Positions 1-35,147 of a stretch of 35,147 bases of DNA are shown in pieces (positions within the stretch are counted from its first letter, which is position 1; the number at the start of each line of letters is the position of its first letter). A model generated the notes under the pieces. It saw only the letters and a program-made list of their open reading frames with translations. It had not been told where the DNA came from and did no database searches. The translations under genes and the position numbers were made by a program. The DNA comes from Clostridiaceae bacterium (lineage in GTDB: Bacteria; Bacillota; Clostridia; Acetivibrionales; Acetivibrionaceae), in contig JAAYPF010000222.1 of assembly GCA_012519925.1 (NCBI GenBank), forward strand, positions 1 to 35,147, read 5' to 3'.

Positions 1-136
1 AGCGTAGAATTCCGTAGCCTTTCATGACCACAGCCAAACTGGACTATCAAGCACAACAATATTGTAAGTGACTATATATACTTAGTCTTATATTAAAATA
101 TATTGAAAAATGGGGAAACTCAAAATATGAAAAAGA

Positions 137-165
137 TTGAAAAGAATGTGGATTAATGATATAAT
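137..165 (+). promoter_or_regulatory. Promoter of the DUF805 gene
   Basis: A housekeeping-type promoter is visible: TTGAAA at 137-142, a 17-base spacer, and TATAAT at 160-165 preceded by TGA (an extended -10). It lies about 60 bases ahead of the TTG start at 226. The 136 bases before it hold no gene I can support; a frame entering from the left edge closes at TGA 25-27. Confidence 0.6.
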
Positions 166-225
166 TAACAGGTGTTGTTGGTTGGTTAGTTAAATCAACA
201 CAATTTATTCTAAGGGGGTTATATA

Positions 226-576
226 TTGGAATGGTATGTTGAAGTATTAAAGAAGTACGCGACTTTTGATGGAAGAGCAAGGCGCAAAGAATATTGGATG
301 TTTCAACTGATTAATACGATAATATTGATTGGGTTGTTGATTCTTTCGTTCACTATATCTTCTTCCTTTGCACTTATAGTGGCTATATATACGATTGGCA
401 TATTTGCACCTTCAATTGCAGTAACTGTTCGAAGGCTTCACGATATTGATAAATCTGGAAGTTGGATATTGATAAGTTTAGTACCATTTATTGGTGGAAT
501 TTGGTTCTTTATTCTCACTTGTACAGAGGGTACTTACGGACCAAACTCCTATGGTACTGATCCGATAGAAAGTTAA
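226..576 (+). CDS. DUF805 family inner membrane protein
   Basis: This 116-residue protein matches the DUF805 pattern. It has an N-terminal WYVEVLKKYATFDGRARRKE segment, about three hydrophobic segments (roughly residues 27-45, 46-66 and 80-98), and the family signature RRLHDIDKSGSW near residues 69-80 between the second and third. The start is TTG at 226: AAGGGGG at 212-218 lies 7 bases upstream, and the family normally begins exactly here. The length is normal for the family. Its molecular function is unknown; it is an integral membrane protein. It appears monocistronic, with its own promoter at 137-165 and terminator at 646-695. Confidence 0.9.
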   Translation: MEWYVEVLKKYATFDGRARRKEYWMFQLINTIILIGLLILSFTISSSFALIVAIYTIGIFAPSIAVTVRRLHDIDKSGSWILISLVPFIGGIWFFILTCTEGTYGPNSYGTDPIES

Positions 577-645
577 TTCTAGTTTAAATTGATTTGTTAA
601 GAGTACATAAATTGTATCAATTTTAGTCATTAAGTAAGAGGAGTT

Positions 646-695
646 GGCAGATTATTGTGATGTTTTACTCACATTAATCTGCCTTTACTTTTATT
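646..695 (+). terminator. Rho-independent terminator after DUF805
   Basis: A 15-base stem (646-660 with 669-683, one mismatch) and an 8-base loop are followed by the T-rich stretch TTTACTTTTATT. It ends the DUF805 transcript. The remaining bases from 696 to 1036, ahead of the CotH-type gene, are AT-rich and hold no gene or clear promoter that I can support. Confidence 0.8.
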
Positions 696-1036
696 GATAA
701 TGTGAAAGCTAATCTTACCTCGTATTAACACTTGTTTTTGTTTGTTTTGCATGTCGGTTTATTATACCTAGAATTTAGCGATTATTTGGAGCTTGATTAA
801 TTGCGAATTTTATCGGTTTTCCATGGTGAAAAGCTCAATTCTAGAATATGCACCTCTTACAAAAATATAATTTGTAATTCGACGAAATCTGTAATATTAT
901 TATAGTAAACCAAATCATAAAATAATCTACATTAGTAACGCGTTTTAATACATATTACAAAAGTAAAACACATAATTTAGAATGAAATTGAATCATGTTT
1001 AGTAGTTAATCATTAGAGTAGCTAAAGGAGTTTTAT

Positions 1037-3055
1037 ATGGCTAAATCAAAAAAATTGTTAATACTTTTAGTTGTTTTGCTTTTACTAGTTAGTTTTGCTT
1101 TAGGAGCTTTAAGAAATAAAAGTAAACATAATCCAAAAGATTATCCCTCGTTTGCTGATAATAATTATGAGAGTATTGAAATAAAGGAAACGCTTGCTTT
1201 TTCTCACTCATCTGGTTTTTATGATAAAGAGTTTCTTTTAAGTATAAATACTGATAATAAAGATATCAAAATATATTATACACTTGATGGGACAGAACCC
1301 ACCCCAAATTCCGTTTTATATGAAGAACCTATTGAAATTAAGAACAGAGAAAAAGATAAAGATATTTATACACAAATTAGGTATGTAGCCGATCGCTATA
1401 TGCCACCTTTTGATCCTGTATTTAAAGCCACCATTGTAAGGTGCAGAGCATTTGAAGGGAATATGCCTATTAGTGAAATTGTTACAGGGACGTATTTTGT
1501 TGATTCAAAAGGTTCTAATAGGTATTCTCTACCAGTAATATCCTTGGTATCCGATCCAATAAATCTGTTTGATTATAATAGTGGTATATATGTTAAAGGT
1601 AAATTCTATGATGAACTATACAGTCCGGCTCTGGAAGAATGGGAATTAGAAGGAAACTTTTCTCAGAAAGGAAGAGAGTGGGAAAAGGAGGCGTGCATGG
1701 AGTTCTTTAACATGGATGGAACCCTTGGTTTTAGTCAAAATGTGGGCATTCGTATTCACGGTGGAGCAACAAGAACTTATCCGCAAAAAAGTTTACGAAT
1801 TTATGCTAGGAAAGAATATGGAGAGAATTCTATCGATTACCCTGTTTTCGAAGGACAGAAGATATGGGTTAAAAATAATATGACAGAAAAATTTAAAACA
1901 TTGTTGTTAAGAAACAGTGGTAATGACTGGTATAATACACTTTTTAGAGACGCTATAATGCAAAGCTTAATGGAGCATACATCCTTAGATTTGCAGGCAT
2001 ATCAACCGTCAATAGTATTTATAAATGGTGAGTATTGGGGAATACACAATATTAGAGAAAGGATTGATAAAAACTATTTTGAGTCCTATTATAATATTGA
2101 CGAAAATGAATTGGTTATTCTTGAAGACAATGGCATTTTAGACGAGGGCATACCCGGAGACGAGAAATTATATCTTGACATGATTGATTATATTAAAGAA
2201 AACTCCCTTGAAAACTCTAGCAATTATGAATATATTAATACTTTAGTAGATATAGATAATTTGATTGATTATTATGTTGCACAAATCTTTTTTGGAAATA
2301 CCGATTGGCCCGGCAACAATAATCGTTTTTGGAGAAAAAGAGTGGGTTTTAATCCTAATAGTGCTTATGGTCATGATGGAAGATGGCGTTGGGTTTTATT
2401 TGACACTGATTTTGGTTTTGGATTATATCCACATGAGGGCGATTACAATACTAATACTTTATTGCATGCAACAAAAGCTGGTGGTTCAGAATGGCCTAAT
2501 CCTGACTGGTCAACTTTTTTACTTAGAAATCTTCTAAGCAATGAAACCTTTAAAAATAAGTTTATAAACAGATTTGCCGATCATCTGAATACATCCTTTG
2601 AACCTGAAAGGGTAGTTGAAAGAATCGCTGACATGAAGGAGTTGATAGAACCTGAAATAGGAGAGCACACTAAAAGATGGTTCTTTAGAGAGGATTGGAA
2701 GAAAAGTATTGATGTAATTATTGAATTTGCCCAAAGGAGACCCGAAAAACAAAGGGAGCATATTATGTCCTTCTTTAATCTTCAAGGTCGATCAAGCATA
2801 AATATAAATGTTTCGGATAAGAATCATGGATATGTTAAAATTAACACTATTGACGTAAACGAAAATACCCCTGGAATAAAAGGAGATGTATACCCTTGGG
2901 CAGGTATATATTTTAATGGTATCCCAATAACAATAACCGCTATACCAGCCCCTGGACATAAATTTGTCCGATGGGAAGGTGGGTCTTATGGAGATAGTCA
3001 GACACTAAACCTTATATTAAAGGGCGATATGACAATAAAAGCAGTTTTTGAGTAA
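1037..3055 (+). CDS. Secreted CotH-family protein with chitobiase-like and InlB-type domains
   Basis: This 672-residue protein begins with a hydrophobic signal or anchor (residues 6-24, no lipobox cysteine). It then has a chitobiase/beta-hexosaminidase C-terminal-like domain (about 65-155, with YYTLDGTEPTPNS) and a CotH domain (about 163-560). CotH proteins are atypical kinases; Bacillus CotH phosphorylates spore-coat proteins, while clostridial paralogues are often surface proteins. Landmarks that fit the fold are HGGATRTYPQKSLRIYAR (241-258), LLRNSGNDW (290-298), the INGEYWGIHNIRERID segment (329-344), NNNRFWR (427-433) and WVLFDTDFGFG (452-462), where the aspartates would bind metal. The last 80 residues resemble a divergent InlB-type repeat (KFVRWEGG then MTIKAVFE). 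AAAGGAG at 1025-1031 supports the ATG start. Kinase activity and substrate are not known. Confidence 0.85.
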   Translation: MAKSKKLLILLVVLLLLVSFALGALRNKSKHNPKDYPSFADNNYESIEIKETLAFSHSSGFYDKEFLLSINTDNKDIKIYYTLDGTEPTPNSVLYEEPIEIKNREKDKDIYTQIRYVADRYMPPFDPVFKATIVRCRAFEGNMPISEIVTGTYFVDSKGSNRYSLPVISLVSDPINLFDYNSGIYVKGKFYDELYSPALEEWELEGNFSQKGREWEKEACMEFFNMDGTLGFSQNVGIRIHGGATRTYPQKSLRIYARKEYGENSIDYPVFEGQKIWVKNNMTEKFKTLLLRNSGNDWYNTLFRDAIMQSLMEHTSLDLQAYQPSIVFINGEYWGIHNIRERIDKNYFESYYNIDENELVILEDNGILDEGIPGDEKLYLDMIDYIKENSLENSSNYEYINTLVDIDNLIDYYVAQIFFGNTDWPGNNNRFWRKRVGFNPNSAYGHDGRWRWVLFDTDFGFGLYPHEGDYNTNTLLHATKAGGSEWPNPDWSTFLLRNLLSNETFKNKFINRFADHLNTSFEPERVVERIADMKELIEPEIGEHTKRWFFREDWKKSIDVIIEFAQRRPEKQREHIMSFFNLQGRSSININVSDKNHGYVKINTIDVNENTPGIKGDVYPWAGIYFNGIPITITAIPAPGHKFVRWEGGSYGDSQTLNLILKGDMTIKAVFE

Positions 3056-3106
3056 AACTAAAAAAGGCTAAAAAACTTTCAAATAAAAGCCTCACTTACA
3101 ATAGTG

Positions 3107-3325
3107 AAAATGCATATTATGTAAAGAACTGAGCTACGAGCCTTAGAGAATGTAGACGAAGCGAAGGTCCGATTTTTGCGAAAGCAAAAGAAAAGTTCCT
3201 CTGTTTCTTGCGAAGCGAGATAAGTCGAATCACCTGTCCTTTTCGAAGGGAGTTTGATTCGACCCGCAGCAAGTCATACATTCTCTTAGGCTCGTAGCTT
3301 TAGTTCTTGGAATAATATGCATTTT
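3107..3325 (+). other. Multi-branched inverted-repeat element (candidate structured RNA or MITE-like element)
   Basis: Two arms of about 48 bases, 3107-3154 and 3277-3325, are complementary at about 43 positions, broken only by small mismatches. Inside are three further hairpins: TTTTGC-GAAA-GCAAAA at 3174-3189 (GNRA loop), TCTTGC-GAA-GCGAGA at 3206-3220, and TCGAATCA/TGATTCGA at 3225-3262 enclosing CCTT-TTCG-AAGG at 3238-3249 (UUCG loop). GCG and GGTC at 3161-3169 can pair with GACCCGC at 3261-3267 and close a four-way junction, competing by two bases with the third hairpin. The stable tetraloops read correctly only on the plus strand. It sits between the 3' ends of converging genes, so a 3'-end or terminator role is also possible. 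The identity is unknown to me. Confidence 0.6.
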
Positions 3326-3379
3326 TACGGCGGCGAGTACCTAAAATTATCACAAAGCCCTTCTAAAAATCCACTAATT

Positions 3380-3430
3380 TCAAGAAAGCTACTACATGTT
3401 TTTAAACTGTTTGTTAGTCACGTTTCTTGA
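3380..3430 (-). repeat. 8-bp inverted repeat beyond the DUF4397 gene
   Basis: TCAAGAAA at 3380-3387 pairs with TTTCTTGA at 3423-3430 across a long loop, just past the stop of the minus-strand DUF4397 gene. A short T run follows on the minus strand. It may be a weak terminator. The rest of 3056-3437 outside this and the large hairpin element holds nothing I can name. Confidence 0.3.
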
Positions 3431-3437
3431 GAGCGAA

Positions 3438-4091
3438 TTATGGAATGTAAGTATTACCATCCAAAGGAATAAGCACTTGTAAAGGTGGAATTCCTGCTGC
3501 TAAGCCAATGGCATAAATAGTGTAAAATCGCCCAGCTTGCAATCTGATATTTGGAACATATAATACTCTTTGCTCTGTATCTGTAGCAATAAGGTTAAAA
3601 GTATATGTTGCAGGATTTATCGGTATATATTGAGTTATGCCTCGGTATGGAACATTCCTCAGGCTCATTCCTCCCGGTTGTATTTCTAAATTGACATTAG
3701 GTGAGTTCGGAGAGAGGTGTACAAACCTGAGCATTAACTTGCCTGCTGGAATAATCGTCCGTGGCTCTTCGATTGGAAGCAGTGCCATGTTTGGGAGTAA
3801 TCCGATAGCTGCTACAGTAAATATAGAACCGCCTGGGATGGTAATATTTGTGCTTAAAACGGGATTGGTGGTTTGACCGGCCCTAAAAACAACAATATTA
3901 TAAGTTCCGCTAGGGATAGCTAAATATTCTGTAAACCCCCTGTAGCTAAGATTTCTTGCTAGAGGACTTCCGTTTGCATATATATCAACGGCCGGTGTAT
4001 TTGGCGATGCATGTAGAAGTCTGATGTGTGAGGGAGTTACTGGTTGCCGAGAATACGGGGTATATGAATAATCGTACAAATAGTTATACAT
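3438..4091 (-). CDS. DUF4397 domain protein with two repeats
   Basis: The protein has about 217 residues with two DUF4397 repeats. The first begins IRLLHASPNTPAVDIYANG and the second LRFVHLSPNSPNVNLEI, each followed by a YRG(F/I)T(E/Q)Y segment and an AIGL segment. The tyrosine- and proline-rich N-terminus (MYNYLYDYSYTPYSRQP) has no signal peptide. Proteins of this type are common in spore-forming clostridia, but their function is not established. The start chosen is ATG at 4089-4091, because GAGGTG at 4101-4106 (minus strand) lies 9 bases upstream. A GTG at 4101-4103 is also open, but it lies inside that ribosome binding site. It converges with the CotH-type gene. Confidence 0.8.
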   Translation of the reverse strand: MYNYLYDYSYTPYSRQPVTPSHIRLLHASPNTPAVDIYANGSPLARNLSYRGFTEYLAIPSGTYNIVVFRAGQTTNPVLSTNITIPGGSIFTVAAIGLLPNMALLPIEEPRTIIPAGKLMLRFVHLSPNSPNVNLEIQPGGMSLRNVPYRGITQYIPINPATYTFNLIATDTEQRVLYVPNIRLQAGRFYTIYAIGLAAGIPPLQVLIPLDGNTYIP

Positions 4092-4378
4092 TTTTGCTTG
4101 CACCTCATTTATTTCTTATATAACATATATATTCATATAGTCCATAGATGGTTCACATAATATTTTAATAAATTCTTTTCTAAGTTCCTGAAAATTACGT
4201 AATAAGGAAAAGCCGTCTATTGGCAAAGAAAAGGTTATTACACGAGAAATAAGAGCGTACATAAAGGTTACTATTGACAACCTTAGACTAGTGCAATGGT
4301 CAATACAGTGTTTTATTTTCTTTTAAATATGAGCATTACAGCATCTTTAGTGGGCTCAAAAAACTTGTACGGGAATAA

Positions 4379-4609
4379 AATAGAAAATCGCTTGAGGAGC
4401 TTACGAGCTTAGAATGGCTTGAAATAGGCAATAATCCAATTGGTAAATACTCGCCGTTAGAGAAGCTTGAAAATGCCAAGATATCCGGAGTTACAATTCC
4501 TCTGTTTAAGGATCCTGATAGAAATGATGTACCAGAGAATCTAAAATGGAATCCGTATGCGAAAGAATACTATGGCTCAGGTGAACTTATATGGGATGTT
4601 GATAGATAA
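4379..4609 (+). pseudogene. Decayed C-terminal fragment of a leucine-rich-repeat protein
   Basis: The frame 4379-4609 has no start codon and opens straight after a stop. It reads SLEELTSLEWLEIGNNPIG, a clear leucine-rich repeat unit, then a tail ending WDVDR. Just upstream, other frames read FSGLKKL and NLYGNKIEN, which fit the same repeat family, so frameshifts have broken the reading frame near 4350-4390. I infer the remnant of an internalin-like or LRR surface protein. The surrounding 4092-4700 has no other coding signal. Confidence 0.6.
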
Positions 4610-4700
4610 AGTTATATTGAACGATAAATTATAGGCAACCAGATTTTGGGGTATTTCTGAATGAAAATATACTTGCTACAATAAGGTCAAAGTAGGAAAT

Positions 4701-4741
4701 CCTACTATCATCTATACAAAATTGATAGTAGGTTTTTTTTT
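4701..4741 (+). terminator. Rho-independent terminator
   Basis: CCTACTATCA at 4701-4710 pairs perfectly with TGATAGTAGG at 4723-4732, followed by nine T. It is about 90 bases past the LRR fragment and was probably its terminator. A second possible hairpin, AGTAGGA/TCCTACT at 4691-4706, overlaps the left arm and would compete with it. Confidence 0.8.
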
Positions 4742-4790
4742 GTTTCAATGAAGCTGTTGTTAAAAAATTTGGTTTACACTTTTATATATG

Positions 4791-4819
4791 TTGACATTAT
4801 TAGACAGGATCCGTATAAT
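4791..4819 (+). promoter_or_regulatory. Perfect-consensus housekeeping promoter
   Basis: TTGACA at 4791-4796, an exact 17-base spacer, and TATAAT at 4814-4819 make a full consensus promoter. The next gene on this strand starts about 430 bases further on, at 5251. The transcript would therefore have a leader of about 425 bases, or the promoter serves an unrecognised short RNA. I see no known riboswitch core in 4820-5250; in particular no c-di-GMP aptamer is recognisable. Confidence 0.65.
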
Positions 4820-5250
4820 AAATACATAAGTGTTGTTTGTAGGATTGCAAGCGATGAGAAAACAATAACTGGAAAAATAGCTTTTCATGAAATATCTTTA
4901 AAATGCTATCACTCTTAAGAATGACATATCTTTTGGGAATTTACTTTACAAAATAAATATCAGTTTACAACCTATCTAAGAAGAATAGTATATCAGGCAA
5001 GAACTTAAACTTTGCTGATTTTAGTAAATAATAAAAATGAGTGGCAAGTAAGTTTTATAAGCATTTGCAAAATGCCATGATAATTTAGAATGAAAATAAA
5101 TGTAAGAGCTGGAAAGTGAAATGTTGGTTCTATCAACTATATTTTACACTGTTTAGAGGGTGAGCAAAATATACTGATGAAGCCCTTTGATTTCAAGGGT
5201 TACAGCATTTTACAAATAACTAAAGTAAGTTCTAAGCTAGGGGGATGCAA

Positions 5251-7740
5251 ATGAATGGTGTAATATTGATAGTAGAAAACTCTGCAAGCTACCATACAAG
5301 CATTGAGTATCTGTTAAGTGATTATGTTGTATTAACTGCTTGTAATGGTTTGCAAGCTATGGAACAAATAGAGAATAACGGAAATGTTGATCTGATCATT
5401 ATAGATGAGGATTTGCTTAAAATAGATGTTTTGTGTCTACTTAATAAATTAAAAGCTAATAAAATATATAATAAAATACGCATGATTATTCTTTCTAACC
5501 ACGGTGAGATTGCAAATGAGATTGAAGGTTTCAAACTCGGTGTTGCAGATTATATAACAAAGCCCTTTAATATAAAGACACTTAAAGCTAGAATTGAAGT
5601 TCATCTTGAAGTAATACGCATGCAAAGGCTTTATGAGGAAAAATTAAATGAAAGCAGTTCAACTCTTGAAACAATAATTGAGCAAGCCCCTATAGGTATT
5701 GTTATATCCTATTCTTATAAACCTTTTGATTCTATAAAGGATGTTGTTCCTATTATAAACAAGAAATTTGAAGAAATTACTGGAAGGACAAAGGAAGAAC
5801 TTATGAATCTAGGGTGGAGTGAAATTACTCACCCTGATGATCGTCAAAAGGATATTGATAATTATCTTAGGATGGAAGCCGGTGAAATTGAAGGTTATTC
5901 ATTGGAAAAGAGGTATATAAAGCCAGATGGGAGTGTTGTATGGGCAAATATAGTGGTGGCAAAATTGAAGCTTAATGATAGCTCAAACTTTAATCATATA
6001 AGCTTGATTCAAGATGTTACTACGCGAAAAAAAATTGAAACAGAGCTTTTTGACAGTAAGCGCAGTAAAGCCGTACTGCTTGACAATATACCGGGTATGA
6101 TGTATCGCTGTAATTATGATAGAGAATGGACAATGCAATATGTTTCAAATGGATGTTTTGAGTTGACTGGGTACAGTCCTGAAAGTCTTTTATTCAATAG
6201 AGATCTATCATTTAATGATTTGATAAAGCCAAAGTACCATAAATATCTATGGGAGAAATGGGATATTGCTATTAAAAATCGTGTTAAACTAAAAGAGGAG
6301 TATGAAATAATTACTTCTTCCGGTGAGACTAAATGGGTTTGGGAACAAGGTCAGGGTATTTATGATGAGGATGGAAATGTTATCTGTTTAGAAGGTCTTA
6401 TCATTGATATAAATGATAGAAAGAATAATGAAATAAAACTAAAATATTTAAGTGAGCGAGATCCTTTGACAGGGCTATACAATTTGAGGACTTTTGAAGA
6501 CATTTACATAGCTTATAACAAAACAAAGGATAAATCTAAAAGTGCTATCATCATGATAAATGTCAGTACATTTAGCACTATCAGAGGTACTATGGGTTTT
6601 CGTTACGGACAGGAATTGATTAAAGACATATCAGAATGTTTATTACATCTATCTTCGGAGGAATGTTTGCTTTTTCATATTTCTCTAGATCACTTTGCTT
6701 TTTATATTACTAAATATCAAGATAGGCAGGAATTAAGTGATTTTTGCGAAAGGCTTATCCAAGAACTGGAGAAAAAGATTTATCAAAAAACAACCAACTT
6801 TAATATCGGAGTGCTTGAAATTGACAATAGTAATACAAGTGATGTGGAGAGTGTATTGAAGAAAGCGTATTTAGCTGCTGAAAAAATAAGTAATAGTTAT
6901 AGATTCAGTTGTTGCTTTTATAGTAAAGAGATGGATGAGAAGTTGCAGCGGGATGTTGCAATCATTCAGGCACTGACAAAGACTATATATGAACAACATG
7001 ATACTTCTTTATTTATGCTTTACCAGCCAATTATAAATATGAAAAGCAATGAAATTGTGGGGTTTGAAGCTTTAGCACGTTATAAAGATGATGGTATAGG
7101 ATTTGTGTCACCAGCGGAATTTATACCAATTGCGGAAACTTCTCAACTCATATTACCTTTAGGTAAGAAAATTATGCGGCTTGTTTTCCGTTTTGCGACC
7201 CTTCTAAAACAGAAAGGGTATGAGTCAATTTTTGTATCTTTTAACGTCTCCGCCATACAACTTCTTAGTGAGACTTTTTTGACAGAATTGATAGAATTAG
7301 TTGAAGAAACAGGAGTTGACCCTAGAAATCTAAATATTGAGATAACAGAATCAGTTTTTTCGGATAATTACCATGAAATAAATGAAAAACTAGATAAGAT
7401 CAAACTTATGGGAATGAAAATTGCAATTGATGATTTCGGAACAGGATATTCATCTCTTGCTAGGGAAAAGGAGCTAAACGTAAATTGTTTAAAGATTGAT
7501 AAGTATTTTATAGATAAATTGACTAGGATCAACCCGAAAGATGCAATTACTGGGGATGTTATATCAATGGCTCATAAACTTGGACACTATGTAGTTGCTG
7601 AAGGTGTTGAGCATGAAATGCAAAAGAAATACTTGTTAGAACATAGTTGTGATATGATGCAAGGATATCTTTTCAGTAAACCCGTTGATAAAGAAGTTGC
7701 AATAGACATGTTAAAAAACTGTAAAAAAAGCATATTATAG
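5251..7740 (+). CDS. Response regulator with PAS-PAS-GGDEF(degenerate)-EAL, c-di-GMP phosphodiesterase
   Basis: This protein of about 829 residues probably hydrolyses cyclic di-GMP under control of a phosphorelay. A receiver domain (about 1-120) keeps the phosphoacceptor Asp52, Ser82 and Lys104. Two PAS domains follow (about 140-265 and 270-395, ending in the typical DVTTRKK and DINDRKN linkers). The GGDEF domain (about 400-560) has SLDHF at 478-482 in place of GGDEF, so cyclase activity is not expected. The EAL domain (about 575-825) keeps E606-A-L, FNVSAIQL, NIEITES, DDFGTGYSSL (727-736), KIDKYFID and AEGVE, so phosphodiesterase activity is expected. The start is ATG 5251: AGGGGG at 5239-5244 abuts the alternative ATG at 5245 but is 6 bases from 5251. 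No partner kinase is adjacent. Confidence 0.9.
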   Translation: MNGVILIVENSASYHTSIEYLLSDYVVLTACNGLQAMEQIENNGNVDLIIIDEDLLKIDVLCLLNKLKANKIYNKIRMIILSNHGEIANEIEGFKLGVADYITKPFNIKTLKARIEVHLEVIRMQRLYEEKLNESSSTLETIIEQAPIGIVISYSYKPFDSIKDVVPIINKKFEEITGRTKEELMNLGWSEITHPDDRQKDIDNYLRMEAGEIEGYSLEKRYIKPDGSVVWANIVVAKLKLNDSSNFNHISLIQDVTTRKKIETELFDSKRSKAVLLDNIPGMMYRCNYDREWTMQYVSNGCFELTGYSPESLLFNRDLSFNDLIKPKYHKYLWEKWDIAIKNRVKLKEEYEIITSSGETKWVWEQGQGIYDEDGNVICLEGLIIDINDRKNNEIKLKYLSERDPLTGLYNLRTFEDIYIAYNKTKDKSKSAIIMINVSTFSTIRGTMGFRYGQELIKDISECLLHLSSEECLLFHISLDHFAFYITKYQDRQELSDFCERLIQELEKKIYQKTTNFNIGVLEIDNSNTSDVESVLKKAYLAAEKISNSYRFSCCFYSKEMDEKLQRDVAIIQALTKTIYEQHDTSLFMLYQPIINMKSNEIVGFEALARYKDDGIGFVSPAEFIPIAETSQLILPLGKKIMRLVFRFATLLKQKGYESIFVSFNVSAIQLLSETFLTELIELVEETGVDPRNLNIEITESVFSDNYHEINEKLDKIKLMGMKIAIDDFGTGYSSLAREKELNVNCLKIDKYFIDKLTRINPKDAITGDVISMAHKLGHYVVAEGVEHEMQKKYLLEHSCDMMQGYLFSKPVDKEVAIDMLKNCKKSIL

Positions 7741-7797
7741 CTTTGTGCAAAGAGTTTCTTTTTATTAAAGGATTTATGAACTTTTTGTCGAATATAT

Positions 7798-7849
7798 AAC
7801 TATATGTTTCTTGAAGTACGAAAAACTATATGTTTCTTGAAGTACGAAA
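7798..7849 (+). repeat. Tandem duplication of 26 bp
   Basis: Two identical, directly adjoining 26-base copies (7798-7823 and 7824-7849) lie between the two c-di-GMP genes. Each contains ATGTTTCTTGAAGTACG. No hairpin or known operator is evident. It may be a simple slippage duplication or a doubled binding site. Confidence 0.8.
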
Positions 7850-7943
7850 AAAGATTATTATTAATCATACAATGTGAGCTTGAGTTCAATATTTGAGGTC
7901 TTAAGGTATATACTCGCAAAGGTAGAAGGGGGCTTTTTGTAGT

Positions 7944-10900
7944 ATGCCTTTACCATATGTATTTTCATTGCTTTTCCTTGTGTCAACTGCTATTATTTTA
8001 TTCTATGGCTTGTTTATTATTTCATTAAATACAAAATCTGCACTACATATTGTATTTTTTTTCATATGCCTAAGTTCCGCAGTGTGGTCCTTTGCTTTAG
8101 CTATTTCTAATTCTGCTCTAGATTATGAGACTTGTTTACTTTGGAGGAGAATAGGTGCTTTTGGTTGGGGAACTTTTTTTAGCTTTTTTCTTCACTTTAG
8201 TATGATTTTAACTAAAAAAGAAGAGCTTTTAAAGAAAAAGTGGATATATTTGCTATTATACTTACCAGCAGTTATTAGTGTTTATGTTTTTGGTCCATAT
8301 AACAGGCTAGATCAAGAAGCTTATAATCTAGTTGAGACACAAACCGGTTGGGTAAATGTATCCTACAATACTATTTGGGATTGGTTATATAATATTTACT
8401 ATATAAGTTTTTATTTGGCTGGCATTAAACTTATTTTCAGTTGGGCAAAGCAAATAAAGGAAACGGTTAAGAAAAAGAAAGTTTATCTGATATGTGCTTC
8501 TACTCTCTTGATCTTCATATTTGGTACTATGTCTGAGTTTGTTATAAATTCTGTGTTTTCATTTAAGATTCCACAAATAGCTCCCTTACTTTTTCTTATT
8601 CCAATAACCATCATGCTTTATTATGTCAGAAGATTCGACCTCATAAAACAAAGTAACACAGCAACAGATAACTTTTATATTCTTAGTGAAGACGAACGCT
8701 CAAAGTTATATCTAAGTTTGAGTGTTGCTTTCTTGTTAGGTGCTTTTGCTAATGTTGCGATTATGTACTTCACTGGTAGGCAATCCTTAGATTCAGTCTT
8801 GATTTTTGGTGCCTTTTTAATCTTTGTAGCATTTTCGATTCAGATTATTCAGAAATTTGGAGTTAAATTTGTTTATAAGGATTTATTGTCGAATATTATT
8901 TTAACATTGTCAATTCCAGTTATTACATTGAAGTACTTTGATTTTTCGCCTATTTATGGAGGGATAATTCCAATAATATTCTTAGTTACGAGCATTGCCT
9001 TTAGCCAAAGACGTATGCTTGTATTAAACGGGATAGCTACCTTTTTTACACTGATATGTATTTGGATTAAATCGCCTTCTGTAATGGTTGTTCAATTTAC
9101 AGGAGCAGATCATGCAGGTAGAATACTATTGGTACTTGCAATATTTTTTATGGCCTTTTATATTAACCATGTATATACTCAGAGGATTTCTGAAAACGAA
9201 GAGAAATTAAGTCTTCAAAAGCTGCTTTCACGAATATCTTCCATATTTATAAATACTAATGAAAGCAATTTAGAAGCTAGAGTTCAAGATGTCCTGAGAT
9301 TATGTGGAGAGTATTATAATATAGATCGTGTGTGTGTTTTGATTTTTCCAGATGGTCAGAAAGAAATGAAATTTTTCGAGTGGTGTGCCGATAAGAAATT
9401 ATCAATGGATGCTCATGCTAAAGAAAAGAGGGCAGGAAGAATATTAGAATTAATGAATGTAAGGCAATTTATACAACAAGAGAGTATTTGCATATCGGAT
9501 ATTGCCGCAACCTCTGAGGAATATATCGAGGGTGAAGAAACAAAATCTACAATTATCAGTCCATTATTGAATCGAGATTATACAATAGGTCTAATGGGTT
9601 TTGAAAGTGAAGAGCGTGTATTCGAATTTAAAGAATATCAGAAGGAGACGCTCAAAGTTTTAGCTCACTTGATTTCAGATGTGATGTTAAAGGTAGAGGC
9701 TGAAAAAGAAATTAATTATAGGGCAAATTATGACACTTTGACAGGTCTTCTAAATAGAGCGATGTTTATGAATCAGCTAAAAAGTGCAATAAAAATGGCA
9801 GAACGGGCAGAAAAGCTTGTAGGAGTTGCTTTTGTTGATATAGATTCCTTTAAATATGTTAATGACACATTAGGTCATGATGGTGGAGACTTTTTATTGG
9901 TGAAGATAGGTGAGAGAATCTCAAGTTGTCTTCGTTTATATGACATTGTTGCACGTTTTGGAGGGGATGAGTTTGTAATAATGATTCCCCAGATTTCAAA
10001 TATTGAAGATATATATGCAGTTGCGTCGAAAATTACCGATAGTTTTAAAAAACCAATAAAAATGGGTAATCAAGAGTTCTTTATAACCGTCAGTATGGGG
10101 GTTTCAGTGTATCCTTTAGATGGAAGAGAACCGGAGGATCTTGTCAAGAATGCTTCGGCTGCAATGATTATTTCGAAAGAGAACGGCAAAAACAAGTATA
10201 CTATGTCTTCTTCATTCCTTCAAAAGGAGATTGAAGTAAATGCAAGTCTTACGAATAGTTTACACCTTGCTATACAACGGAAGGAATTTATACTGAATTA
10301 TCAACCTCAAGTAAATACAGCCTCGGGTGATATTGTAGGAGTGGAAGCTTTGATTAGATGGAAACATCCCCAAAAAGGAATAATATTACCAGGAGTATTT
10401 ATTCCTTTAGCTGAAAAGAGCGGTTTAATCAATCATATAGGTCAATGGGTACTAAACGAAGCTTGTGAACAAAACAGAAGATGGCAAGACATGGGTTACA
10501 AACCCATAAAAATGGCTGTTAACTTGTCATTAGGGCAGTTTCTAAATCCTAATCTCGTTGAAACCATAGAAGGTATACTTAATAAAACACAATTGTCTCC
10601 AAATTTTCTTGAGCTTGAAATCACTGAAAGTATAGCTGCCTATGATGCTGAATATATAATAAATACGTTAAATAGCTTAAAATCATTAGGAGTTTCGATT
10701 TCTATAGATGATTTCGGTACAGAGTATTCATCTTTAAGCAGGTTGAAAATTATGCCTGTGGACAAGATAAAAATTGATATGAGATTTATACAAGGTATTT
10801 CTAGGGGTTCAAAGGATGAAAGTATAATCAAGGCTATGTTGCAATTAGGGAAAACCTTTGGGCTCAAAGTGCTAGCAGAAGGTGTGGAAAATGAACAACA

Positions 10901-11006
10901 GTTGGAGTTTCTTAAGGAGAATCTTTGTGATGAAATTCAAGGTTTTTATTTTTACAAGCCAATGGATGCTAAAGCTCTTGAAAAGATTTTAAAAGATATT
11001 AGGTAA
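7944..11006 (+). CDS. Membrane GAF-GGDEF-EAL protein, predicted bifunctional c-di-GMP enzyme
   Basis: This protein has 1020 residues. The N-terminal ~230 residues resemble the seven-helix sensor region of some histidine kinases (7TM), and a second hydrophobic block lies at about 255-410. A GAF-like domain follows (about 415-570). The GGDEF domain has an intact GGDEF at 673-677 and the inhibitory I-site RLYD at 664-667, exactly five residues upstream. The EAL domain has E801-A-L, VNLSLGQF, LEITES, KIDMRFI and AEGVENE. Its loop-6 motif reads DDFGTEYSSL (922-931), with Glu where Gly is usual. Both making and degrading c-di-GMP are therefore possible. The start is ATG with GAAGGGGG 11 bases upstream. 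Orientation and proximity to the preceding phosphodiesterase suggest a linked role, but the 200-base gap makes co-transcription uncertain. Confidence 0.9.
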   Translation: MPLPYVFSLLFLVSTAIILFYGLFIISLNTKSALHIVFFFICLSSAVWSFALAISNSALDYETCLLWRRIGAFGWGTFFSFFLHFSMILTKKEELLKKKWIYLLLYLPAVISVYVFGPYNRLDQEAYNLVETQTGWVNVSYNTIWDWLYNIYYISFYLAGIKLIFSWAKQIKETVKKKKVYLICASTLLIFIFGTMSEFVINSVFSFKIPQIAPLLFLIPITIMLYYVRRFDLIKQSNTATDNFYILSEDERSKLYLSLSVAFLLGAFANVAIMYFTGRQSLDSVLIFGAFLIFVAFSIQIIQKFGVKFVYKDLLSNIILTLSIPVITLKYFDFSPIYGGIIPIIFLVTSIAFSQRRMLVLNGIATFFTLICIWIKSPSVMVVQFTGADHAGRILLVLAIFFMAFYINHVYTQRISENEEKLSLQKLLSRISSIFINTNESNLEARVQDVLRLCGEYYNIDRVCVLIFPDGQKEMKFFEWCADKKLSMDAHAKEKRAGRILELMNVRQFIQQESICISDIAATSEEYIEGEETKSTIISPLLNRDYTIGLMGFESEERVFEFKEYQKETLKVLAHLISDVMLKVEAEKEINYRANYDTLTGLLNRAMFMNQLKSAIKMAERAEKLVGVAFVDIDSFKYVNDTLGHDGGDFLLVKIGERISSCLRLYDIVARFGGDEFVIMIPQISNIEDIYAVASKITDSFKKPIKMGNQEFFITVSMGVSVYPLDGREPEDLVKNASAAMIISKENGKNKYTMSSSFLQKEIEVNASLTNSLHLAIQRKEFILNYQPQVNTASGDIVGVEALIRWKHPQKGIILPGVFIPLAEKSGLINHIGQWVLNEACEQNRRWQDMGYKPIKMAVNLSLGQFLNPNLVETIEGILNKTQLSPNFLELEITESIAAYDAEYIINTLNSLKSLGVSISIDDFGTEYSSLSRLKIMPVDKIKIDMRFIQGISRGSKDESIIKAMLQLGKTFGLKVLAEGVENEQQLEFLKENLCDEIQGFYFYKPMDAKALEKILKDIR

Positions 11007-11081
11007 AGCAGGAGTTTGCTATATTGACAAAATCTTAATGATATAATACTATATAACATATCGGAAAAGTAAGGATATAAG

Positions 11082-11119
11082 TATTGGTTATATATTTATT
11101 GATATAGCCAATATTTTTT
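11082..11119 (+). terminator. Rho-independent terminator after the GGDEF-EAL gene
   Basis: A 12-base stem (11082-11093 with 11102-11113, one G-U pair) and an 8-base loop run into TTTTTT. It lies 75 bases past the stop of the membrane GGDEF-EAL gene and ahead of the PLP enzyme gene. Confidence 0.75.
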
Positions 11120-11173
11120 AAACAAAACACTACTAAAACAATAGGAGTAATAACGTATAAAAGGAGAGCTGCA

Positions 11174-12313
11174 ATGGGTAAAAGTATAAGTACAAATCTC
11201 GTACATGGTTACAAAGGCTATGATCCACAGACAGGGGCTGTGAGTTTTCCAATATACCAAAGTGCAACATTCAGGCATCCAAGCTTGAATGAGTCTACAG
11301 GGTATGATTATTCAAGGCTTCAAAATCCTACAAGAGAAGAGTTAGAAAACACAATTGCTTTATTAGAAAATGGTAAGCATGGGTTGGCATTTTCTAGTGG
11401 AATGGCTGCAGTGTCCGCGATACTAAAGCTTTTTTCTCCGAAGGACCATATCATTGTATCGGATGATTTATATGGAGGCACATACCGCATTTTTGAAGAG
11501 ATATACAAAAAGTATGGTATAGACTTTAGTTTTGTGGATACTAGTTGTGTGAAAAACATAGAGGAAAGTATTACACCGAATACTGCTGCAATATTTATTG
11601 AAACACCTTCAAATCCCATGATGAAAATAACTGACTTAAGAGCAGTTTCAGAGCTTTCAAAAGCAAAAGGAATATTGTCTATTGTAGATAATACTTTCCT
11701 TACGCCATATTATCAAAGACCTTTAGAGCTTGGAATAGATCTTGTGTTGCACAGTGGAACGAAATATCTTGGTGGACATAATGATACTTTAGCGGGATTG
11801 ATAGTTGTTTCTGATGATAAAATAGCAGAGGATTTAAGGTTGATACAAAAATCTGAAGGAGCGGTTCTTGCACCTTTTGACAGCTGGCTTATCTTAAGGG
11901 GATTAAAAACTCTTGGTATACGTCTTGATAGGCAGCAGTACAACGCTCAAAAAATTGCAAATTGGCTAAAGGGACATAAAAAGGTGGAAGCGGTATACTA
12001 TGCTGGATTGCTTGAAAATGATGGATATAAAATCTTAAATAGTCAAGCTTCAGGATATGGTGCTATGGTTTCGCTTCACTTAAAGGATGCCGCACAAGTA
12101 GAATCAATACTTGAAAGAGTAAAAGTTTTTATTTATGCCGAAAGCTTAGGAGGGGTTGAAAGTTTGATAACTTATCCTATTGCACAAACGCATAAGGCGA
12201 TACCTTCTGAAATAAGAGAAAGATTAGGCGTTAATGACAGGCTTCTTAGATTGTCGGTGGGGATAGAGGATATTAATGACTTGATAAATGATTTAGAGCA
12301 GGCTATGAGTTAA
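11174..12313 (+). CDS. PLP-dependent cystathionine gamma-synthase/lyase family enzyme
   Basis: This 379-residue protein belongs to the Cys/Met metabolism PLP family (fold type I). It shows YSRLQNPTREELE (residues about 46-58), FSSGMAA (cofactor phosphate loop), VDNTFLTP (cofactor aspartate) and SGTKYLGGHND, with the Schiff-base lysine. The C-terminal SLGGVESL and RLSVGIED segments are also typical. The length fits cystathionine gamma-synthase, gamma-lyase or O-acyl-homoserine sulfhydrylase of the short type rather than the ~425-residue MetY type; sequence alone does not decide among them. The ATG follows AAAGGAGAG. Its place just ahead of the sulfate assimilation operon suggests incorporation or recycling of sulfide and cysteine. 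Confidence 0.88.
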   Translation: MGKSISTNLVHGYKGYDPQTGAVSFPIYQSATFRHPSLNESTGYDYSRLQNPTREELENTIALLENGKHGLAFSSGMAAVSAILKLFSPKDHIIVSDDLYGGTYRIFEEIYKKYGIDFSFVDTSCVKNIEESITPNTAAIFIETPSNPMMKITDLRAVSELSKAKGILSIVDNTFLTPYYQRPLELGIDLVLHSGTKYLGGHNDTLAGLIVVSDDKIAEDLRLIQKSEGAVLAPFDSWLILRGLKTLGIRLDRQQYNAQKIANWLKGHKKVEAVYYAGLLENDGYKILNSQASGYGAMVSLHLKDAAQVESILERVKVFIYAESLGGVESLITYPIAQTHKAIPSEIRERLGVNDRLLRLSVGIEDINDLINDLEQAMS

Positions 12314-12500
12314 TGAGTCTGTTTTGAGGGAATGCTTTTGGTTGTAGGTAGGATGGGATTATCGAATTTTTTAGGGATACTGTAAGAATAATTGATATTA
12401 GAAAGCTGGAGGATTATACTGAAAACTGCTGACAATAAAGGTTCTATGTATTTATCTATTTTAATGACGAGTAAACCTATAGGAATTTTATAAAATTATA

Positions 12501-12530
12501 TTGACAACGAGGTTTGTATCGTGGTAATAT
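12501..12530 (+). promoter_or_regulatory. Promoter of the sulfate assimilation operon
   Basis: TTGACA at 12501-12506 is followed after 18 bases by TAATAT at 12525-12530; a TATAAT three bases further on gives a longer spacer. The start of transcription near 12537 would leave a leader of about 270 bases. The stretch 12314-12500 before it holds nothing I recognise. Confidence 0.5.
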
Positions 12531-12561
12531 AATACCAATAAAACACATATGAATTATTGTG

Positions 12562-12727
12562 TATCCCTTGGCTCAGAAATCTGAAAGGAGCAAAGGGATA
12601 AAAAATTCACAAAACCAAAGTAAACAGATAGGTATATATCTGTATAAGAAGTTGAACATTCAATTATGGCAGTGGGAAAACCTATATTATTTATTAAAGA
12701 ATAGGAATTTATAGAAAACCTATTTTT
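12562..12727 (+). promoter_or_regulatory. Structured leader of the sulfite reductase operon, possible attenuator
   Basis: The leader has a long hairpin: TATCCCTT-G-GCTC at 12562-12574 pairs with GAGC-A-AAGGGATA at 12588-12600, and no T run follows. Downstream, AAAACCTAT occurs twice (12677-12685 and 12715-12723), on either side of AATAGG at 12700-12705. AATAGG can pair either with the first copy or with the second, and the second pairing runs directly into TTTTT. That is the layout of an antiterminator/terminator switch, although the stems are only five to six bases. No SAM riboswitch or T-box core is recognisable. Confidence 0.35.
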
Positions 12728-12807
12728 ATAAATTTATGTACTGGGGGAGTGGAAAGGTAAACAAGCTCAGATATGTATAGCTTATCATTGCAAGGGGAGG
12801 TTGACTT

Positions 12808-14394
12808 ATGGCGTACGATCAAGTTTGGAGAAAAGATGTGGAGTTACTGAACAATGTGGAAAAAATAAAGCTTGATAGAGATGGTTTAGAGGTTATTGAG
12901 GCTATTATTAAAAAGTATTCAAAGTATGGGTTTGACTCTGTTCCTGAAGAAGATAGGATTTTGCTCAAATGGGCAGGAATATATGAACAGAAACCAAAAA
13001 ATGGATTGTTTATGCTGAGGGTTCGTATAAATACCGGAAAAATTAATGTCTCTGGTGCAAAAGTGTTGTCAGAGATTTCTCAAAAATATGGTAGAAACTT
13101 TATGAAAATAACAACCCGTGGTGCAATTCAATTTTATAACATTCGATTAGAAGACTTACCCGATATTTTTAATAAGTTAAACAGTGTACATCTTGCTAGT
13201 TATGAGGCATGTGGAGATTGCCCGAGAACTGTTATAGGAAATCCCTTAGCTGGAATTGACAAAAATGAGCTGTTTGATACTACTGAACTGGTGAATAAAG
13301 TTAATGATTTCTTACTTCTGAACAGAGATTTTTCAAACTTACCAAGGAAGCTGAAAATTTCTATTTCAGCGAGTACAAAAAATGCAGGAAATTCAGAGAT
13401 AAATGATATTTCTTTTACTCCAGCTATAAAAAAGATAGAGGGTAAAGAAGTAATAGGATTTCATCTGAAGGTTGGAGGTGGGCTTTCCACTAAACCAGTA
13501 ATAGCAAAAGAAATAAATGCTTTTATAGCTGTAGAGCAAGTACAAAAAGTTATTGAGGCAGTTGCTACAATATTCAGAGACTATGGATACAGAAACAACA
13601 GAAACCGGGCTAGATTGAAATTTCTTATAGAGGATTGGGGAATAGAAAAGTTTACTGAAAAACTGTATGAATATACAGGAGTATTGCCAACAAAGGGAAT
13701 TGATAAAACCGAAGATTGCAGCTATATAAATTATTATGGAGTTAATCCGCAAAAGCAAAAAGGTAAGAGCTATATTGGTGTACATATTCCATTAGGACAA
13801 ATGAATTCAGCAGATTTTAACGAGTTAGCCCAAATAAGTGAAGAGTATGGCGATGGCATTCTTCGAACTACTTCATGTCAGAATATTATTATTTCAGGAA
13901 TTAAAAATGACAAGCTTGATGAGGTGTTAAGTAAAGAAATATTTAAGAAATTATCATACCAGCCAAAAACTATACTGAGTCGTATAGTGGCGTGTACGGG
14001 TTCTAAGTTTTGTAATCTTGCCTTAGTGGACACTCAAAGCATAGCACTAAAGCTTTCTAAATTTATCGATGAGAAGCTAGAGGTTGATGTACCGATAAAC
14101 ATTAAGATTTCAGGCTGTCCGAATTCATGCGGACACACTAATACAGCAGATATTGGAATTAGAGGCTCTATAATTAAACAGGAGGGTAAAAGGTATGAAG
14201 CGTTTGATGTGTTTTTAGGAGGTAAGCTTGGGCAAGGGGCAACTTTTGGACAGAAATTGGATTTAAGGCTAAGGGAAAATGAATTGATAAAAGCTATTGC
14301 TAAGATTATTGAGCAGTATTTAGCTCACCGTAAGGATAATGAAACTTTTCACAACTTTATATCTAGAGTTGATGCAAGGGGTTTTTTGACCTAA
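12808..14394 (+). CDS. Siroheme sulfite (or nitrite) reductase, ferredoxin type
   Basis: This 528-residue enzyme is predicted to reduce sulfite to sulfide with six electrons, using siroheme coupled to a 4Fe-4S cluster. The cluster cysteines are visible as C396-x5-C402 and C437-x3-C441 (CTGSKFC and SGCPNSCG). Substrate-side basic residues lie in RVRINTGKI and TTRGAIQFYNI, and CPRTVIGNP is typical of the family. It has the duplicated architecture and length of ferredoxin-dependent assimilatory reductases (NirA/SirA type). The family also includes nitrite reductases, but placement directly ahead of APS reductase and CysD/CysN argues for sulfite. The start follows AAGGGGAGG at 12791-12799. It is the first gene of a four-gene operon. 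Confidence 0.88.
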   Translation: MAYDQVWRKDVELLNNVEKIKLDRDGLEVIEAIIKKYSKYGFDSVPEEDRILLKWAGIYEQKPKNGLFMLRVRINTGKINVSGAKVLSEISQKYGRNFMKITTRGAIQFYNIRLEDLPDIFNKLNSVHLASYEACGDCPRTVIGNPLAGIDKNELFDTTELVNKVNDFLLLNRDFSNLPRKLKISISASTKNAGNSEINDISFTPAIKKIEGKEVIGFHLKVGGGLSTKPVIAKEINAFIAVEQVQKVIEAVATIFRDYGYRNNRNRARLKFLIEDWGIEKFTEKLYEYTGVLPTKGIDKTEDCSYINYYGVNPQKQKGKSYIGVHIPLGQMNSADFNELAQISEEYGDGILRTTSCQNIIISGIKNDKLDEVLSKEIFKKLSYQPKTILSRIVACTGSKFCNLALVDTQSIALKLSKFIDEKLEVDVPINIKISGCPNSCGHTNTADIGIRGSIIKQEGKRYEAFDVFLGGKLGQGATFGQKLDLRLRENELIKAIAKIIEQYLAHRKDNETFHNFISRVDARGFLT

Positions 14395-14464
14395 ATACTG
14401 TATAGATAAAGTAGATAAGAAAGAGCCATAAGGAGGATATTCTGAATAAGGGTGGGAGGTAATT

Positions 14465-15199
14465 ATGAATAAACAGGATATAGATAAATTAAACTATGAT
14501 TTTAGGGAAAAGTCACCTAAGGAGATAATAAACTTTGCCCTTGAAAAGTTTGGAGTACATAGAATAGCACTTGCATCAAGCCTTTCGATTGAGGATCAGG
14601 TGCTGACAGAAATCTTTATTAAAGCCTCTAAAAAAGCAAGAATATTTTTTATTGACACTGGAAGACATTTTCAAAATACTTATGATTTAATACAAGAAAC
14701 CTCTTCTAGATATCATTTCAGATATGAAGTATATGCTCCATCAAATGAACAGTTGGAAAAGATAATAGCGGAACATGGTCCGAATATGTTTTATGACAGC
14801 ATTGATTTAAGGAAAAAGTGCTGTGAGGTAAGAAAAGTTGAACCTCTCAAGCGAGTGCTTGCTACCTTGGATGCTTGGGTGTGTGGGCTAAGAAGAGAGC
14901 AGTCTTTAACAAGAGATGGCATTGAATTATTTGAATGGGATTATACACATGAAGTGGTAAAAATAAACCCATTGGCATTTTGGAACGAGGATAAGGTTTG
15001 GGACTATATACAAAAGGAGAACATACCATATAACAGCTTATATAATAAGGATTTCAGAAGTATTGGCTGTCAACCCTGCACTCGGGCAGTAAGGCTTGGG
15101 GAAGATGTGAGAAGTGGCAGATGGTGGTGGGAAGATCCGGATAAAAAGGAATGCGGTCTACATATTTCAGCAGGTCAAAAAGTAAATGGGGAGGGATAA
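14465..15199 (+). CDS. cysH: Adenylyl-sulfate (APS) reductase, 4Fe-4S type, CysH family
   Basis: This 244-residue protein reduces APS to sulfite and AMP using thioredoxin or a similar donor. The four cluster cysteines that distinguish APS reductases from PAPS reductases are all present: C119-C120 (KKCCEVRK) and C202-x2-C205 (GCQPC). The catalytic C230 sits in the ECGLH motif near the C-terminus. The nucleotide-binding region shows [10 protein letters not shown] and FIDTGRHF. Use of APS rather than PAPS fits the broken APS-kinase domain on CysN downstream. The ATG follows GGGAGG. The cysD start lies 3 bases past its stop, indicating translational coupling. Confidence 0.92.
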
Positions 15200-15201
15200 G
15201 A

Positions 15202-16083
15202 ATGGATCATTTAGACAAATTGGAGGCACAGAGTGTCTATATTTTGAGAGAGGCGTACAGGAATTTTAAAAACATATGCATGCTGTGGTCGATAGGGAAA
15301 GATAGCACGGTGCTTTTATGGCTTGCTAGAAAGGCTTTCTTTGGTCATGTGCCTATACCACTGGTACATATAGACACGCATTATAAAATACCTGAAATGA
15401 TATCTTATAGGGATCAATTGGCATTAAAGTGGGGTCTAACAATGGTGTATGGAGAAAATTCGAAGGCACTAAAGGAAAAAGACACTTTTCCAGATGGCAA
15501 AACCGATCGTTTGTCCTGCTGCCAATCCCTTAAGTCAGAAGCTTTAAAACATACACTGTCTGGAGAATGGCAAAGATATATTTTAGACCATAGTACAGGG
15601 GAATATATAAAGGATTCGAACAAAGAGAAATATACCGGGGTAATTGTTGGTGTAAGAGCCGATGAAGAGGGAAGCCGTTCAAAGGAAAGATATTTTTCTC
15701 CTAGAGATAAAGAGAATGATTGGGATGTGGGAGATCAGCCGCCTGAATTCTGGAATCAGTTTAAGACGGATTTTGCTCCAGGAACGCATGTAAGAATACA
15801 TCCCCTACTTGATTGGACTGAACTTAATATATGGGAATATATAGACCGTGAAAATATCCCTATAACTTCACTATATTTTGATAGAGGCGACGGGAAACGC
15901 TATAGGTCTTTAGGTTGCTTCCCGTGTACCTTACCTGTAGATTCTACAGCAAAAAATGTAAGTGAAATAATAGAAGAATTAAAAAGCGGAAAATTTTCAA
16001 AAATAGCAGAAAGATCGGGAAGGGCACAAGACAAGGATGATGGCGGAGGGCTTGAAACACTTCGTAAAGGGGGGTATATGTAA
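15202..16083 (+). CDS. cysD: Sulfate adenylyltransferase subunit 2 (CysD)
   Basis: The small catalytic subunit of ATP sulfurylase, 293 residues, makes APS from ATP and sulfate together with CysN. It is an N-type ATP pyrophosphatase with the PP-loop SIGKDS at residues 30-35, [27 protein letters not shown], and [12 protein letters not shown] near the C-terminus, all standard for CysD. The frame is open back to 15151 inside cysH, but the real start is ATG 15202: GGGGAGGG ends 7 bases before it, and the family begins [11 protein letters not shown]. The next gene starts 1 base after the stop. Confidence 0.93.
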
Positions 16084-16084
16084 T

Positions 16085-17881
16085 ATGGATGGAAGAGAGC
16101 AAATGAATATTGTTATTGTTGGTCATGTTGACCATGGAAAGAGTACAGTTATAGGAAGACTTCTTGCCGATACTGATTCGCTGCCAGAAGGTAAGTTTGA
16201 ATCGGTTAAGGAATATTGTCGTAAAAACTCCAGACCTTTTGAATATGCCTTTCTACTCGATGCTTTAAAGGATGAACAGGCACAAGGGATAACCATAGAT
16301 GCCGCAAGATGTTTTTTTAAAACTAGAAAAAGGGACTATATTATAATTGATGCTCCTGGGCATATTGAATTTCTTAAAAACATGGTTACTGGGGCATCAA
16401 GAGCGGAAGCCGCATTGCTTGTAATTGATGCTAAGGAAGGAATTCGTGAGAATTCTAAAAGGCATGGACATATTGTAGCAATGCTTGGAATAAAACAGGT
16501 TGTTGTATTAGTTAATAAAATGGATACAGTTAATTTTGATGAAACCGTTTATAACACAATTAAGTCAGAGTTTGGGGAATTTCTTGAAAAAATCAAGATT
16601 AGGCCCATAGATTTTATACCTATAAGTGCTTTTCACGGAGATAATATAACATCAAAATCCGATAAAACAACATGGTATGATGGTGCTACTGTTTTAGAAC
16701 AGTTAGATGCCTTTGAAAACAAAAAGAATAATACACAACAGGCCTTTCGTATGCCGGTTCAAGATATTTATAGATTTACTGAAAAAGGTGATGAAAGAAG
16801 AATTGTTGCTGGAACGGTAACGGGAGGAACAATAAACGAAGGAGATGAAGTGATGTTTCTTCCCTCCTATAAAAAATCTATTATTGAAAGTATTGAAGCT
16901 TTTAATGTAAGACCTAGAAAATCCGCAGGCACAGAAGAGGCTATAGGTGTTACTCTCAAAACTCAGATATATGTAAAGCCTGGTGAACTTATGGTTAGAA
17001 GAGATGAGCCACAACCCTTTGTCAGCTCAAGATTTAGAGCTAATGTTTTCTGGGTGGGAAAATCACCTCTTGTAAAAAACAAAAGCTATAAATTAAAAAT
17101 AGGAACCATGAGAATTGGTGTTAAACTACAAAAAATTATAAATATAATTGATGCTGCAGAAATGAATATAGACACGTTTAAGGATCAGGTAGAAAGGCAC
17201 GATGTGGCAGAGTGCGTATTTGAGACGCTAAAACCTATTGCTTTTGATACAATTTCGGAATATGAGCAAACTGGTCGCTTTGTAATTGTTGATAATTATG
17301 ATATTGCAGGAGGTGGCATAATATTAGAAAGTGTAAATGACTTAGAAAGTAGTTTGAAGGAGCACATAAAAAGTAGGGAATATTTTTGGGAAAAGAGCCT
17401 TATAGAAGAGTATCAGAGAGAACTAAGCTATGGACATAAATCTAAATTTATTGTAATTACCACAGGAAGCGAAGGCTTTGAGCAAAGTATTCAGGATATA
17501 GGAAGGAGATTAGAGAAAAAGCTTTTTGAAATGAAGCACAAAGTCTATTTTCTTGGGATTTCAAGCCTCCAAAGCGGGCTTGGTTTGGAGTTGAGTGCCC
17601 AGACGGAGGATAGAATCGAACAAATATATAAGCTCGGTGAACTGGCAAGAATTTTTACCGACTCCGGTCAGATTTTTATAACATCCGTGTTCAATTTGGA
17701 TGATTATGAGGCTCTAAGTTTAAAGAAACTTAATCAACCTAATGATATATTGATTATAAATATCGGTGAATCACCCTTTAGCAATTATATACCCGACGCT
17801 AGCATCGAAGTAAATGAAGCTGAGGATGAAATTTATCAAATACTTATTAGTCAGGATATAATAATTGAATACTATATTTAG
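16085..17881 (+). CDS. cysN: Sulfate adenylyltransferase subunit 1 (CysN) fused to a degenerate APS-kinase-like domain
   Basis: The regulatory GTPase subunit of ATP sulfurylase, 599 residues. EF-Tu-like GTPase motifs are intact: GHVDHGKS at 13-20, DAPGH, and NKMD. Two beta-barrel domains follow up to about residue 425. The C-terminal ~170 residues align with APS kinase (CysC) by pattern: [17 protein letters not shown], then [36 protein letters not shown]. The P-loop has become [10 protein letters not shown] at 459-468, and the usual LDGDNVRHGL segment has become [10 protein letters not shown], so kinase activity is very unlikely. The start is ATG 16085, one base after cysD ends; the frame extends upstream inside cysD. 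GTPase activity should still couple to sulfate activation. Confidence 0.9.
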
Positions 17882-17912
17882 TTTTGCTTTGTTTATTAAA
17901 AGGAGCACAAAT

Positions 17913-17942
17913 AACATTCTGTATCCGAGGATACAGAATGTT
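17913..17942. repeat. Perfect 14-bp inverted repeat between convergent genes
   Basis: AACATTCTGTATCC at 17913-17926 and its exact complement at 17929-17942 are separated by only two bases. It lies 32 bases past cysN and about 110 bases past the end of the converging kinase gene. It would fold into a very stable hairpin, but neither strand has a T run after it (the plus strand continues with A). It could be a terminator without a U tail, or a palindromic protein-binding site. Confidence 0.6.
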
Positions 17943-18054
17943 AAAAAAATAACGGTTACAATTTTGTTGTTAGGTGATCCCTAAAAACATGGAACTAACA
18001 ATAAAAGAAATGAGGTATTTGATTATGAAAATTGAGAAAAATATTTAAAGTAAG

Positions 18055-19488
18055 TTATCTTCTACAATATCGATTTCGGTTTAATCCGTTTTTTACGCTT
18101 CCAATTCTATTAGAATAGCTTAGATGTACTCGATTTGATGGTAGGAAAATAATAATTTCAGTACCTGCTTTTTCTACAGCGTTAATTTCAAGAAAACCAC
18201 CGTGGCTTTCAATAACATTTTTACAGTAATAAAGTCCTAATCCATAGTTATGATTACTTTTTTTTGTAGAAAAGAAAGGGTTAGTTACTTTTCTTATATT
18301 GTTTTCTTTAATACCATATCCGTTGTCTTTTACCGAAATAGAAAGATATTTATTGAATAACTCAGTTTTTATTTCAATTACCCCATTAGATTTCACTGCT
18401 TCAACAGCATTCTTAATTATATTGTTTAGAAGCTCTGTGAAATGTACTCTGTCACAGTAAACATTTAAATCTTCATGAATTGATAGGAAAAGTTCAACTT
18501 CTTTATCAGTAAGTAATTTTTTGTTAAAAGCTAGAACTCTGTATATTATTTCTTTAAGTTCTACACAATCATTGTGTAGAGATATTTCCTGCGTATGAAA
18601 GTTCATTTTGTTAATAACATCTAAAAGACTATAGGAACTGTCTAGTATTGCATCTATAGTTTCCTCTTCTTCATTATCGTAAAAGCTTGAATAATTTTTA
18701 AGCAGGGTTGTATAAAGAGATATCTTAGATATTTCTTTTTTTATAGAGTGATTAAATATGGACATACTAGAATCAAGTATCATTTTTTCATAGTGGTGCC
18801 TCTTTTTTTGGAGAAGATACCTGACACCTAAAATAATAAACTTTAGTATAAAGAATAATAAATAAACAACTAAATAAAAAAATGGAGTTATATGTAAGTA
18901 GTTGAGGTGTTCCGGCATAAAAATAGGGATTATAACCTCTGAAAGGATAAATATAGCTTGTATAGGTATTATGAAAAACAAATTAATCAGCCGCTCGTTT
19001 TTAAGAAATCTGTGTTTTTCTTTGAAATAAGCCACTAAAAGAAAAACAATAGAACAAATTGCATAGGGGATTGTCCACACCAATAGCACTATATAATCCG
19101 TTGAAAGCTGTGGACCGGGCGATGAAATAGGAGAAAACAAACACATCCATAAAGAAGGTATTAATAATAGGACTTTAAAGATTATCTTACTTATTGTACG
19201 TTTAAATCTAAATAATTCGGAATAGGCCAATGAGTAGAGTAAAATAAAATACATGGGAAAGCATATCGAAATAGTATATAAAAATCCAACAAAAAACAAT
19301 GAAGGATTCAGTAAACTAATTTGATAGCCTTCAATCATAGGAATTATATAAGTTTTAAGAGAGTCCGCAGCAGGACGCATACTTAGAGTAAGTATAATAA
19401 AGCTAATATACCTGTTTGGCTCTGATTTATTGTCGGATATAAAAACAATCAGTGCTAATGCTAATAAAGCAATAAATATAATAAACAT
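18055..19488 (-). CDS. Membrane sensor histidine kinase
   Basis: This 477-residue protein has six to seven hydrophobic segments in the first ~225 residues, a short coiled linker, an H-box (SIFNHSIKKEISKI, His247), and an ATPase domain. The ATPase domain has the N-box ELLNNIIKNAVEA (352-364), G1 VKDNGYGI (387-393), NPFFSTK (403-409) and G2 GLGLYYCKNVIESHGG (416-431). It should autophosphorylate on His247 in response to a membrane or extracellular cue. No response regulator gene is adjacent, so it is an orphan here. The last ~26 residues after the ATPase fold are basic and unusual, and may come from read-through after a lost neighbour. The start ATG has only a weak AGGT upstream. Confidence 0.88.
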   Translation of the reverse strand: MFIIFIALLALALIVFISDNKSEPNRYISFIILTLSMRPAADSLKTYIIPMIEGYQISLLNPSLFFVGFLYTISICFPMYFILLYSLAYSELFRFKRTISKIIFKVLLLIPSLWMCLFSPISSPGPQLSTDYIVLLVWTIPYAICSIVFLLVAYFKEKHRFLKNERLINLFFIIPIQAIFILSEVIIPIFMPEHLNYLHITPFFYLVVYLLFFILKFIILGVRYLLQKKRHHYEKMILDSSMSIFNHSIKKEISKISLYTTLLKNYSSFYDNEEEETIDAILDSSYSLLDVINKMNFHTQEISLHNDCVELKEIIYRVLAFNKKLLTDKEVELFLSIHEDLNVYCDRVHFTELLNNIIKNAVEAVKSNGVIEIKTELFNKYLSISVKDNGYGIKENNIRKVTNPFFSTKKSNHNYGLGLYYCKNVIESHGGFLEINAVEKAGTEIIIFLPSNRVHLSYSNRIGSVKNGLNRNRYCRR

Positions 19489-19524
19489 AAATTTACCTAA
19501 TTCTTCTCATAGAATATAGACTAT

Positions 19525-19554
19525 ATAATAATAGTATCACATATTTTTTGTCAG
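19525..19554 (-). promoter_or_regulatory. Promoter of the histidine kinase gene
   Basis: On the minus strand CTGACA (19549-19554) and TATTAT (19525-19530) are separated by 18 bases. It lies about 35 bases ahead of the kinase start, in the divergent region shared with the phosphotransferase gene. Confidence 0.4.
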
Positions 19555-19634
19555 TACAATTATTATGTGGTTTGTTTTATTAATAGTATAGTAATTTATA
19601 TAAATCTGATTTTGTAAATTATTATACTGGAGTT

Positions 19635-19700
19635 TGCTATAATTGTCTAACCTATTTGCCGTAGCATAATCTACCACTTTAGTTGAACCTTACGCTACGG
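19635..19700 (+). promoter_or_regulatory. Extended -10 promoter with downstream inverted repeat
   Basis: TGCTATAAT at 19635-19643 is an extended -10 element; no good -35 lies at the usual distance. Just downstream, CCGTAGC at 19659-19665 is repeated in inverted orientation as GCTACGG at 19694-19700. An overlapping TAGCATA/TATGCTA pair (19662-19668 and 19701-19707) could form an alternative pairing. It could be an operator or leader hairpin for the phosphotransferase gene. Confidence 0.4.
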
Positions 19701-19743
19701 TATGCTAAACTTATTTAAAAGTGCTAAATGGAGAATTGGTGTT

Positions 19744-20709
19744 ATGAACAAAGGCTTTGAAAAGTTGATTCTGAACTCAACAGGTGCAAAAGGATTGCGT
19801 AAAATTGAAGAAGTACAAGAGCTTTGGGAAGGTTATGGAAAAATATTGCGTTATGCCTTGTCTGGGGCAGAAATAAAAAGCGTAATAGTAAAAGATGTAC
19901 GATTGCCTGAGCATTCTGGAAAATCACGTGGTGGTAATACTTCCTTTCAGAGAAAACTGAAATCCTATAAAGTTGAAATGTTTTTTTATGAAAATTGGAG
20001 TCGAAAATGTGGAGATGATTGCAGAGTTCCTAATTGGTATATTTTAGAGTCGCAAAAGGATGGCTTTTTGATGGTGTTTGAAGATCTTGATGCAGCAGGC
20101 TTCAGTAGAAGAAAGCAAAGTATAGGGTGGAAGGAAATGCAATTATGCTTAAAGTGGTTGGCTTGTTTTCACGCAACTTTCATGGCTGAAAAACCTGAAA
20201 AGCTATGGGCACAAGGGACGTACTGGCATTTAGATACGCGCCCGGATGAACTTAAGGCGATGAGGGATATAGAGCTAAAGAATGCTGCTAGAGCTATAGA
20301 TAGAAAACTCAACAGTTGTACCTTTAAAACTTTTGTTCACGGTGATGCAAAACTTGCGAACTTTTGTTTTTCCGACGATGGAAATAGTGTTGCCGCACTA
20401 GACTTCCAATATGTTGGAGGTGGTTGTGGAATGAAAGATATTGCATATTTTGTGGATAGTTGTCTTTATGGTGATGAGTGTGAAAGCTGGGAGGATGACG
20501 TTTTAGCTTATTATTTCGCAGAATTGAAAAGGGCTTTGGATACTAAAAAGAAAAATATAGACTTTGAAGCCTTAGAAAAGGAATGGCGACAACTATATCA
20601 TGTGGCATGGGCAGATTTTTATCGTTTCATAAAAGGCTGGGCTCCTGGGCGTTATGAAAGTAGATATAGCGAACGAGTTTCCCGTAAAGTTATAAAAGAG
20701 CTTACATAA
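19744..20709 (+). CDS. CHK/ecdysteroid-kinase-like phosphotransferase
   Basis: This protein of about 321 residues has the aminoglycoside/choline kinase fold. The catalytic loop [11 protein letters not shown] has H199, D201 and N206, and [19 protein letters not shown] has the metal-binding D220. The N-terminal lobe holds [13 protein letters not shown]. This pattern is closest to the CHK (EcKL/DUF1679) group, which phosphorylates small hydroxylated molecules; the substrate here is unknown. The start chosen is ATG 19744, with GGAGA at 19730-19734 nine bases upstream. An in-frame ATG at 19702 lacks a ribosome binding site and falls in the inverted repeat. It is transcribed divergently from the histidine kinase. 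Confidence 0.8.
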
Positions 20710-20843
20710 ATAAAAAATAGATAATTCAAAAAATCTTATTTTGATAGGAAAAAGTTTGAATTGTGTTGTTAGTGGGTATAACTTTTATTAGATTGTTAAC
20801 TTGGAGAAAAATATAATTAAAACTAATAAGGAGATGGGACAAT

Positions 20844-21368
20844 ATGGTTAGTGAAAAAATTGAACAACTTTTGAATGACCAAATTCAAAAAGAACTTTAC
20901 TCTGCTTATCTGTATCTTTCTTTTGAAGCATATTTTACATCAAGAAACTTAAATGGTTTTGCAAACTGGTTTAAAATTCAGGCAATGGAAGAAAGAGATC
21001 ATGCTAGAATTCTGATTAACTATTTAAATCTTATTGGAGGACGTGTAAAGCTTCAGCCGATACAAGCTCCTGAGTGGGATTTTAATTCTATTGAAGAGGT
21101 TTTGACAAAATCGCTCGAACATGAGCAATATGTTACACGGTCAATTTATACTATCGCTGACCAAGCTATTGAGGAACGTGATCACAAGACAAGTTCATTT
21201 ATTAAATGGTTTATTGACGAGCAGGCTGAAGAAGAAGATACTGCAGAACAAAATCTAAGTAATATTAGATTAATAGGTGAGAATGACGGAAAGGGTATTT
21301 TTATGTTGGATGCCGAGATGGGAGCTAGAGTTTATACTGTTCCTTCCCCATTAGCAACAAATGAATAG
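20844..21368 (+). CDS. ftnA: Ferritin (non-heme, FtnA type)
   Basis: This 174-residue iron storage protein oxidises Fe(II) and stores it in a 24-subunit shell. All ferroxidase ligands sit where the bacterial ferritin family has them: E17, E50, H53, E94, Q127 and E130. The sequence has the four-helix layout (QKELYSAYLYLSFEAYF, MEERDHARILINYL, HEQYVTRSIYTI, IDEQAEEEDTAEQNL). There is no heme-ligand methionine region of a bacterioferritin. The start ATG follows AAGGAGATGGG. It is followed after 44 bases by a small unknown gene and a shared terminator. Confidence 0.95.
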   Translation: MVSEKIEQLLNDQIQKELYSAYLYLSFEAYFTSRNLNGFANWFKIQAMEERDHARILINYLNLIGGRVKLQPIQAPEWDFNSIEEVLTKSLEHEQYVTRSIYTIADQAIEERDHKTSSFIKWFIDEQAEEEDTAEQNLSNIRLIGENDGKGIFMLDAEMGARVYTVPSPLATNE

Positions 21369-21412
21369 GGCATAGTTTTAGCGTCTATTAAAAATTGAAG
21401 GGGGCATTACTT

Positions 21413-21730
21413 ATGCGTTGTAAAGATTTAAAGGTTGTAAATTTAAACATAACAGAAGATAATTACCAATATAAGGCGTTGTTTAGATTGTGCACTGAAG
21501 ATAGCTGTATGGACATTGATATGGAAAATCTGTCTGACAATGCAGTACTTGAAGAGATTAAGAAAACTTTCTCCTTAGAGGAATCTATAGAAGAGATTAA
21601 TTCTATCATAACCGAAAAGGTTATGGAGGCTTCGAAAATTGAGTCTAGAATTAAGGAAGGTAAAGATGTCAGTATTGAAAATAAGGATAATAAGACACAA
21701 AGAGGTATTGATTCATTGAGTACATCATAA
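21413..21730 (+). CDS. Hypothetical 105-residue protein
   Basis: I do not recognise this protein. It is acidic and apparently soluble, with no signal or membrane segment. The N-terminal half looks beta-rich (KDLKVVNLNI, YKALFRLCTEDSCMDIDM) and the C-terminal half helical and charged (SLEESIEEINSIITEKVMEASKIESRIKE). The start is ATG 21413 with AAGGGGG at 21398-21404, eight bases upstream. The frame is open to a TTG at 21395, but that overlaps the ribosome binding site. It lies 44 bases after ferritin in the same direction and is followed by a strong terminator, so it is probably co-transcribed with ferritin. Confidence 0.65.
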   Translation: MRCKDLKVVNLNITEDNYQYKALFRLCTEDSCMDIDMENLSDNAVLEEIKKTFSLEESIEEINSIITEKVMEASKIESRIKEGKDVSIENKDNKTQRGIDSLSTS

Positions 21731-21770
21731 TATCTCTTGTAAAAAACATATATTTAAAGAACATATAAAC

Positions 21771-21800
21771 AAAAAGCTCTTGATATCAAGAGCTTTTTGT
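21771..21800. terminator. Rho-independent terminator after ferritin and the small gene
   Basis: A perfect palindrome spans 21771-21798, with AGCTCTTGA pairing with TCAAGAGCT, flanked by A5 on the left and T5 on the right. It can work on both strands. Confidence 0.85.
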
Positions 21801-21896
21801 TTATGTTTAGGGTAATCTTATATAATACTGTGTTCAAATTTAGTGTTTTTTATTATTGAATGCATTAAAGATGAAATTTTAAGGATAGTTTAAGTA

Positions 21897-21924
21897 TTGA
21901 AATATATAATATGTGATATATAAT
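21897..21924 (+). promoter_or_regulatory. Promoter of the FMN-binding polyferredoxin gene
   Basis: TTGAAA at 21897-21902, a 16-base spacer and TATAAT at 21919-21924 give a good promoter. The leader to the GTG at 22068 is about 135 bases. I see no riboswitch in it; in particular no FMN aptamer core. Confidence 0.55.
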
Positions 21925-22067
21925 TGGGCATACTGTGTTTGAAAGGCAGGAAGGTAGTTGATTTCTAAAATAGCTGGTTAATTGCAACTTGAAAAATTAC
22001 TTTAATGGGGTTTGTTATTTAATTATTATATAACTTATTAAAAAGGTGGCCTAAAAGGAGGATTTTT

Positions 22068-23657
22068 GTGAGAGATAACAAAAGAATATCAGTTTTACAA
22101 GTTATAAGATTTATGGTCCAAATAATTTTTTTTATAATACTACCTGGCATATACATAAATGCATTTGCCGGAATAAAACATATTTATATTAGTATTATAA
22201 ATCAGAGCTTTAATTTTACAGATAGTTTACCACGATTAATAGAAGTGATTGCTGTAATACCAGCGACTATTATTCTAGGTAGGTTTTTTTGTGGTTGGAT
22301 GTGTGCATTTGGTACATTAGGGGACATGCTTTACCATATTTCAAGCAAAGTGTTTAAAATTAAGTTTAAGGTGAGTGAGAAATTAGATAGGGTATTTAAA
22401 TATTTTAAATACATTGTCTTGTTTTTTCTAATTATTGCTGTTTGGACCTTTGATTTATCGATGTTTGAGGGAGCTAATCCATGGGATGCTTTTGGAGTGA
22501 TTGCAACAGTTGGAAAAGTTCCTGACATTTCTTTTGCCATAACAGAGTTTACAATAGGAACATTTATATTATTTGCTATTATAATAGCATCTTTGTTCGT
22601 TGAAAGGTTCTTCTGTAGGTATCTTTGTCCGTTAGGAGCCTTTTTTACCTTGACGTCACATTTTAGGATTATAAAAGTTTCTAAGACTACACAAAAGTGT
22701 GGTTCTTGTAAATTGTGTACAAATAGCTGTGCAATGGGAATTCCTCTTTATAAGTATGAGAGAGTTGATAGTGGAGAGTGTATCCAATGTTTTAAGTGTA
22801 TACCTGCATGTCGCCGCTGTAATGCTACTGTAAAAGCTGTTAAAAAAGATATTAACACAGGAATAGCAGCAGTTGCAGCAGTCTTCATTATGATATCGGT
22901 ATACTATTTAGGCTCATTTACATTTAAATCAAATGTTATCAAACAGGCTTCAACTGATGGAATTATAAATGTAACGGAAAATACGCTTTATCATGATGGC
23001 AAATATGAAGGCTCCGCCATAGGCTTTAGAGGTGCTGTTACCACTGTATCGGTTACAGTTAAAGGTGATATTATCAAGGAAATTGAAGTTGTGTCCCATG
23101 GTGATGATGCACCTTACTTTGAACGTTCATATGATTATGTAGCAAATAAAATATTAAGTTCACAATCTACAGATGTTGACGTTGTATCAGGTGCTACTTA
23201 CAGTAGCATAGGCATCAGGGATGCTGTTGCTGTTGCCTTAGATAAGGCGAAGCTTTTACCCGGAAATGTGGCGTCAGATGGTCAAAAAGGTGAACCGGAA
23301 GCAACAAAGGCACCCGTTGACAATACTGAGGAACCTGCAAAAGATAATGAATCAGAGAATACAAGTACAAAGGATTCTTCCTCAATATACAAAGACGGCA
23401 CATATGAAGGGTCGGCAAAGGGGTTTAAAGATGGGATTACTAATGTATCTGTGGTAATAAAAAATGGAAAAATAGAGGATGTTCAAATTGTATCCCATGG
23501 AGACGATGCACCTTTTGTAGAAAAATCAATGCCAGTAATAGCTGAAATTATTAAAACACAGTCCACCGATGTGGATGTAGTATCGGGAGCTACATATAGT
23601 AGTGTCGGAATAAAGGACGCTGTTGCTGCTGCCCTAGATAAGGCGAAAATAAACTAA
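22068..23657 (+). CDS. Membrane 4Fe-4S polyferredoxin with two FMN-binding domains
   Basis: This 529-residue membrane electron carrier combines a NapH/NosR-like core with flavin domains. Four hydrophobic segments lie in the first ~200 residues, with the paired motifs RFFCGWMCAFG and RFFCRYLCPLG. Two classic 4Fe-4S clusters follow: C211/C214/C217/C221 and C238/C241/C244/C248. Another membrane segment lies near 263-287. Two FMN-binding domains follow (about 308-392 and 440-525), each with GDDAP and the flavinylation motif SGATYSS (Thr377 and Thr509). They are joined by a Pro/Glu/Lys-rich linker. FMN is usually attached covalently through such Thr residues by ApbE. Transfer of electrons across or along the membrane is inferred. 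The start is GTG after AAAGGAGG at 22054-22061. It is transcribed alone. Confidence 0.88.
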   Translation: MRDNKRISVLQVIRFMVQIIFFIILPGIYINAFAGIKHIYISIINQSFNFTDSLPRLIEVIAVIPATIILGRFFCGWMCAFGTLGDMLYHISSKVFKIKFKVSEKLDRVFKYFKYIVLFFLIIAVWTFDLSMFEGANPWDAFGVIATVGKVPDISFAITEFTIGTFILFAIIIASLFVERFFCRYLCPLGAFFTLTSHFRIIKVSKTTQKCGSCKLCTNSCAMGIPLYKYERVDSGECIQCFKCIPACRRCNATVKAVKKDINTGIAAVAAVFIMISVYYLGSFTFKSNVIKQASTDGIINVTENTLYHDGKYEGSAIGFRGAVTTVSVTVKGDIIKEIEVVSHGDDAPYFERSYDYVANKILSSQSTDVDVVSGATYSSIGIRDAVAVALDKAKLLPGNVASDGQKGEPEATKAPVDNTEEPAKDNESENTSTKDSSSIYKDGTYEGSAKGFKDGITNVSVVIKNGKIEDVQIVSHGDDAPFVEKSMPVIAEIIKTQSTDVDVVSGATYSSVGIKDAVAAALDKAKIN

Positions 23658-23663
23658 ATACAT

Positions 23664-23704
23664 AAAAAATAATATAGGGACAAATAGTCCCTATATTATT
23701 TTTT
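23664..23704 (+). terminator. Rho-independent terminator
   Basis: AATATAGGGAC pairs with GTCCCTATATT around a 5-base loop (23682-23686), with A6 before and T6 after. It ends the polyferredoxin transcript and works in either direction. Confidence 0.85.
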
Positions 23705-23761
23705 ATGAAGCGATACATTCAAAAACAAAGGCTTAAGCACCATAAGAGTATTTATTTCTAC

Positions 23762-23790
23762 TTGAATAATTCTGTAAAAAAGGCTAAAAT
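23762..23790 (+). promoter_or_regulatory. Promoter of the surface-sugar gene cluster
   Basis: TTGAAT at 23762-23767, a 17-base spacer and TAAAAT at 23785-23790 lie about 110 bases ahead of the FAD oxidoreductase start and after the preceding terminator. Confidence 0.45.
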
Positions 23791-23898
23791 ATTAGTATAG
23801 GCGTTTATATTGAGCATTATAAAATTCTTATACAAGTTAAGTACCAAGTAAAATCAAATGAAATACAAATGCAAGGTATTGTAGTTAGAAGGGTGCAA

Positions 23899-25014
23899 AT
23901 GAGGTATTACGATAGAGTTATAATTGGTGCAGGTTTATATGGTTTGTATGGAGCATTGATTTGTGGCAAAAAAGGTCATAAGGTGGTTGTACTTGAGTGT
24001 GAAAGTGAACCTTTTTCACGTGCTACTTATATAAATCAAGCCCGTGTTCATAATGGTTATCATTATCCCCGCTCCTTTTCTACAGTTAACAGTGTGACAG
24101 AATATTTTCAGAAGTTCAATAGAGAGTTCGACTTTTGTATAAATTCATCTTTTAGAAAAATTTATGCTACATCATCAAAGTATTCCTGGACTAATGCAGC
24201 TCAGTTTAAGAAGTTTTGCAAAAATGCACGAATAAAGTGCGTTGAAGTGGAACCGGGTGAATTCTTTAATGAAGGAATGTGTGATGGAGCATTTGAGGTT
24301 GAAGAATATACCTATGATTCTGCAATTCTTAGGGATTATCTTTTGGAGGAAATAAAGAAATTTCCACAGGTTGAGTTAAAGTTCAATGTGAAAATTGAAG
24401 ATATCCAAAAAAGCTCAAAGGAATATCATATAAACATAAACGGTCAGGAAAGTATTTCAACTGGTTTTGTTCTAAATGCAACTTACGCATCGGCAAACCA
24501 GATTAACTCAATTGCAGGTTTTGAACCTTTCAAAATCAAATATGAGCTTTGTGAAATGATTTTATGCCATCCTGGTGACAACTTGAGGGGGCTTGGGATT
24601 ACTATAATGGACGGACCATTTTTCTCAATAATGCCCTTTGGTAAAACTGGTCTTCATTCTCTAACTTCAGTTACTTTTACTCCGCATTTGAGTTGTCATG
24701 ATAACTTACCTGTATTTGAATGCCAGAAAAAAAATCCTCTGTGTAGTGAACACTGCCTTTATAATTGCAATTGCTGTGATTTCAAACCACCAAGTTCGTG
24801 GACATACATGTCGGGAATTGCTAAGAAGTACATGCTTAGCCGATTTGACTTCAAATTTTATAAGTCACTCTATTCCATGAAGCCTATTCTATTGTCATCA
24901 GAGATTGATGATTCAAGACCGACTGTAATTAGAAAGTACTCGGAAAATCCGACCTTTGTCAGTGTATTGTCGGGGAAAATAAGCACAGTATATGATTTAG
25001 ATGAGGTATTATGA
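23899..25014 (+). CDS. FAD-dependent oxidoreductase with a cysteine cluster
   Basis: This protein of about 371 residues begins with a dinucleotide-binding fold (RVIIGAGLYGLYGA, then VVLECE) and has the layout of DAO-type FAD oxidoreductases. FVLNATYASANQIN and the C-terminal PTVIRKYSENPTF fit the same fold. A compact set of cysteines, C275, C282, C286, C290, C292 and C293, lies in the C-terminal third and could bind metal or an Fe-S cluster. The substrate is unknown; context suggests a sugar or lipid-linked sugar. The start is ATG 23899, with AGAAGGG just upstream; the frame is open back to an ATG at 23869 that lacks a ribosome binding site. Its stop overlaps the next gene by 4 bases. Confidence 0.75.
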   Translation: MRYYDRVIIGAGLYGLYGALICGKKGHKVVVLECESEPFSRATYINQARVHNGYHYPRSFSTVNSVTEYFQKFNREFDFCINSSFRKIYATSSKYSWTNAAQFKKFCKNARIKCVEVEPGEFFNEGMCDGAFEVEEYTYDSAILRDYLLEEIKKFPQVELKFNVKIEDIQKSSKEYHININGQESISTGFVLNATYASANQINSIAGFEPFKIKYELCEMILCHPGDNLRGLGITIMDGPFFSIMPFGKTGLHSLTSVTFTPHLSCHDNLPVFECQKKNPLCSEHCLYNCNCCDFKPPSSWTYMSGIAKKYMLSRFDFKFYKSLYSMKPILLSSEIDDSRPTVIRKYSENPTFVSVLSGKISTVYDLDEVL

Positions 25015-25958
25015 TTATGAAACTTACAAGCAAAGAAAAGAAAGTTGTTTCAGCTATAGTATATGTGAGAAATCATGAGAGGTATATAGGTGAATTTATT
25101 GAGAACATTGCAACCGTACTTTCGGAGAACTTCGAAAAGTATGAGATTATTGCTGTAAATGACTTTTCAACAGACAAAAGTGTTGAAATGATAAAACATG
25201 CAGCATCAAAGCTTGAAGTTATTTCCTTCACTGTCGTGAACTTGAGTTTCTATCATGGCACTGAGGCAGCAATAACAGCAGGTGTAGATATTTCCATAGG
25301 TGATTTTGTGTTTGAGTTTGACAATCCTGTGGCAGATTATGATTTTGAAGAGATAATAAAAGTGTACAAGCATTCTTTAAAGGGCTATGATATTGTATCA
25401 GCTGCACCTGATGTCAGAGAACGTTTAGATTCAAGAATATTTTACAGCTTGTTTAGAAGATATTCCCAAAACCGTTTGAGGTTGTGGACCGAGAGATTTA
25501 GGGTTTTATCCCGCAGAGCAGTCAATAGAATAAATAATTCCTATACGTCCATTCGTTATAGGAAAGCAGTTTATTATAACATAGGGCTCAAAACGTATAT
25601 ACATAAGTATACTCCCAATAAAAGCATTGCTCTTGAGGGCAGGCTCAACACAAAAGCTAGGTTGTCTCAAGCTTTAAATTATCTTATGATATTTACAAAT
25701 ATTGTGCCAAAGATATCTATATTTATGGCTATAATGATGTTGTTCTTTTCAATTGCAGTATTTTGTTACACTGTATTTATATATTTAGCCTATGACAGAG
25801 TTGTTGAAGGCTGGACAACTACCATGCTTTTCCTTTCCGTGTGTTTCACGGGATTCTTTTCCTTATTTGCAATAGTTATAAAGTTTGTATCCCTAATTTT
25901 AAACCTACAAAATACAAAACAAACATATACCTTTGAATCGGTTGAAAAGGTAAAATAG
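25011..25958 (+). CDS. Family 2 glycosyltransferase, membrane-anchored (GtrB/dolichol-P-mannose synthase-like)
   Basis: This protein of about 315 residues has a GT-A domain at the N-terminus (SAIVYVRNHERYIGEFIENI, EIIAVNDFSTDKSVEMI) and FEFDNP where the usual nucleotide-sugar DxD segment lies. It ends with two hydrophobic segments (about 235-260 and 270-298). This is the layout of enzymes that transfer a sugar to polyprenyl phosphate. The acid pair is weaker than in most relatives, so activity or donor may be unusual. The start overlaps the previous stop (ATGA at 25011). A second ATG at 25017 is better spaced from GAGG at 25003-25006. The sugar is not predictable. Confidence 0.75.
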   Translation: MIMKLTSKEKKVVSAIVYVRNHERYIGEFIENIATVLSENFEKYEIIAVNDFSTDKSVEMIKHAASKLEVISFTVVNLSFYHGTEAAITAGVDISIGDFVFEFDNPVADYDFEEIIKVYKHSLKGYDIVSAAPDVRERLDSRIFYSLFRRYSQNRLRLWTERFRVLSRRAVNRINNSYTSIRYRKAVYYNIGLKTYIHKYTPNKSIALEGRLNTKARLSQALNYLMIFTNIVPKISIFMAIMMLFFSIAVFCYTVFIYLAYDRVVEGWTTTMLFLSVCFTGFFSLFAIVIKFVSLILNLQNTKQTYTFESVEKVK

Positions 25959-26070
25959 TAGTGTTATAATTCTTTTGTTTGAGCATAGGGGTATAAATAC
26001 TCTATGTGGGAGTTTGAAAGAGACTTTTCCTGATTTTAATAAGCAAAACATTGTTTTGAGGGGGAACTTA

Positions 26071-26997
26071 GTGGATAAAACATTAGTGGGTTATAGTGGG
26101 TTTGTGGGCTCAAATTTAAATATGCAAACGGGTTTTAGAAATCAATACAACTCAAACAACATAAGTGAAGCCTTTTTGACGCAACATGACCTTGTGGTAT
26201 ATTGTGGTGTAAGGGCTGAAAAATTTCTTGCAAACCATGAACCGGAAAAGGATTATAAGCATGTCATGCAAGCAGTTGAAAATATTGAAAGAATGAACTT
26301 CAAAAAGCTTGTGCTAATATCTACTGTTGATGTATATAAAGAGATCAAAGGCGTAGATGAAAACACTTATATAGATACTGATGGATTACATCCTTATGGA
26401 AAGCATCGATATATGCTTGAAAAATGGGTGATGGAAAACGTCAGTGATTATCATATATTAAGACTCCCTGGGCTGTTTGGGAAGAATTTAAAGAAAAACT
26501 TTATTTTTGATATGATAAATATTATTCCTTCATTGTTGAAAGAAGATAAGTTTTTAGAACTCCAAAAGCTATGTCCTTTAAACCTTAGTGAATGCTATTT
26601 AAAACAGGAAAATGGTTTCTATAAGTTGAGAACTTTGGATAAAGAAACAAGGTTTAGTCTGAAGGAGTTTTTTAGAAACTGTGGCTTTAATGCTCTTTCT
26701 TTTACCGACTCTAGAAGTATTTTTCAATTTTATAATTTAAGTAATCTTTGGGCTCATATTGAAATAGCGATTAAAAATGATATACGCCTTCTATGCCTAG
26801 CTACAGAACCGATATCTGCTGGTGAACTATATAAACGCATTTATGGCAAGGAGTTTAAAAATGAGTTTCTAAGTATTCCGGTAAGATATGATATGCACTC
26901 AGTGCATTATGGACTATTTAACGGGGAGCGAGGATATATTGCCGATAGGGGCAGAGTTGTTGCTGATATAGAAAAGTTGATAGGAGAAACACAATGA
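26071..26997 (+). CDS. NAD-dependent epimerase/dehydratase-like SDR protein
   Basis: This protein of about 308 residues has an extended-SDR nucleotide-binding start, TLVGYSGFVGSNL, then LVVYCGVRAEKFLAN, KLVLISTVDVYKEI and HPYGKHRYMLEKW at the active site, and ILRLPGLFGKNLKKNF. In the active-site segment the usual YxxxK lysine after the first Tyr is replaced by Arg; the next Tyr does have a Lys four residues on. A role in making or modifying a sugar is inferred. The start is GTG 26071, with GAGGGGG at 26058-26064 six bases upstream and the Rossmann fold beginning five residues later. The frame is open to a TTG at 25975, but that adds 32 residues that look non-coding. It overlaps the next gene by 4 bases. 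Confidence 0.72.
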   Translation: MDKTLVGYSGFVGSNLNMQTGFRNQYNSNNISEAFLTQHDLVVYCGVRAEKFLANHEPEKDYKHVMQAVENIERMNFKKLVLISTVDVYKEIKGVDENTYIDTDGLHPYGKHRYMLEKWVMENVSDYHILRLPGLFGKNLKKNFIFDMINIIPSLLKEDKFLELQKLCPLNLSECYLKQENGFYKLRTLDKETRFSLKEFFRNCGFNALSFTDSRSIFQFYNLSNLWAHIEIAIKNDIRLLCLATEPISAGELYKRIYGKEFKNEFLSIPVRYDMHSVHYGLFNGERGYIADRGRVVADIEKLIGETQ

Positions 26998-27788
26998 GAC
27001 TTTCAATTTCTAATATAGCATGGGATGGTTCTAAGGATATTGAAGTATATAAATTAATGGAAAAATATGGATTTAAAGGTCTTGAAATAGCACCTACGAG
27101 GTTTTTTGCCGATAGACCTTATGAACGAATAAGTGAAGCAGAAAAACTGGAAAAGGAACTTAAAAACCAGTATAATTTTGAAATTTGCAGTATGCAGTCA
27201 ATACTTTACGGAAGGTCGGAAGTTATATTTGAAAGTGCGGAAAATCAAAGAAGGATTACTCAATATTTATTTGGAGCAATTGATTTTGCCGCAGTGATAT
27301 CTTGTAAAAACCTAGTTTTTGGCTCGCCTAAGAATCGTTGCCTTACTAGAGAAGAGGATTATGGGGCTGCAGTGGAGTTTTTTAGAGTACTTGGGGAATA
27401 TGCCTTTAAAAAAGGCACAGTAATTGCAATTGAAGCTAATCCATCTATTTATGGAACTAATTTTATTAACTTTACAAAAGAGGCCGTAGAGATAGTGAAG
27501 GATGTTAACTCTAGGGGATTTAAGGTCAACCTTGATTTTGGAACTATTGTTGAGAATAGGGAGAATGTTGAAGAAATTGCTGCTTATATGGAGCATATAA
27601 ATCATATCCATATAAGTGAGCCCGGCTTAGTACCTATTACTCAAAGAGATGGGCATAGGCAATTGGCATCCCTTTTAAGGAGTAAATCCTATAAAGGTTT
27701 TATCTCAATAGAAATGAAAAAAGGACAAGATGACTCTCTTAGCGATATAGAAAGAGCAATGAGTTATATCGCTCAAGTGTTTGAATAA
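26994..27788 (+). CDS. Sugar phosphate isomerase/epimerase, TIM-barrel (xylose-isomerase-like)
   Basis: This 264-residue protein fits the AP-endonuclease-2/xylose-isomerase-like barrel. Metal-site candidates fall at the usual strand ends: IAIEANP, VNLDFG, HINHIHISEP and FISIEMKK. The N-terminus (LSISNIAWDG, GFKGLEIAPTRFF) is typical. It probably isomerises or epimerises a sugar or sugar derivative; the substrate is unknown. ATG 26994 overlaps the previous stop by 4 bases, with AGGAGAA six bases upstream, so it is translationally coupled. A gap of about 140 bases separates it from the next gene, with no clear terminator in it. Confidence 0.8.
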   Translation: MRLSISNIAWDGSKDIEVYKLMEKYGFKGLEIAPTRFFADRPYERISEAEKLEKELKNQYNFEICSMQSILYGRSEVIFESAENQRRITQYLFGAIDFAAVISCKNLVFGSPKNRCLTREEDYGAAVEFFRVLGEYAFKKGTVIAIEANPSIYGTNFINFTKEAVEIVKDVNSRGFKVNLDFGTIVENRENVEEIAAYMEHINHIHISEPGLVPITQRDGHRQLASLLRSKSYKGFISIEMKKGQDDSLSDIERAMSYIAQVFE

Positions 27789-27935
27789 TAGAAATTTACC
27801 TTGAGAACAACTGAAATATTACTTTGGGTTTTTTACGTGAAGCTTTTTTATACAAATAAAGCAAGAAGTGAAAATTTAGATAAGTTATATCTTCAGTGTT
27901 TCTAAAGGATAATTTTCCTAGGAGAAATGAAAGCT

Positions 27936-28724
27936 ATGGCACAGCAGGTACCAGAGTTTAACAAATTTGAATTTAAAGGTAAGGAAAACAAGTACTGTCT
28001 CTGTATTCCGGTTATTAATGAGGGTGACAGGATTATAGGGCAGCTTGAGAAGATAAATAAATTGGGTATAAATGACCTAATTGATGTTGTATTGTGTGAT
28101 GGAGGGTCATCTGATGGCTCAATGGAGAATTCACGTCTAAAATCTATGGGTATAAATTCTTTACTTGTAAAAAGAGGTCCCGGCAAATTGAGTGCACAGC
28201 TTAGGATGGGCTACTGGTGGGCATTAAACCGAGGCTACGAAGGAATTATTACTATTGACGGAAATGGAAAAGATAGTGTGGAATCCATACCTCTATTTAT
28301 TGAATACCTAGATAAAGGCTTTGATATGGTTCAGGGGTCACGCTATGTCAAAGGCGGAATTGCTGAAAACACACCTGTTATGAGGCATTTAGCTGTAAAA
28401 TTTCTTCATGCTCCGATTATTTCATTAGCAGCAGGTTTTAGGTACACTGATACAACCAACGGATTTCGGGCTTATTCAAGACGCTTCCTTACCAATAAAA
28501 AGGTTCAGCCTTTTCGTGATGTTTTTGATACCTATGAGCTTTTAGCTTATTTATCTATCAAAGCACCTAAGATTGGTATGAAAACTGTTGAAGTTCCGGT
28601 ACGAAGAAGCTATCCTAAAAAGGGTAAAATTCCGACTAAAATCAGTTTTATGAAGGGAAACGCTTCCCTATTTAAAATCCTTATAAAGGCTGCTTTAGGT
28701 AAATATGATGCAAAGAACGAATAA
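27936..28724 (+). CDS. Family 2 glycosyltransferase (dolichol-phosphate-mannose-synthase-like)
   Basis: This protein of about 262 residues is soluble, without the C-terminal membrane helices of the earlier GT2. It has CIPVINEGDRI, VVLCDGGSSDGS, the donor loop GIITIDGNGKDSVESI and FDMVQGSRYVKGG, all normal for this GT2 group. A central TTNGFRAYSRRFL and a C-terminal TVEVPVRRSYPKKGKIPTKI resemble polyprenyl-phosphate sugar transferases. The start is uncertain. ATG 27936 is 11 bases from AGGAG at 27920-27924, while the upstream ATG at 27927 is only 2 bases away, so I prefer 27936. It is likely a partner of the membrane glycosyltransferase that follows. Confidence 0.8.
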   Translation: MAQQVPEFNKFEFKGKENKYCLCIPVINEGDRIIGQLEKINKLGINDLIDVVLCDGGSSDGSMENSRLKSMGINSLLVKRGPGKLSAQLRMGYWWALNRGYEGIITIDGNGKDSVESIPLFIEYLDKGFDMVQGSRYVKGGIAENTPVMRHLAVKFLHAPIISLAAGFRYTDTTNGFRAYSRRFLTNKKVQPFRDVFDTYELLAYLSIKAPKIGMKTVEVPVRRSYPKKGKIPTKISFMKGNASLFKILIKAALGKYDAKNE

Positions 28725-28758
28725 AGAAGTATTGCTACACATAGAAAGGAAGCATTAA

Positions 28759-30387
28759 ATGGTATCAAGGAAAAGGGAAATAGATCTAAATTTAATGGAA
28801 GTAAAAAAAACTATAAACCTAAACTTAAACATAACAAAGGTTTTATATATAATTGTTATTGCTTTGGGAGTTCTCTTCAGGCTTGGATCCTATATCCAGG
28901 ACAGAACTCTTTGGTATGATGAAGCTATGCTTGCAAGTGGAATAATTCAGAGAGGCTTTAGCGGATTGCTTAAGCCACTTGATTATTCTCAAAGTGCACC
29001 CCTAGGATTTTTATTAATAGTAAAGAGCTTTATTACTGTTTTAGGAAGCTCACAACGAATATTAAGATTGTATTCATTTTTAGCTGGTTTATTGTCAATA
29101 AGGTTATTTTACCTATTTATAAAAAGATCGGGTTTTAAAAGGCCGCTTCTAGGAACAGCCTTTTATGCTACTGTTTCCCCTCTCGTTTACTATTCGACAG
29201 AGCTAAAGCCCTATATGTCCGATGCTTTTTTTACAGTTGCAGCTTTGTATCTATACAAGCTCTATGAAGATAAAAAGCTTCCCTTATGGGGGTATTTGCT
29301 TTTTTGCTTCTTTGCAGTGTGGATATCCTTTCCCACAATTTTTGTTATTGGTGCAATTACAGCATACAATTTCTTTGCTTGCATAGCTAGGTTTGCAGTT
29401 AATATGTTTACACGGGATGCTGATAGGGCAAAGGAGACATTTAGAATTTTCATAGGTGCTGTAGCTTTTGGAGCGATAGCTCTTATAAGCTTTGGTATAT
29501 GCTATTTTGTTTATACTGCGAAAGTCTCGGGAAACATAGACGGAATGTCTATGGAATATTGGAAACAACTCTATTTTCCGCTTTTTCCCGAAAACAAATC
29601 CCAGTGGGATTTGATATATCTTATGCTTAATAACTACCTTAGCTTTATTTTCTATGATGTGTCTGCAATTGCATGGATATTGTGGATAGGAGGAACCCTA
29701 CTTTTTCTTGTGAGAAAAAACAATATAGGAGGATATACCATACTGGCAGTCTTATTTACAGTAATCGCATCTAGTATAGAGCAATACCCAATGCAAGACC
29801 GTCTGCTGTTATTTTTGGTACCCTTTACAATACTTGGGGTTTTGTTCTTCGCAGAAGTTTTGATGGATTTATTAGTATGGAAACCTTTTGAAGTAGTTAT
29901 ATTTATATTGATAATCGCTTTAAATTATGGTTCATTAAGATACACAGATGTTAGCAATATGTATAGGGAAGGTCAGGAAGCTGCAAATTTGATATACTAT
30001 CTTGACAACAAAATTGAAGACGACGAAAAGCTATATATCTTCGCAAATGCAGTTCCTATTTACGAATACACTACAGGATATAAGCAGAGCTTAACGCATT
30101 TTCCGGACAATGTATTTGAGTCTGGTCAAATGATTTATGGCTGTAAGTACTGGAACCTTAAGTCTGAACCCTACAAATATATAACAACCCTTGATGAAGA
30201 ACGTCTTAAAGAAAATGTTGATGCAATTATAAAGTATCAAAAGGTATACGTATTATTCTATCACTTTGGAAGCGATGCAGAATATTATCTAATAAGCGAA
30301 TTAAGAAAATACGGCACAGTTACCTATTTTATGAACGAAAAAGACACCCCTCTTTACTATTTCGTAAGATATGCACACCTAAACTAA
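28759..30387 (+). CDS. GT39-like polytopic membrane glycosyltransferase
   Basis: This 542-residue membrane protein has about ten hydrophobic segments in its first ~400 residues and a ~130-residue C-terminal soluble part. The first extracytoplasmic loop has RTLWYDEAMLASG, the catalytic-aspartate motif of the PMT/ArnT-like (GT-C, family 39 type) transferases, which move a sugar from a polyprenyl-phosphate carrier. That matches the upstream GT2, which could supply the carrier-linked sugar. The acceptor (protein, polymer or lipid) is unknown. The ATG follows AAAGGAAG. It ends the cluster; no clear terminator follows. Confidence 0.8.
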   Translation: MVSRKREIDLNLMEVKKTINLNLNITKVLYIIVIALGVLFRLGSYIQDRTLWYDEAMLASGIIQRGFSGLLKPLDYSQSAPLGFLLIVKSFITVLGSSQRILRLYSFLAGLLSIRLFYLFIKRSGFKRPLLGTAFYATVSPLVYYSTELKPYMSDAFFTVAALYLYKLYEDKKLPLWGYLLFCFFAVWISFPTIFVIGAITAYNFFACIARFAVNMFTRDADRAKETFRIFIGAVAFGAIALISFGICYFVYTAKVSGNIDGMSMEYWKQLYFPLFPENKSQWDLIYLMLNNYLSFIFYDVSAIAWILWIGGTLLFLVRKNNIGGYTILAVLFTVIASSIEQYPMQDRLLLFLVPFTILGVLFFAEVLMDLLVWKPFEVVIFILIIALNYGSLRYTDVSNMYREGQEAANLIYYLDNKIEDDEKLYIFANAVPIYEYTTGYKQSLTHFPDNVFESGQMIYGCKYWNLKSEPYKYITTLDEERLKENVDAIIKYQKVYVLFYHFGSDAEYYLISELRKYGTVTYFMNEKDTPLYYFVRYAHLN

Positions 30388-30722
30388 TCAGTGTTCTGAA
30401 ACGCATAAAAACACAATATAAAAACTATAACAAATAACAGCAAAAAACAAACCCAATTCAAGTAAAACCTTGTTTTACTGTCAAATCAAGATAAAGCCCA
30501 AAATTCCCCAAGAATCCTGGGTCTAAAAACGTTGCAAACCTTAACCAAACTTCATAGATCTTGGTAGTGTATTTGCAATTTGTTAAACCAAATGCTTCAA
30601 AACACGAACAAATCAATTTTCGCTATTCTAATTTAATACCATCATCATACAGCCAAACTCTAAACGTTTTACCAATGCTAAGAGAACAAATTCCCCCCAA
30701 TAATTTTGTGGTCATATTTAAT
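30388..30722. other. Gene-free stretch with inverted strand composition
   Basis: No gene is supported. The plus strand here is visibly C-rich and G-poor, opposite to the flanking plus-strand genes, so it may be an eroded minus-strand gene. An 8-bp hairpin (AGTAAAAC/GTTTTACT, 30461-30479) has no T run. Confidence 0.3.
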
Positions 30723-30750
30723 TTGTTCTTTTTTTATGATAGAATATAAA
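30723..30750 (+). promoter_or_regulatory. Promoter of the GlpA-like module
   Basis: TTGTTC at 30723-30728, a 16-base T-rich spacer and TATAAA at 30745-30750 lie about 36 bases ahead of the ATG at 30787. The match is moderate. Confidence 0.4.
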
Positions 30751-30786
30751 GAAAGAATTGCATTTTACAAAGGATTGGAATGAAAT

Positions 30787-32241
30787 ATGGAAAATTATTT
30801 TGACATAATCATAATTGGAGCAGGTGCGGTAGGCTGTGCAGTAGCTAGAGAACTTTCAAAGTATAAGCTTGACATTGCTGTTGTAGATAAGGAAAGCGAT
30901 GTTGCCGCAGGTACAAGCGGTAGAAATAGTGCCGTTGTTCATGCTGGATTTAATAATAAGCCAGGAAGCTTAATGGCAAAGCTCTGCGTAGAAGGAAATT
31001 TAGGGTTCGAAAAAGTATGTAAAGATCTAGATGTACCTTACAAAAAGACAGGAAAGCTTGTAGTAGCCTTTGATGAATGTGATCTTAAAGGTATAGAAAA
31101 ACTTATGGACACTGGAAAAAAGAACGGTGTGCCCAATTTATCTTTTATAAATGCTGAGCAAGTCAATAGTCTAGAGCCCTATGTTGGTGGAATAGGTGCG
31201 ATGTTGTCTCCTAATACCGCAATTATAAATCCCTTTATATATACGGTGGCACTAGCAGAGAATGCGTGTAAAAATGGTGTAAAGTTTTATTTTGATACAG
31301 AAGTGTTCGAAATCAGTAGACAAAAAGGTAAGTTCCGAATTAGTGCAGGGGGAAATCAGTATTATTGTAAATATATAATCAATTCCGCTGGCTTGTATTC
31401 AGACAAAATTTCTACTATGGCCGGTGATAAAAATTACAAAATCTATCCCTGTAGGGGTCAGTACTACATATTAGATAAAAGAACCAGAAAATATCTTAGT
31501 ATGCCTGTGTATCCAGTACCTAGGCCGGGAAGTGGAGGCCTTGGAGTACATATTACTCCTACAATTGAGGGGAATATATTAATAGGTCCTAGTGCTGAGT
31601 ATATAAAGACTAAATGTGATTATGGTGTTACTAGGGATGTAATGACTAAGCTTTTTACCGAAGCGAAGGAATTGTTGCCATCTATTGGAGTTAAGGATGT
31701 TATACGAAATTATTCCGGCATTAGACCAAAGCTAGTTGGACCAAAAGTAGGTGGTTTTGGAGATTTTGTTATTAAAGAATCTGAAGTTGTAGAAGGGCTT
31801 ATTCAATTGATTGGTATTGAATCGCCAGGTCTTACTGCTTCGGTACCTATTTCTAAGATGGTAAGGGACATTATAGCTAATAAGGAAGAGCTTGAAGAAA
31901 AACCTGAATTTACAAATCAAAGAAAAGGCATTTTGGAGTTTAGACAGTTAAGCCGTGAGCAGAAGGATGAACTAATAAAAAAATGCCCTGAATATGGGGA
32001 AATAGTTTGTAGATGTGAACACATAACTAAAAGAGAAATCATGGATGCTATAGAAAACCCTTTGGGTGTTAAAACATTAGCTGGTATAAAATATAGAGCG
32101 AGAGCTATGATGGGAAGATGTCAGGGTGGGTATTGTCTTGCAAGAATTGTTGAGATACTCACAAAAGAGTATGGTGTTCCCGTGGAAGAAGTGGTATTAA
32201 GAGGAAAGGATTCAAAGCTTTTTGAAGGTAGAGTCAAATAG
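30787..32241 (+). CDS. GlpA-like FAD dehydrogenase with C-terminal [2Fe-2S] domain
   Basis: This 484-residue flavoprotein is related to anaerobic glycerol-3-phosphate dehydrogenase subunit A and to L-2-hydroxyglutarate oxidase. It has an N-terminal FAD-binding IIIGAGAVGCAVARELSKY, the substrate-side TSGRNSAVVHAG and FNNKPGSLMAKLC, and YSGIRPKL. The C-terminal BFD-like domain carries C408, C410, C445 and C450 (CRCEH and RCQGGYC) for a [2Fe-2S] cluster. It probably oxidises glycerol-3-phosphate or a similar 2-hydroxy compound, with electrons passed through the partner genes. The start is ATG 30787 after AAAGGA. It forms a tight three-gene unit; the next start is 13 bases past its stop. Confidence 0.82.
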   Translation: MENYFDIIIIGAGAVGCAVARELSKYKLDIAVVDKESDVAAGTSGRNSAVVHAGFNNKPGSLMAKLCVEGNLGFEKVCKDLDVPYKKTGKLVVAFDECDLKGIEKLMDTGKKNGVPNLSFINAEQVNSLEPYVGGIGAMLSPNTAIINPFIYTVALAENACKNGVKFYFDTEVFEISRQKGKFRISAGGNQYYCKYIINSAGLYSDKISTMAGDKNYKIYPCRGQYYILDKRTRKYLSMPVYPVPRPGSGGLGVHITPTIEGNILIGPSAEYIKTKCDYGVTRDVMTKLFTEAKELLPSIGVKDVIRNYSGIRPKLVGPKVGGFGDFVIKESEVVEGLIQLIGIESPGLTASVPISKMVRDIIANKEELEEKPEFTNQRKGILEFRQLSREQKDELIKKCPEYGEIVCRCEHITKREIMDAIENPLGVKTLAGIKYRARAMMGRCQGGYCLARIVEILTKEYGVPVEEVVLRGKDSKLFEGRVK

Positions 32242-32254
32242 AAGGAGAGAGTAA

Positions 32255-33496
32255 ATGAATTTAGATAAAGATGTAGTAATCATTGGGGCAGGACCGGCAG
32301 GATTGGCGGCCAGTGTGGAACTTGTAAAGAATGGAGTAAAAGACATTGTTGTTATTGAAAGGGAATCTTTTGCAGGAGGTATCCTTAATCAGTGTATTCA
32401 TGATGGATTCGGTGTTGTAAAATTTAATGAAGTTTTAACAGGACCCGAATATGCGCATAAGTATATAGACCAAGCGAAAAAATTGGGTGTTGAAATTTTG
32501 ACCAGTTCTATGGTAGTTAATATGAGCTCCGATAAAGAGATAACTGTTATGAGTTCAAAAGGGCTCAATACTTATAAAGCAAAAGCAGTAATACTTGCGA
32601 TGGGTTGCAGAGAAAGGACAAGGGGAGCTATTGGCATTCCTGGAACAAGACCTGCCGGAATTTTTACCGCCGGTGTGGCTCAAAATTTTGTTAATCTAAA
32701 AAACATGATGGTTGGAAAACAGGTTGTAATTCTAGGATCTGGGGATATAGGGCTTATTATGGCAAGAAGGTTAACTTTAGAAGGTGCTAAAGTTATTGCT
32801 GTAGTTGAAAAAATGCCTTATTCTAACGGGCTTGCAAGAAATGTTACGCAGTGCCTTGAAGATTATAACATACCGCTCTTATTAAGTCATACAGTTATCA
32901 ATATAGAGGGTAAAGAAAGGCTAAAGAGTGTCACCATTGCAATGGTTGATGATAAGGGTGAACCTATAAGAGGAACGTCAAGAAAGATTGAATGTGATAC
33001 CCTTATATTGTCAGTAGGTTTAGTACCGGAAAATGAATTGTCAAAGGATGCAGGAGTTGACATAGATGAGGTTACTCAGGGAGCAATAGTGGATGAAAAC
33101 CTCCAAACTAGCATTGAAGGGGTTTTTGCCTGTGGGAATGTATTGCAGGTTCATGACCTTGTTGACCATGTATCCAATGAAGCTGAGAAAGCAGCTAAAT
33201 CGGTATTGGAATATATTGAAGGTAAACATAAAAAGCAGGAGAAAGTGGCAGTTAAAGCTGGAAAGGGCATTCGGTATGTACTTCCGCATACTATTTCAGG
33301 CAAGAAAGATGTTGCTTTTTCAATGAGAGTGGATAAGCAGTGGACAGATGTAAAATTAATTTTTTCCAGCGATGAAAGGTTAATAAAGTGTTTGAAATAT
33401 AGAAAGTTAAATCCTTCGGAAATGCTGGTTGTAAGCATAAAGGCATTAGAACTAAAAGGCATTAGAAGCTTGGAGGTGGAAATAAGTGAAGATTGA
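32255..33496 (+). CDS. NAD(P)/FAD-dependent oxidoreductase (partner subunit)
   Basis: This 413-residue pyridine-nucleotide-disulfide-fold flavoprotein has the FAD motif VIIGAGPAGLAASVELVK at the N-terminus. A second dinucleotide fold starts VVILGSGDIGLIMARRL at about residue 157, and EGVFACGNVLQVHDLVDHVSNE is the C-terminal FAD-contact region. No redox-active CxxC is visible. In Thermotoga and clostridia, proteins of this type sit with GlpA-like dehydrogenases and DUF1667 proteins, so I infer an NAD-linked electron-transfer partner. The stop overlaps the next gene by 11 bases. The ATG follows GGAGAG. Confidence 0.8.
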   Translation: MNLDKDVVIIGAGPAGLAASVELVKNGVKDIVVIERESFAGGILNQCIHDGFGVVKFNEVLTGPEYAHKYIDQAKKLGVEILTSSMVVNMSSDKEITVMSSKGLNTYKAKAVILAMGCRERTRGAIGIPGTRPAGIFTAGVAQNFVNLKNMMVGKQVVILGSGDIGLIMARRLTLEGAKVIAVVEKMPYSNGLARNVTQCLEDYNIPLLLSHTVINIEGKERLKSVTIAMVDDKGEPIRGTSRKIECDTLILSVGLVPENELSKDAGVDIDEVTQGAIVDENLQTSIEGVFACGNVLQVHDLVDHVSNEAEKAAKSVLEYIEGKHKKQEKVAVKAGKGIRYVLPHTISGKKDVAFSMRVDKQWTDVKLIFSSDERLIKCLKYRKLNPSEMLVVSIKALELKGIRSLEVEISED

Positions 33497-33848
33497 GAAA
33501 GAAATGATATGCATTGTATGTCCTAATGGTTGCAAATTGGAAGTAACCTATGAAGAGTCAATAACCGTAAAAAACGCTCTTTGTCCAAAAGGTGTACAAT
33601 ATGCCCGTGACGAGTTGATAAATCCTGTAAGAAATCTTACTTCAACAGTAAAGGTTCTAGAGGGTGTATTGCCTCTTGTAAGTGTGCGAGGCAATAAGCC
33701 TGTCCCCAAAGACAAAGTGTCCGAGATTGTCCGATTTCTTAAAACATTAGAGATAAAAGCACCCGTCGAATTTCAGCAAATTATATATAAGGATATACTA
33801 AATACAGGCGTAGATATTATTGCAACTCGACGAGTGGAAAAAAAGTAA
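33486..33848 (+). CDS. DUF1667 cysteine-rich small protein
   Basis: This 120-residue protein starts with GTG at 33486, with GGAGGTGG seven bases upstream and inside the end of the previous gene. The N-terminus has MICIVCPNGCKLEV then ALCPKGVQYARDEL, giving a C-x2-C-x3-C and a later C, which suggests an Fe-S cluster or zinc site. The C-terminal half (LPLVSVRGNKPVPKDKVSEIV) is typical of DUF1667. It is the conserved third member of GlpA-like dehydrogenase modules and probably an electron-carrying subunit. No terminator is clear after it. Confidence 0.85.
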   Translation: MKIEKEMICIVCPNGCKLEVTYEESITVKNALCPKGVQYARDELINPVRNLTSTVKVLEGVLPLVSVRGNKPVPKDKVSEIVRFLKTLEIKAPVEFQQIIYKDILNTGVDIIATRRVEKK

Positions 33849-33967
33849 ATCTTAAAAATAGATATTGACTTGTCTAAATCCTGCACCATTTTTCTAAGTC
33901 TTCAATTCCAGAAGTTTGACTGTATTTGTCTTTTGAATACATTAGATAAAATACTAGACCTAAATTA

Positions 33968-34138
33968 TTATTTATCTTTGTGTCTAAGTAACTTGTAGTA
34001 TTGATAAAGCAATTCGTCGAGCTCTAATTCAAGGTTATGTAGTTGTTCCTTATTAGAGTAACGGTCTTCACTATAGGAATTTAAAATTGTGTTCTTTTTT
34101 ACAATTTCTTTTTCCAAGTGTTGTGAGAAATTATCCAT
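33968..34138 (-). CDS. Spo0E-like 56-residue small protein
   Basis: The small frame MDNFSQHLEKEIVKKNTILN... ends LELELDELLYQYYKLLRHKDK. It has a strong AAGGAGG ten bases before the ATG (34138 downwards). The size and the closing helix with LELD resemble Spo0E-type aspartyl-phosphate phosphatases, which remove phosphate from Spo0A and related regulators, often with a SQxLD motif. Here the Ser-Gln is replaced by Glu-Leu, so it is a divergent member or a look-alike. No neighbours indicate its role. The 34139-34466 region upstream has only an AAAAATAG/CTATTTTT hairpin (34273-34290) and no gene I can support. Confidence 0.55.
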   Translation of the reverse strand: MDNFSQHLEKEIVKKNTILNSYSEDRYSNKEQLHNLELELDELLYQYYKLLRHKDK

Positions 34139-34466
34139 ATAAGCTTTGCCTCCTTGTTTTCTCCCTTAACCGCTAAAAGTGATTTTAATAGGATTTTCCA
34201 CAGATAGAGTGTTAATAGTGACTTCAATTCATGAAGTGATTGTAATATGCTTGATTATTTAATGAAAGATACAAAAATAGCACTATTTTTTGGGATAGTT
34301 GTTTCATAACGAAAATTCTATACACTTATATTATAAGGGGGTTGTATATTTCTGTAAATAGTACATATGTATTATAAGTTGGTTCTACAGTACTAGTAAT
34401 AATTTGTTATTGCAACTGTTTCAACATTCTTTAGTAGAATTTATGCTAACATATTTTTTTATAGGT

Positions 34467-34733
34467 CTAATCCATGTGATAATTTGGAGTAAAAAACATA
34501 CCGAGGCAAAGTCGCAAGAATCCAGAACCATAGAATTCAGAATTTAAAACACTCTGACAATATGCCTCTAGTAATATACTAACTTCTTCTAAAAGAAGTT
34601 TTGAGTCTGAAACATCACAATATTTAAGATCCCTTGTAAGAATTAGATAATATCTGCATTTTTCAACAGAACCAAGTGCAAAAAAGTTTTCAAAAAAACA
34701 AACTTTCTTAGAGGAATTATATAAAATGCACAA
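34467..34733 (-). pseudogene. Truncated four-helix-bundle (S23/IVP-like) protein gene
   Basis: The frame of about 88 residues has FFALGSVEKCRYYLILTRDLKY followed by LLLEEVSILLEAYCQSVL. This matches the second half of the four-helix-bundle family (PF05635) first found in 23S rRNA intervening sequences; the Avd accessory proteins of diversity-generating retroelements are related. The first half, with the conserved QIRRAAxSIPxNIAEG segment, is missing. The only start is a TTG without a ribosome binding site at 34733. I infer a truncated, probably dead copy. No reverse transcriptase or rRNA is nearby. Confidence 0.6.
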
Positions 34734-34894
34734 AGCACTTAGTGCAAAAAGCTAGATTACTTAAATTCGTGTTAATTCCCTATGTAGTTTGTACGATATA
34801 TTCTTTAGTTGATATAAATAGCAACAAAAACCTGAAGATGTTGATTTGATAAAACACGTTTATGATTATACCAATAAGGATAGGAGGTTTAGAT

Positions 34895-35068
34895 ATGTAT
34901 TTTGAAACCTTGACGCAACTTATAACTTTTGTTGAAGGGATTGATATTAATCCTTTAGAACAATTGATGCTTCTAGTAGGTGATGAATCTTCGGAAAGTG
35001 TTCCTGAAGTGACTAATTATTTAACTCAACTTTCCCACTGTAAATTTGTCAGCTTAGCCTTGAAATAA
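34895..35068 (+). CDS. Hypothetical 57-residue protein
   Basis: I do not recognise this short protein (MYFETLTQLITFVEG..., ending SHCKFVSLALK). It has a strong ribosome binding site, AGGAGG at 34880-34886, and ATG at 34895 eight bases on. The frame runs back to 34862, but the binding site fixes the later start. Its 3' end overlaps a plausible minus-strand frame by about 40 bases, so only one of the two may be real. Confidence 0.45.
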   Translation: MYFETLTQLITFVEGIDINPLEQLMLLVGDESSESVPEVTNYLTQLSHCKFVSLALK

Positions 35069-35147
35069 GCGGGCAGGGATACAATGAAATACTCCAAAAG
35101 CTCATTAATCTGCTCCTTAGTAAGCGAGAGTTTTTCTACTAATGCAG
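35026..35147 (-). CDS. Possible C-terminal end of a gene running off the right edge
   Basis: On the minus strand, 39 codons from the edge to TGA at 35026-35028 are open and read LVEKLSLTKEQINELLEYF then SLPAYFKAKLTNLQWES, a plausible helical C-terminus. The sequence beyond 35069 is pyrimidine-rich on plus, which favours minus-strand coding. No domain is identifiable. It overlaps the small plus-strand gene. Confidence 0.35.
   Translation of the reverse strand, partial: ALVEKLSLTKEQINELLEYFIVSLPAYFKAKLTNLQWES

Follow-up and report, generated by a model that had tools for sequence, protein, structure and literature searches.

The transposases of the IS200/IS605 family insert 3' of a short oligonucleotide without creating a duplication and bind hairpins at both ends of their elements (PMC7290912). 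The PATEs, which are non-autonomous derivatives of this family, are short, have neither inverted repeats nor duplications, and can lose the core situated between direct repeats (PMC3119063). Intrinsic terminators are also targets of group IIC introns, which insert behind them (PMC4424553). The repeats described here, termed T1 and T2, resemble PATEs in being short, non-coding and present in many copies, with no inverted terminal repeats and, by eye, no target duplication, and also in their fixed orientation after a short 5' target and the loss of the core between direct repeats (PMC3119063). They differ from PATEs in that the searches gave no autonomous element sharing their ends, the hairpins near both ends are weak, they target an entire terminator T-tract and not a proven oligonucleotide of 4 to 6 nt, and T1 has a palindromic core of 190 to 225 nt within a total length of ~350 to 550 bp. 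They share with group IIC introns the sense insertion directly after intrinsic terminators, but they lack the group II RNA domains (domain V and D1-D4, judged by Rfam) and the GTGYG start, and they end in a terminator.

Two other classes were compared with T1. Like MITEs, it is small, multi-copy and intergenic with a long self-complementary core; unlike them, it has an internal rather than a terminal inverted repeat, its two ends differ and no target duplication was seen. REP/BIME sequences are also intergenic palindromes and form hairpin arrays, as T1 does in one species (G001), but REPs measure 20 to 40 bp, and a GTAG or CGTC tag is present in many of them (PMC3733652).

The copy from which this study started lies in a window of 35,147 nt, the whole stretch of DNA analysed, between two converging genes (Table 1). 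Our main reading, to which we assign a probability of about 0.62, is that T1 is a non-autonomous, terminator-targeting element of a single orientation, that T2 is its derivative, that copies decay by deletion, and that a Y1 transposase acting in trans is the most likely motor.

The window hairpin and the repeat around it

The window hairpin is real and lies far beyond chance: positions 3097-3335 of the plus strand had a minimum free energy of -108.8 kcal/mol compared with an average of -56.9 for shuffled sequences (sd, 4.7; z, -11.1), and 0 of 200 shuffles folded as well. The minus strand gave -94.2 kcal/mol (z, -11.3; again 0 of 200 shuffles as good), and since it folds almost as well, palindromy alone does not pick the strand. 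The predicted fold contained 47 arm pairs with three interruptions: a 3x3 loop, a 1x1 mismatch and a bulge of 1 nt. The arms had originally been placed at 3107-3154 and 3277-3325 and proved to be slightly larger than this. The branched interior that had been described was likewise recovered, with hairpins at 3173-3189 (GAAA loop), 3208-3220 (CTTGCGAAGCGAG) and 3224-3232/3255-3263 (GTCGAATCA/TGATTCGAC). The original prediction had also pointed to the GAAA and UUCG loops. A U-A pair closes the UUCG loop (3238-3249), which is a change private to the window copy, most other copies having GAGCGAAGCGAG; the argument from this loop therefore fails. The GAAA loop was present in the window and in some copies, whereas others had AAA, AUA or UAAG.

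Table 1. Positions of the genes and repeat features around the hairpin, numbered from the first base of the window
Feature	Position	Strand	Basis
Upstream gene, CotH kinase-family protein, 672 aa	1037..3055	+	
Left module remnant of T1 (CTTTCAAATAAAAGCCTCACTTACAA)	3076..3101	+	Alignment with other copies
CTTACAA, left member of the direct repeat CTYACAA flanking the palindromic core	3095..3101	+	Palindrome-free copies break at or near the repeat
Left arm of quasi-palindrome, type B (GAACTGAGCTACGAGCC), full pairing with right arm	3104..3154	+	Fold, alignment
Interior hairpin with GAAA loop, the loop varying from copy to copy	3173..3189	+	Fold, copy alignment
Interior hairpin CTTGCGAAGCGAG	3208..3220	+	Sequence, copy alignment
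Interior hairpin GTCGAATCA...TGATTCGAC, in all three species; UUCG tip (3238-3249) private to window copy	3224..3263	+	Copy alignments
Right arm of quasi-palindrome	3277..3328	+	Fold, alignment
Right module of T1 (GGCGGCGAGTACC...CACAAAGCCCTTCT...CTACTACATG..TTTAAAC..GTTAGTC..TTTCTTG), to element 3' end	3329..3429	+	Copy alignments
Converging downstream gene, DUF4397 protein, 221 aa	3438..4103	-	

A BLASTN search of the same genome with the element as query, one of the checks suggested with the original prediction, returned at least 37 matches at no fewer than ~25 places among the matches listed; with part-only copies counted, T1 was dispersed over at least ~35 places, again among the matches listed, and most copies were truncated. 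Near-full-length copies were found on contigs C78, C62 and C84 and many more were shortened. Two further species of the genus had one to three copies each among the matches listed (one locus in G001 and two in G002), and 57 further relatives gave one match in one genome, of 24 bases and at the threshold. The T1 copies had no reading frame inside. Alignment of the copies extended the homology from ~3076, some 20 bp past the CotH stop codon, to ~3429, which adjoins the DUF4397 stop codon, making the element larger than the originally delimited 3107-3325. Both the left and the right module aligned in most copies, indicating that these flanks are part of the repeat.

The window copy is without the 5'-most 100 to 150 nt of full T1, including the end that abuts the terminator (the full 5' part is seen in locus L238 of G002), and because of this truncation its own terminator placement is not visible. 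It is probably immobile, and its hairpin is the unusually well-preserved core of one decayed T1 copy and probably not a one-off regulatory RNA. The original prediction had offered two options, a miniature mobile element and a structured RNA, possibly the 3' UTR of the CotH gene. The former is supported by the dispersed copies (at least ~35), the relatives in two species, a young amplified sub-family and the precise placement after terminators. The latter found no support in the form proposed, as the sequence adjoins many unrelated genes, has no Rfam match and has a UUCG loop found in the window copy alone.

Placement behind terminators, and the short form T2

The 5' end of T1, TTTTCTAAGAAAGTGCATTGATTT, is common to T2, a 126-bp repeat found through a search with the 5' end alone and present in at least 18 copies at 95 to 100% identity plus older ones, among the matches listed. 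The ends of T1/T2 read TTTTCTAAGAAAGTGC...GCCCCTTTTGTTC. The two ends of T2 are unrelated to each other, there are no terminal inverted repeats, and the repeat is too short for a transposase; its 3' end, GGGGCGTAGCCCC plus TTTTGTTC, constitutes a terminator in its own right. In L238, a terminator is followed by the 5' half of T2 (to GTGTACCAT), the T1 left module, a deleted core, the T1 right module, GGGACGTTAGCCCC, a T-run and then the start of another element. Since this locus joins the T2 5' half to T1 parts, T2 looks like an internally deleted T1, and the two belong to one family.

Copies with full left ends had their 5' end (TTTTCTAAGAAAGTGCATTGATTTT) directly after the T-tract of an intrinsic terminator, and T2 copies were found behind many different terminators. 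Across the loci retrieved, with a 5'-end site taken as a match of at least 17/20 to the 5' end, a hairpin plus T-tract was immediately upstream in the sense orientation at 28 of 32 shared-5'-end sites compared with 106 of 1500 random positions (7%), the controls being drawn from either strand with coding sequence included. A few of the T1 sites were retrieved via a query containing a terminator repeat; the T2 sites were not. As expected from left ends that directly follow terminator T-tracts, the upstream gene was nearly always co-oriented with the element (36 copies, using simple codon-usage gene calls). Tandem-gene contexts, leaving out two unclear cases, were co-directional in 16 instances and opposite in 3, and no divergent context was found. 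The base just before the 5' end was mostly A but also G, C or T, so that no fixed target oligonucleotide is proven, and no target duplication was seen by eye in the T2 flanks. A replication-strand bias was considered and rejected: the plus strand was on the G-rich side in ~25 copies versus 8, a count confounded with gene strand, and convergent contexts gave ~8 versus 4. We consider it highly probable that T1/T2 is a mobile element with terminator targeting.

The elements were also found stacked, as T2 followed by a T1-like copy (C145), by a second T2 (C178) or by T3 (L185 and L193). T3 is a 65-bp repeat (TTACGCTTCTTTCGAACGAAGTGAAAGAAGCAAAAACGAAGGGGCTCGATGCCCCGAAGTTTTTATT) with >40 scored places in the same genome (e.g., L057, L059, L077, L079, L185 and L193) and no match within the window. 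It too is located behind terminators, ends in a terminator and forms tandem stacks. The right end of the G001 IS200 element contains an exact match to the hairpin loop of T3, GAACGAAGTGAAAG.

Pairing of the arms, and decay of the core

Two types of left arm were distinguished. Type A (GAACATTGCGAAGAGCC) leaves an internal loop of ~10 nt and occurs in all three species, while type B (GAACTGAGCTACRAGCC) pairs fully and occurs in the window, C62, C84, C152 and C142; the arms of the window copy are near-perfect because its left arm is of type B. Type B resembles a left arm overwritten with the right-arm sequence, the outcome that template switching at a quasi-palindrome would have. The GGA/GGA 3x3 loop and the T-T mismatch were retained in most copies across species. 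In an alignment of 10 sequences, 91.4% of cells paired and compensatory changes, on both sides of the pair, were found at seven pairs. The covariation score, 0.093, was higher than that of any of 500 shuffles, while no slid control scored above 0.069; since the structure came from one row and the 10 rows are related, this evidence is moderate.

The number of non-standard cells in the outer arms was 0 to 2 in the window, C13, G002a, G002b and G001, 3 in C200, and 5 to 7 in C78, C62, C84 and C117. The plus strand folded 10 to 20 kcal/mol better in the first five of these, but not in C200, C84 or C117. The asymmetry of G.U versus A.C in intact copies is suggestive, but biased by a structure taken from one of these rows. 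The RNA-like character originally proposed was upheld in part: intact copies keep pairing via both-side changes, and the plus strand has the advantage in the best-paired copies, though not in the most decayed ones. These patterns are most simply explained by pairing that persisted during the active life of the element and decayed afterwards.

A known RNA family was rejected, as the Rfam search gave no family at the curated cut-off anywhere in the window, nor in T1/T2. About 130 bp from the T1 copy on C13, on the other strand, a TwoAYGGAY RNA was detected (RF01731; 47.8 bits, above the cut-off; L089:1219-1368, minus strand).

These data bear on the alternative that the hairpin is a structured RNA at gene 3' ends (a stabiliser, an anti-readthrough barrier or a protein-binding element) that was selected and merely duplicated. 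Such an RNA would be consistent with the co-oriented upstream gene in all but a few cases, with the seven compensated pairs and the covariation score, with the plus-strand advantage in five copies and with the conserved GGA/GGA loop. Yet the structure is cut through or lost in most copies, T2 was amplified without the palindrome, and a position past the terminator, such as the elements occupy, should receive little transcription; moreover, homogenisation of the arms by template switching can mimic covariation, and Rfam gave no match. We regard this alternative as quite unlikely.

Loss of the core was frequent. Five copies (C74, C66, C152b, C176b and C78b) were without most or all of the palindrome. 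The heptamer CTCACAA was present on both sides of the core in several copies, and the breakpoints were often at or near it. In G001, three related hairpins were found behind a tRNA gene and its terminator (L032:1380-1790), the middle one long and the outer two being short versions of the same palindrome base.

Candidate motors and their consequences

G001 has nine near-identical IS200 elements (Y1_Tnp, PF01797; L225-L235). All nine share one orientation and follow a T-rich tract (typically TTTTTATTAT then TGGCTTTAGCC), and for eight a terminator hairpin was evident by eye. Like T1/T2, they are inserted in the sense orientation directly after T-tracts; unlike T1/T2, they encode a transposase, and their end sequences are unrelated. 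In the genome of the window, the Y1 gene on C52 is at a contig edge with no stop inside the match, the copy on C166 lies behind a hairpin and T-run and has in-frame damage by eye, and that on C49 is a fragment. BLASTN of T1/T2 against four Y1 loci (these three and one of the nine G001 copies) gave chance-level matches only. When an autonomous partner was sought by arm pattern, nearly all matches were known copies, and no gene was observed between such matches. The 5' hairpin of T2 is weak and its 3' hairpin clear, and relative to shuffles the terminal hairpins gave a z of -1.5 for the T2 fold and +0.8 for the right module of the window copy. A TnpB partner was rejected, the one match being weak (23.8 bits, below the cut-off); it is a lone Cas12f/TnpB-like protein of 486 aa (L267; C209:13067-13270) in a locus with no T1/T2 end motif.

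Because an IS200 element in a sister species shares with them both the type of landing site and the orientation, a Y1 transposase is the most likely motor for T1/T2, and we favour it with some confidence. We describe T1/T2 as PATE-like in behaviour but do not file them as PATEs, as no Y1 with matching ends was found and the terminal hairpins are unconvincing. A literature search, within the terms tried, returned nothing on terminator-targeting IS200/IS605 elements.

We propose that full T1 inserts one way, immediately downstream of an intrinsic terminator's T-tract, leaving no recognisable target duplication. Since its own 3' end bears a hairpin and T-tract (best seen in T2 and L238), each new copy would re-create the landing site, and the elements stack. 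T2 would have lost the palindromic core and was amplified recently, while most T1 copies are old and decay by deletion, often losing either the palindrome between the CTCACAA repeats or one arm. The Y1 (HUH) transposase, of the IS200/IS605 kind, would act in trans on single-stranded DNA, and the palindrome may serve as a hairpin in the single-stranded active strand, or as RNA.

Alternatively, T1/T2 could be SINE-like retroelements whose RNA ends at its own terminator, is copied in trans by a reverse transcriptase of the group IIC type and is integrated after terminators. The target choice of group IIC introns would fit (PMC4424553), as would the occurrence of group II introns in the genus, including one in G002 (L268) that starts right behind a terminator, and the terminator at the end of T2, which is where a transcript would also stop. 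Against these points, T1/T2 had no Rfam match although the same tool detected real introns with its group II models, and the group II reverse transcriptase of the same genome (C135) has an in-frame stop. The machinery of group II introns, moreover, is not known to move RNAs unrelated to it, and on balance we find this explanation quite unlikely. The intron in L268 (C9:807778) directly follows its terminator (ACACCCC...GGGGTGTTTGCTTTTTG then GTGTGCCC), as expected of group IIC. Separately, an RT-5 RNA (RF03026; 73 bits) was found near a 420-aa reverse transcriptase on C131 (L273:1127-1228).

It is very unlikely that the core was once independent, a small mobile palindrome that entered an older T1 frame and duplicated CTCACAA: this would suit the flanking heptamers, the palindrome-free copies and the different frame of the palindrome in the three-hairpin array behind a terminator in G001, but slippage between direct repeats explains the palindrome-free copies equally well, one and the same heptamer at every copy is expected from one ancestral structure rather than from independent insertions, and the arm-pattern search found no transposase with such ends. 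We give just as little weight to the idea that T1/T2, and perhaps T3, form a new class of terminator-homing mini-elements that end in a terminator, re-create their own target and travel as RNA with the help of a reverse transcriptase supplied in trans, like bacterial SINEs, the palindrome being kept as a functional fold. An integron attC site was rejected, since, judged by eye only, the 3' motif GTTTRAAC..GTTAGCC recalls attC boxes but lacks a visible partner box at the far end, and the copies are dispersed singly; a phage or plasmid origin was rejected for want of a match.

Small non-coding mobile elements are usually spotted by their inverted repeats, whereas T1 and T2 were spotted by their landing site. 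The ground behind a terminator is a safe harbour in which no gene is harmed, and an element with its own terminator makes the next harbour. The family also serves as a warning that a strongly folding hairpin between genes, even one that seems to covary, can turn out to be mobile DNA and not regulatory RNA. If T1 and T2 are driven by a Y1 transposase, as in our main reading, they would show that insertion can be directed to terminators in a second way, in addition to that of group IIC introns, and this would explain why the intergenic regions of the genus are filled with stacked repeats. Terminator-directed insertion by a Y1 element, as in the IS200 copies of G001, may merit a study of its own.
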